NCBI RefSeq assembly: GCF_965363235.1
Contig: NC_134846.1
Span: 1,927,001 to 1,991,000, forward strand
Direction: 5' to 3'
DNA length: 64,000 bases
Source of the DNA: Mytilus galloprovincialis
Taxonomy: Eukaryota > Mollusca > Bivalvia > Mytilida > Mytilidae
The notes below the pieces were generated by a model. The model was not told where the DNA came from. It searched no databases and was given only the letters and a program-made list of their open reading frames with translations. Below are positions 1-64,000 of this stretch, piece by piece (position 1 is the first letter of the stretch; every line of letters starts with the position of its first letter). Both the position numbers and the translations under genes were made by a program.

Positions 1-400
1 ACTTCTAGTAGTCCTTTGCTAATTTATAAAGCATTGTCATTTATCTACGTTTATTCTGTTACCTTATCTAACATCGGACTCAGATATCTTGAAACTGAGA
101 TTTACTGTGCATATTGCTGTCTGCTGTTTTTTTTTATTCCACTTTTACTTAAGGTATAGCATGTATAGGGGAGAGTTAAGATATAACAAACCATGTTTTA
201 CCCCGCCGTCCTAAGTCAGGAACCTGTAGCTTTTGTTAGTTTTGTATTGTTTTTTGTAATTTTGGTTCATTTACATTGTGTTTTGGCACTGTGTTGATGA
301 CCCATTGGTAGCCTTCGGCTGTTTTCTGCTCTTTTGTCGGGGTTTTGTCTCTTTGACACATTCCTCGTTTTAATTCTCAATTGTATCTGATTTCACTTTA
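1..400 (+). repeat. Dispersed repeat family A, partial copy
   Basis: Blocks such as CCTAAGTCAGGA and TTGTCTCTTTGACACATTCC recur in the same order at 49041-49445 and 61400-61800, with a decayed fragment near 11205-11400. No coding potential is seen. The 5' limit lies outside the window. The family looks like an abundant mussel interspersed repeat; its class is not known to me. Confidence 0.6.
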
Positions 401-683
401 TATCTGAAAAATACCTCGGCTTGTTTTTTTTCTTCTTTTTTTTCACTAAACCATTCTATTCGGAAGCGGAGAATATTCTTTCACATTATTGTCTACCTTA
501 ACCTGTAGACCCCTTATTAAAGTACAGATAATCCAATGTACAATTTCTACACTGTTTTTTTAACTAAACGAAAGTACACAAATGCCTATTATGATTGAGA
601 CTTCTAAGCACTTAGGATTTACGAAGTATTCATTAATTTCCTGTTTTCAGTATTAAATATGAAGCTATAACACCTTAACTGAA
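401..683. other. No recognised feature
   Basis: AT-rich sequence with T-rich runs. I see no gene, RNA or repeat that I can name. Confidence 0.5.
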
Positions 684-869
684 CAAAGGCGGATCCAGGG
701 GTGGGGGGTGGGGGGGTGGGGGGGGGGGGGTTGAGGGCTCGGGCTCCCCCTTTCGTGGGAAAAATTTGGTTGATTATATAGAAAATCACTGGTGCATGAC
801 TGGAACGCCCCCCCCCCCCGTAGGTCAGTCAGAGGGCCCCCCTTATGAAAAGTTCTGGATCCGCCACTG
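684..869. mobile_element. MITE with GGCGGATCC ends
   Basis: The left end reads GGCGGATCCAG near 688-698 and the right end carries its inverse, CTGGATCCGCC near 854-864, followed by ACTG. The roughly 185-bp body has long G and C runs and no ORF. Inverted ends of this kind are typical of small non-autonomous DNA transposons widespread in invertebrates. The G/C runs are prone to length errors. Confidence 0.6.
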
Positions 870-1714
870 CTGAATGATTGATAAAACGTCAGAAAAAAAC
901 TCTATTAACAATTTTTAAATTGTTGTTTAGATGTTTAACAACATTTTCTAGGAATCAAAAGTTTGACTTTCTGACTGCTACTATATTCGGAATAAGTGTT
1001 TTTAATGATAATATCTCAAACATTCATATATTTACGTATTCTTTACTTAGATATGTCCATTTCGAAGTATATTCATATTATTAGTATTACGTTGTCAATC
1101 ATTGATTACTAACAATGCAATAATACCCACTCACTGTCTATATTTAGCTAAGTAGGTGAACCGTTTATTTCATGATCATGATTATAGCAAAAACTCACAT
1201 CGTTCGAATTGTATATACAGAGACTTGTAGCTTCCTGCATTTTGAACTTTTGATGTTGATAAAAACTAAAGTTAGATGTTAAGCTGGGTGTATGGAACTA
1301 TTTCATTTCGCTTTGTATCATGTTCCATTAAGTGTGTGGGCATGTTATTTACAGAAAATGTAATTACGGTCAAGGAGGAAATAAAACGGACTATAAAAGT
1401 ATTTTGATTCATCGACGTAAGTACAAATGGTTGCATTTAAATATAGATTTTATAATTTTAATTGTGTTTTCAATTTGCCGACTTTGTGTCACTTTCCAAG
1501 TCAGTACCTAACATATGGTTTAACTTTTTAATTTCTGTTATTATTAGTGATACAATGTGCGTGTTTGTTTTTGTTTGTAAATTTTACAATGAGGGACTCT
1601 TGACACTTAACTTAATGTTTATGGCATTTGAATGGCAATACCTAGCTGTTCTTTTAATTATATATAATCATTCTAAAAGAATATCATTCTTGTATTGCAT
1701 TTAATAGAAAGAAT
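870..1714. other. No recognised feature
   Basis: Low-GC sequence with short ORFs lacking any recognisable domain or splice context. Nothing supportable. Confidence 0.5.
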
Positions 1715-1880
1715 AAAAAGTTAAATAACAAAATTACCGAACGCCGAGGAAAATACAAAACGGAAATTCCGTAATCATATGGCAAAATCAAAAGCCCAAA
1801 CACATCAAACGAAAGGAAAACAACTGCCATGTTTTTAACTTGGTAGAGGCGTTGTCATATGTAGAATATGGTGAAATAAA
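1715..1880 (+). repeat. Dispersed repeat family C copy
   Basis: Carries the family blocks 'CCGAACGCCGAGGAAAAT', 'CATATGGCAAAATCAAAA', 'CACATCAAACGAA' and 'ACTTGGTAGAGGC'. Related copies lie at 5523-5650, 9676-9945, 12893-12993, 13945-14025 and 22197-22345 (+) and 24231-24340 (-). Non-coding, probably a short interspersed or MITE-like element. Confidence 0.6.
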
Positions 1881-2929
1881 GATGTATTAAGGTGGACCCT
1901 CGGTATATATTACCTCAGATAATTTTTTTCATACTTATTTTTTCCAAAATGAAGATCTTTCAATGTTTATTTTTTCTTCAAATAAATGATATAAGTATTG
2001 GTTGCTGTGCTATTTTCAACCAACAAGTTGCGCAAAATTGCCCAAATTTGTATAGATTATTTATGATCAAACACATTTTGTGGGAATAAAAAGAAATCAT
2101 TGAGATGAAAGTTTGAGAAGATAGGTACTATAATAGGCTTTAAGAACATATAAAGGAAAACATGGTTTCACCGAACATTTTTGTCTTTCTACAAGTAAAA
2201 AATAAAAATTTCACTATCAATCCAGTATGATATTTTAACTGTAAGAGTTATCTCCACTTAAATGGGCAAGTTGAAAAAAATCTCTAAAACAGAAATGTTT
2301 GGCTTTGTTTAAACAGTTGGAATAATGCAATTCATCATCTATTTTTTTATACAAATAAGCTGCTTGTAATATTTCCGGGTAAAGTCATGATCTATATTCT
2401 ATGATGATAAATAATGCAGTTAAGATACACAAATAGATTAGAAGAAGTAAGAGTTTTTATGAAATTGTACTTTCATACAATTAACCACTTATTATTGTAT
2501 ACCAGCTGAGGGCAGACACGTACAATCCTGCTAATAGTATCATACAGGCACATTTCATGAACTAATTTACATCTGCCTTTACCTATGTTTTTTAGTTGTT
2601 ATACTGCAAGATAGACGAATGCATGTAGTGTAAATCAAGTACGCTAGTGGCATACTTTCAGTATTGACTTATGTCTTATTCTTTTCAAAATGATTATATT
2701 TTATTTTTACGCTAGATAAAATTAGTATAATTGCATTAATCATTTGACTTTTCATATTCATATATTTCTATGGAACACACAAATGTTATACCACATGCAT
2801 CGTTTATTTTTAAAAGCCATTCTTATATGACAAGGATTAAATAAACATATTACAAAAGGGAATAAAAGTAAGGTTATCAAGGCTGCTACAACACAACAGT
2901 ATTCTTTTTAAGGGAAATAGAAATGTACT
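1881..2929. other. No recognised feature
   Basis: About 1 kb of AT-rich sequence; I see nothing I can name. Confidence 0.5.
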
Positions 2930-3689
2930 TGATAAGAATAAATAATGCAGCTACGTCTCGGGCTAAAATGAGGGTCTCGGGATGATACCTGGGCCGATAT
3001 GGAAAAGGCCATGTATTAATCTCTATTTTATCATATACTTATAGAAAATAATGGTATAATTGTAACCAATGATAACACTTATTTCTGCATAAAATTATTC
3101 ATTAAATTTGAAGAATTTTCGTAGCCTTCTGATATTACTTTTGTTTTCAACTGCTTCCAGTATATATCAACTACTCCCGTTTCATATCAACTGCTTCCGG
3201 TTATTATCGCATGCTTTGTTGTAACGTTATTGCATGACATTTCGACGTCATTTAGCAAATTTCGGAAAATATAACAGAATGCTGTTTATTTGTTTGTAAA
3301 ACACAACAAAGTTGGATAAAAGAAAATATTAGGAATCAGGAAAATATATTATTAAAAAACTAATAACAAATATTACAACAAAAGCATTTTTTCAAAGTTT
3401 TACAAATAGTTGTTGTCTGTATATCTTCTCTTGAATTATAAGAATTTTAAGAAATAATTAACACTAATACCAAACGATTATTCGACATTTACATAATAAT
3501 ATTAAAGGACTATAAAACTTAACAGTTTGGAGCTTTGTTGTACTAAAGTTATTTTAATAGAGGACACAAATGCATGATCATTCTGGACAGAATTATAATG
3601 TTTTGCTACTTCTTTAAACATTTCTATAATTTGTGATAAATAGTTGATAACATGTTCGTTTCCGTCGGTCTGATTTCATTCGAAAACTA

Positions 3690-3900
3690 AAGATTTTCTA
3701 ATCCAAGGCATGTATTGCCTAAGACGTATTTGGCGCAATTTTTTGAAATTTTGGATCCTCAATGCTCTTCAACTTTCTATTCGTTTGGCGTTATAAATAT
3801 TTTGATATGAGCGTCACTTATGAGTCTTATATAGACGAAACGCGCGTCTGGCGTACTAAATTATAATCCCAGTACCTTTGATAACTAATTATTCCCTGTG
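3690..3900 (+). repeat. Hammerhead-bearing repeat, single old copy
   Basis: Shares with the units at 42.6-44.3 kb the order: 'TATTTGGC', 'CTCAATGCTCTTCAAC', the hammerhead segment, then 'ATCCCAGTACC' and TAACTAATTA. It appears to be an older solitary copy inside the inverted-repeat block. Confidence 0.6.
3811..3854 (+). ncRNA. Type I hammerhead ribozyme motif, degenerate core
   Basis: Arms GCGTCA / TGGCGT can pair as stem I, GTCT/AGAC as stem II, and GAAAC followed by a GUC cleavage triplet is present at about 3837-3848. The first conserved box departs from CTGATGA, so self-cleavage is doubtful. Alignment with the clean copies at 42890 and 44237 supports the assignment. Confidence 0.6.
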
Positions 3901-4574
3901 GCTAATATGTGAGTCGCGGGATGATACCAGGACCGATATGGAAAAGGGCATGTAACAATCTATAAATATCATACTGAAAACTTCACAAACTTACCATTGA
4001 TGAGAACAATGTTGACAATAATGGATACATGGAAGAAACGAGGTGACTATACGTAGGTACGAACCATTTATGTCTGATAGTCACAGTTTACCTGATCATT
4101 GATTAACTATCTTAGTAATTGTTTGACAATTTGAAATCAACTGTTTTTCTTATACACGGCAATTTATAAAAACATTAGATCAAAATTGGCTATTTGCGAT
4201 TCCTTAATGATAAAGATCATTTCGAAAGCATGTTTAAGTCTGATACATCCTTGACTTATATTTGTTGTTAAGCATTCCTGATAAATCATGAAAGGCACAT
4301 CGAAAGCATGAAATTAATAAACTTTTCTTTTAATTTCTAGTATTGTCTGTTGGAAAAATTGTACATGCATAGGATTATTCGGTAAGTCGTAAATGCACCT
4401 ACCCTATTGGACTTATCAATCGGGTAAAATAAAGATTAACAGTAAATCAGTTTTTGAAAATACATGAAAATAATATGGTGGCAATGGACATGATTATGCT
4501 GCAAGGATATGCATGCACGATTTCTTTGTTAATGTAAAATTTGAAATGCAATAGAAAAATATTATCAGATTATT

Positions 4575-4699
4575 ACATGGCATTTTTCATATCGCATGTA
4601 TTATCAGCCCTAGGTTCAATATCAGCCCAAGAGCCGCATGGCTCAAGGGCTGATATTGACCGAGGGCTGATAATACATGCGATATGAAAAATGACATGT
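4575..4699. repeat. Long near-perfect hairpin
   Basis: The left arm 4575-4628 and right arm 4647-4699 are reverse complements over about 53 bases with few differences, including ATCGCATGTATTATCAGCCC. The 18-base spacer itself contains the small palindrome GAGCC/GGCTC, so the whole segment can fold into one extended stem. Confidence 0.8.
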
Positions 4700-5522
4700 T
4701 ATGATCTTTTTATCATATGCTTCAACAATGGAGAAGAATAACAGATTCATATATTGATCCTTTTACGTGGTTCCAAAATAGAAGTTCAAAGATTGAAAAG
4801 TTCACGGACGTCGGAACCCGGATTTAGTACATTCGATATGATATCTTTTTAGCATATGCCTCGATAGAGAAGAAAATATTTTAATATGGACGAATCAACG
4901 AAATAAATAATTCATCAATATACATAATGAACACTGTTAGGAAAAGTCAGCTGTTTTTAAAGTAACTTTCTAAATTATGTTTGAAACTTTTAAAAATGCA
5001 TTTTAATAATTAATATATATATTTTTTTATTATTATACACAATCATACTTTTCAGTATTCAAATAATTGTTTTGTATACTACTTCGTAATGATTTTCACT
5101 GAAAACGTAGCATTCATGTGTATTTTCCGGAATTTGCCGAATATCACCGGAATGCCATGCGATAACGTTACGGAAAGGTATGTGATAACAATCTAAGCAT
5201 GTGACATGTCATAAACTTTTCATATCAGCCCGCTAAGCACCAATCCGAAAAATATGAAATTTACGTTAATTTAATGCTATTATCGTACAGTAAAAATCAT
5301 ATGTTATTTATCATAAGTATATGATAATTTTTTTTATCCCATACGTTAGAGTTCAATAACATAATGGATAACTGGTTTTTGTATTTTGATTATCATATTT
5401 TTCATATGGATTATTTTATTTTCGATCGTTATAATCAATGTGATATTATTTCAATAGTAAATGAAACAAGTATTATGTTGTTGAAGAGAGAAGAGACATG
5501 CATATATCTAAAAACTAATTAA

Positions 5523-5650
5523 AAAGTAAAATTACAAAAATGCAGAATGGCAAAATAAAAACCCCAAACACATAAAACGTATGAAAAACAACTGTTATAT
5601 TCCTGGCTTGGTATGGGCATTTCCTTATTTAGTAAATCGTGGATCACAAC
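5523..5650 (+). repeat. Dispersed repeat family C copy
   Basis: Contains AAAGTAAAATTACAAAAATG, ATGGCAAAATAAAAACCCC, an imperfect match to the CACATCAAACG block, and CTTGGTATGGGCATT in family order. Non-coding. Confidence 0.6.
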
Positions 5651-6469
5651 TGTTTTGTTAGCGAGATAGACCTATTATTTTATTGCAGTCGAAAATAGTT
5701 TCATTATATTGACAACAATGTGTGAAGAAAACAAACAGACATAATAGATAAAAAATGTCATATATTAAGGCACAACAGTCAACATTGTGTTATAATCTTA
5801 CTCACTCTAAGCCAAACAAATATGCGGGAAAAAATGGCAGATAGGCAACCCGCATAATCAATATGGAGGACATGCATACAAACATGACCATAGAACAACA
5901 ACACCAATAGGACTAAAGAAGCATCCTGATAACGTTCAGGATATGATACTTTTGTTTCATAGTCTTAAATATATCCTAGCCTGGTCCAAATATCATAGTG
6001 TGTTATATAATATAAAGTATGTAATGAATTGTATTTCATGCACTAAATTTTGAATATGTCTGCTTTTCACAGTAATTTAAATAAAATATATCCTACTTCA
6101 AAAGGAACCATGAAAAGCAATATGTCGTACATTGATTCTGTTTATTTCCTTAAAACACTGTGAACTCTCAAAAATTTGAAGTGATTAAGTTATCATTATG
6201 TAGGAGAATTATATATTTACATATTTTATCACATTATAATAAGATCAATTACTAACAACAATGACGATACAAGGTTTGGATTGATTTTCGTTAAAAGTTA
6301 TTATTAACCAACTATAGAGAAAAAAATAATGATTCAAAGTAAATATAGACATGATAATTGATCGAAGTTAGAATAGTACACTACTATGATAACAAATATA
6401 TAACATTTATAGATTCTTAATGGATGCATATTTATAAACAAGACAGATTCATTTCATCTTAAGATTAAA
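5651..6469. other. No recognised feature
   Basis: AT-rich, only very short ORFs; nothing supportable. Confidence 0.5.
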
Positions 6470-6471
6470 TA

Positions 6472-6679
6472 CTGTGGATTCATTATTATTCGTTGGATAT
6501 CAATTTTCGTGGATTTCGTAAGTATAGGGGAACCACAAATTTAAAAGTTCAACGAATTACAAATTTTCTTAAGGAATATATACAGACTTTGTCAAAACCA
6601 CGAAATCAAATATGCACGAATTTGCAAGTTTTCCTCATACCACGAAAATTAGTACCCACGGAAATAAATAAATCCACAG
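6472..6679. mobile_element. TA-flanked MITE (CTGTGGATTCATT family)
   Basis: Starts CTGTGGATTCATT and ends with the inverse AATCCACAG, flanked on both sides by TA. The interior is also weakly palindromic (TTTCGTGG / CCACGAAA blocks). No transposase. Length (208 bp) and TA target duplication suggest a Tc1/mariner-type non-autonomous element. Sister copies lie at 7237, 30140 and 61827. Confidence 0.85.
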
Positions 6680-6681
6680 TA

Positions 6682-7234
6682 ATGCATTTATTACTATATG
6701 AGTTGGAAAGCTTTTATTTTGTATATTTGCTCAGAGATGTCCATGTACTTTGCATTATAAATCGATCGAAAGCAGAAAAGCACACAATGCATATCTGCGT
6801 TTAAATACCTTTTATACAGATGGAACCGTTTAATTCATAGTTTGAAATTCAACACACTCAATGACACGCCTTTCAAATCTGTTTATAAAGTATTTGCAAT
6901 TTTTGATTGAATCAATTCAGTGTGAGTGCAATAGAATTAACGTTCTCGCATTTAACACGAATGAAATACACATATATGCATCGTAAATGATTAGAGGTAA
7001 ATATTATATTACAGATATGATAAGTCACGCAAAGTATTGAATAAACAGAAATCATGTTGCAGAAGTATATCATTATTTTACGACAATATTTGTATATTAT
7101 TAACCATTTTTTTTACCAGATGCATATAAAATAAATAAATATTATCAAATTAAATCAATAATTAGAGTAATAAGATTAAATAATGCAAACCAATTGATAC
7201 CTATACACCCGTGAAACCAATCTTTTATACGTGA
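6682..7234. other. No recognised feature
   Basis: AT-rich spacer between two MITEs; nothing I can name. Confidence 0.5.
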
Positions 7235-7236
7235 TA

Positions 7237-7445
7237 CTGTGGATTCATTAATTTTCGTTGGATACCAATTTTCGTGGGTTTCGTGGGTACAAGTTTACCA
7301 CGAATTTAAATGTTCATCGAAATGCAAATTTTCCATTGGGTTGTATACGCACTTTTGGCAAAACCACGAAATTAAATATCGACGAAAGTGTAAGTTTTCC
7401 TGAATCCACGAAAACTGGTACCAACGAAAATAAATGAATCCACAG
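7237..7445. mobile_element. TA-flanked MITE (CTGTGGATTCATT family)
   Basis: Second copy, same ends and TA flanks (7235-7236 and 7446-7447), with TTTCGTGGGTTTCGTGGG on the left side and CCACGAAAAC on the right. Same orientation as the copy 0.77 kb upstream. Confidence 0.85.
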
Positions 7446-7447
7446 TA

Positions 7448-8958
7448 ATAATTTTGGTTTGAATTTTACGTATTACATTCTTTATTTCACTGATGTATAG
7501 TATAATAAGTTTGAATGTTTAGGAAAGAAAAAGACAAATGTATACCGGTATTTAAATGTTTAAGGAGTAAAAGGAAAAATATAAAGTGGATAAGTTTATT
7601 AAGTATTTTTAAAGATATTACATCATGTATTTTCTGCAAGTCATTTTATTTTCATCATTAGTTGTGCGTGAATAATTGTGTAGAAGATATTTTAATTTTA
7701 CACTTATCAGGCAACAGAGGATTATAATATCATCTTTAATGTTTATGTTTCTCAAAATAGAATCCAGATATTAGGATATGTTGTTTAAGTAGCATACATT
7801 GGAAATAAACCAAAAGCATTTCATGTATTTCAGAGTAAAAAGATAAAAAATGCAAAGAGAACAGAAAAGAAACGAGGTAAATGAAACCCATGCCATTTTT
7901 TTTTATCAGGAAATGACTTCCAAGTTGAATTTAGATTCCGCCCACATGAAAAGATTTATACAACTGTTCTTCATATAGACTATAAATAAAAGTAAGCAAC
8001 AAAAGAAACCAAAGGGACAATAACAAAATACATGTACCAGAGAATCAGACAAAAACATATGGAAAAAAATTAGAGTCTCTGAAATAAAATACAAAGCAAG
8101 ACAAACATATAAAATGACGTACTGAAGAATATGTGCACATTATTTTCTGCTGTCTAAGAAAGACAAAATAATTTCCCAAAAAAATAATTGGATAGATGTC
8201 AATTGACTGTGAAAGAAATCATATTTAAGTTGCATATATATAAAACAAAATATGTATTAAGATATACTGGAATTCATTTTATTCCTCCAATCAAATTCCC
8301 TAATTTTATAAGATATAAACTGTTGAAGATTTGCAATCTGACATAACTTAAAATTCGAAATGCAATGCATGGCTTTCAGATCGGAATAATACTGGATATA
8401 AAATACAACAACAAAACATGTTAGTAATCATAATTTCAAACTACTATTTTTGATGGATACTGCGGTTTTTTGGCAAATGACATGATTATTGTTTTTCTAC
8501 ATGTCATCTGTTCTTCTTTAGACATCGTAAATAAACATCATCTGTTAATTTAGCTGCTGACTGTACTGCTGTTCAATTCACGTATCATAGAGTCAATTTG
8601 TCAATTTGACTCAACTAAATCTAGTCAACGGTTAAACATTTGAGCATAAAACTACAGGTTTCAATGACACTCTGTATAACATGTTTAACTCCATGGATAA
8701 ATCACATTGTGTCTTAATTGGTAGAAAATTCTCAAATCCTCAAATCCAAAGATCACAGTTTTCATAGAGATACATTACTGTGATTCTTTTAGACTCCAGT
8801 TGTCCTGGATCCATCTCTATTTCGAAGATAACATGGCGTTTTTGGTCCCGCCAATATTATAATTCGTATGTACCAAGTACACCTGTCCTTGTCGCTTTAA
8901 AAATGTGCAACCTTCTCTTTTCTAATATTGTTTTTTTCTTAAATCAATATAATTGCAG
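7448..8958. other. No recognised feature; possible site of missing 5' exon
   Basis: No ORF here resembles a known domain. The gene that follows begins with an internal-type exon (preceded by an AG acceptor), so its start codon exon must lie upstream, either in this stretch as a very short exon or further away. I could not identify it. Confidence 0.4.
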
Positions 8959-9051
8959 AAACTATTAAAGGCAGCAGAAGAAGGGGATTTAGAAAAAGTG
9001 AAAAAGTTAGTTCGGCATGGAGCTGATATAAATTATAAGGACACATTTGGG
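8959..9051 (+). CDS. Ank-Roc-COR gene, exon a (ankyrin repeat)
   Basis: 31 codons reading KLLKAAEEGDLEKVKKLV then HGADINYKD, a canonical ankyrin repeat. AG acceptor at 8957-8958 and GT donor at 9052; both boundaries are phase 0. An upstream exon with the start codon is required. Confidence 0.85.
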
Positions 9052-9509
9052 GTAAATATATTCATATGATTCTTAAATGTTGACCCACATAACTTATGGT
9101 CTAAATTGTAACTGATGACTCAAGTCAAGGGCGATTTAAATGATGTCGTTATCTTATAGTTCATAGAATATGTATACAGCTTCAGTATTTGTGTATTTTC
9201 AATGATTTTCATAAACAATTCGAAAGAACAATTGATTTTGATTTTGCATAAAACATGTAGAACATGAAATTGTTCTACAAAATGTGAAAATAATTTTTAT
9301 TAGAAGTCATTCGATATTTTCCCAAACTACAAACGAATTTGATAATAATGAAAGCCAGATTCATACCAAACTCTTGTTTTTACTTAAAGGCCATTCCATT
9401 CTCCAATTTTTTTTTAAAGTATGCCAGATAAGATACAAATACAATTTAGTAAATCAATATGTCACATGTATGTAAATATTTGTACATGAACTAATAATTT
9501 TTCTTAAAG

Positions 9510-9608
9510 AGTTTTACGGCACTACACTGTGCAGCAAACAACGGTAATATAGAGATTATAAACTACCTAGCAGATAATGAAGCAGACATGAACTGTCGCA
9601 ACAACAGG
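9510..9608 (+). CDS. Ank-Roc-COR gene, exon b (ankyrin repeat)
   Basis: Exactly 33 codons, one ankyrin unit (TALHCAANNGNIEIINYL, then ADMNCRN). Phase 0 at both ends, as expected for exon-per-repeat ankyrin genes. Confidence 0.9.
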
Positions 9609-11743
9609 GTATAGATAGTACAATAAGATGACAAATATATCGAAATAGAATTGAGAATGGAAATGGAGAATGTGTCAAAAAGTAAAATCACAAAAATACT
9701 GAACTTAAAGGAAAATCAATTCGGAAAGTCCATAATCACATAGCAAAATCAAATAACAAAACGCATCAAAAACGAATGGACAAGAACTGTCATATTCCTG
9801 ACTTGGTATAGGCATTTTCAAAATGTAGAAAATGGTGGACCAAACCTGGTTCTATAGCGCTTACCCTCTCACTTTGATGACAAATTCCGTTATATTTACA
9901 TTGATGCGTTAACTAAACAGACACAATAAATAAAATAGTCAAAATATTGGTACATCAGTCATCATCGTATAACAATTTTAAAAGGAACAGTTTAACAGAA
10001 CACAAAAACATATATCTATAAACACATTCATTGATTTGTGTGTCTGTCGTCAGAAAATTTTATAAGACACAACAAATCGACAAATAAGCAGAAAACATAC
10101 CAGGGCAGAATAATTTGTCTTCAACACAGTGAGAAAATCCCGCACCGAGGCATGATTTAGATGACCCATGAACACAAATATGTACTAGTTTAGTGAAAAG
10201 AGACATCTCATTTAACTCCGAAACATATAAGTTAAATAAATTTAAAAAACATACAAGACTTAACAAATGCCACACATATCTAACTTTTAAAATACGGCGG
10301 TGTTGAACATGTTAAGTGAGATCTAAAAAAGCTACTATACCTTTAGTTAATATAGAATAAAAAACACATAGCAATACGCTCAGTACATAATGATAATGTG
10401 AACTGTTATTATGCCCCCATATGTCCAAAAGTTGGTTTCCGTTCTCTAACTTTAGTTTGCCAAAACCAAATGTTATGATAACTGATATGAAACTGATACA
10501 CAAGTTGAAGTTGGGTTGCGTCACTTTTAATGTCCATTAATTATGCTCCTCTATTAACATAAAAAGAATTATTAATATTTCGTTTCCATTTCTAACTTTA
10601 GTTGGCATCAACTAAAGGTTATGAAATGTATAAACAATGCTTATTACCGCACAATTTAGATCAGTGTTTAGTGTTGGTGGTATCACTTTTAACGTTCTAG
10701 AGTAATGCCTTTTATAAATGAAAAATTCTGAATTTGTTCCTTTCTCTATTCTCTCTCTAAAGTTAGCCTCAACCAAATTGTATAAGACTTATACATAATG
10801 CTTATTACCAAAAACTCAGATCAATTATAAATTTGGGTAGCGTCACTTTCATTGTTCGTCAGTTATGAACCTTTATAACTTTATATGATATGATATGTAA
10901 GCGTGGATATGAATCCAATTGACACATTCCCCATTTATTACTATGCTGATTCTTTATGGTTATTGTCGAAGTGGAACCTGGTTTTTCCCTCATTTAACAA
11001 ATACATATTCTAAAAACAAAACATATTTGAGACCATTTGTATTGTAAATGATATAGAATAAAGAGATGAGACAACTATCTATCAAAGTCTATTTTTGAAT
11101 GATATAGATACCAAACATATGAGTATTTGATTCTGAAACTGATTAATTTAATTTAAGCAAATGCTGATACTAAATAATTAAGTATGAATTATGTTATCAT
11201 TTGCAGGTCCTTGCTACATATGTTGATATTCAACTGTTTCGGTTCTTATACATCCTTGGCTTTCAGATATTTAGCTTTGAACATTGCTGATGTTGATGGT
11301 CAATCCAGATTTAGACCCATTGGTGGCTTTCGACTGTATCTTCTCTTTGTTGTTGTCTCTTTGACATATTCCATATTTCCATTCTCAATTTTCTTATCTG
11401 TTTCGTGCTGAAATATATTGTTTATTGTATGCAGAAAGATGTTTATTTAATCTATAATAATATAGTTTCAATCAGATTCGATCACGTTCACATTGGTGTG
11501 ATAATCAAGGTTTACATGATCGTTTGTGTAATCAACTTCCCATATCGAATGTTGTGTAATCAAAAACTGATACAGCTTTCCTGAATCATTTAAGAAGATC
11601 ATTGCAGTTGTGCACCTCAACGTATTTCGATGTTTTAAGATTCCGTCATTCTTATACTATTGTCTATTACGTAAAATTTGGTCTGTGCAAGCCAACCATT
11701 CAGTGTTTGCTACGTTTTTACTATATTTCATTGCCTGTTATAG
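9609..11743 (+). other. Intron content: repeats
   Basis: A family C copy lies at about 9676-9945 and a decayed family A fragment at about 11205-11405 (CTCTTTGACATATTCC). The rest is AT-rich without a recognisable feature. Confidence 0.5.
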
Positions 11744-11842
11744 GGAAGAACACCTCTTCATTTGTCCGTGCACAAAGGTCGGATAGAAGCTTCAAAGGCA
11801 TTGATAAATAGAGGCACTGCCATTAATGCTGTTAACATATTT
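11744..11842 (+). CDS. Ank-Roc-COR gene, exon c (ankyrin repeat)
   Basis: 33 codons (GRTPLHLSVHKGRIEASKAL and following), one ankyrin unit with the TPLH signature. AG at 11742-11743, GT at 11843; phase 0. Confidence 0.9.
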
Positions 11843-13193
11843 GTGAGTTGATTTTGAGTTGATCAGATATTAAAAGAATTTAATAGATTTATGAATTTGA
11901 TAGATTTACGAATGCTTCCTTTCGAAATTAGATTTATGAACTGCAACTGGTAAATACAGCTATTTACAAACATTGCTTAACTGAGTACTATGTGTCTATA
12001 TAAATGGTATTGTAGAAAATTAATATGAAATACAACAGGTAATAAAGATTTACTGACGATGTCATTCCATCGTGATACAAAACGAGACATGTATTTCTAT
12101 TCTTATTTTATCACCTATTTTGATATGTCCGTTTGTCCGGTTGACCAATAAAGCAGAGTAATTTCTATAATTTGCCAGACAGAATACAATAATATAGCAC
12201 AAAAAGTTTAGCACTACAACGAAAAAGTAAAAAAAAAAAGCAAACAACAAATAGAAGACAGGCGAATGATACCAGAGGTACCGTCAAACTCAATGGTCGG
12301 AAATAAACTGACAACGCCATGGCTAAACAAAAAAGACAGACAAATAATAATACACAACACACAACACATACACAGGTAAAATAGCTACGGACGTTTCATG
12401 GATGTGGTAATAAACGTCAGTAATACATCCGTTTTACGTTTTACGGATGTATAACGGATGTTACGGTTACTTCCGTAAAACGTCTGTATAAATTAATCCG
12501 TAAAACGTACGTGTAAAAACTAGTGTAAAACGTTTTACGGATTTTTTTTGATAAATGCGTTTTATTTAAGAATTGAATGCTTCTTTTTGTAACTTCATGA
12601 CAGCGTTGACCAACGTTCATTCTAAAAATATGCACACGGTCAACGTTTTTACAACCATTTGTAGTTAAAAAAAAAAACCCAGTTGCATTCAATACTTATT
12701 ATTACATTTTTGTAGCTAAGATCATAAAAACCAGATTTTTATTAAGTTTTTATTTAAATTAAACCTGTTCACTTCATTGTGGGACCTCGTGGCATCATGA
12801 ATGATAAATTTTATTGTGTAATGAAGTTGATTAAGGAATAACGCGAGATTGTAGTGTAGCCAATCAAAATAACGTATTATAATGAAAAAAGTAAAATCAC
12901 AAAAATACTGAACTCCGAGGAAAATTCCATCGGAAAGTCTCTTATCACATGGCGAAATCAAATGACAAAACACATAAAAAACGAATGGACAACAACGGAA
13001 ACATACATCTAATGTAATTATTCAGTATTGAACATGTTCTATTAAACTTACTAATCATGCAGATATATCATACATGAGGCAACACTTGAGATATAAGATT
13101 TGTTTGTAGGGAAAGGACACTTACAAATCATCTTGACATTTGAAAAAGTAACTACCTGCAGTACTGTTTCTTTTAATTTGTACATTATTTTAG
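11843..13193 (+). other. Intron content: repeats
   Basis: Contains a minus-strand Penelope tail fragment (about 12240-12365, with the reverse of GCCATGGCGTTGTCAG), a cluster of TTTTACGGAT motifs (12380-12545) and a family C copy (12893-12993). Confidence 0.55.
12380..12545. repeat. CGTTTTACGGA motif cluster
   Basis: The word CGTTTTACGGA and its inverse TCCGTAAAACG, plus close variants (ACGGATG, CGTAAAACGT), recur about ten times in 165 bp in both orientations. No ORF. It could be the remnant of a subterminal repeat of a DNA transposon. Confidence 0.5.
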
Positions 13194-13295
13194 GGATGTA
13201 CTGCCTTACATATGGCTGGTTACTGGGTTAAATCGGTCGAGATGTCAAAAATGTTGGTCGACAATGGAGCTAGTGTAAATATTAAAGACAAAGAC
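13194..13295 (+). CDS. Ank-Roc-COR gene, exon d (ankyrin repeat)
   Basis: 34 codons (GCTALHMAGYWVKSVEMSKM, then DNGASVNIKD), one ankyrin unit with a TALH signature. Phase 0 at both ends. Confidence 0.9.
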
Positions 13296-14122
13296 GTAAG
13301 ATCCTTTCGCATTAGTTTCAAATATCAAATCTTAATAAAAAAAATATCGGTGTCATGCTAACGCTATGCAGGTTGCGTTACCATAGCAATTAATTTTACC
13401 AATCATCACTTTTTGATCAGATTTGGTTTCACTATATTATAATGTATGTTATTGTTTAGATTTATACATTTCATGACTGACATAAGAATAAAATGAGATG
13501 AAGGTTATACATAAATGAGTTTTTCTTTCTTAATATGAAAAGGCAAATGAACATGGATGAAAAATTAACTATTTGATTTTTTCAGATCTCAATCGTTTTT
13601 CTTTTTAATAGTGCTCAGATCACCAAAAAAAAAAAAATGGGAAGCTTACCACAAAACAAAGAGAAAGTGTAAAGCGTTAGAAATATATTTCAATCATGAA
13701 TTTGTATTTTTACGAAGAAAAAATAAGTTTAAAACAATGAATATGCGATCACTGCAGATAATCGCATATAAAAACAATAAAAATCTATTGTAATTTCTCA
13801 GAAATTAAGTCATTGAACACATTCATCAATCAATGGCTATTGACAAATAAGCAAATCCGATTTATCATACTTTCTTTATGGTGTTTACCTTAAAATATGA
13901 TTATACCAATGCCTAAATCAGAAATGAGTTAGTGATAGCGTAACAAAAAAACTCCAAGGAAAATTCAACAAGGAGAGTCCCTTAGCAAATGGCAAAATTA
14001 GAAGCACAAACACATCAAACGAATGGTGATTTGTGATTGATAAGTTTCAATTGAGTACAGCTTTAAATATTCTAAACCTTGTTACAAGCTGTGAAGTAAA
14101 ACAATAATGTTTATAACCTCAG
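13296..14122 (+). other. Intron content
   Basis: A short family C copy at about 13945-14025; otherwise nothing I can name. Confidence 0.5.
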
Positions 14123-14185
14123 GGGATAACACCAGTTGAAATAGCAGCAAAGGGACAAAATACAGATGTTTTTGAATACTTAAAA
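14123..14185 (+). CDS. Ank-Roc-COR gene, exon e (terminal ankyrin half-repeat)
   Basis: 21 codons, GITPVEIAAKGQNTDVFEYL and one more, the first half of an ankyrin unit that caps the array. Phase 0; GT donor at 14186. Confidence 0.85.
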
Positions 14186-15837
14186 GTAAGTAGGTTAATT
14201 CAGATTAAGTACGGACATATTTTCAACTCGACGTATGCGCATTTCACTCTCATAATACATTCAAAGAAATTTTCCTCAGGAAGTACAAGTATTATACGGA
14301 AGTTCAGAAAATGAAAATTTGCGTATGATATAGATAGTTTTAAGATTTGAAGTAAATGGGTAAATATTTGAAAATAAAAATAAACACAGTGTATGGAATA
14401 GAATACGGTTATATGAATATATCTGTCTTTCGGTTTCAAGAATAGTAAGGGAAATGGAACACGGTTTAATATTACTGAACTTGCATTTAAAGACTACTGT
14501 GTCATATAGGAAGAGCTTAACACGATAACACGTTTTGTAAACTGTAACTAAATGTACGACCCGACTAAATGATGCATACAAAGGAAGCAACATGATTTGT
14601 TTCAATTTAACAGTACAACAATGCCCACCAATCATTATAACACGTTTTCATTGTACGTCAGTCATTGCCAGATGCTTAAATAGTTAAATGTATTGGTTTG
14701 ATTGTAAAGTCTCAAATGTATAATTTTAAATATATGAGGCTGTAAACAATGGAAGCCGTCATTTCGAATTCTAGAATTTTCTATACGCATTTTTTTCAAT
14801 AATTCAATTTCTGATGCATAAACAAAGTCATAAAAACATCTTCTATTAATTAGCTATGACATCAGACAGATGCAAATGGCTTTTCGTGGAGCTCTGATTG
14901 ATGAGTTTTTTACCTCCAAAATGTATGCTTTGAAGAATTGTGTACGTACCACGTACGTTTTGAAATTACAGTTTACGTCGGCTAGCCTTTGATAGGACTT
15001 GATACAACAGAAATATCTCACAATTCTACCGACGACAGCTAAAAGTGATGGACGGTCTGTCGATAAATTCATGGGGAACTAAACCCCCTTAAATCATTCA
15101 TCCTGAAAAGAGTTACAAAAAGTACAATCACATAGATTAACATATCACCAGTGATATTTCAAGGGGGCTATATTGAGCTTAGTATCAAATTTAAATTTCA
15201 GTTACGATATCTTCATTCAGAGAGTAATAAATTATCTAACTTAGATATAGTTTAAGCGATTTTTATACTATTTGAGCTCGAGGTGGTTACTTTTGGTTGT
15301 TAATTATTGTATTGTTTACTCACAAGATATTGAAGCAACAAAAGTGAGATGAAATTTTCCTGATTATTTCTGGTCACAGTAGGTTAGGTTACACTATATT
15401 TTATTTACATTTGTAATATTGTCCAGAATATATATATTTTCGCTTTATAAGTTAAACAGAAACTTTTTGATAATCTTGTGCAACTTTGGTTGTATATTGT
15501 GGTCAAACTAGTACTTCATTGCCATCTGGTGTGTATACACGTTTTAAGTCTTAAATGCATTATTTGTCAATGTTTTTGAATTATGATTTTACTTTACTTT
15601 CTCTGCCACTTAATGAAAACCTGTTCACATTATCCACACCTGTCTTTTTATCTCATTTTCAGTTTTTGTTTTGTTTGACTTTCTATTGCTCACTCAGTTT
15701 TCTATGTTTTGTATACTGTTGTTTGTCTTTTGGTTGTTTTCGGTTTTAATGCCATGGCGTTGTTAGTTAAATCTCGACTATTGGTCAAATAAATTATAAA
15801 TTACAGCAATATAATTTTTGGAACTAAATCTTTGTAG
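14186..15837 (+). other. Intron content
   Basis: A Penelope tail-like fragment at about 15640-15770 (+). The rest, including 14200-15630, shows no feature I can support. Confidence 0.5.
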
Positions 15838-15859
15838 AAATGCAGAGACCAAGGATGTC
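15838..15859 (+). CDS. Ank-Roc-COR gene, micro-exon f
   Basis: A 22-base exon (KCRDQGC plus one base) between AG at 15836-15837 and GTAAGT at 15860. It is kept because it converts phase 0 to phase 1, which the next exon needs. It links the ankyrin array to the linker before the GTPase. Confidence 0.6.
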
Positions 15860-15922
15860 GTAAGTAAATACATATATTTTACATGAAATTGTGAGAGTAA
15901 CACTTACTTCCATCACTGTATT

Positions 15923-17350
15923 GGATACCTAAACTACATAAGTGTCCTTACAAACAACGGTATATTGCTGGGTCTTCCAAGTGCTCCACGAAACCTCTTT
16001 CTAAATTATTAACATCTATTTTATCAGCAATCAAAGACGGGCTTCCAAGTTATTGTGAAACTGCCTATTCTAGAGGTGGCGTGAATCAGATGTGGATACT
16101 TAAAAGTTCAAAAGATCTTTTAGAGTACATACAATCTAACTCTCTTTCATCTTGTAACAGTATTAAAACATTTGACTTTTCTACTCTGTACACAAGTATT
16201 CCACATTCCAAACTAAAAGACAAATTGAAAGAGTTGGTATTACTTTGCTTCATAAAAAAGAATGGCCAACGTAGATACAAGTATCTTGTCTTAGGGAGGC
16301 ATAAATCCTACTTTGTAAAGAATCACTCTGATTCAAACAAAAAATTCTCTGAAACTGATATTATCAAGATGCTTGATTTCTTGATTGACAACATATTTGT
16401 TACGTTCGGAGGACGTGTTTTTCAACAGACTGTCGGCATTCCAATGGGAACAAACTGTGCCCTTTACACGCCGACTTGTTTCTTTATTATTATGAGGCTG
16501 ACTTCATGCAGGAACTTCTTAGGAAGAAAGACAAGAAGTTAGCAATATCCTTTAACTCTACTTTCCGCTATATAGATGATGTTCTTTCACTAAACAATTC
16601 AAAATTTGGTGACTATGTGGAACGCATCTATCCAATCGAACTAGAGATAAAGGATACTACAGATACAATTAAGTCGGCTTCATATCTTGACTTACATCTA
16701 GAAATTGACAATGAGGGTCGGTTGAAAACAAAACTTTACGACAAAAGAGATGATTTCAGCTTTCCAATTGTGAACTTTCCATTTCTAAGTAGCAACATTC
16801 CAGCAGCACCTGCATACGGGGTATATATCTCCCAATTGATACGATATTCCCGTGCTTGCATTTCCTATCATGATTTTCTTGATAGAGGTTTGCTGCTCAC
16901 AAGGAAGCTATTAAACCAAGAGTTCCAAATAGGGAAGTTGAAATCATCCCTTCGTAAATTTTACGGACGCCATCACGAGTTGGTTGACCGTTATGGAATA
17001 ACCGTTTCACAAATGATATCGGATATGTTCCTTACGTCGTAACTACAATCCCCTTCCCTTTCATGAATATGACCTACCGAATTATACTATTTACCGGATT
17101 TGTAATCACATAAGCAACACGACGGGTGCCACATGTGGAGCAGGATCTGCTTACCCTTCCGGAGCACCTGAGATCACCCCTACTTTTTGGTGGGGTTCGT
17201 GTTGTTTATTCTTTAGTTTTCTATGTTGTGTCGTGTGTACTATTGTTTTTCTGTTTGTCTTTTTCATTTTTAGCCATGGAGTTGTCAGTTTGTTTTAGAT
17301 TTATGAGTTTGACTGTCCCTTTGGTATCTTTCGTCCCTCTTTTATAATTC
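15923..17350 (+). mobile_element. Penelope-like retroelement, 5'-truncated copy 1
   Basis: Reverse-transcriptase signatures in order: LPKLHK-type start near 15923, FDFSTLYTSIPH near 16170, GIPMGTNCA near 16435, FRYIDDVLSLNN near 16565, then the downstream thumb region to a stop near 17042 and a 3' tail to about 17350. The style fits Penelope-like elements rather than LINEs or LTR elements. It is truncated at the 5' end, lacks any endonuclease region and has about one break. It sits in an intron of the Ank-Roc-COR gene, same strand. Confidence 0.75.
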
Positions 17351-17617
17351 AGGTGTCCCTAGGACAGCTCAGGATAGCTCAAATGAAACAAGGGATGCAA
17401 GCATTCGTTGAAACGTTTAAAATAAAATGACAAACAAAATTACCTAATTCGTGCGAGGCTACATTACCTGAGGGAGTTAATACCTCAGTCTTTTCATTAC
17501 TTCTAAATCTGTCCACATTTATACATAAAAAAAAAGATTTATGAATCATGTCTACTGACTTCGGATACTGGTAAATTCGTAATTACATAATTTTGACATT
17601 TTTTTTTATTTATACAG

Positions 17618-17722
17618 GGATAGAATATGATTTGGAAAGGTTCGGAATGAAAACGGAGGATGATTTTCAAAATATAGTATCCCAAGGATCTTACCAGTCA
17701 CACGAAAACAGAATTTATTTGG
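17618..17722 (+). CDS. Ank-Roc-COR gene, exon g (linker before GTPase)
   Basis: 105 bases, phase 1 to phase 1, reading RIEYDLERFGMKTEDDFQNI and onward to ENRIYLG. No domain recognised; it leads directly into the P-loop exon. Confidence 0.8.
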
Positions 17723-18416
17723 GTATGTGACATCATTAACCTTATCGATAGAAAAATTTTGTGTTTGTTTCGAGATTTGTAGTTTTTAATGGCCCATAAG
17801 CCATTGGATTCAGGTCTAAATATATCTTTAAAATTAGAATGTGTACGTTTATTAGACAGTCCATGCTAAAACTCTGGTGAAAAGACCAGTAACAAAAAAA
17901 AAGAGGAGAAAATAGTTGATGTCGTCCCATCATTCCCGGCAAGGTACATTTTAAAAGTATGTCCTAACATTTCATCATTACAAAACAGTATACAAAATCA
18001 ACACTGATTTAAATTTAAGTCATTGGTGTACTCGATATTACGTCGAACTCGAAATGTTAACTTTCGACAAATTAGATTCAATCAGTTTATTTTAATCACA
18101 CCTTGTCATTAAAACTAATCTAGCATCAACAATTGTCAATAATTGTAATTTTCAAGTACTTTCTCGCAGATTTTTTCTCTATTTAGAATTATGTGCGAAA
18201 ATTGCATATTAATAAGTACTGTACAATATTGCCTTAGTCGGTTTGTGATAAGTTGGTTTGACATAAATGTGCAAAACTCATTTCATTTCAGTGAAAATTA
18301 ACAATTACAAATACTCTTTTGAGTCGATTTTTTTCATTTCGTTGTGCAATTAGTTGATATTCATTTCTAGTGTAACAGCAGAAAATAACCATCTATGTAT
18401 TTTTTATTGACTTCAG
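17723..18416 (+). other. Intron, nothing recognised
   Basis: AT-rich; no repeat or RNA that I can name. Confidence 0.5.
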
Positions 18417-18569
18417 TTGGACCTTACAATGTTGGTAAGACTACTATTGCAGCAGTGCTAGTAAATTATGAAATTCCAAGAGAAAGATGTCCGACAAATG
18501 GTATATGGGTACATTTAAGGAGAGCAGGAATGAACATTGAAAAGAGAGAATGGGTATTTTTTAAATCAG
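18417..18569 (+). CDS. Ank-Roc-COR gene, exon h (Roc P-loop)
   Basis: Carries the Walker A motif GPYNVGKTT at about 18420-18446, followed by NGIWVHLRRAGMNIEKREW. In Roc GTPases the P-loop binds GTP phosphates. AG at 18415-18416, GTGAAT donor at 18570, phase 1 at both ends. Confidence 0.9.
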
Positions 18570-20781
18570 GTGAATAATATTGACTATATACATCAAATCA
18601 GACTTAACTTATTAAACGTACATATCAAAACTGAAACAGTTTGAAAGCAATATGGCCACCGAGAACCTAATACCTGTAATGCCAATTTGCAAGAGGGAGT
18701 ACATACATGTGTTTTAATAGTTTCTAATCTTGAAATGTTTTTTTTTTTAAATCATTGCTATTAATCATGTCAATACCAAAATACTGACTACCAGGTGAAC
18801 AGTATTCTATAAAATGAAATTTCATGAATTCTTTTTCACTGAATATCAGCTAGTGTGTAATTTTTCATACCCTTTTGAGAAGCAACTGTTATGACTTTAT
18901 TTTTCTTTTAGATGAATACAAATTTGTTGGTTAAGAGACTCATATTATAAGGGTTGAAAAAATAACTAAGAATGAAATCCTGTCGCCTACAAAGCGTAAT
19001 TAAAACTTAATTTGCAGTTTTTGTCATATTCTGATTAATTCAACTACTTATAGTAGTATACGGGGTATATATCTCCCAATTGATACGATATTCCCGTGCT
19101 TGCATTTCCTATCATGATTTTCTTGATAGAGGTTTGCTGCTCACAAGGAAGCTATTAAACCAAGAGTTCCAAATGGTGAAGTTGAAATCATCCCTTCGTA
19201 AATTTTACGGACGCCATCACGAGTTGGTTGACCGTTATGGAATAACCGTTTCACAAATGATATCGGATATGTTCCTTACGTCGTAACTACAATCCCCTTC
19301 CCTTTCATGAATATGACCTACCGAATTAGACTATTTACCGGATTTGTAATCACTTAAGCAACACGACGGGTGCCACATGTGGAGCAGGATCTGCTTACCC
19401 TTCCGGAGCACCTGAGATCACCCCTAGTTTTTGGTGGGGTTCGTGTTGTTTATTCTTAAGTTTTCTATGTTGTGTCGTGTGTACTATTGTTTTTCTGTTT
19501 GTCTTTTTTATTTTTAGCCATGGCGTTGTCAGTTTGTTTTAGATTTATGAGTTTGACTGTCCCTTTGGTATCTTTCGTCCCTCTTTTATAGGTATTTATA
19601 CAGCTGTACTGCATGATGGAAGCTTTAAATATCTTATATTATTAGCATTCTTATTTTTGTTGATCATCGTAACCTTTTCAAAAACATAGTAACCTTGTCG
19701 AATAGATATTTCTATATTATACTATAAATTTGTGTTATACAAAATAATCATCATGGCAAATACCGATACTAGTACACACATGACACACTTGTAATCATTT
19801 ACAATAATAAATGACAATACGAAATAGGAAAAATGAATTTAATAAATTTGATGAAATCGTATATGCTTTTGACCCATATAGTACGAAATGGATATGATCA
19901 GAAATACACAATGAAAAAAACTTTCTGTCCAAAATGGCAAACTTTGCGTACGGAATGGTGATTTTTAGTACAAAATGGAAACGACACGAAAAAGGCATGG
20001 TCAGAATGACTAGATTACTACGGTACCTTTTCCTCCTTCATACTAGGACTCTCCTGTAAAACAACATCAATAGTCAATGATCTGATAGAAGAATGATACC
20101 TTAACCGATAGGACAATGGGAATTTATTAATATGTAAAAATTAAGGAAATGATGCATACATGCGTAGTTGCCAATAAGATCTATACACCAAAGTTTAAAT
20201 GAAGGGGATATAAGCAATTATAAATACCGTACTGTCTTCAACAATGAGAAAAATTCCTATCGTAAAGACGACTATAGATGGCCAAAACATGAAAATATGA
20301 ACAACTTAATTGAGAAAAACTATCGGTTTTAACCGGCTCCAGAGTTTAGACCTTCACATATATAGTGTGACGAGGTAAACTTGTTTAAAGGTGCCAACCC
20401 TTCCTCTACTCCTACCCCCAACCGTTTATCATTTATCACGGATGTTTAATGTAAGAACGCACACATGATGATAAACCTGAAGTTTGTGTTATTTGGTTTT
20501 CAGTATTGAAACATTTTATAAAACTGTTTTTGTAAGTAATTAGTGAACGCGATGTATGGTTACATTTCTTTTGATGATTTGATTAATCGTTATGGAATAT
20601 TGGCTGTGACATCACCAATATGTTATTTGCTACGAGCTACACGACGTATGCAACTACATACATCGAATTGATTACTTACCCCAGTGCAATCTAAGTTGCT
20701 GTTTCAAACTGTTGTTTGTCTTGTCGTCGTAGTTATTTTAGGTAATGGTTATGTCTGGAATTTTTAGTTATGGTTTTTAAG
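18570..20781 (+). other. Intron content: Penelope 3' copy and other repeats
   Basis: Holds the second Penelope-like 3' fragment (19056-19593), a family E repeat (about 20110-20300, GTCTTCAACAATGAG) and a decayed Penelope end at about 20560-20650 (CGTTATGGAATATTGGC). Confidence 0.6.
19056..19593 (+). mobile_element. Penelope-like retroelement, 3' fragment, copy 2
   Basis: Almost identical to 16817-17347 of copy 1 (start TACGGGGTATATATCTCCC, end CGTCCCTCTTTTATA) with only scattered differences over about 530 bases. It is a severely 5'-truncated insertion, in the next-but-one intron of the same gene and in the same orientation. The high identity implies young age or recent exchange between the copies. 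Confidence 0.85.
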
Positions 20782-21147
20782 ATTGTGAAATAGTTTATGA
20801 ACCTGAACAAAAGAAGCGTCGACTGGCTACAGATGAACCAGATGTGCGTCTAGAAAGTTCTCAAGTATCCGACAAGCGTCATGTCCCCTATAACATGATC
20901 GGAGCTACTCATTCACAGATGTACAATAGAATTAAAGAAATGTTGCAAAATGGCAAATACGAGGAAAAGATCGCCCCTGTTGATATATGGGATTTTGGAG
21001 GACAAGATGTTTATTATGTAACACACCAGCTATTTATCTGTTATAGAGGAACGTTTATTTTAGTTTTTGATGGGAGCAAACAAATGAATGATCGATTAGA
21101 CGTTAAATCATATTTGCCAGGTGTTTCAGAGTATCCCACTACCTCTG
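20782..21147 (+). CDS. Ank-Roc-COR gene, exon i (Roc switch region)
   Basis: The phase-1 exon starts by completing GAT (D) and reads CEIVYEPEQKKRR and onward. It contains DFGGQDVYYVTHQLF at about 20992-21036, the Roc version of the DxxG switch II motif, then GTFILVFDGSKQ. Open throughout; donor GTATGA at 21148. Confidence 0.9.
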
Positions 21148-22019
21148 GTATGATCTAAAATAACTTCATGTTTATATATTGATAATTAAGATTGATAACA
21201 AAACGTCAGTATATTCGGAACGTGTTAATTATACTATTATTGAATTAAAGCACATCTTAATACGACCATGCATTATAATGTTGACAATAGTTTCAATTTG
21301 ATCACTTGATATTTATGATTAAATATAAGTTGTGTGCCATTATTTTTTTTAAATTTATCATACTGACACATAATTGGAAAGGGTTTTGACAATGATGAAT
21401 CATCCTTACCGTATTTTCATCTATTTTATTTTCTACCTCGCTTTGGTCGTCCGAAGATAAATTATATCTGATTCTATATAAAGACACAACAAAAACAAGT
21501 ATGGCAGGAAATACACACCAAAGAGTTTATTTTTTTAGAAACAAAACAATGTTTTCAAAATAAATTAATTGACTAAGTCCATACATCATACATCATATTG
21601 TAATTTTCACTGTTCATACTAATATCTACAAAAACAAAATACACAGAACAAGAATTATACTATGCATAATAAAACAATCTAAATGTAATAACGTTGTCGA
21701 ACAAGTTTTTTTGTGTGAAATCTCGATGAAATGAAAAGGGCGTGTAAAATAGTAAATATAGTCTTAAAACCGAGCTACTCAGTATTGCGCAACAGAAAAA
21801 GTAAGAAATCTCAAAACGAAAAGAACTACAAATAAAGTGAATGTTTCTGTAAACATTCACTGACTTTACGAAAGGGCCTTGGCGTGATATGAATTCATAG
21901 GAATCTGTTTATATCTCATTTTCCATACAGCGATGCAAAACTCACTCTAATGAAACATAAAGAAAAAAACTGCATCAAAATTATAATGTCCTTTAATTGA
22001 AGTTATGTTATTATTTCAG
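21148..22019 (+). other. Intron, nothing recognised
   Basis: 870 bases of AT-rich sequence without a feature I can name. Confidence 0.5.
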
Positions 22020-22126
22020 TATACCTTTTGCATTGGGTGAATTCAATTTTAACATACTGCAAGAATACTAAAGATGGATATCCAAAAATATTATTTGTAG
22101 CAACACATAAAGACCTTCTACATAAG
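22020..22126 (+). CDS. Ank-Roc-COR gene, exon j (Roc G4)
   Basis: Reads HWVNSILTYCKNTKDGYPKI then LFVATHKDLLHK. THKD fits the guanine-specificity (NKxD-type) position of Roc domains. Phase 1 in, phase 0 out. Confidence 0.85.
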
Positions 22127-22655
22127 GTAGTTTTATCTAAACAGAGCATGCCTGTATGTAATGTGCTAAATAATAGATTGTATATGTTTGTAGTTACAAA
22201 AGTAAAATCCCAAAATTAAACAACTGAACTATGAGGAAAACTTAAAACAGAAAGTCCCTAATTAAATGGCAAAACCAACAACTCAAACACATCAAAAGAA
22301 TGGATAACATTTGTCACATTTCTGACTTGGTACAAAAGACAATTAGAGGTCGAATTTTCCAAATTTAAATAAAACTTTATAAAATAATATTATATATGAA
22401 AAAAAGATAAAAAAGAATTAATACATTTAGATAAGTCTTTGATGGCATATTTTTGCAAAGCCCTATTCTCACAGAATATTTAGACAGAGTGATATTACAA
22501 GGCAAATTTCTGAATACTTACAAAAAAAGTAAAATCACAAAAATACTGAACTCCGAGGAAAACGGAGTCATTTGTTTTAAAATTATTGATCAACCATTTA
22601 AGGATCTACTGTAACTTGCCTTCTTGTAATTTTGCATGGTTTTACTCTTTTCTAG
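22127..22655 (+). other. Intron content: repeat C
   Basis: A family C copy at 22197-22345 and a 40-base scrap of the same family at 22522-22560. Confidence 0.55.
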
Positions 22656-23891
22656 CACAGCGTAGAGAACCGCAGGCGTGAGATAACTAGATCACTAGAA
22701 ATATTATTCGAGAAACACTCAGGTCGTCATCATCTAATTTTCAATCCATTGATTTTTGTAAATGCGACTGACAAATCTGATCGTGAAATGAGAATGGTTA
22801 AAGATCAGATTGTGAGCATTGCGTTTTCACATCCAAAATGGGGTGAGCAAATGCCTGTTGTCTGGATCACATTGGAATTACAAATTGCATTGCGTGTTGA
22901 GAAAGATGAGTTTGTGCTTACTAAAGATGCATTAATAGCAATTAATACACATGAGACATCAGTATCATTGAATGAAGAGGCTCTAGAAACATTCCTAAAA
23001 ATTCAAAATAGTCTTGGCAAAATTATTTATTTTAATGTGAAAAAGTTAAACAAATATATAATTATCAATCCGCTATGTCTAATTCAAGTATTAAAATCAA
23101 TTGTCACGATAAGAGAACACTGGCCTAGTGGACCAGATTTTTCAAGAACACTACTTGAACTAAGTTCCAAAGGAATTATATCAAAAGAAAATATTTTTCA
23201 AATTGGGCAACAGCCTGAATTTAGCAACCTTCTTCCATACAAAGATTTTATGATTGAAATTCTGTGTCATTTGGACATTTTGGTAGAGCAGAAAAGGTAC
23301 GATATTGACACAGATGATCAGGTTATCGAAAGGTATTTAGTGCCATCTATGATAACTACTCCATGTAAGTCAGAATGGATTCTAGAATTGACCTCTGAAG
23401 AAAAGAGTTTGTGTTTGATTTACAACTTCGAGGAAGACATAATACCTACAGGTCTATCCTATCGTATTCTCAGCTCATGCCTTTGTATATGGGACCTTAA
23501 AACTATTAGAACTCACCTTCAACTATTTGCAGGATGTGCACTGTTCAGAATAAACCAAAATCTTGACCTCATAATAATTTTAAAAAAGAATAAGATTGCC
23601 ATATACCTTGTACATGCTTTTGGAAAGTCGAACATAGTTCGTGATGTTGCAACGAGCACCCAGGAATGTTTATCTGTGTCAATTTAGAAGATTTCAAATA
23701 TCTTGAATTCCGCTGGTAGAACTTCAACCTTGGAAATGAATGATATGCCATTTAAATTTCAAGTAAAGGCGTCCTGTGGTTGCTTTGTCGACTATGTAAC
23801 GATACAAAATGCTCCAGGTGACCTCTGGCAGTGTTCAGAGCATACAACTAGTACAGATTTAAAGCAAATGACAATTTGGTTTGCAAAAGAG
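22656..23891 (+). pseudogene. Ank-Roc-COR gene, exon k (COR domain), in-frame stop
   Basis: The largest exon, 1236 bases in one frame, begins HSVENRRREITRSLEILFEK. It matches the end of Roc plus the COR dimerisation domain (HPKWGEQMPVVWITLELQ; IIINPLCLIQVLKSIV). A TAG at 23685-23687 interrupts an otherwise open frame; after it the frame resumes with KISNILNSAGRTSTLEM and on to TIWFAKE at the GT donor (23892). Continuation of the same frame for 68 codons argues for a point nonsense change in real coding sequence, not a natural C-terminus. Confidence 0.8.
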
Positions 23892-24672
23892 GTAATTCTG
23901 TCTCAATTTTTAAAATATTCTCTAAGTTCAGAACGATTATGATGTTTTTATTGATGCGAATAATGCATTATCGCAACAATAACATATATCTGTATTCAGA
24001 TTTTCATAAAATTGCAAGAATTAATTTCGGATTTTTGTTCATTCTTCTGAAATCGATATGTTTAGTGCATACAATACTTTCTGTATTTAAATTAAACATA
24101 TACCTTTTGTTAAAGAAAAGATATGCAATTTTAAGATGTGCAGATATTTTTTTATATAAAAAATCTATCAAAAGTAAACAGCAGTAGTTAAACTCATTTG
24201 ATATATCTGATTTACTTGAAAAGTCAGAAATATGACAGTTGTTTTCTATTCGTTTTTGATTTTGCCTTTCGATATAGGACTTTCTGTTCGAAATTTCCTT
24301 CGAGTTCGGTATTTTTATTATTTTACTTTTTACCAAACAAAAGAAAACAATAAAGAAAAAAGAAAAAAGACCAATAGACAAACGATAGAGATCAAGACAA
24401 AACATAGAGATTAGTAATTTACCTATTGTGTTGAATGCAACAGAATTGTGTTCGAAAAAAAATGTGGACATATATTATTTTACGTTTAATTCAGACACGG
24501 AAAATTTGAAATAATAAGTACAGTTTTCTCTTTATCATTCAAATTGATATTGAGTTTCTATTTGTTGCTTGATACCAAAATAACTTGTTGCAAACTTTCG
24601 TAGCTTATTTAAAGATTGTGAATGCTCCATACTTAGCCCTGTGTTTGGTTAATGTGCTTTTATTCATTGCAG
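23892..24672 (+). other. Intron content: repeat C on minus strand
   Basis: 24231-24340 is a reversed family C copy (TCGAGTTCGGTATTTTT is the inverse of the family head). The 155-aa minus-strand ORF across this intron is low complexity and not supported. Confidence 0.5.
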
Positions 24673-24709
24673 AGGACAGAAGACATCTACACGTGTCGAC
24701 ATGGCCAAG
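24673..24709 (+). CDS. Ank-Roc-COR gene, small exon l
   Basis: 37 bases (RTEDIYTCRHGQ plus one base) between TTCATTGCAG and GTAGTG. The Cys-His pattern CRHG after an upstream CGCF...CSEH fits a short linker. It changes phase 0 to 1 as the next exon requires. Confidence 0.65.
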
Positions 24710-25574
24710 GTAGTGTTTCAGTAATGCACTTTTTGTTTATTATATATACTGTATATACACAAGCAAGGTATATGACCTATTGGAGTAATGATTAGTAAAT
24801 ATATTATCGTAATGTAAAACAATAGTTATCTGATAATCGAGCTAGTGGTCACTGTGCCAGCAGCGCAACAACACAACACGACAAATAATGCAAACCACGT
24901 GTTAAATAGTGTTGTATATTTTATACAGAAATTAATCTCGGGTTGCGTAAAAGTGGTGAATAGCACATTAGGTATCGATTCACAACTATGTCTGGTATCT
25001 GCAAATATGAGGCTGATGTATAAACACCTCATTTGATCACGTTAAGGCAGAGTGTGAGCTTTAATCTTGGAGTCCGTCGTCTTTTAACTATTACAAAACC
25101 GTCTCCTCTTACACTACTAGGCCAATTAAAAAAAAAATTGGCAACAATATTTATCTAGTGTACACAAATATGTATTATGATCATCAACCAAGATGGTCAA
25201 CATGAAATGCAAGTTTTGTCTGTCGTTTTGAACCCCCTATAAATAGAGAAATCAGACAGGGCCGAACATGTTCAGAATGTTGATTTTTAAATGATATCTA
25301 TTTATGTCTAAACTGTCAGAAGACACGAGTTATTGCTCTTGAATTAAGAACTTTACTAATTTTTAAGTCTTGTCTATGAAACGTTGGAAATAAAAATATA
25401 TAGAAAGAAACAACAAAAATGATCAGCAAGACAGTATTCACTTTTATGTGCTGACCTAGGCTGTTATATGTGTTCGTTTATATTATGTGTTTAGTCAATG
25501 ATTCGGTGTTGACATGTAGATCTATTAGATGGTCATTTTTATAAATTTACTGTTTACAAAAGTATAAATTATTC

Positions 25575-25765
25575 TAAATACTACGGATTTTCTTATCCCA
25601 GGCAGATAACCTTAGTCGTATCTGGCACAACTGTTTGGAATTTTTGGTCATCAATGCTCTTCATCTTAGTTTGGCCTTCTTTACTATTTTGACCTGAGCG
25701 TCACTGATGAGCCTTATGTATACGAAACACGCCTCTGGCATATCAGATAACTATTAAAGGTGCAA
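25575..25765 (+). repeat. Hammerhead-bearing repeat, old copy
   Basis: Follows the family order: CCCAGGCAGATAACC, TCAATGCTCTTCATC, the hammerhead segment, then TCAGATAACTATTA. Solitary and diverged. Confidence 0.6.
25698..25741 (+). ncRNA. Type I hammerhead ribozyme motif, degenerate
   Basis: CTGATGA is intact at 25704-25710 and GAAAC is present, with GCGTCA on the 5' side, but stem II and the cleavage-side arm have lost pairing relative to the 42.9-kb copy. Probably inactive. Confidence 0.6.
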
Positions 25766-26175
25766 AGGGACAGTCGAACTCATAAATCGAAAATTAACTG
25801 ACAACGCCATGGCTAAATAAAGGCAACAGTAGTATACCGCTGTTCAAAACTCGTAAATCGATTGGGAAAAACGCAATCGGGGTAACAAACTAAAACTGAG
25901 GGCAACGTATTGGATATAAGAGTAGAACAACGACCCAACATTAAAACGTAACACACAGAGAAATGGACTAAGCATTAGACAAAATCCGATGAGAATAACA
26001 GGCAAACAGACAAATAATAGTACAAAAGACAAAACATAGAAAACTGAAGACTATGCAACACGAACCCAACCAAAACTTGGGTGTTCTCAGGTGCTGCGGA
26101 AGGGTAAGCAGATCTGTCAAAGGTCGTGTTGCTTATGTTATTACAAATCCGGTAAATAATCTAATTAGGTAGGTC
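25766..26175 (-). mobile_element. Penelope tail fragment split by a family D repeat
   Basis: The reverse complement of the Penelope 3' tail (TTAGCCATGGCGTTGTCAG) occupies about 25771-25818 and resumes at about 25985-26175 (ACACGAACCC, AAGGGTAAGCAGATC). The intervening ~170-210 bases (GGCAACAGTAGTATACCGC onward) belong to family D, so D inserted into the tail. Confidence 0.6.
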
Positions 26176-26726
26176 AAATTTGTGATGAAAAGTGGATTGA
26201 AATGTTCTATTGTATTGTTTAATGGTGTATTTCTCTTTCCTACATGTTTTTTTTTTCTCATTTATTTGTTCCGTAGTCCTGTCGCGAGGTTAAGTCTAGC
26301 GACAAAACTAGGTTGAACCAACCATTTATTTTTCTTAAAATGTACTGTACCAAGTCAGGAAAATGGCAGTTGTTATTTTATAGTTTATATCTCTGTGTGT
26401 TGTTTTGTCGTTTTTTTCTCCTCACTTTAGTGTTTCTGTTAATTCGTTTTTTTATAGTTGATGTGCTGCCCTTAGTTTTAGTTTTATCCCGGATTTGTTT
26501 TTCTCTCAATCGATTTATGACTTTCAAACAGCGGTAAAATTTACTTTTGGTCAAAAGCTATTTTATAATCGAAGACAGAGACAATATCTGAAAAAAACAA
26601 AATGACCAGCAAAACAATATCAACGGGAACAAAAAGTTTTCATGAATTATATTCTAGTCTACAAAGTTTGAGAGTGTCCATTGCTGAAAGTGTTTATAGT
26701 GCTAGTCGAACGAAACAAGATTTGTT

Positions 26727-27180
26727 CGATAGAGGCAACAGTAGTATACCGATGTTCAAAACTCATAAATCGTTAGAAAATAACAAAACAAATGCCGGTC
26801 ACAAACCAAAACCGAGTGAAACGCATTAAATATTAAAGAGATTGACGACACAACATTAAAATGTAACACACACAGAAACGAACTAAGCATTAGACAAAAT
26901 CCGATGAGAATAAAAAATATAACATCAAAACTAAATACATGAATTTGGGATAGAAAAGTACCGTGACACGTCTTATAATGATGTAAATTCACGCTCAAAT
27001 ATAAGAGTAAACAAACGATACAAAAGAAACACAACGTTAAAATGTAACACACACACAAACGAACTCTAATATAACAATGACCATATTCCTGACTTGATAC
27101 AGGACATTTTTTAAAGAAAAATATGGTGGGTTGACCCTGGTTTTGTGGCATGCCAAACCTCCCTCTGTTATGGCTATGTT
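26727..27180 (-). repeat. Dispersed repeat family D/C stretch
   Basis: GGCAACAGTAGTATACCG, GTTCAAAACTCATAAATCG, TAACACACACAGAAACGAAC and ATTAGACAAAATCCGATGAG match 25819-26000. The 3' part (CATATTCCTGACTTG) is shared with family C. Confidence 0.6.
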
Positions 27181-27836
27181 AAATATAACATTAAAATGAC
27201 AACACAATATTACAGGACTACAATACAAATAAATAGGAGAACACAATTGACAATTGAATTATAGCTAACAAAAGGCACCAGGTTTTTAAAAAATTACGCC
27301 AGAAGTGCGTTTTGTCTCTAATTTAGTAATATTGTGTATACATCTGGTATTAACGTCGATACCAAAATGTACAATACCTGAGAGAGAATCAACACTTTTA
27401 AGTCAATGATGTACTCAGCAATTTATAGGGGGAAAAACGTAAACGGACGTAAAGATAGAGAACTGTGTTATATCTACAAAAAACTATATTAAAACTAGAA
27501 AAAGTGCCATATGAACCGCAAAAAATAACCCACCTGAGGATATTCTTATTTACAAAAATGGGTAACATATTTGGCTGAATTAAAATGGTTATTTCTTAAC
27601 CTTAAGCATATGTTAATTAGTTTTTAAATTCTCTCCTTTTGCAAATGATCATATCTCGGTATGGTGTAAAAATTAACTATGTGACAAACCAATTCTGATT
27701 AAAAATAACATCAACATATTAGTTGTACATGTTTCATAAGCTCACAACAATATAACTTAACAAAAAAATATAAATTGTTTTGCACCATAATGTGATTTAC
27801 ATACTATATTTTGTAATGTTTATTGTGTTTCTGTAG

Positions 27837-28112
27837 TTCTGAAAGACGCCGACTTGCAGAAAAGACCAACAAACAAGCAGCTTGCACAATTGAGTAGACG
27901 TTTAAGTAAAGATAGCTGTAAAGAGTTAGCCATTCATCTGAAGGTATCAGAAGACACAATACAGTCTATTTGGGATGATATACAAACACCATGTGGACGA
28001 TTACAAATTTATGTTGCTATGGAAATGGAAAGTCAATAACCGTCATACATCACTACAAGATCTATTAACGGCAATAAGATGTTTCGATGAAGACGACCAC
28101 AAAATGTGTCAG
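27837..28112 (+). pseudogene. Ank-Roc-COR gene, exon m (death domain 1), frameshifted
   Basis: Reads RPTNKQLAQLSRRLSKDSCK, then LAIHLKVSEDTIQSIWDD and GRLQIYVA in one frame. The expected continuation WKWKVNNRHTSLQDLLTAI lies one frame over, so one extra base sits at about 28016-28019. Without it the exon is a typical death domain with the conserved W and the SLxDLLxAL end. As written, translation stops at about 28037. Confidence 0.8.
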
Positions 28113-28519
28113 GTAATGTATTACAACACTAGTACTTGCAACAGTAGGCAAATGAGCTGTCAAAAAGACTAAAATAATAAATATTGACAACACAATGAAA
28201 ACGTACACCATACTGTTTACTCAATTGGGAAGAGTAACAAGTTTCTTAATTTATACCAGTTGCAGGAATTGGGGTGTTATATCCATAATGAAATTCTGTT
28301 TAGAAGTTTTTTTGGTTTTTTTTTGCGATGATAATACATTAAGAGTAGATTTAGGACAAACGAAACATACCCATCATTCGTGACACAGATGCATGTGTTC
28401 TGAAACCATACTAAATATTCTTGAAATCAATAGACTATATTATTTAAGAAATATAAAGGTTCTTGATAGTTGATCAAATTATTTTACGTATTCTGAGGTG
28501 TTTATGTCTTTTTTTATAG
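28113..28519 (+). other. Intron, nothing recognised
   Basis: AT-rich; no feature that I can name. Confidence 0.5.
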
Positions 28520-28547
28520 ATGTTTATTCAAGAAAACTGTCCAAAAG
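28520..28547 (+). CDS. Ank-Roc-COR gene, micro-exon n
   Basis: 28 bases (MFIQENCPK plus one base) between TTTTTTATAG and GTAAGA. It fits the phase change 0 to 1 between the two death domains. Short, so less certain. Confidence 0.55.
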
Positions 28548-29103
28548 GTAAGACGTTTTTAAGATTTAGTTAACCTAATGTTATAACGAGAAAACACTTA
28601 TTTCTCTGATCAAGAAACACTTATTCACAGATTTCGTTTCTTATCCGCTTGTTTATATAACTAAACAGAACATACACTAAAATAAACAGTACCGATCTAA
28701 AGCAAATTACTGTTTTTTTTTTATAGATCTGAAATAATTTTTAAGAATTACTATAATAACAAAAAAAAAAAAACCAAGAAATAAACTTTAACAAAGTTAT
28801 CAACATTAATTACCGCACGTAACATTGCGCATGTTATTATCCGTGTCTAGGGTGGAATATGATACTCAGGACGTTTGTTTGAAGTCACGTAGAAACGATT
28901 TCAACTAATCAAATGTCGATTAAGTTATCAAATATTGACGTTGAACGGAACAATAAGTTTTATTATTTTCAGGTTAAGTTTTTAATACGAGATTAGCAAA
29001 GCCCAGTGTTTGTGTAACAAATATGTGACAACCACGATAACCTTACTACTATTACCCAGTTTTTGTAACGTTTAATTTATCTTGCTTATATACCTTTTTT
29101 CAG
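28548..29103 (+). other. Intron, nothing recognised
   Basis: AT-rich with an A-run near 28760; nothing supportable. Confidence 0.5.
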
Positions 29104-29387
29104 GTATTGCTGAAACCGCATTAAATGAAATTCCAAAAGCAACATTTTTGGAGGACCTAATAAATCATATCGGCATTGAAACTTTCCAGTTAGCAATTGA
29201 ACTCGATTTTGATATACCAGACATTGAAATAATTCGTTTCGAATCAGATTGTAACTTAAGAAGTCAAACTTGAAAAATTTTGAAGCATTGGATTTGTCGA
29301 GACGGTGCTTCTGTACGTTCTCTTGTTAAAGCATTGAACCACCTACAGAGAGGAATGGACTGTGTATACAAACATTACAGCGAATGA
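29104..29387 (+). pseudogene. Ank-Roc-COR gene, last exon (death domain 2), in-frame stop
   Basis: Reads ETALNEIPKATFLEDLINHI, then FQLAIELDFDIPDIEIIRFE and SQT, then TGA at 29271-29273. The same frame then continues KILKHWICRDGASVRSLVKA and on to KHYSE before the natural TGA at 29385-29387. The lysine-tryptophan-rich continuation is the expected second half of a death domain, so the first TGA looks like a nonsense change. Confidence 0.8.
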
Positions 29388-29471
29388 AACTAATTTGGTT
29401 TGCAAATTAAAAAGAAAAAAACAATTTCAAGCAGGTTTTTATCTGCTTATGCATGTTATATATTTTTGAGA

Positions 29472-29477
29472 AATAAA
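29472..29477 (+). promoter_or_regulatory. Polyadenylation signal of the Ank-Roc-COR gene
   Basis: AATAAA lies 85 bases after the last stop codon, a normal distance for the end of this gene. Confidence 0.6.
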
Positions 29478-29653
29478 TGGAATAACTGGTGTTAGGCTGT
29501 CCTTTTATTTTGTTAACTGTTTCAAAGATGTTTGCGAATTAGCATACACTTGAAATGTTTTCATAGTTATCTTACCTTCTATACATTTCTAGGAATATAA
29601 TTGATTAAAAGCGTCCTCGTGGAAACCGTGTATATTTAGTATTAGGTTAGTTG

Positions 29654-29779
29654 GGAGGCGGGGCTTATTTCATACACGGTTAGTAGTGGAGTTACGTCCC
29701 TTTATATACCATATAAGGTCATAAGGAGGCGGGGCTTATTTCATACACGGGAAGTATTGGTGTTACGTCCCTTTATAAA
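29654..29779 (+). repeat. Direct repeat, 71-bp period
   Basis: GGAGGCGGGGCTTATTTCAT starts at 29654 and again at 29725, followed in both by CACGG and TTACGTCCCTTTATA. Nearly two full units in tandem, just downstream of the gene end. Confidence 0.8.
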
Positions 29780-30026
29780 AAAAACAGTACTGAGAAAAAA
29801 TCTTAAAGGTTTCAGCAGACGAAGAAAGTGATGATACAGTGAAATAAATTCGTAAAACACATTTAAATCTAACAAGTTGTCATTGTTGGCATCTGTTTTT
29901 GTAGGATCAAAGGAAGTAGTTTCTTAATCATGTAACATGTTAATGCTAACTGTATTAAAGACTTGCTCATTTTGATAGGTCACTAGTCTAGATTTTACAC
30001 GTTAAAATAGTCGGTAAGATAAATTC

Positions 30027-30116
30027 GTTACATAGTGTGCTAGTGACGTAATACGGTATATATGGGGTCAGTAAATTCCATATATACCGTATTAGGTCAC
30101 TAGCACACTATGTAAC
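30027..30116. repeat. Near-perfect palindrome with 12-base loop
   Basis: Left arm 30027-30065 (GTTACATAGTGTGCTAGTGA, then the TACGGTATATATGG end) is the reverse complement of 30078-30116 with about one difference. The spacer is GGTCAGTAAATT. Such a hairpin could be a short foldback element. Confidence 0.85.
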
Positions 30117-30139
30117 TAACAATCTATAGGTCTGTTCTA

Positions 30140-30348
30140 CTGGGGATTCATCATTATTAGTTAAATACCAATTTTCGTGGATTTCATGGGTACAGGTGAA
30201 CCACGAAATAAGATATTGAACGAATACCAATTTGTTTTATAGGTTTGTATGCAGACCTTGGTAAAACCACGAAATGAAATATTCACGAACATGTATTTTG
30301 TCCTAAATCCACGAAAATCTGAACCCACGAAATTAAGTGAATCCACAG
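30140..30348. mobile_element. TA-flanked MITE (CTGTGGATTCATT family)
   Basis: Third copy, TA at both flanks; ends CTGGGGATTCATC and GAATCCACAG. Slightly more diverged at the left end than the other copies. Confidence 0.8.
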
Positions 30349-30829
30349 TATTCTACTTTGCGATTGCGGCCAAAGATGAAGAAGTCAAACTTATTTTGCT
30401 GTGTTGTGTACTTAAATTACATAATTGTGCAAACTACGTTATATTGCCGGGTCATCACCGTGCGCTTCGAAACTATTAGCATTAGTTGTGTTGGTATATT
30501 CAATTCAAAATTGGATCATTTTTAAACTACATAGTTCTGGAAGGGGTAAATGATACTGTAAATTCAGAAATTATTGCATGCATTGAATAATACGATTTTT
30601 GAACAACGGACAAAAACTGGAAGATTAGTTATTGTCATATCATGACCATCTGCATACATATATATGTATGTAAGTTTGTATTATTGCGATACTCACCCAG
30701 ATCCATTATTCACATAAATAATAAAAAACATCTCAATCATTAATGAATTTACATTGTAATGTAAACTAAACACATAATCTAAATGTTTGATGCAATGATT
30801 GAAAACATATTTGCTACGTTTTGAGGACA
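30349..30829. other. No recognised feature
   Basis: AT-rich spacer; short ORFs only. Confidence 0.45.
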
Positions 30830-31410
30830 TGTCATTAAGTAAAAAAACAAAGAATAAATTGACAAAAGCATTGTCAGTTTATTTTCATCTTATGAGTTAT
30901 ATGTCCCTTTTGTATCTTTCTTATCTCTTATTCATTTAAGTCACTCTATAAATACGATGACCTATGACTACATTAATCAAAGTTTTGTGTCTTATTTGAA
31001 CGAATATATCCCATCGAACTTTTAATAAAGTATACACCAGATACGACAGCAGTCAAGAGTTCCTCACATCTATCTTCACCTACTTCTATGAAGTGACTAT
31101 TAGAATCGGTTGAGAACAACACGTTTCAACAAAAGAGAAGATTATGTTTTTCGCAACTTTCCAATTGTAAATTGTCCGTTTCATAGCACATGTTACAGCA
31201 ACATAAATGAAAAGCCTGTAAAATGATTGTTTACATATCTTTCACAAATGTCCCAGTTGATACGCTTTCCAAATATTTCATTCTTTATCATGATTTCTTT
31301 ATAAGAGGTTTGCTGCTTATAGGGAAGCTGTTAAACCAAGAGTTCCAAATGGTGGGTTTGATCGATGAGGTCGCGCTTTGGAAACTAACGGTTGCGATCA
31401 CGAGTTGATT
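30830..31410 (+). mobile_element. Penelope-like retroelement, old decayed fragment
   Basis: Blocks resembling copy 1 appear in order: CGAATATATCCCATCGAACT, CAACAAAAGAGAAGATTATG, TTTCCAATTGTAAATTGTCC, and GAGGTTTGCTGCTTATAGG to CCAAGAGTTCCAAATGG. Diverged, many breaks, much older than the two copies inside the Ank-Roc-COR introns. Confidence 0.7.
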
Positions 31411-31839
31411 TGAAGAGAGGTTTGCACTTTTCTTTTCTTTTCTTTGTTGTTTTGTAGATCTTTATGTGTTCGCTTTTGCTTTTTTCATAGCGTTTTTTGT
31501 CTGTTATCGAATGAAGCGTTTAAAAATAGTTTATGTTCTAATGTTACATGCGACTTGTATATATGTTTAATTATACAAAATATCTATAAAGGTTGTTAAG
31601 TTAATTTGTCGAAATTTCATTCTATAATACTTCAGCGTAATACGGAAGGACAAGTTAATCTGCTAATGACATTGTCAATAAATGATTTTTTTATCGCAAA
31701 TTTTCTATTGCATACTATAAAAAACAACTGATCCTCTCTTTTAGCAAACTTTATTTCGATCAGATTGACCTAGCATTTAACTCATCAGCAAATTAAGAGT
31801 TATGCTATTTTTGTTATTGTGGAGTGCTTCAAGTCAAGA
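31411..31839. other. No recognised feature
   Basis: AT-rich; nothing I can name. Confidence 0.45.
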
Positions 31840-31990
31840 TGGCAAAACCTACCAACACGCAATGAATACTAAAAAGACATGAAGACCGCAAATTTGCGGA
31901 AGCAACTTTTTGTTCTTCCCTCGCCGAAATTCGGACTCATGCTATTTGGATATTGAGATACTGTGCCCAGCGCTCTAGACCAATGCTAAC
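31840..31990 (-). mobile_element. tRNA-derived SINE
   Basis: On the minus strand the head reads TTGGTCTAGAGCGCTGGGC (A-box-like, near 31965-31983), then GAGTCCGAATTTCGG (B-box-like, near 31924-31938), then GAGGGAAGAACAAAAAG leading into a unique tail. Internal pol III boxes in this spacing define tRNA-derived SINEs; the A-box sequence resembles bivalve SINE heads. It cannot fold as an intact tRNA. Confidence 0.7.
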
Positions 31991-32039
31991 AATAGTAATA
32001 TTCAGAGATGATGTTATAATATCGTGTTGACAAATATTT

Positions 32040-32831
32040 TTACTTAAGAAATAGTCCGTTATCTGCATTACAGACCATCAAATATTTGAGCAGTTTATCA
32101 AAATGAATTGCTGCTGGTAAATCTAAACCATTCGAACTGGTTAGTATCTTCGTCTGTCTATTGTCATCTGAAGATATTGCAAAAACATTTCGAGAGTAGA
32201 GACCAGCCACATAAACATTGCAATCATCATCTGTTGTCAAACCCTGCCTTAGAATATGGTCATAATCAAAAGAGTGTCCATATCTCTCTTCCATATAAAT
32301 CACAACAATAATAAATGCCTACATGAAACCAATCTGTAAGAAAGATATTGTCTTTTGTCAAAGTAATGTTTTCTATTGCAGATGATGGACAACGAAATGT
32401 TCGAATTATATTCCCGTCTAAATTGAACACGTCTATTGATTTATCATTAACAACCACATATAATAATCCGTCCATGTAAGACATCACACTGCAATCTCTT
32501 CTTGTGTTTATAGAAGTCTGTTCAATACCCTTTGACAGAGTGATAACTCTTATAGTGACATCGTCGCAAAATACAGCTACAGTATCGTCATCTATTGGCG
32601 ATAACTTTAATGGCTTGCAGGACAGGTCCACTTCTTTATCAAATGTTCCATCAGTATCATGAATATTTATCTTCGGAGTGTCCAACCATATACAAAGCAG
32701 CTTATATTTTATTACAGCACAGTCAGTAATAAGTGGGTCGGTATGATTAATTTCTATCTCGCATTGTATTTTAACTGTCAATGGAAGATGCAGTTTTTCT
32801 GTATTTAATGGCTTGTGTGTAGCTGTGTGAC
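32040..32831 (-). pseudogene. TRIM/NHL-like beta-propeller protein, last exon, frameshifted
   Basis: Minus-strand exon beginning after an acceptor (TGTACAG, 32832-32837) and reading GHTATHKPLNTEKLHLPL, then repeated propeller-like strands (SIDVFNLDGNIIRTF; NIFLTDWF; YCCDLYGREIW), then LTTDDDCNVYVAGLYSRNVF and AAIHFDKLLK. This is the C-terminal propeller style of bivalve TRIM-like proteins, often ligand- or RNA-binding modules (inference). A run of four T on the minus strand (32268-32271) shifts the frame by one between the two halves. The exon ends at TAA near 32040. The RING/B-box exons would lie at higher coordinates and were not found. Confidence 0.7.
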
Positions 32832-32837
32832 CTGTAC

Positions 32838-33324
32838 ATTTAATAATATATGCATAACACTATGCATATGAACCACTCTTTTGATTGCGGATCAGTTAAT
32901 TGTAGGTTACATTGCAACTTTTTTTAACTGTGGATGATGTTGTACATTTATATTTCATGTATTTACTCTTAAAATAGTTTTGATTTCCCTCTGATTAATA
33001 ATTTGTTGTTGTTATCATTGCTGCTTTCCTATTTCCAAGGTGGTGCAATTACGTCATCCTAATGAATGGCATGGTTATGGTCTTTGGTTTTGTTTAATGG
33101 TCGGCGTCATTCTAATTCTCTTTATTTAAAAAAATACATTTAATACACGTATTGGTAACCGCACACGCTAACAAAACTAACCATCTTTGTTATGTAAAAG
33201 ATTCTGAAAAAAATGTGAGGTATATTAAGATTAAGTGATGGTATATCTTACTCAGTTTGTTTTAAATGTTGCGTTTGAATGGTTCATTTTCATACTCAAA
33301 CGCTTCCAATTGATTTAAAGATTT
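32838..33324 (-). other. Intron upstream of the TRIM/NHL-like exon
   Basis: No coding feature. Parts (GAATGG... TTTAATGGTCGGCG... ATACATTTAATACACGTATT) match 41650-41740, showing that intron and exon edge were duplicated together. Confidence 0.5.
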
Positions 33325-33770
33325 ATTGATAGTGTATAATATAATAATAATAATCTTTATTTGTCATATAAGTAACATTATACTTGTGACATAAACAAAA
33401 ATAATTATAAATTTTGTAAATTTTTCGATATTACAAAAATATTATTTTGTAAAAAGTGTTAACTTTCCTGAAGAAGACAAGCCCAGAAAAGCGCTTCGAA
33501 AGCATGCAATGTATAAAGTGTAGTCTTCATTTTTACTTTTTGATATGTTAACTTTATATTTGTGTGGCTGGGATACATGTAGAGCAAGCCTTACACTTAC
33601 GGTTTATAAATTTAGACATGATGTTTCCCATCCTGCAGCTATCTCTTTCGTGGGGGTTACATTGTACCTTAAAATTCAAAAGGTGAACCCTACGGATTTA
33701 CAATGTCGTGTTCCTATTAAGAATAAACAGTCAATGACATGTATATTCTGATAGATTATTCGAAATAATA
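33325..33770 (+). repeat. Dispersed repeat family F, intact (empty-site) copy
   Basis: Order: CCTGAAGAAGACAAGCCC, AAAAGCGCTTCGAAAGCATG, TTTGTGTGGCTGGGATACATG, then CCTTACACTTACGGTTTA and TTTCCCATCCTGCAG. The family recurs at 44455-45545, where a 937-bp element splits it right after ACATG. This copy therefore shows the uninterrupted target. Confidence 0.7.
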
Positions 33771-33845
33771 TACTACTAGTGTATGACACTATACGATTAA
33801 GTAAGTACGATTTCTAGTTTTTCTCTTCCCTTATTATTAACAATT

Positions 33846-34210
33846 TATTTTCTAAATTATTATAACCAGATAGTCCCCGAGGGTATCAAAAAAGCCCAGT
33901 AGCCAGTACTTTGATACTGGCAAGAAAACGGATTTTATGTTATTGAAATTTGCTGTAACAAAATTTTTGGAAATTACCGAAAATTAAGGAATTAATTCCC
34001 TCATGCAAAACTCTGATTCCTTGCCCGGCTTTGGCTATATACTTGTTGGTCCATTTCGTTTAAAGCACTACATCTTTTTCATAAACTTTGGATTATGAAA
34101 TATTTTGAACTCGAACATCAGTGACGAGACATTGATTGTCGAAATGTGCATCTGCTGCAGAAAAAATGGTTCCGTTGATGTTATTGTAGTGACGTATCTT
34201 TACCATTTAT
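33846..34210 (+). repeat. Hammerhead-bearing repeat, second subfamily
   Basis: Contains CCCGAGGGTATC and AGCCCAGTAG, also seen in the tandem units at 42.6-43.1 kb, then a hammerhead-like segment at 34115-34160 and GGTTCCGTTGATGTTATTG. Diverged copy. Confidence 0.5.
34115..34160 (+). ncRNA. Hammerhead-like motif, second subfamily
   Basis: TGACGA (box 1 minus its first C), a strong stem II GACA/TGTC around a short loop, GAAAT, and an AUC cleavage triplet are in the right order. The stem I arms ACATCA and TGCTGC pair poorly. It is a different stem II and stem III sequence from the GACGAAACGCGCGTC subfamily. Likely inactive relative. Confidence 0.5.
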
Positions 34211-35599
34211 TATGCAAATCCCATTTCCTTCTAAATGAACATAGAATGAATGATTATGGACCTTTAAAACAATCCAAATATATAAATTAAAGATGCGTTT
34301 GTGTTGTTTTGTTGCTGGTCTGGAAGACCAACAATGCACCCACATTTCTTCGAATTAAGTAATCCACGACTTAATACTGTCTGTTTGTCTTTTATGTCGG
34401 TATAGTGACTGTTGTGTTTTTGTTTTTGGTCAGTTGTACTTTCCATAACCTATTCTTATTATTATACAGAGATTTTAGTTAAGCCATAATGACATATTAC
34501 ACGGAATCTACGCACCATTATAGAGGAATTCATATTGTTATTATTTCGAATAAAAGTGTATAAATTGAGAATACATGAGGAAACAGTCTGACAATATAAA
34601 TCAATATATCACTATGTGTCAAACATAGATGTATATGTATGTACCTGGTGTCCTTTGTGAAATTATTCAACTTTTGGATAGCTGTAATGCGAATTCGTCT
34701 TTATAGTAAATCTAGTGAAACTGTTACTTGTATCGCGCTGTCATTTATAAATATGAAATATTAACTGTTAAATAGATTTAAAAACATTAAAAAATTATTA
34801 TGCTGTTTGAGACACAAAGAAAAAGTGATGAATTAACTTACAAAAAATTTGTTTTAAAACTTCATATGAAAAGAGTTTTATTCGTAAAAAGATTTCCTAA
34901 GGGAAATTACATTGTCGATATGAACAGAAATGCAACCTTAATAGAATATAATTTTGGTTATTGTTTTATTTGATCCATGTAATCATTGGCAATGAGTCAT
35001 TTTGAAAACAAAATAGGATAAATCAGCACCTTCGGAAACAACATATGGATAAAAGTTGATATCTTACAATTATGTAATTTTTTTGTATCCTATCTGTCTT
35101 TCATGTAAAAATAAGTACTCATTATTTGCGTTAGGAATTGGAGACCATTACACAAACGCGAAAATTAAAAGCGGCGAAAATACTGTCTTAACAACAATAT
35201 TTGATTAATGAATGTCTAACAGAGAGGCATTTCAGATAACGATCATTGTAAATGAACGCATTCAGGATATATCAGAAACTACAGATAAATAGTGTTAATA
35301 CTCTCTATTAGGTCACGGTTGTCACATACAACTTCTTTGGAAATGTTTAACTAGGTTTGAAATAAAGCACTTGTATCCCCACTACAGTGAACTGGAAACA
35401 AAACTAGTTCTCTAAAAAGTTCACAAAAGCAACCAACATCATATACCCAATAGTGTTTGCGTAGATATAACGATTTAAAAGGTTTTCAAAACTTCTATAT
35501 TGCTTAACATTAGAGAACATAATAATAAATTTTATTAAAGGGGCGTAAGCTACGATTTAGACAAAAAAATGAAATACAAATCTTACTGTTTTAAGTAGA
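34211..35599. other. No recognised feature
   Basis: AT-rich intergenic sequence; nothing supportable. Confidence 0.45.
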
Positions 35600-35830
35600 A
35601 ATAGAAAAAAGGCACAATTACTATACCGTTGTTCAATAGTCATAAATTTATTAAGCGCAAAACAAATCCGGGTCACAAATCAAAACAGATGGAAACGCTC
35701 AGACTATAAGAGGAAAATAACGGACCAACAGACTCTGAACAGCCACAAAAATAAATGCCAACATACATAGAAACAGACTTATTGACAACAATAGTCATAT
35801 TCCTGACTTGGTATGGGACATTTTAAGAAC
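35600..35830 (-). repeat. Dispersed repeat family D/C, decayed
   Basis: GGCACAATTACTATACCG, CATAAATTTATT, CAACAATAGTCATATTCCTG and CTTGGTATGGGACATTTT match the 26.7-27.2 kb stretch in order. Confidence 0.5.
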
Positions 35831-37979
35831 AAATCGTTGATGTATTATTTAATTTTGATGCACGTGACTAATTCGACTTCATGTGAATCTGCATTCATAT
35901 GAATTCAAATTTAACCCCCTTAGCTGGGGATCTGTTACATATATACTTGACGTGATATCGATCACCTATTAAAACATGTAAAAAGAAAAGAATGTCAACA
36001 TTAATATTATAAAACAAGGGTGGACCATATCGTTTACTGATTCAATGCAAAAACAATTACCCCATTTCATAGATCCGTTAAAAAATAATAAACTTTTTGC
36101 GGCAAAAAGATACAAATTCTTTCCATCCAAGTCACAATTTGTAAAAAAAGTCAACTAATATTGGTAAAGGTACGGCCTTCAACACCGAGCCTTGGCTCAC
36201 ACTAAACAGCAAGCTAAAATCAAATGAAAAAAGGATCATTCTGTATATCAGATACTATCAGCAATCGGTGTGTGGAATGATTGAAATGTGTACATATTAT
36301 ACTGGCATATTTCATCTGAACGTGTCCTCATTTTCATTTTCACCCAAATAGCTATAAGTATAGTACATGTATAACAATTAACAATGCATGTTCTCGATAC
36401 TATGTATCAGTATTTTGTGTTTATTTTATTCTAGACGCCATCTAATTAACCATCGGGACAACATCCGAACACTGCTGACAGTCATATACCCCGATACAAA
36501 CATAAATTTATATATAAATGAATAGACAGCGACCACGTGCAATTGGATACATAAGTTAGTCTTCGTTTTTACATGTTCATCAATGATGCTTTTGTTGCAC
36601 TTCGTTTTTTCTGTTGTTTAGTCTTTTTTTTTATTGTGGTTGGTGTGTTTCCCTCGGTTTTAGTTTGTAGCCCAGATTTGTTTTCTTCCTATCTATTTAT
36701 GACTTTTGAACTGCGGCATAGCAATTTTTCTTCTATATAGGTGAGCCATGTCTGACTGATACGACTTAAAAAAGTATCCAATATACCAAAATGAAGACCT
36801 CTTTAAACTTATTTAGGAGTATTTCATGACAAAACATCCCAAATCATATTTCAAACCAAGACAATGAGGCCAACCACATTCGACATTTAACAGACAGCAA
36901 ATGTGTAAAAGAAGGCATTTGCATATAAGGATGAAGTATCTAAGTCTTATTCCTTCTGAAATATAAGGCTTTATACATATATATTTTATGCTGTCACTGC
37001 CGCCAGATTGTAATACATAGGTCTTACATTCTGCTACTTTCGACTCATGCGAAACAAAAATATCTCATAAATATTGATTAGTATACTTTTGACATTCGAG
37101 ATTGGTCATTTTATTTCAATTGGGGAAATGAAAGGTAAATTTGAAACTTTACTTATTTTTTAAGTCCTGACTTGCAAAAGCATAAATTAAAGACTTGCCT
37201 ACCAAAGACATACATATTTCAAAACCCTTCCCTACAAATTTCTCAATACTTTTATACTACCCGTTTCTGAATTGACCCCGATATAGATTCAATGTAAGCT
37301 TATCGGCCCGAAACACTGGAAGAGTAGGGGGCCAATACAGATGATCAAAAATCATAAAAGAGCCCATACAGAAACAGCCAATTTATAGTACTTGTTTGTG
37401 TGATAAAAACTCTTCAGTAAAAGTAAGAAACGAACTGTTAAAACATTGAAGTATGGGACATCACATTTTAACTTGCCTCTTCCCAGTCAGGACGAACTGT
37501 TTCGTCAATAATATTTTTGAGATTTCGGTTTTCCTATCCCGGTACTTAATCTACCCTAAAATAAATGTAATCTATTTTATCTGGCAAACATAAAGTACTT
37601 GGCATGAATGTATTAGACATTATACCAGACCAGTATATAAGTTCAACATTTATAATCAAACATTTGCCACCAGAGTGGAAATCCTATACTGTCTTTCAGC
37701 CTTTTATGCAGTATTGGACCAGGCCGAAAAGTAATGAAAATGTGTAACACAGTGTTTAAAGTCAATCTATCTATTTATTTGTTTCCTCTCCACGTCATCA
37801 AATCAGTATGAAATGTGTGGTGTTTCAAGATAAAGTGAGACGTGAGAGTTTTGAACACATGTATATAGATTTTTGACTATCTGGTATATTATTCATGCTT
37901 GAAGAAATGATAAAATATCGTCAGTTCTGTACTTAATATCTATGTCAAAGATTAACCATTGAATAATACGTGCAAATAG
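35831..37979. other. Intergenic, minor repeat scraps
   Basis: A family D fragment at about 36596-36725 (CTCGGTTTTAGTTTGTAGCC) and a family E scrap near 36165-36200 (TACGGCCTTCAACACCGAGC). The last 60 bases (GTCAAAGATTAA, near 37944) resemble the upstream of the second paralogue and probably include its promoter. No TATA box is evident. Confidence 0.45.
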
Positions 37980-38031
37980 TTATCGAGATAAGAAATCAAT
38001 TGTTCGAAACTTTGACTGAACTGACATTGAA

Positions 38032-38278
38032 ATGGCTTTCATAATTGTATTACAACTTCTTTTATATTTCAGCTTAGGTTTCATGGGCGAATCGAGTGAG
38101 AATAATGAAAGACATGGTTCAAAACGATTACTACTCAATGACCCAGATGCCATCAATAACAGATTAAACACATTAGAATTGTCCTTACAACAACAACAAG
38201 CAACGAATTTACAACAGCAGGCAAGAATCTCACAACAAGAGGCCACAATTCTTCAGCTTGTACAAAGAAACCCGCAAG
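38032..38278 (+). CDS. Paralogue 1, exon 1 (signal peptide and coiled coil)
   Basis: The start ATG is followed at once by a hydrophobic signal sequence, which decides the start. Then KRLLLNDPDAINNRLNTLE leads into the Gln-rich heptads. It ends NPQ plus one base before GTAAGT. Confidence 0.85.
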
Positions 38279-40535
38279 GTAAGTTTGTACAAATGCTTTA
38301 ACGCTGTACGCTGCACGAACTTTTGATGTATTTTCTAAGATTCAAAAATAATTGTGCCAGTTCTACGTTTTGAATCAAATGCATTCTGGTTGATATATTG
38401 AAAAGCGCATCATGCATCAAAGACTAAATTATCAATCGGTACACATCCAACATCCAATGGATTAAGTGTAAATACGTGGTTAACAGACGGAGAAGAACAT
38501 GACATTGATCAATGCCAAGATGCAGGTATCGACAGATTGTAGATCCATGAATGTGTATAGGCAAATAACAATAACATCCAGTTTTCTTTTGATAAAATGA
38601 TAACAAAATCGATATTAATACCAATAAAAACAATATTCAATGATCTAATTACAGTGTGGAATTTGTAACCTTTTAGTGTTGGTTTAATTAGAGAATTGAT
38701 AATTTTACCAGTATCGTTTATAATTTTCCAGACACGGTAAAGAAAATTTCCGTAAAAATCAGGATGTGCTATCCTGTTTGAAATAAGCTTTCTTCAGGCA
38801 CTACAAAACTTCAAAACCAAATCTTTATATCTAGGGAAAAATTTAGTTAAGGTTTTAAGTACTTTGTGGTAACGGATAATTTACCAGTAATACACAGATT
38901 ACGTGCTTTAAAATAAAAAAAAAACCGTCCCAACAGACATGGGCATAGAGAACTAGTTGTGGAATATAAACACCGTAAGATGGTGCCAAAGGAACATCAC
39001 AATCTAAAAGGAAAAATTAACAACAGGGAACTGGAAAATTGTCCCTCTTGTCGTAAATTTTAGTGTGGAGTTTTCCCATGTAAAGCCGAAATATCTAAAT
39101 CTAGAAAAAGGACAGTTACTACTGTTTAAATTTGATTTATTTAAAGTAAGTTCTTTTGGGTAAATTTCTACAGTATTTGTAGAAAGTTCTTGATTATTTT
39201 ACGAAAAAAACATCAAGATAACGGCAAGTATTGTTGAACTTATCAATTAAATACAATTTATACGGGTGTTTACTAAGTTTGGTCATACACTGTGAGTCAT
39301 AATAGTACAAACACAAGTCTGCTATTACAGGGGCGCAACTATTGCCCATTGGAATACCTACAACCTGTCGATAAATACTGTTTGTTGCAGGTCATGGATC
39401 GACATTTGTTCGTTGGGGGAGGAGTCAGTGTCCATCACAAACAGAGCTTGTATATTCAGGTATATAACGTTATGAAGGCTATGCTTTTAATTTAGCATAT
39501 TTATTATATATACAATATAAAGAACCAGGGTTATTATTCTATTAATATTTTAATTAATGTTATGAAGATTCAAGACAATATATATCTAAGTCCAACACAA
39601 TGAATTTTTCAAGTGATAGTTATGCATATTTGAATATAGGATCCGACTGGAAGTAAGTTTCAATAACTTTTGTGGATCGTTCAAAGGTATCGAGCTACAT
39701 TGAAAATCTAGTCATTTTAAACTTCACTCATAATTTAATCTAGTCTATCTGTTTTATCAAAATATAATGACAATTTTCATCATTCTATTTTTGAATTATA
39801 ATTTTAGTTAACATGTTAATGATTTTAAAATCTTTGAACTATGTCTAGTGTTATATCTGTGTCATTGTAATGCAATGGCTCTGTCAAATGCATGGCTTTT
39901 TTTTTTTTTTTTTTAATAAATATAGAATATATTCTTGTCATGTTTTGATTTAATGTCTACATTTGATTTAACATTTCGCATTGATGACATAGTATGATTT
40001 GTTAAGCTGTTAATCTTTTTGCTATCAAGTTTCATATAATAATTGTATACTTTTTAACCAAAAAGGTTATGCTGCTGGTCAGGAATATTATTACGGGACT
40101 AGTCGTTTTGGTGGACCATCAAATATGCTTTGCCTTCCAAAAGATCCAGAATTGAGCAATCGGACAGGATCATCAAGTAGTCGTTTGTATGGTACAGAAT
40201 TCGAAGGAAATCATTTTGCACCGGGTTCCGCAAACGAAGATGTCCCCTGTGCCCTCTGTCGCAGCAACGACACCTCTTCGTCGGTCATGATTCCTGGTAG
40301 AAAATCTTGCTACTCTGGATGGAAAAATGAGTACTTTGGTATTTTAGCGTCTGGTTGTTATAATTGCAAAGCTTCGTCGTATATTTGTGTGGATATGAAT
40401 CCTGAGTTCATTTCAGGCGGAGAGAGAAATAATGATAATAATTTGTTGTATGCAACGAGCATGAAGTGTGGTTCCCTTCCGTGCCCACCGTACCACAATG
40501 ATTTGGAAGTATACTGTGTTGTATGTTCAAAGTGA
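38032..40535 (+). CDS. Short-chain collagen C4-like secreted protein, paralogue 1 (3 exons)
   Basis: Exons 38032-38278, 39391-39459 and 40066-40535 join in phase 1 to give a 261-residue protein. Residues 1-19 are a signal peptide (MAFIIVLQLLLYFSLGFMG). Residues about 45-80 form a Gln-rich coiled coil (LELSLQQQQATNLQQQ). The C-terminal half (from about 85) is the cysteine-rich domain found in bivalve proteins annotated as short-chain collagen C4-like: FVRWGRSQCP, NMLCLP, DVPCALCRS, SYICVD, CPPY, CVVCSK. No Gly-X-Y collagen repeat is present, so the name reflects the C-terminal domain only. Likely secreted and oligomeric; function unknown. The frame is intact. A paralogue with the same structure lies 16 kb downstream. 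Confidence 0.85.
38279..39390 (+). other. Intron 1 of paralogue 1
   Basis: Holds stretches similar to intron 1 of paralogue 2 (ACTTCAAAACCAAATCTTT; AATTTAGTAA/AATTTAGTTAA; TTTGTGGTAA), then a minus-strand Penelope-like fragment (38865-39360) ending just before the acceptor. Confidence 0.6.
38865..39360 (-). mobile_element. Penelope-like retroelement fragment, different lineage
   Basis: On the minus strand, reverse-transcriptase-like pieces occur in order: an IPM-TNCAP relative, CRYLDDVFS, VEIYPKELTLNKSN, CPFLDLDIS. They resemble but clearly differ from copy 1 at 15.9 kb (FRYIDDVLSLNN), so this is another Penelope lineage. Broken in several places; old. Confidence 0.65.
39391..39459 (+). CDS. 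Paralogue 1, exon 2
   Basis: 69 bases after TTTGTTGCAG, reading HGSTFVRWGRSQCPSQTELV then YS plus one base, phase 1 at both ends. It opens the cysteine-rich domain. Exon 2 of paralogue 2 has the same role (QWGKTSCSS). Confidence 0.85.
39460..40065 (+). other. Intron 2 of paralogue 1
   Basis: AT-rich with a T-run at about 39898-39914; no repeat recognised. Confidence 0.5.
40066..40535 (+). CDS. Paralogue 1, exon 3 (cysteine-rich domain)
   Basis: Reads GYAAGQEYYYGTSRFGG and on to CVVCSK, stop TGA at 40533-40535. The start is set by the AG at 40064-40065 and phase match. Contains most cysteines of the domain. Confidence 0.9.
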
Positions 40536-40554
40536 AGTTAGTTTGCTTACTTTT

Positions 40555-40560
40555 AATAAA
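40555..40560 (+). promoter_or_regulatory. Polyadenylation signal, paralogue 1
   Basis: AATAAA 20 bases after the stop codon, the first candidate downstream. Confidence 0.5.
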
Positions 40561-41190
40561 GGTGACTTTATCTTACTAGCATCATTCGTATATGATTTTT
40601 GTTGTTGTATATATTTTGAAAAATATATAAGCCAGGAGACGAGGAATAACGCCAATGAGACAGTAACCTCTACTCTCCCTGACAAAAAAAAATCTTCAAG
40701 TGTCTTTGTCGAATGTCAAATTAGATAAATTAAGTTCAGAACAGTCACACTAATGCATTAGCTACATAAGCAGTCGTTATTGCAAATGAAAATACGTTTT
40801 AGACCAGTAGATATTTCATTGTACGATTCATTCTAAAAATTACTGTTAAACTCTCTGTATTCCAGCTGATCATATTACACTGCACGACTATAAATTCAAT
40901 GTGTATTAAATCAAAAGAAAACTGAGGTTTATGATTTTTTTCGAAATACTTGTTGTTTGATTGCTGTTTCATTGCCTTTTTCTTTTCTTTGTTTAGACAT
41001 ACAAGTAAATTCATTACTGTTTTATCACTACTTGAAGACAGAATCAGTTTTATTTACAACTACTATGCAGGACAATTTAGTACATTATCTTAAAATCAAG
41101 AATATGATGGTCTTCAAACAATCTGTACTCGATTTCTTTTAACAACTGGTTGAACCCTTTTCGCTGTTGTGCCAGATAAATGACAACCAG
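40561..41190. other. No recognised feature
   Basis: Spacer after paralogue 1; short ORFs without domain similarity. Confidence 0.45.
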
Positions 41191-41194
41191 ACTG

Positions 41195-41325
41195 GCTATG
41201 CAGTGCGGACTTTGCTCGTAATTGAAGGCCGTACAGTGAAATGTAAGTGATAATTTCTAAGTCATTTTTGTCTTCTGTTGAGAGTTGTCTCGTTGGCAAT
41301 CATGCCACATCATTTTAGATTATAC
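41195..41325 (-). repeat. Dispersed repeat family E, minus strand
   Basis: AATTGAAGGCCGTAC and GAGTTGTCTCGTTGGCAATC are the inverse of the family blocks GTACGGCCTTCAA and TTGCCAAT...GACAACT seen at 45885-46135. Confidence 0.6.
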
Positions 41326-41339
41326 CTTGAGTGTGATTT

Positions 41340-41740
41340 TTTCTTTGTTGTTAGCCAGGATAGTCTGTACATCTTTTTTTGTATTTGTGTTGCGTTTGTT
41401 GGTGATTGTAGCTTTCAATGGGAGATGAAGGGTTTCTGTGTTTTATGGCTTGTGTGTAGTTGTGTTACCTGTAAAATTTAAAAAAAAAAACATTCACAAA
41501 AATGATACATATTAATCAATCTTTAAAAAGCTGATCAGGATAAGTTACATGGTGCCTTTTTAATTTGAACTTCGAATTTACTCATAAAAGAGTTCAATTT
41601 GTTTTTGTAATAATTGCAGCTTTCTGTTTTAAGTAAGGGCTATTAAGGTTGAATGGTGTTTTTGTGTCATTTAGTGTAAATGGATGGTCGGCTATATATT
41701 CTCATAATTTCCAAATACATTTTATACACCTATTCAAAAT
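41340..41740 (-). pseudogene. Duplicated exon edge and intron of the TRIM/NHL-like gene
   Basis: On the minus strand an acceptor (TTTTACAG at 41469-41476) is followed by NTTTHKP, a stop, then NTETLHLPLKA, matching GHTATHKPLNTEKLHLPLTV at the start of the 32.8-kb exon. Similarity then fades. Upstream of it, 41650-41740 matches the intron at 33080-33150 (ATGGTCGG, ATACATTTTATACACCTATT). So a piece spanning intron and exon start was duplicated about 8.6 kb away and decayed. Confidence 0.55.
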
Positions 41741-42233
41741 AACCTACGTCTATTGTTTATATGCAAAAAAAAACCAAAAAAAACCCAAGCAATCTCATTA
41801 ATGAAAAAAGATGATAAAAAGAGACTATGATTGTTTAAGCTAAAATGATATTATATACTAATCAACAAAAGAAACGATACAAGGCAATGTATTTTCCATA
41901 TATAATAAAATTGGATACACTATACCGAGGTATATAATTGCCCTATTGGTATAATTTTACAGAGTATTTTCTCTTCAAAGCCATTGATTTCTGGCAAAAA
42001 TTGGAACAATTTTCTAGAAATTCCAATATCGATGTAAGAACTTTAAATTTTTAAACTTGAACAGGGTCTGATAAAATTTTTGAATGCCCTTTGTAGATAT
42101 TTGAACACTTAATTCTCATTATCGAAATTAAGTACCGACTTTTGTCATCATTTTTCGCAAAATAAATTTGACTCCTGTGTCTAATAGCTCGGTATTTCGT
42201 AACTTTCCATTCTAATCAAATTCTTTCACAGTG
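41741..42233. other. No recognised feature
   Basis: AT-rich spacer before the foldback element. Confidence 0.45.
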
Positions 42234-42510
42234 GATTGCATTGAGTGTGTAGGTAAAGGTATATCTTCGGTTAGCTTGATTGCTAGCTGAACGGTGAAGT
42301 CAACTTTAGTTTAGGTAAACTACCCTCCTTTAAGAGTAGACTAGTCCGACATATAACAAATATTTCTCTGTAGGAGAAGGCTACTTCGAAAGGAGGGTAG
42401 TATACCTTACCCAGTAATGAAGTCACGGATCAGCTAGCAAGCTTAAGCAAGCTAACCAAATATATTACTTTTACCCCACCTTTACCTTTACCTACACACT
42501 CAATGTAATC
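42234..42510. mobile_element. 277-bp foldback element
   Basis: Ends GATTGCATTGAGTGTGTAGG and its inverse (CCTACACACTCAATGTAATC), continuing inward with GTAAAGGTA, GGTTAGCTTG and GCTAGCTGA and their inverses. The centre has a second inverted pair TACCCTCCTTT / AAAGGAGGGTA. No ORF. A MITE-like foldback; the target duplication is unclear. Confidence 0.75.
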
Positions 42511-42889
42511 GGTTGTCACCAAATGCATTTGCTTTGTAAATTAATGTTTTTCATATGATAATTTTACATTTTCCTTTTTATAATACATTTATAATAAAAT
42601 GTAGTTCAAACTTGCCAGTGGGTCGATGCCACTGCTGGTGGAGATTTATTTCCCCGAGTGTTTCACCAGCCCAATAGTCAGCATTTCTGTGTTGACCTGA
42701 GTTATCATTGATATGTTCATAATTATAAATTAACTGTTAACAAAACTTAAATTTTTTGAAAAACTAAGCGTTTTCTACCTCAGGAATATATTACCGTAGC
42801 TGTATTTGGCAACACTTTTAGGAATTTTTGGTTCTCAGTGCTCTTCAACATCGTTCTTTATTTGGCCTTTAAAACATTTTTTGATTCGA

Positions 42890-42933
42890 GCGTTACTGAT
42901 GAGTCTTTTGTAGACGAAACGCGCGTCTGGCGT
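42890..42933 (+). ncRNA. Type I hammerhead ribozyme, intact core
   Basis: GCGTTA (42890-42895) pairs with TGGCGT (42928-42933) as stem I with G-U pairs. CTGATGA is at 42896-42902, stem II GTCT/AGAC with loop TTTGT at 42903-42915, GAAA at 42916-42919. A 2-3 bp stem III (ACG/CGT) closes on the classic GUC triplet 42925-42927, with cleavage expected after 42927. The tiny stem III suggests activity as a dimer, which the tandem layout would supply. Confidence 0.8.
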
Positions 42934-43105
42934 AAATATAAAATTTTAATCCTGGTATATATGATGAGTTTATTTGCAACCACTAAGTTGATGCCACTGC
43001 TGGTGGAGATTTATTTCCTCGAGGGTATCACCAGCCCAGTAGTCAGCACTTCTGTGTTGACTTGAGTTATCATTGATCTGTTAATAATTATAAATTAACT
43101 GTTAA

Positions 43106-44093
43106 TGCGGGGTTCACACATTGCCGATTATTGCTCCCGTTTGAGATCAGACAGCGATACGACACGAAAAGTGAAAAAGCCGGATTAGTACCCTCAATTA
43201 TCTGGAATGTCCTATTATTGTCTGAACGCAGTCGTTTTAGTTCGTAACAGATTCCTTGTCGGGAAGGGTCCGAATAGTTCGACAAAGCACCACGACAGTT
43301 AGGTGCGTCCCGTAACATTCAGGGCCGATTTTGTCTAGTCGGATTACAATCGTGCCTATGACGTGACAGATTCTGCTGTATCGGATCGAATTCCTAACAA
43401 TGTTCTGCGTATTCGGGAAGGTGTCCTGTGGAACGGGAATGATCTGGAAAAAATTTTCATTGCTGTTTTTCTGCCGATTGAGTCCAGATTGCATCCAGAT
43501 CTTGTCGATTGCGAACCGTTTTTGCCGTAACCGTGCCGAAACAGTCCCGTTGTTAATTCTAAATTCGTCAATGATACCCACGTCAGAGTCCCGACAATTA
43601 CAGAATACAATACGACTGAGACCAGGCAAAGCCGTTTGCAATGCGATAGAGCGGACCGTGATAGGATTACGTTCCGACAGTACCTGATCATCCCGAGTAT
43701 GCCAACAGTTTTCAAACGGATAACTTCCGTCAGCGTCGGTTCATTGTCTTGTCACTATCTAATCTCTGTTGGAGTACATTCGGTAGAATCGGGACGCAGT
43801 CGTAACAGACTCGGTCAAATTTTACCTGGCGAAAAAGACAAATCGGACTAGAAGCGGACTTAGAACGGGATTATCGGGATAAATTCGCTTGGAAACGGTT
43901 GAATATCGACGCTTCCTGAACAATATCTGATTGTTGTCGTGATTATTTTTTTTTTTTTAATTTTAATTAAAGTTTGAATTTCCATCTACGATTCATAGGA
44001 TCTTGATCAGACTTTTAATAAATTTTAATCGGGAATGGTCTTGTCAAGGACGGCAGAAAAAATTGTGAATGTGTGACACCAGCTTAACAAAAC
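43106..44093. mobile_element. piggyBac-like non-autonomous element (TTAA)
   Basis: Flanked by TTAA at 43102-43105 and 44094-44097. The host repeat has a single TTAA at the same spot in the neighbouring unit (ACTGTTAACAAAACTT near 42738), which is the empty site. Ends are imperfect inverted repeats around TTCACACATT / inverse of AATGTGTGAC. The interior is richer in C and G than its surroundings, with no transposase. TTAA target use and precise ends are the piggyBac hallmark. Confidence 0.8.
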
Positions 44094-44236
44094 TTTAAAT
44101 TTTGAAAAAATTAAGCGTTTTGTACCTCAGGAATAGATTACCTTAGCTGTAATTGGCAACACTTTTATGAATGTTTGGTCCTCAGTGCTCTTCAACATTT
44201 TACTTTATTTGGCCTTTAAAACATTTTTTGATTCGA

Positions 44237-44280
44237 GCGTCACTGATGATTCTTTTGCAGACGAAACGCGCGTCTGGTGT
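44237..44280 (+). ncRNA. Type I hammerhead ribozyme, near-intact core
   Basis: GCGTCA (44237-44242), CTGATGA (44243-44249), stem II arms TTCT/AGAC, GAAA (44263-44266), GUC triplet (44272-44274), TGGTGT (44275-44280). The closing pair of stem II next to CTGATGA is weakened, so activity may be lower than in the 42.9-kb copy. Confidence 0.75.
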
Positions 44281-44325
44281 AAATATAAAATTTTAATCCT
44301 GGTATCTATGATGAGTTTATTTGTA

Positions 44326-44454
44326 TACCGTTTCTTTTGTTGACTAGTATATGTTACTTGTAACTGATCAAATTAAATTTATCTCTGTTGTTTTTTTGTT
44401 TTTGTTATTATTTTTGTTGATGTAGTTAAAAAGATAATGTTGTATTTGATATCT
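44326..44454. other. Spacer between repeats
   Basis: AT-rich, nothing named. Confidence 0.4.
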
Positions 44455-44480
44455 CTATTTGTGTGGTTCAATGCTACATG

Positions 44481-45417
44481 TACGAGGCGCCGAATGGGAC
44501 TCTTGTGGTTTTGTACAAAATTCAATTCTGTCATAACAAAATCATTTTTGTCTTACAAAACTATGTGCTACAGACTTGTTTTGTGAGAACTTCAATTTTG
44601 TGATGACAAAATTCATTTGTGTAGACAAAATTCATTTTTGTCATGACAAAATTCATTTTTGTAGACAAAATTCATATTTGTCATGACAAAAGTCAATTTT
44701 GTCTAAAAGGTATGCAAATATAAACATATTTGCATACAAAATTGACTTTTGTTACCTGATATGGAAATTAAATCACAAAAGTCAATTGTTTGAGGTAAGA
44801 TTCAATTTTGTGAGACAAAATTAACTTTTGTGAGACAAAATTGACTTTTGTGAGACAAAATTCAAATTTGTGAGACAAAATTCAATTTTGTCAATTTTGT
44901 TGAGACAAAAGTCAATTTTGTTAATTTTGTTGAGACAAAAGTCAATTCTGTCAATTTTGTTGAGACAAAAATCAATTTTGTTGAGACAAAAGTCAATTTT
45001 GTTAATTTTGTTGAGACAAAAGTCAATTTTGTTAATTTTGTTGAGACAAAAGTCAATTTTGTCAATTTTGTTGAGACAAAATTCATTTTTGTCAATTTTG
45101 TGTAACAAAAGTCGATTTTGTATGCAAATTAGTTTACAGAAACCAAACTAAACTAATTTGAATACAAAATTGACTTTTGTCGCCCAATTTTCAAATTAGG
45201 TAACAAAGTTCAAGTCTGTGTAACAAAAATGAATTTTGTCATGACAAAAGTGACTTTTGTCCGCTGATAGATAATTTTGTATGACAAAATTTTTAATTTG
45301 TAGTATGATACAAATTTTGTTAAACTGAACTTATTTTTGTTGAACAAAAGTCACTTTTGTCCGTACAAAATTGAATTTTGAGTACAAAACCACAAGAGTC
45401 CCATTCGGCGCCCCGTA
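44481..45417. mobile_element. 937-bp palindromic DNA element with ACATG duplication
   Basis: Ends are inverted repeats: TACGAGGCGCCGAATGGGAC at the left and its inverse, with one mismatch, at the right (to 45417), extending about 45 bases (CTCTTGTGGTTTTGTACAAA). ACATG occurs on both sides (44476-44480, 45418-45422) but once in the uninterrupted family F copy (33575-33579). The interior is built of short palindromes such as ACAAAATTCAATTTTGT and a 30-bp tandem array. No transposase gene. A non-autonomous DNA transposon of unassigned superfamily. Confidence 0.8.
44870..45110. repeat. 30-bp tandem array
   Basis: TGAGACAAAA recurs at 44901, 44931, 44961, then 44982, 45012, 45042 and 45072, mostly 30 bases apart, each followed by a TCAATTTTGT-type palindrome half. 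Because 30 is a multiple of three, several frames stay open on both strands; these are not genes. Confidence 0.9.
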
Positions 45418-45589
45418 ACATGCAGATCATGCTTACCACTTACGGTTTTGGAATTTAGAAATGGTGCTTCCCATCCTGCATTTATCTTTTTATGTGGATT
45501 ATATGTCCCTTCAATTTAAAAGTATTAGCTTTAAGTAATCATGCGTGATGCCGTGTACCTATTAGATGATTATAATTGTGTACGTAAAT

Positions 45590-45770
45590 TTACTACTTAC
45601 TTTCTGGAATTTTGGGCCCTTAGTACTCTTCAACTTTGTACATGGTTTGGCTTTCTAACTATTTATTTTATCTCAGCGTCATGGATGAGTCTTATATAAA
45701 CAAAACGCGCATCTGGCGTATCAACATATAAACCTGGTACATTTTATAACTAATTAAAACTATGGAACAA
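45590..45770 (+). repeat. Hammerhead-bearing repeat, old copy
   Basis: TTTCTGGAATTTTGGGCCC, TAGTACTCTTCAAC, hammerhead segment, ATAAACCTGGTACATTTTAT, AACTAATTA: the family order, following directly on family F. Confidence 0.65.
45676..45719 (+). ncRNA. Hammerhead ribozyme motif, degenerate
   Basis: Aligns with the 42.9-kb ribozyme (GCGTC on the 5' side, TGGCGT on the 3' side), but both conserved boxes and the stem II closing bases have changed. Inactive by inspection. Confidence 0.6.
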
Positions 45771-45884
45771 CTGTGCTTGTAAATAAATCCAATGTTTTAT
45801 GTTTCATTGCAGATGACCATGGTCATTATTTAACATAGACTTTATGCTTTATGTCTATAGATAATTCCGGATTCTTTTATTGAT

Positions 45885-46135
45885 ATAACATGTGGTATGG
45901 TTGTCAATAAGACAACTATCCACCAAAGTTGAGATGATGTGGATGTAAACACCTGTAGACAACCGTACAGCGAGATCATGAGAATAATCCGTAATATACA
46001 CAGCTATTAAAAATGAAACAACACGTTATCAATTTAACGCTTTTCCGTATTTACCTTCAACATGAACACCCAAAGCCCCGACATGAAAAATATGAAACAA
46101 TTCAATAACGAAGCTAACAGCCTAACCTATAACAA
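45885..46135 (+). repeat. Dispersed repeat family E copy
   Basis: ATGTGGTATGGTTGTCAAT, AAGACAACTATCCACCAAAG, CAACCGTACAG, TATGAAACAATTC and GAAGCTAACAGCCTAAC occur in family order. A related copy is at 20110-20300. Confidence 0.6.
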
Positions 46136-48189
46136 ATCTTAAACAATTTACGAATTACAAATATGACAGATAAGTTTGAAGCTGTTTAAAGAAAACCATA
46201 TGCAAATTTGAAAATTATTATTATTTACTGACTTTCGTATAGACGATGTCACCTGTTTAGATATTTTGAAGAAGAGACAATCAAACCTTTCAACTGGAAA
46301 AGATAGACTATGTCAAACAATGGAAAGCATTAAAATGCCCAAGATATATGAATTTGTGTTTTTGACCAATGATGTTGTAAAGTAAATAAAATGGAAGATT
46401 GGAAAATCTGTGCTCAGAATTTTTTCTGATTCAATCAAAATAGAAAGGTATATCATGATGGCTTGTTTAATGTTATATATTTTTTTCTGTTCACTGGTTT
46501 AGTTATGTCACCCCTTTGAAAAAGGGGGGATATTATGTTATTCTACGATGTTTTTCTTCCACAATTTTTGTCCAGCCGAGTTCCGTTGGAATGTTTAAGA
46601 TAGCTGCTGTTACCATGGAGATAACACTAAAAGTGCACATGGGACCCATATGGAAAAAACGTCAAAGTAAAATTTTCGTACAAATTTTAAGCTCATTCCC
46701 GGTTAAATGCTACGGTATTGTCATCTGTCTTTGAAATTTTCAAAATGGCCGCCTTTGCCAGGGAAATTAACAGCTAAAAAAAACCAAAAAAAAAAAACCT
46801 CGAAAATTTGAAACAAAATTCTTTGATTTGGACTATGTGCAAAACATCTTCTAGAATATCCTAGAAGAAAACGAATATATAATTTAACGTGCTTCTTTCT
46901 ATTCTATACAAAAACCGTGCTCTGAAGAGAAAATCGCCACTGAGAGAGAGAAAAACACGAAGAGTACACATAATTGACAATTCTGCACTTGCATTAAAGT
47001 ACACATCCGTTAATTGAACACCTGCAAAAATATACACATTAGCTGAAATCAATCGATGAGCGTGTAATTAAATTGTACTAGATAAGATATATGTATCGTG
47101 TGATACTCGAGCTATTGAAGAACAAAATGAACAGTTAGTATGCCGCTCCGTCAATATATACACATGTTGTCTGTTCCGAGGTCCTCTATAAAAAGACTAG
47201 TTATGTCCTAAGTCCACGATAATATATGTGTCTAATTTAAGATTTTAAAGAGTTCCCCAACTATATATAGACATCACTCTTATTCTACGAGAAGAGAAAA
47301 AAAGGGGGGGGGTCAAGGACATGTATACTAGACGTGCCATGTGACTTTGGTACACTCAAACTGGTTGTTGCTACTGTCACAATGTCCAGAACGGGGTGAC
47401 ATCCTCCGCTATTGCTTGCAATGGCAAATCTAGTTTAAATTGGTTTTCTCTGTTAAGTTGTTTCACATTTCATAACATAGCAAATTTACCTGATATTAGG
47501 ATATCGGTATTTAGTCGGATCTTAACTTGTACATGTGATTTGTTACAAACCGGTATTTTTAAAAATAAACTAACAAATGTCGAAATGTTCAGGATTTAAT
47601 TAAATCTGTATTTGGGTAAGGTGATGCAAACATACTATTTTTATTGCGTCTAACACTTTGAGAATCAAATAATCTTTTACTACTTTATTAAAATATTGTG
47701 TAAAACGTTAATTGTGAGCTATGAGGAAGTTTTAAAAAATTTCAAAGAAATATTGGTTAGCTTTCATTCGTCTTCACATCCTATAGATTAACAACTTTTG
47801 GTTTTATTTATAATTTAGAATCTTCATTGAAGATGGAGCACGAATGCACAGTTAATTAATAATATTGATGTGCCATTTGTATGCTAGAGTGACATTCCTT
47901 TGTATTATGTGCCGATTCGGAAAAAGATATGCCAGTATTCTCTCCCTTTAACATGTTCATTATTTTATAATTAAGAATAGGTTTCTGATATAATTTTGAA
48001 TACTTACAAAATGTATCAATTCAATATATTTCAGTTTTTGTTATTGGTGTATCAAAAACATTGATGTACGAATATAATTTTATAAATTTGAAATGTTTAA
48101 AATGATTACATACCAATATAAAGTACCGTTTATCATTTCTGAATAGGACTATAAATGAAAGACGAATTTTCTATTTTCCTTTAATGATA
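46136..48189. other. No recognised feature
   Basis: Two kilobases of AT-rich sequence; ATGGCCGCC near 46745 and a G-run at 47303-47312 are the only landmarks. No gene supported. Confidence 0.45.
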
Positions 48190-48550
48190 GATTGATTGGA
48201 AAATTCAAAAATTTGTAAACAAGTTAAAATTTTATGAATAAATTATACCTACCTGACATATGTCCGTTAGGATTTCTTTCTCTCGTTGGTATTTTACTCG
48301 CCCCCCACCGGAAGTTAAAAACTAGTACTCATGTGTACTGTTATGACTTCCGGTCCAGGTAAACGAGATCAGTTTTCACACGGCGCTTGCAAGACACCGC
48401 GTATCAAACTTCTCATTTACGGGGAGGTAGGATGGTCTGACATATGTCAGGTAGGTATACTTTATTCATAAAATTTTAACTTGTTTACAAATTTTTGAAT
48501 TTTAATTTCATAAATTAAAACCCTACCTGACATATGTCCGTTAGGATTAT
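48190..48550. repeat. DIRS-like element, left terminal repeat region
   Basis: ACCTACCTGACATATGTCC occurs at about 48247 and CCTACCTGACATATGTCCGT at about 48523, with an inverted copy (GACATATGTCAGGTAGGT) at about 48437. CACCGGAAGTTAAAAACTAG and TTCCGGTCCAGGTAAACGAG match the inverse of the right end at 53575-53640. The arrangement suggests a rearranged or doubled terminus. Confidence 0.75.
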
Positions 48551-48879
48551 TTCTGATTCCAAAGCAATCCCTTTCTGGATGTGGGTGAATAGAAGTTTGC
48601 CTCTATAGATCTTTGGGAATAATTTTCCTCTTCTTCACATCAGTTCATTTTATATATGTACAAACATCTTTTTGTAGTTTTTAAAGTTTTATTAATTTTT
48701 TTTAAATTTTTTTCTGCATTTTTTATAAAAATGTCTCCCACAACTTCATGTTGTAATTATTTTCTACATACAGTTAAAATATACCACTGTTAATATTTAC
48801 ACACAAAACTAAAACATTTTCTCCACCAAACTCGTCGGGAAAGTATTCAAATGTTTAAAAAATCCACCTGTACATCTTT

Positions 48880-50470
48880 TAATAAAAAATCACAACAGTG
48901 TCGGCTTGACTTCAATCTGCACTATCTAAAATGTCTTTCATTTTAGCTCCTTTGAAAAGAGCCAAGGAAGGTCCAATTGACCTAGTAGAATGTCCTTTCA
49001 CTGAAGGAATATCTTTCTTCTGTTTCTTATATGCATGTTTAATTCTCTTGAATTGAATTTTAAATGTGCGTATTGTTATACATTTACTTTTCTACATTGG
49101 CTAGAGGTTTAGGGGGGGGGGGGTTGAGATCTCATAAACATGTTTAACCCCGCCGCATTTTTGCGCCTGTCCCAAGTCAGGAGCCTCTGGCTTTTGTAAG
49201 TCTTGTGTTTTTTTAATTTTAGTTTCTTGTGTACAATTCAGAAATTAGTATGGCGTTCATTATCACTGAACTAGTATATATTTGTTTAGGGCCAGCTGAA
49301 GGACGCCTCCGGGTGCGGGAATGTCTCGCTACATTGAAGACCTGTTAGTGACCTTCGGCTGTTGTTTTTTCTATGGTCGGGTTGTTGTCTCTTTGACACA
49401 TTCCCCATTTCCATTCTCAATTTTATTTATCACTTTAACTAACCAACTTGAAATAGTTTGTGAAGACACTGGTCTATGTGGTTTATTTACAGTTAAAAAC
49501 AATTTCTGTTCATCTTTGCCATTCTTGTCTCTTAAATCCTCTGTATTATCAAATAATGTGTCAAAGCCCTCCTAGATTCTAATAATCTGTTGTTCTCAAA
49601 AGCTGGAACAAAAATAGTTGGACTTTGATCAGAAATTCTATCTTGTTTTGACAAACCATGACGTAAAAAAGTTACCACTTTTTTCTGAACATTAACTGAA
49701 CCTTCACCAATACTCAAAGATTGCAACTCCCCACATCTTCTAAAAGTAGTAATTGCAATAAGAAAAATTGTTTTCCAAGTTATATATTTCAAACTAGCTT
49801 TTTTCATTGGTTCAAAAGGTTCTTTCTTTAATAAGTCTAAGACCAAAGGTAAATCCCACTCGGGTACAAGTTTTTGTTTAGGCGGTCTCGTATTAAAAAT
49901 CCCTTTCAGTAATCTTATAATGTAAGGGTGCTGACCAACAGGGATGTTTTCAATAGGATATAATACTGAAGACAGCATAGACCTGTAACCTGCAATTGTC
50001 CTATACTGTAAACCTTTGTCAAATAAATGTGTTAAAACATTTGCATACTTTTCTAAAGAAGCTGTATAGGAATCGATATCCTGTTCAGAACACCAGCTAT
50101 TGTATCTTCTAAATTTAGCTTTGTAATCCTTTTGAGTACCTGCCCGCCAAGATGCTGACAAGAGTTTCCTAGCGTTTTCAGAAAAAACCTTTTGTTTTGA
50201 GCTGCTGGTCGATAGTAGCCATGCAGTTAACTGAAACACTTCTGGGTTCGGATGTGCCACTTTTCTCTTGCCCTGAACCAGCAGATTTTCTACTAGTGGA
50301 AGTTTTAGAGGACAAGCTACTAGTAGTTGTAACAACTGGGGATACCAAAGTTGTCTTGGCCAATGTGGAGCTATCAGTATTATCTCGAACTGAAATTTTT
50401 GCATGTGCTGTAAAATTTTTGGAATTAGTGCAAAGGGGGGGGGGGGAATGCATAGGCAAACATTTTGTTC
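48880..50470 (-). mobile_element. DIRS-like element, tyrosine recombinase region
   Basis: The main part (about 49450-50470) carries recombinase features, including FRRCGELQSL around the first catalytic arginine. A further recombinase-like stretch with HSTRS lies at about 48890-49040. A family A repeat occupies the sequence between them. Confidence 0.75.
49041..49445 (+). repeat. Dispersed repeat family A, inserted in the DIRS-like element
   Basis: AATGTGCGTATTGTTA, AACCCCGCCGCATTTTTGCG, CAAGTCAGGAGCCTCTGGC, GGACGCCTCCGGGTGCGGGA and CTCTTTGACACATTCC match 61440-61800 closely. It interrupts the recombinase region, so it arrived after the DIRS-like element. Confidence 0.8.
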
Positions 50471-50479
50471 CATTCTATG

Positions 50480-51840
50480 GACAGATCATCCTAATGCTTG
50501 TGGGTGATTCATCCATGAGCAAAACACAACTGTTTTTTTGTTTTCGTTTGTCGCAAAAAGATCGATTGTTGGATGCCCCCAATTTTGAAAAAATTGATGC
50601 ACAACTGAATTGTCCAATTCCCACTCTGTTGCCCGAATTTTTATCCGACTCAATTGATCTGCTAACACATTGTTTACTCCCGCAATGTGTGCTGCTTTCA
50701 GATAAATTTTGTTTTCTAGGGCAAACATCCATAAATCCCAAGTCCGTTGACATAGCTGAAGTGACCGAGTCCCTCCTTGTATTGGACTACCGTAACATTG
50801 TCTGACCGAATCAAAACTAGTTTGTTTTTCAAAAATTTCTGAAATTTCTTCACAGTCAGAAAAACTGCTTCCAATTCTAGAATGTTTATATGTAACAGTT
50901 TTTGCTCCTCTGTCCAAAGACCCTGAGCTGTTAGATTGTTCATGTGACCCCCCCCCCCCCCCAACCTGACTTGGAGGCATCCGTCGTGATCATAACTGAG
51001 GTCTGATTTTGTTTGAAAGATCTTCCCTGCATAATGTTTGCTGAAGACAACCACCATTTCAAATTTTTAGGTTTGGAGTACATTGAATTTGAAAATCCAA
51101 ACTCATTTTTGATGGGTTCCAATTTCGAAGTAAATTTAATTGGACAGGCCTCATAAATAACCTGGCATTCGGGATCAACTCTAGACAAGATGCCATTTTC
51201 CCCAATACTTCCATGTAATGTCTGGCTATTACCATTCCATTCATTACTTTTTGTACTGATAAAAATAGACTCTGTATCCTGTCCTGAGTTGGTAATATCA
51301 AACCTTGATCGAACTTGAACACCGCTCCCAAATAAGTGATTGTTTGATTTGGTATCAAACTGGACTTTTCGTGATTGATTAAAAAGCCTAGTCGAACAAG
51401 GAGATTCAACGTGATTTCTCGATCTATTACAAGTTTTTGTTGAAACTGATTGACACACATCCAATCGTCTAGATATACTGCTAGACGTATGTTTTGCTTT
51501 CTTAAATGGGCAGCAACTACTGACACCACCTTCGTAAAAACTCGTGGTGATGATGTTGGGCAAAAACAAAGGGCTTTGAACTGGTAAACTTGACCTTGAA
51601 CAGAAAATCTGAGGTATTACTTGTGATTTTTGAATACTTTTATATGCAAATAAGCGTCTTTTAAATCCAGACTTATTGCCCAATCTCCTTGTTTTACTAA
51701 GTTTAACACTCTTGAAATTGTGTCCATTTTGAAGTGTTGCTTCCGAAGATACTGATTCAGTGGTTTGAAATTTATAACCGGTCTCATTTGTCCATTCTTT
51801 TTTGGAACTAGAAATAATGTACTGTAAAAACCTGGCATTC
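50480..51840 (-). mobile_element. DIRS-like element, reverse transcriptase and RNase H region
   Basis: LVPKKNGQMRPVINF and DLKDAYLHI mark the fingers and palm near 51,700-51,800, YLDDW the catalytic site near 51,475, and DASKSGWGG the start of RNase H near 50,960. Fragmentary, consistent with a fossil. Confidence 0.8.
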
Positions 51841-52119
51841 TTTCTTTGACTGGTACTTTTTCTATAGCCCCTTATTCCAAAAGAGAATTTATTTCTAAAT
51901 TTAAATTTTTGTACTGACTACTGTCTTTTTTATTCCCTGAAAAGGAGGTTTTTGCAGAAACTCCAGTTTGTAACCGTCTTTGATTATTGACAGAACCCAC
52001 TGATCCTGAGTTATCTGCTCCCATTCTTGTAAAAAATGTGTTAACCGCCCCCGACCGGTATGTGTATCTTCGGAAACTTCACTTTTCTCAACTTGTCATC
52101 TAAAGTGTCCTAAGGTTTT

Positions 52120-53340
52120 TCATCCTCTACAGTTACTAGCCCCTCTTTTAAACTTAGGGATCCGAAAATGTGGAACTTCATTTTTAGTCTCACTATGCCC
52201 AACTTTTTTCTCAAACTGTCTACGATTAAAATTTGGCTTATTTGAATAACCAGAACGATCTGATGTCTCTGTTTTGTCCTTTACCACATAAGGTTTCTTA
52301 GAACCAGAGGCTTCTGAAGAAGACACAGTCTTTCTCTTACCCAAATAGGACTTTTAAACACTAATGTCTGGTAGTAAGTCGTCCAGAGCTTTACTTTTCT
52401 CTTTACGAGTCTTGAGAAATTTTTCAAAGTCAGATCCAAACACATCATCAGCTGATAATGGTAAATCAGACAAGTCTCTAGCCTCATCAATTTCATATAA
52501 ACCTGTATCAGTCATAGCTACTTGCCTTCGTACAATGTGATGAAAAGTACCTGTACGCCCCACTTGATCTAAGCTTTTAGTGGACATGGCAAATACATCT
52601 CTAACTTGTTGTATTGCTTTATCAGAATCTACGTTGTCTGACTGTAAGGTTTGCATTAGCGCACCCAAACCTTTTTGCATATACATATGCATAACAATAC
52701 CCATGTAGGCAGCTTGTTGACCTCTGTAAGCTATTTTTCAATCATTTTACTTGGTTGACTGAATAAACATTTACCACCTTTTGTAACTGAAGCTTTCTTG
52801 CCATGTTTTTTAATCACACATCTACTTATTAAATCATCAATAGTAGGAACCAGTAAAAATATTTCAGTATCTTCATGTACTGGAAAATCATCTTTGTTTT
52901 CTTCAGCAAAAGCTGAGACTCAATTAGGATGTTCAGCTCTCCAACTATTTAACAATACCTGCTTTTGTGCCTCGTCAAATTCCAATGCCCATTTTCTTTT
53001 CAGACTTTTTTGTCAAGGCATCATCCCCAAAGAGATCAAACAAACACTTTTTGGTCTCTACGGACAAGTGTTCTTCATCAGAGGACTTTGTGTCCCACTC
53101 ATTGTCACTTTCACCTAATATTTCATCGTCCCTTGGTCTGATTGAAACATTGTCATCAGAATTTTCGTTTTCTGACAATTCCCGTCGCAAACTTTGTGTT
53201 TGCTCACGACCTTCAAGTTGTCTTTGTGACGAACCTTTTGCCTCAGAATAGTTGTCGCCATTTTCGGCACAATTCCTGGCTTGAAACAATGTTATTAAAG
53301 TATCAAATTTATCATTAAAATTGTCCAACTTACTATTCAT
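52120..53340 (-). mobile_element. DIRS-like element, gag-like region
   Basis: Charged, low-similarity coding-like sequence upstream of the reverse transcriptase, with a short Lys/Arg-rich stretch near 52,120-52,340. Position and composition suggest the gag-like part; no capsid fold can be shown by eye. Confidence 0.5.
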
Positions 53341-53569
53341 TTTCTCTTCAAGAATGTCATATCTACTTCTCCACTTTTTCTTCGTCTTTGAACTTGAAAA
53401 ACTGGTTTTTCTAATGCCAATGGCGGTTCCCGCGCCATTAACACTTCTCTCATCTCATGGTTCATCCACATGCTCACTAGTACTGTCGCTATTCATTATA
53501 ACTACAGTATATATATGTTTTATATACCACGCTGAAAAACACGACCGTCTTTCAAGCGCCGAGAAAGAA

Positions 53570-53730
53570 AACTGATCTCGTTTACCTGGACCGGAAGTCA
53601 TAACAGTACACCTGAGTGGTAGTTTTTAACTTCCAGTGGAGAGCGAGTTAAATACCAACGAGAGAAAGAAATCCTAACGGACATATGTCAGGTAGGTTTT
53701 TAATTTATGAAATTAAAATTAACCAGAGTT
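53570..53730. repeat. DIRS-like element, right terminal repeat
   Basis: CTCGTTTACCTGGACCGGAA, AGTTTTTAACTTCC, ACCAACGAGAGAAAGAAATC and ACGGACATATGTCAGGTAGG are the inverse of the left terminal region. Confidence 0.8.
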
Positions 53731-54259
53731 ATCTAATATCAATCACAGAGAGGGACTAGCCAGCAATTTTTAATTGTAGCTTATTTAACGTTTAAACACT
53801 TTTCCACTATAAACGAATGTTACTTTATACAAATATAAGGACTTTGTTAGCTAAATCTACAAATTTTATTAGATATTATGAATTTTTATTACAATAGATT
53901 AACAATTTATCAATCAATCAGTTAGGCAAACTATACAAAAGGAAATAACATTTATAAATTTGTTTTTTTTCTCTTCTTTTTGCGATTGATTTATTTTCCT
54001 ATTTAAATCAAATTGCAGAATTTTATTGAAATCGATTAACTCTTCTTAACTTTTGTTGCACTGATGATAAAACGAAACATTATTTTGACTGACGAATAAG
54101 TACTTGAAACATGCTGTAAGTCTTATCGAACTCACAACGACTTTTAGAGGTGTCAAATGATAACCAAGGTATAAGTCGGCATTATATATGTGTCAAAGAT
54201 TAAGTTATTCCTTATATGATTAGAAATTACTTGTTCTAAACTTTTGAAAGATTGGCAAT
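53731..54259. other. Upstream region of paralogue 2
   Basis: No repeat recognised. GTGTCAAAGATTAAG (near 54190) and ACTTGTTCTAAACTTTTGA (near 54230) match the upstream of paralogue 1, so the duplication included promoter-proximal sequence. Confidence 0.55.
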
Positions 54260-54548
54260 ATGGCTATAATAGTCGCATTACAAATAATTTTATATTTCAG
54301 ATCGTGTTTAATGGGAGGACTGGAAGAGACAAATGAAATCCACGGAACAAAACGGTTACTACTAAATGATCCAAATGCCATCAACAACAGATTGAATAAT
54401 TTGGAACGGTCTTTACAACAACAACAAGCAACAATGTTACAACAACAAACAACACTGTTACAACACGAAACAACCATTCAAAAACAACAGGCAACCATTC
54501 AAGAACAACAGGCCACCATTCAACAACTCAAACAAAATAAACCTCACG
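54260..54548 (+). CDS. Paralogue 2, exon 1
   Basis: Begins at the ATG before the signal sequence and contains KRLLLNDPNAINNRLNNLE, nearly identical to paralogue 1. Ends NKPH plus one base before GTGAGT. Confidence 0.85.
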
Positions 54549-57500
54549 GTGAGTAAAGTGCAAATGCAAGTAATCACACGTGCTCATGATAACAGAATCT
54601 CGTCAATGATATCATCATCCTTAAATAATTTCATAACTTCCATATAAGTAAACATTATTCGTGATTTACTTTGGCATCTGAACCCATTAGATAGATCGGC
54701 AAAACCTACTTAAGTGTTTATATTTTATATACAACATGTACAAGGATTAACACCTTTTATATTTACTTTTTTATCCTCTAAAGATTTGTTTTGAATATTT
54801 CAATCTTCATGACATGCTCCTGATAAGCACGTACAGAATGTGGCAGACTTAATCATATATCTGGGCGCCTAACCCTCCAGGAACAGTGGTATAACAGAAC
54901 AACATAAGAAAAGAAAATCTGTTGAAATGGGACAAACTCTGATCGGTACAAAGGATAATGAACTTACAAAAATAAAATAAAAATACACTAATAATACAGA
55001 TCTAAAAGTACTCCCAATTACTATAAGCTTGTTCAAAATACAAAAACAACTAACTATACAGTCATAGGACAAAAGTGAGTTCCCACTCTAAAATTGTTCT
55101 ATCATTTCAGCTAAAATCAATATTTAAAAAAAAAATATGACCAAAGTACCACATGACTGATTTATATCAAATAAACCAAAAGATGTAGAAATGGTTGAAG
55201 ATTTTTGTTTATTTGGACATGATATTATTTATGCTCATTTTAATTTTCTGACGAGGTGAACAGAAAGCAAAACATTTCGTGAAACGTTTGCTATATATTC
55301 TAACTAAATTTAAAATCGGAAAAAATGCATTTGTGTTTAACCCATTAGATAACGAAAACAAACCTCACAAAAATTACGGAAAAATAAACAATTAAACTGC
55401 AGACATTTCTTCATCTTATGGTATCTATTTTATAAAAAGCGCTCATACAATTACTTGGAAACATGTTTTTGAAAAATATCGATTTTGGTTGAAATGAAAG
55501 TCCATTTTTTAGTGGGAACTCACTTTTGTCATATCACTGTACAGACATATAGACCAGTAAACTTCAAATATTCTAAGGATTTTTATAAGACGTCACTACA
55601 GTAAGCGAAAAATATAATTGTGTATGCAATGAAAAAATATAGGATTGACAAAATGTATAAGCTCGGATGTTTATATGTGTACAGCAATAATATTAACATT
55701 GGTTTCAATTTATTTACCATGTTTATAGCAAAATCAATAATTTTACCGATAAAAACAATTTTCAATTATCTAACTACTGACAATGTGTGAATTAAGTTAA
55801 CTTTCTAAATGGATTTCACGGATCGTACATTTAACCAGATTGCATCTAAATTAACAGGGTGAATAAAAAATCATCACTATAAAATGGATGATGTACTTAC
55901 TATCCCTTTTTTCCAAAACTACAGGTAAACTTCAAAACCAAATCTTTGGAATAATTTAGTAATGATTTTAATTAATTTGTGGTAATAAAATCAATATTTT
56001 AAGTAATTAATCTGTGTCTTAATAATTCACCAGTAGTACGTAGACAACGTTAAAAACGTCAGTACATACTCTGTCATAGCAAACGAGTTTGGATATATAA
56101 GAGATTGATTGACTCAATAGAGCATCACCGCATAAAAAGGTACGATAAATCGTCCTATTTGTCGTTACTTTGTGTTGATTGTTCCCCGTGTGATCTCACT
56201 TGGGGTAAGGGGGTGAGGACAATACCATTCTTACAAAAGATATAGAGGGACACAAGATAACAGAGGGACATTCAAACTAATAGATCGAAAATAAACTGAC
56301 AACGCCATAGCTAATAATATAAAGACAAGCAGACAAATAATAGTGCACAAAACACAACATTGAAAACCGAACAAGGATCCCATCAAAAACTGGGGATGAT
56401 CTCAAGTACTCCGCAAGGGTAATGAAATCCTGTGCCACATGTGCCAGCCTTCGTGTTGCTTGTGTTATTATGAACCCGGTAAATAGTATAAATTAAAAGA
56501 CCACATTCGGGAAAAAGTAGCCGGATTGTAGTACGATAAAGGAACAAATCCGATATTATCTGTGAAACCAACTCGTGATGCCGTCTGTATAATTAAGGAA
56601 GGGATGATTTTAATGGGATATACCTTTACTCTTCTAAAAATTCTGTTTTGTTCACAGCAATGCAAACAAAAGAAGTTTCGGTAAATTCTGCTGATTAGTT
56701 TTTTAATTCTCTAAGAGTCAATATCTGAGAAAATTGTATTATTATTACCGTACTATATCAGTCTATGATTCTATGAGCTCGGGGAATGCTTACCCTTCCG
56801 GAGCACCTGATTTCATTCCCGGTTTTTAGTGGAGTTTGTGTTGTTTCTTATTTATGATTTAAAACTGTTGATGTAAATGTCCTTTGATTTTTTGAGACTT
56901 TGTTTACTCCTTGGTTTTGATTGTTATTGTCTTTAAGACGTAGTACCATAATTAAAGCTTGATTCATTTGCATTTTGTGTTTTAAGTGGCTATGTCAGAA
57001 AATTACACATCTTACTCTTCCTCCGATCTGTTTAATAACTGTTTTGTAAATGAATTAAACAACTGAAAATTTTCCTTTGACCATTGTAGAATATTGAAAG
57101 GCACTGACATATATACAATGTATTACTTCATCTTATATTTCAGATCAAGGATCTACTTATATACAGTGGGGAAAGACATCATGTTCATCCATGGGGACTG
57201 AAACCGTATATTCAGGTAAGAAATCGTTGTAAGATGTTTCTATGTATTCTGTAGTTATACGTATATGTCTACTGTCTAACAAGACTCATTTTTAGCTCAC
57301 CTGGCCCAAAGGGCCAAGTGAGCTTTTCACATCACTTGGCGTCCGTCGTCCGTCGTCCGTCGTCCGTTGTCGTTAACTTTTACAAAAATCTTCTCCTCTA
57401 AAACTACTGGGCCAAATTTAACCAAACTTGGCCACAATCATTATTGGGGTATCTAGTTTAAAAAATGTGTCCGGTGACCTGGCCAACCAACAAAGATGGC

Positions 57501-59912
57501 CGCCATGGCTAAAAATAAAACATAGGGGTAAAAAGTAGATTTTGGCTTATAACTCTGAAAACCAAAGCCTGTAGAGCAAAGCTGGTAAAATTGTTTATCA
57601 TGTCAAGATCTATCTGCCCTGAAATTTTCAGATGAATAAGACAACCGGTTGTTTGGTTGCTGCCCCTGAATAGTAATTTTAAGGAAATTTTGCTGTTTTT
57701 GTTATTATCTTGAATATTATTATAGATAGAGATAAACTATAAACAGCAATAGTGTTCAGCAAAGTAAGATCTACAAATAAGTCAACATGACCAAAATAGT
57801 TGTCCCCTTAAGGAGTAATTGCCTTTTATAGTAAATTTTTAACAATTTTCATTAATTTTGTAAATTTTTGTAAATTTTTACATTATATTATTATAGATAG
57901 AGATAAACTGTAAGAGCAATAATGTTCACCAAAGTAAGATCTACAAAAAAGTCAACACAACCAAAATGGAGTTATTGCCCTTTATAATCAATTTTTAACA
58001 GTTTTTCCCAAATTTTTGTAATCTTTTACAAAAATCTTCTTCTCTAAAACTACTGTGCCAAATTCAACCGCACTTGGCCACAATCATCATTTGGGTATCT
58101 TGTTTAAAAAATGTGTGCGGTGGCCTGGCCAACCAACCAAGATGGCCGCCATGGCTAAAAATAGAACATAGGGGTAAAATGTAATTTTGGCTTATAACTC
58201 TGAAACCAAAGCCTGTAAAGCAAATCTGGTAAAATTGTTTATCAAGTAAAAATCTATCTGCCCTGTAATTTTCAGATGATTCGTACAACTGGTTGTTTGG
58301 TTTCTGCCCCTGAATAGGTAATTTTTAAGGAAATTTTGCCGTTTTTGTTATTATCTTGAATTTTATTATAGATAGAGATAAACTATAAACAGCAATAGTG
58401 TTCAGCAAAGTAAGATCTACAAATAAGTCAACATGACCAAAATAGTTGTCCCCTTAAGGAGTAATTGCCCTTTATAGTAAATTTTTAACAATTTTCATTA
58501 ATTTTGTAAATTTTTGTAAATTTTTACATTATATTTTCCTCTGTAACTAATGGGCCAAGTTCATTATAGATAGATACAATTTTAAGAAGCAAGAATGTTC
58601 AGTAAAGTAAGATCTACTAACATAACACCTTCACCAATACACAATTTTGTCATGACTCCATCTGAGTCCTTTGTTTAATATGTACATAGACCAAGGTGAG
58701 AGACACAGGCTCTTAAGAGCCTCTAGTTATATTTTCAAATATATAACCAGACTTGTCATTATATTTTCAAACATGTTCATAAAAAAGCTATCACAATCTA
58801 TTTTAGTTGTAGTCAGTATTTCTGTTGTTCCGTTGTTTTTATCGGTTTTAGTTTGTATCCCGGGTTTGTTTTTTTTCTCAATCGATTAATAACCTTTGTA
58901 CAGCGGTATACTATTGCTGCCTGCATATAAACATATCATTGATACCAGGATTAAAATTTTATATTTACTTTTCTGTATCTGTGTTTAACTTGATTCTTAT
59001 ATAAATGGTGTATTTGGAAACTTAATCAAACCTGAAAAAAATTTACCTTTGTATAATTCCGGAATGTTAATAAAGCAACTATATTGAAGATCTAGTGATA
59101 AATCAAAATTCATTACGAATGTTTGTTTTGCACATATTATATATTTTATTTAAATCACAAACATAGACATAAATGCTCCTCCCTCACTTGTGTATGTAAA
59201 GCACAATTTTATATTGATACCGCAATTCAATAGCTGGACTTTACTAACGACATTAATTGGTGGAAATGATTTAAAGGAATTTATGATTCATAAAATAATC
59301 TTTAATCAAAACATTTTTATTTGTAAATCGACCGCTGTCTTCTTATTCAAATCAAAGTGTCTTACTTAACTTACAATTTATAGAATGCAATAATTATATG
59401 TTTTTATTGATTTGTATACCAAACGTCTATTTATAGGATATACTGCAGGTCAAGAACATGAAAGTTCGTCATATGCAAACAGGTTTGGTGGAGCAGCAAA
59501 CATGCTTTGTCTCCCTAATAATCCGAAACTTAGTAATAAAACAGCACCAGGCAACAGTTTTATTTTCGGAACAGAGTTTGAGGAAAACTTTCTCAGGAGT
59601 GACGCAGTCAATGAGGATATACCTTGTGCACTTTGTAGAAGTATAAATACAACTTCTTCTGTAATGTTTCCAGGTCGGAATGTTTGCTACAATGGATGGA
59701 AAAAGGAGTATGAAGGCTATGTTATGTCTGGATACTGGGGACATAGGGCATCGTCCTATATTTGCGTTGATCTGCATCCAGACTACGTTCCAGGTGGTAA
59801 ATCTAATACAAATGGCCAGCTGTTATACGTAACGAGTACGAAATGTGGCACACTGACTTGTCCTCCTTATAACGACAATATGGCTGTCAATTGTGTTGTT
59901 TGTTCCAAATAA
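54260..59912 (+). CDS. Short-chain collagen C4-like secreted protein, paralogue 2 (3 exons)
   Basis: Exons 54260-54548, 57144-57215 and 59437-59912 join in phase 1 to a 278-residue protein. Signal peptide at residues 1-19 (MAIIVALQIILYFRSCLMG). The coiled coil (LERSLQQQQATMLQQQ and TIQEQQATIQQLK) is about 14 residues longer than in paralogue 1, through extra Q-Q-A-T-I heptads. The cysteine-rich domain has the same landmarks (NMLCLP, DIPCALCRS, VCYNGW, SYICVD, CPPY, CVVCSK). No collagen repeat. Intact frame; likely secreted, role unknown. Introns hold a Penelope tail and a large bivalve repeat. Confidence 0.85.
54549..57143 (+). other. Intron 1 of paralogue 2
   Basis: Segments homologous to intron 1 of paralogue 1 at about 55735-56000. 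A minus-strand Penelope tail lies at 56245-56640 and a short plus-strand tail piece at 56780-56855. Confidence 0.6.
56245..56640 (-). mobile_element. Penelope-like 3' end fragment
   Basis: Reverse of the copy-1 3' end: GACAACGCCATAGC, GAAATCCTGTGCCACATGTG, ACTCGTGATGCCGTC. The tail and the last bit of the coding end remain. Decayed. Confidence 0.65.
57144..57215 (+). CDS. Paralogue 2, exon 2
   Basis: 72 bases, GSTYIQWGKTSCSSMGTETV then YS, phase 1 at both ends; acceptor TATTTCAG, donor GTAAGA. Confidence 0.85.
57294..58728 (+). repeat. Large bivalve repeat with AGCTCACCTGGCC head
   Basis: Starts AGCTCACCTGGCCCAAAGGG with an internal palindrome (AGCTCAC...GTGAGCT), then a GTCCGTC microrepeat, and ends ACAGGCTCTTAAGAGCCTCT. 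A block of about 500 bases (AAATCTTCTCCTCTAAAACT onward) is repeated with a spacing of about 645 bases. No ORF. Family widespread in bivalves; class unclear. Confidence 0.75.
58790..58920 (+). repeat. Dispersed repeat family D, plus strand
   Basis: TCGGTTTTAGTTTGTATCCC, CTCAATCGATTAAT, ACAGCGGTATACTATTGC: the inverse of the 25.8-kb copy. Confidence 0.55.
58921..59436 (+). other. End of intron 2, nothing recognised
   Basis: AT-rich, no named feature. Confidence 0.45.
59437..59912 (+). CDS. Paralogue 2, exon 3 (cysteine-rich domain)
   Basis: Reads GYTAGQEHESSSYANRFGG and on to CVVCSK, stop TAA at 59910-59912. Acceptor TTTATAG at 59430-59436. Closely parallels exon 3 of paralogue 1. Confidence 0.9.
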
Positions 59913-60029
59913 AATGAATGCAGCCATTGTACAGTCCTAATTCTTCTTTGTCGATGTCTGTGTTTCAGATAATAATATTTTTTAAATTGATTACTTGTTT
60001 GAATTTATATCAGTTAGTGTAACCTTGTC

Positions 60030-60245
60030 AACTATTTTCACCTCAATCATCAAAAAGTCAGATTTTGTTGTTTGTTTGTCGAAATTTGCATCTATTGCAG
60101 TTAAATGATACCGTTTGATGTCAATAAAAATCACTGGGTCGATACCATCGTTGTAAGAATGTTAGTGTTCGATGGAATCAGCAGACCAGTAGCGCAATGC
60201 TTTATTTTATGTCTGTTTGTTTTGTTCATACGTCGTTGTCAATAT
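60030..60245 (+). repeat. Decayed hammerhead-repeat relative
   Basis: TTGTCGAAATTTGCATCTATTG, GATACCGTTTGATGTC and CACTGGGTCGATACC match the second subfamily at 34.1 kb and the tandem units. The ribozyme core is no longer recognisable. Confidence 0.4.
60123..60128 (+). promoter_or_regulatory. Candidate polyadenylation signal, paralogue 2
   Basis: AATAAA about 210 bases after the stop. Another AATAAA overlaps the stop codon (59908-59913) and is too close to the coding end to be the likely signal. Confidence 0.35.
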
Positions 60246-61399
60246 GATGGAATTGATGCGACTGTCATATAAGTGAGAGGTTAAGCTAGCTATAAACCCA
60301 AGTTAAATCCATAATTTTCTAGATACGAAAGAAGAAAACGTGTTTTATAATTTGACTATCGTTTTATATATCACTCATCAAATTCTATTCTCAACAAGTT
60401 TACGGTCCCAAGCAATGACGCAAACATAAGAGAAATGATATGTATGCATACGCAAAATGTTTTTATGAAAGGACCTGTGATATGACTCAAAAACTAAATT
60501 GAAATGGAGGAATGTATCCTTTCGGGTAGATTTCGGATTTCTTTTCAAGGTTCCCTCTTGGTGATGGTACTGGTATTGCTGTTTGGTGTGAGTCAAGGCT
60601 CCTGTTAGAGACCGTATTTTGACCTATAATCGTTTACCTTTCGTGAATGGAGAGTTTTCGCATTGGTAACATACCACATCTTATATCCATGTCAAAATCG
60701 AATATAAACTTACAACGACATGGCTAAAAACAGAAACAGACCTACAGACAGACAATAGTATAAAAAATACAACATAGAAAACTAAAGACGAAGCAAAACG
60801 AACCCCAAAATGCAAGTTGTGTCTATAACTTAGAAAACCGCTATAGATAGAGAAAATTGGACGTGACAAAAGTGGTCTGAATGGGAAATATCAACTGTAT
60901 ATTTTTCACTAGTTGGCGCTTTTTTCTAAGTGTAATTATTCCCAAACTAAAAATGTTACAAAATAATCGTCCTTTTTTCTATTATCCTGAAAAATATGGG
61001 GTATATAAACAAACTTTAAATAGTAATATATGACCAACAAAGCAGGATATTTAAATACATGAAATGGCTGAAATCATAAGTCGAAACCATATGTAAGTAA
61101 TTAAAGATTGCATATTTTGGCGTTAATATTGATTCACTTATAGGGTCTTTGCATCGGAACTAAACACATTTATTATTAATAAACCAGTTGTTGGCATGAC
61201 ACGGGTTATGTTTTTCTCATATATGTTATGATGATATGATACTAAACCCCTGACGGGGAGGATTGTGCCTGATATTCATATGATGAAGACAAAATTTTTC
61301 AATCAGTTTAATTGAAGTCTGGAGCTGGCATGTCAGTTAACTGCTATTAATCTGATGTTATTTATGTATTATTGTCATTTTGTTTATTTTCTTTGGTTA
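60246..61399. other. Spacer with a Penelope tail scrap
   Basis: 60685-60810 (minus) holds the tail words ACAACGACATGGC and ACAACATAGAAAACTAAAG; 60820-61110 resembles a decayed part of the AGCTCACCTGGCC element. Nothing else. Confidence 0.45.
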
Positions 61400-61800
61400 C
61401 ATCTTCTGACATCAGACTCGGACTTCTCTTGAACTGAATTTTAATGTGCGTATTGTTATGCGTTTAATTTTCTGCATTGGCTAGAGGTATAGGTTGAGAT
61501 CTCACAAACATGTTTAACCCCGCCGCATTTTTGCGCCTGTCCTAAGTCAGGAGCCTCTGGCCTTTGTAAGTCTTGTATTATTTTAACTTTTAGTTTCTTG
61601 TGTACAATTTGGAGTTTAGTATGGCGTTCATTATCACTGAACTAGTATATATTTGTTTAGGGGCAAGCTGAAGGACGCCTCTGGGTGCGGGAATTTCTCG
61701 TTGCATTGAAGACCTGTTGGTGACCTTCTGCTGTTGTCTGCTCTATGGTCGGGTTGTTGTCTCTTTGGCACATTCCCCATTTCCATTCTCAATTTTAATA
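61400..61800 (+). repeat. Dispersed repeat family A copy
   Basis: The best preserved copy besides 49041-49445: CATCAGACTCGGACTTCTC, AACCCCGCCGCATTTTTGCG, ATGGCGTTCATTATCACTG, CATTCCCCATTTCCATTCTC. Confidence 0.75.
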
Positions 61801-61826
61801 GTCAGTAAACGAATTTTTTTCTAATA

Positions 61827-62003
61827 CTGTGGATTCATTATTATTCGTTGGAACTCGTAGGTACAAGGGAACCACGAAAGTAAATGTTCAAAATCAGACA
61901 TATTTAGATAGGCTTGTACGCAAACTTCTAAATATCCACGAGAACATGCAAATTGTCCTTAATCCAAAAAAATTAGTACCCACGAAAATAAATGAATCCA
62001 TAG
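61827..62003. mobile_element. TA-flanked MITE (CTGTGGATTCATT family), shortened
   Basis: TA flanks at 61825-61826 and 62004-62005; ends CTGTGGATTCATT and GAATCCATAG. About 30 bp shorter than its sisters owing to an internal loss on the left side. Confidence 0.8.
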
Positions 62004-62005
62004 TA

Positions 62006-62256
62006 TGTTATATCTTTGCCTATCCTTTTGAAAATAGATAGATAGAAACGTTAGAAGCAAAAATGATCAGTAAGACGAGGTCTATAGATAGTCAAACTAA
62101 GCCAAACATGAGCGTTGAGTTTTTATGGTAGTTATTGTTCCTTTAACAAATTATTTTTTTACGATGTTTACGTTTCGAGCATACTCTATAGAAAATAGAT
62201 AACTGGAACCATTAAAAATGACTAAAAAGACATAATCAATTCATAACATAATGTAA
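62006..62256. repeat. Decayed fragment of the AGCTCACCTGGCC element
   Basis: AAAATAGATAGATAGAAAC, GATCAGTAAGACGAGGTCTA and GTTATTGTTCCTTTAAC resemble blocks within 57700-57850. Confidence 0.4.
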
Positions 62257-63033
62257 ATGTTCCAGACCGTATGAGTATTTGGACCGTACGCGTATGGTCT
62301 GGACCGTATGCGTACTTTTTCAATATACGCATACGGTCGGACCGTACGCGTACGGTCGGACTAATATCAAGAATTTGGTCAAGTTTATTAGATACAAATG
62401 TATATAACAGATCAAAATAACTTATATCTCAAATTAACATAAAAAGTTGAATAGTTATTGAAATAAAAACTTAATATTTAAACTATTTGTAAAAAATCAG
62501 ACTTATTTGATCTGTTAATTCTCCTGTACTTAGCATGTCAGTAATTCATTAATTACAGCCCAGTATGCTCATTGAAATTAAAGTTATCGGAAGTAAACAT
62601 AATGTGGGAGGACAATTGTTTTGGAATATTTAGGAACTTTACAAAAAATGCATATGCAAAGGAACATGCATGAACAAAAAATGTTAATGTTAAAAACATA
62701 TGACGATCCTTGTGGAAGCAAGTGTCATCTTGGGCCAGAGTAACAAAATAGGATTCACGGATATAAAATTAAACAAATATTTAATTTTAATTGTTCGCTT
62801 ATTTACTTTATCCATCTAATTGTAATACTAACAATTTGTATAACTAAAAATTAAGATTTTGATAAATGTTTGTTAACATTTAACCCATATGATCCCAAAA
62901 CATGTATGGTCAGCTGGACCGTACGCGTATACTCATACGGTCCGACCGTACGCGTATGGTCGGACCGTACGAGTATACGTATACGGTCCGGACCGTACGC
63001 GTACCGTCCAAATACTCGTATGGTCTGGAACAT
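62257..63033. mobile_element. 777-bp element with GGACCGTACGCG-rich inverted ends
   Basis: Both ends carry about 100 bp of inverted repeat starting ATGTTCCAGACC, filled with alternating copies of GGACCGTACGCGTA and its inverse. The 540-bp centre is plain AT-rich DNA. No transposase. Ends made of repeated subterminal words suggest binding sites for a transposase supplied elsewhere. Confidence 0.75.
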
Positions 63034-64000
63034 AAACAAAGCCAACACGTCCATTTCTTTAAAGAATAATTTGACTTTGATAATACATATGTTCATGTTT
63101 ATGTTTTTTTTTAATCTGTAGTAGAGAAATTAAATAGAAAACATATAAAAAAAAGAAAAAAAAAGAGATAGCCACGAACCAGATTATAATCTACAATGTT
63201 TCAGAGTAGTCATTATTGAAGATACATAAATATCCAGGTAAATGAAACAAGCGACTTAGGACTTCAATGTTTTCTTTCCACTGGATATGTATTTTTGAAA
63301 TCTGCACCTTTTGTACGGATAAAAGGAACATGTATCACCTTATTTTTTTTACTAATGTGGAAGCGTTGATCAAATTTGTATGACATTGAGATAGAACGTT
63401 AATTTTTTAAAAGTATTGTAAATGGTTCGACGTTCCCCACTTTCTGTTCTTGGAATTTCGAGAGAAGAAAAAATATCATGAAAAGAAAACTGTTTCCTAC
63501 ATCAAGTTGAAATCTGAAGGTATGTTTTTGCAAAGCTACAAGGTTGTGTGAGAATCCATGTTTAAAGTTCGAACATAAGTAGTCCGAGATTATTTGACCC
63601 CATTATTTTTATGTATTGAAAAAACATATAACATGCAGAACACCTAACTGTGTCCTTCTAATTACTCAAGATTCAACTATTTACACATCGTTTGCGCATA
63701 TAACAAAAGCAAAAGCATGTCACTGAAAATAGACGATTAAGAAAATTCGTTTTTGCTGCAAAGACTAAATACGAGAAAAAATACACAATATGCATAACGA
63801 AAATATTCTATACCAGTTGCAAGAAAAATTTCATTTTCTCATACACTTCCAAGTTATAGACGGTGCTTGACGTCCACATGGTGTTTGCAAATAATGTGTA
63901 AATCACTGTGCGGTGTATTTGCATAACTTTCAGATAAGAAAGTTTAACCTTCCGAATTTCGACAGAAATGATAAATCTTGGCATTAAAATGTCGTGGATC
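63034..64000. other. No recognised feature
   Basis: AT-rich with an A-rich run at about 63146-63166. No gene or repeat that I can name up to the window end. Confidence 0.45.

Follow-up and report, generated by a model that had tools for sequence, protein, structure and literature searches.

Copies of a retrozyme family in Mytilus galloprovincialis and copies of an abundant Penelope-like element (PLE) end at a homologous point, which lies 5′ of a hairpin of about 60 nt common to the two elements. The most likely explanation, in which we place about even confidence, is that the family spreads as a parasite of this PLE and that its copying begins just 5′ of the common hairpin, on a template without an end. 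The retrozyme is of an already known kind and, judged from sequence, the new part would be the common hairpin and the homologous end point, neither of which was found in the available portions of the open-access literature (including PMC7761336 and PMC11722881), subscription papers lying outside the scope of the search. A common start and a covarying hairpin would name a concrete partner and an RNA signal for these abundant makers of circular RNA, and the fragment lengths would record the run of the enzyme along an endless template.

The window locus and its family

By its anatomy the element in the window (the whole 64-kb stretch of DNA that was analysed) fits a non-LTR retrozyme, a known kind of element, and its parts are listed in Table 1. 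The first-pass annotation had spoken of an animal retrozyme, and this was borne out by a type I hammerhead, a tandem unit of 365 bp with 36% GC, a longest ATG frame of 34 aa in the unit and 298 exact genomic copies of its 29-base tail. Short tandem repeats that are low in GC and measure about 150-450 bp are a hallmark of retrozymes, and the window unit falls within this description. Hammerheads of the Penelope type sit in the pseudo-LTR of a PLE together with its coding frame, but no reverse transcriptase was found within the 365-bp unit. In the genome searched (1.385 Gb in 331 contigs) the tail copies are divided into 154 and 144 by strand, and the reversed tail, used as a control, gave 0 exact copies.

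Table 1. Retrozyme and PLE features of the window
Feature	Positions	Strand	Details
Broken PLE copy	15901..17345	+	ends at L131:843 like relatives
Truncated PLE copy	19058..19589	+	98.9% identity to L131:312-843; ends at L131:843
Retrozyme unit 1	42615..42979	+	365 bp, GC 0.356
Decayed start hairpin, unit 1, common with the PLE	42617..42678	+	hand alignment; fold differs from consensus
Type I hammerhead, unit 1	42890..42933	+	Rfam Hammerhead_1 29.8 bits, E 1.5e-4; cut after 42927
Retrozyme unit 2, left piece	42980..43105	+	90% identity to unit 1
Decayed start hairpin, unit 2 left piece	42982..43043	+	hand alignment; fold differs from consensus
Insertion splitting unit 2	43106..44083	.	978 bp; TTAA both sides; imperfect inverted ends 13/16, compared by eye
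Retrozyme unit 2, right piece	44084..44323	+	92% identity to unit 1; end = family's fixed 3′ end, unit 362
Type I hammerhead, unit 2, weakened	44237..44280	+	Rfam Hammerhead_1 20.3 bits, E 0.2; cut site 44274

For M. galloprovincialis, the available sections of Cervera and De la Pena 2020 (PMC7229834) describe about 5,000 type I hammerheads in repeats of ~350-390 bp, high levels of circular retrozyme RNA with cut circular RNA as the main form, and a cloned repeat that cuts at ~0.1 per min and is circularised by RtcB. Given this cutting by a cloned mussel repeat, action of the hammerhead as a dimer, which had been suggested for the window, is not required. The likeness to the window element lies in the type I hammerhead, the tandem repeat of ~350-390 bp, the low GC and the many copies, and is a likeness of anatomy, not of clone sequence, whereas the window locus differs in being decayed and interrupted. 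Those sections make no mention of the fixed end or of a hairpin that the retrozyme would have in common with a PLE. There and in the available part of a 2024 review (PMC11722881) the enzyme spreading animal retrozymes is only proposed, as 'LINEs or PLEs'; PLEs are a strong candidate mobiliser according to the authors of the former, who also report that mussels do carry PLEs with minimal hammerheads (PMC7229834).

The type I topology and the hammerhead core can be read directly in the window sequence, and in helix III ACGCGCGT stands between the core and the cut, with room for 2 pairs and a 4-base loop; in Penelope-type hammerheads helix III is minimal and has no spare nucleotides. Both hammerheads were found where the first-pass annotation had placed them, and the Rfam covariance check that it had proposed returned Hammerhead_1 at both sites, but with scores that both lie below the gathering score of 34 (bit scores and E values from a 3.5-kb scan). 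No family reached its own threshold in an Rfam scan of the whole 64-kb window, and among the 20 related loci scanned one (L059, 34.2 bits) passed gathering. The hammerhead core pattern, allowing up to 3 mismatches, matched 4 times in the window against 0 in 100 shuffles; two of these matches are the two-unit array and two are older copies (3817 and 25704).

Two units of about 355-365 bp in head-to-tail order had been claimed, which held for the order and for a unit of 365 bp, although the second unit is interrupted by 978 bp that had gone unreported. Because this insertion puts the cuts 1,347 bp apart, and not one unit (~365) as had been supposed, the release of unit-length RNA that had been claimed cannot take place at the window locus, where a piece of 1,347 nt would lie between the cuts. 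Hammerhead 2 also carries a T-C mismatch in the first stem II pair, as read from the sequence. The window locus is a decayed, interrupted two-unit copy, a fossil, and the insertion is a candidate TTAA-type DNA transposon for which no protein was identified. Older retrozyme pieces with 72-74% identity to unit 1, together with a tail-only piece, lie at 3683-3882, 25502-25742, 45599-45742 (+) and 58922-58968 (-).

Several other features were recorded in the window. A foldback element at 44481-45417 has 36-nt ends that are 97% complementary, ACATG at both edges and, in its interior, repeats of 20-30 bp based on ACAAAATT/TTTTGT; miRNA-like Rfam matches at 44623-45371, all below gathering and within or around this A+T-rich element, were rejected. 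Frames of another retroelement, presumably DIRS-like, occupy 49532-51917 (-), with RVT_1 at 51062-51616 (E 5.8e-9). Pieces of a ROCO-type gene were seen at 20781-21155 and 22656-23684 (+), with Roc at E 1.4e-7 and COR-A at E 7.8e-5 (below cut-off). At 40014-40535 and 59394-59912 (+) there are two frames, 173 and 172 aa long, that resemble each other and matched nothing in Pfam.

Where retrozyme copies end

Ends were analysed at 70 tail places (L031-L060 and L091-L130) of the 100 listed among the 298, two in range being omitted, one of which is L088. Eight continue into a next unit, one duplicates another locus and 61 are terminal. All 61 terminal copies stop at unit 362, 49 nt past the point where the ribozyme cuts, with the qualification that the tail pattern used for sampling itself demands sequence through unit 362; beyond this position no excess of the next unit's letters was seen in the 61 copies. 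In a separately chosen set 29 of 30 ended at unit 359-365, the exception being the window array, where end-calling stopped at the insertion.

The 5′ ends are spread. The shortest terminal copy has 31 nt and the longest at least 1,092 nt, two lengths being lower limits; once the first 30 nt are set aside, the 59 complete lengths fit an exponential with a mean of 182 nt (KS p 0.34). Among the 61 copies there was no pile-up of 5′ ends at the ribozyme cut (1 observed, 1.4 expected) or at the unit boundary (0 observed, 0.2 expected); the cut is crossed by 53 of them, and 8 are longer than one unit against 9.7 expected. Cut linear monomers as template, which would give a peak of 5′ ends at the cut, were rejected on this count. 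A cut linear monomer would yield only ~49-nt copies, and the usual template is therefore uncut or religated, without a detectable end.

No target-site duplications were found in the 61 copies, where the best matches had a mean of 3.67, equal to that of shuffled pairs, and old copies may have lost them. The targets had no A+T preference overall, the flanks being 64-72% A+T throughout, and the sole skewed position was the second base after the 3′ end, which is A or T in 53 of 61 copies.

End point and hairpin in a Penelope-like element

The PLE was read from L131, a single tandem PLE junction used as reference. Its reverse transcriptase is one that we take to be of the Penelope type by its motifs, and upstream of it, in another frame in the L131 copy, stands a GIY-YIG-like stretch with weak matches (Pfam E 0.007 and NCBIfam E 0.0039, both below cut-offs), an order that we assume to be a Naiad-like layout. 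The reverse-transcriptase pieces gave no informative match in Pfam, NCBIfam or PDB. The element is accordingly called PLE-like, on the reverse-transcriptase motifs, the tandem layout and the below-cut-off GIY-YIG match. A search with the reverse transcriptase returned 150 scored matches with 7 tandem pairs 3,345-3,371 bp apart, so that an abundant element with tandem copies at a period of ~3.37 kb is described, and the window holds other PLE pieces besides the two in Table 1. A hammerhead inside the PLE was sought and rejected, none being present in the 2,773 bases of the ~3.37-kb element that L131 covers; the term 'Penelope-associated hammerhead' of the first-pass annotation could not be upheld as written for the linked element.

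When L131 was compared with the retrozyme, the sole significant match was L131:845-907 with unit 1-63 (84% identity, E 6.6e-15). In tandem copies of both elements, the end point is followed by this hairpin of ~60 nt. Forty PLE fragments from sampled loci and the window were compared, each duplicated locus being counted once. The commonest end, seen in 22 of them, is at L131:838-846, immediately ahead of the hairpin; the other 18 have different ends, and in no fragment does the sequence continue into the hairpin. A 26-base PLE tail has 2,299 exact genomic copies, and this tail together with the start of the hairpin was found at 89 genomic places, 88 of them with the same 7-base gap. The exact L131 form of the junction occurs once in the genome, and one further junction of tail and hairpin reads ACCACTGGGTCGATG and is identical to the retrozyme over 15 bases.

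Some single loci combine parts of the two elements or repeat the hairpin. Inside a PLE copy at L047:1397-1570, a 33-nt retrozyme tail stands in place of about 70 PLE bases, a single case, which could have come about through an insertion accompanied by loss of target bases or through one enzyme that copies both elements and switched template. Hairpin repeats with spacings of ~112, 136 and 174 bp were seen at C7:85774065-85774441, C9:75596693-75597276 and C5:43628254-43628669, as short PLE-derived arrays, and in the C9 and C5 arrays the PLE tail and hairpin are repeated together.

Nearly the same fold was obtained for the hairpin of the retrozyme consensus (-25.7 kcal/mol, z -2.4) and for that of the PLE (-26.5 kcal/mol, z -3.4). 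An alignment of 41 sequences was made of the PLE, the window's two and 38 hand-picked for diversity from 66 distinct stretches, and 94.2% of its cells pair over 23 pairs. The cells changed on both sides numbered 12 against 2.2 in shuffled alignments, 12 being reached in 0 of 500 shuffles, and the pairs changed on both sides 5 against 2.0 (26/500), although related sequences can exceed shuffles. Slid versions of the structure gave 44-51% pairing, a comparison in which the structure is favoured, having been derived from the same sequences. One pair is AU in 35 sequences, UA in 4, GC in 2 and broken in none. RNAalifold recovered 13 of the 23 pairs from the 41-sequence alignment, missing helix 2, and gave no structure on an automatic alignment of 62 sequences.

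A possible route of copying and its known counterparts

If the family is a parasite of the PLE, multi-unit loci would be transcribed, the hammerheads would cut the RNA and the monomers would be closed into circles, which others have shown in M. galloprovincialis. The PLE protein would recognise the common hairpin at the beginning of the unit, and reverse transcription would begin a few bases 5′ of it, at about unit 360-362 and probably on cut target DNA. The enzyme would then pass the ribozyme junction and circle the template until falling off, leaving copies that have one fixed 3′ end, are truncated at random at the 5′ end and may form arrays of similar units whose number is not whole. The steps that we infer are that the PLE protein does the copying, that it recognises the hairpin, that target DNA serves as primer and that the template is a circle and not a linear multimer. 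Against this reading count the 18 of 40 PLE fragments with other ends, two arrays that hardly exceed background (L022 and L071), a hammerhead not significantly more conserved than the body, targets with neither duplications nor an overall A+T preference, the PLE assignment by motifs, layout and a below-cut-off match, and the failure of RNAalifold to recover helix 2. Since the hairpin lies 3′ of the start point, it is next to the tail only if the RNA is a multimer, a processed monomer or a circle; if a cut monomer is closed, tail and hairpin would probably be joined on one endless template.

It is also conceivable, but in our judgement unlikely, that the PLE copies linear, uncut multimeric RNA from tandem loci, that hammerhead and circles have no part in mobilisation and that arrays are homogeneous because their sources are. 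Such a route draws on the available sections of PMC11167929, where anole PLE RNA with a mutated hammerhead was inserted as readily as wild type and the enzyme used mainly uncut RNA, for which reason the ribozyme may be irrelevant to copying; the mussel PLE is moreover itself tandem and lacks a hammerhead in the bases read. It is opposed by mussel retrozyme RNA being mainly cut and circular in the available sections of PMC7229834, and by private variants, for which most arrays are homogeneous. In a test from which L066 and L089/L090 were excluded as likely cases of local amplification, the sharing of derived bases by units of one array was 0.396, against 0.055 and at most 0.15 in 2,000 permutations. 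Over 10 arrays the within-array ratio was 0.10-0.78 against 0.057 between loci, and two of the 10, L022 (0.14) and L071 (0.10), are hardly above background, as linear multimers would allow. The within-array similarity fits several rounds on one circle, and homogeneous sources or local duplication would also fit.

Less probable still, and in our view improbable, is that the hairpin is a relic of an origin of the retrozyme from the PLE and that another enzyme, for example that of a LINE, copies the retrozyme now. LINE copies, too, have a fixed 3′ end and are truncated at the 5′ end, and the identity of the copying enzyme was reached by inference. The hairpin is however the slowest-changing part, with a divergence of 0.048 against 0.071 for the body (p 0.0005; 38 loci, least changed unit of each), and it covaries, while over the same 38 loci neither the hammerhead (p 0.07) nor the tail (p 0.42) differed significantly from the body; the hammerhead core pattern was kept in 44 of 61 units and failed in 17. 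The end point of the retrozyme also coincides with that of the PLE, and in a partial test, short tail-only copies had no common upstream sequence recognised as the 3′ end of another element. That the repeats are ordinary satellite DNA made by DNA-level duplication with an incidental hammerhead is very improbable, being largely contradicted by the finding that most sampled copies are single, truncated, scattered through the genome and fixed at one end, with 53 of 61 not exceeding one unit, although the long retrozyme array L089/L090 (C1:51664267-51666217), with a three-unit higher-order periodicity and unit lengths of about 373, 366 and 369, would suit it.

The parasite reading has its closest counterpart in the Poseidon PLE of Anolis carolinensis. 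According to the available sections of Frangieh 2024 (PMC11167929), the purified anole protein starts reverse transcription inside its own RNA, 111-118 into the frame and within a stem loop rich in A and C, and requires RNA as far as +172, ~55-60 nt past the start; the hammerhead cut lies at +26, and the start sites are where genomic copies end. The likeness consists of an internal start downstream of the cut, of RNA beyond the start and of copies ending there, and the order in the mussel is as in the anole: the cut, 49 nt, a start beside an AC-rich stretch and then the hairpin. Poseidon differs in that its start lies 85-92 nt after the cut, against 49 in the retrozyme, and in that it codes for a protein and the retrozyme for none; the anole enzyme cuts AT-rich targets (PMC11167929), unlike the retrozyme, whose targets are without overall A+T preference.

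Mussel retrozymes may, by a reading that we hold tentatively and with a little less than even confidence, be circular-RNA satellites of one specific PLE, carrying its hairpin, with the cut and closed monomer as a complete endless template. If true, this would explain the tandem layout and the retention of the ribozyme in animal retrozymes. In SINE-LINE pairs the two elements share a 3′ end, and the non-autonomous element borrows the recognition signal of its autonomous partner. The retrozyme would borrow a recognition signal in the same way, but its signal differs in lying 3′ of the inserted end, so that a single-unit insertion is without the signal downstream of its own end.
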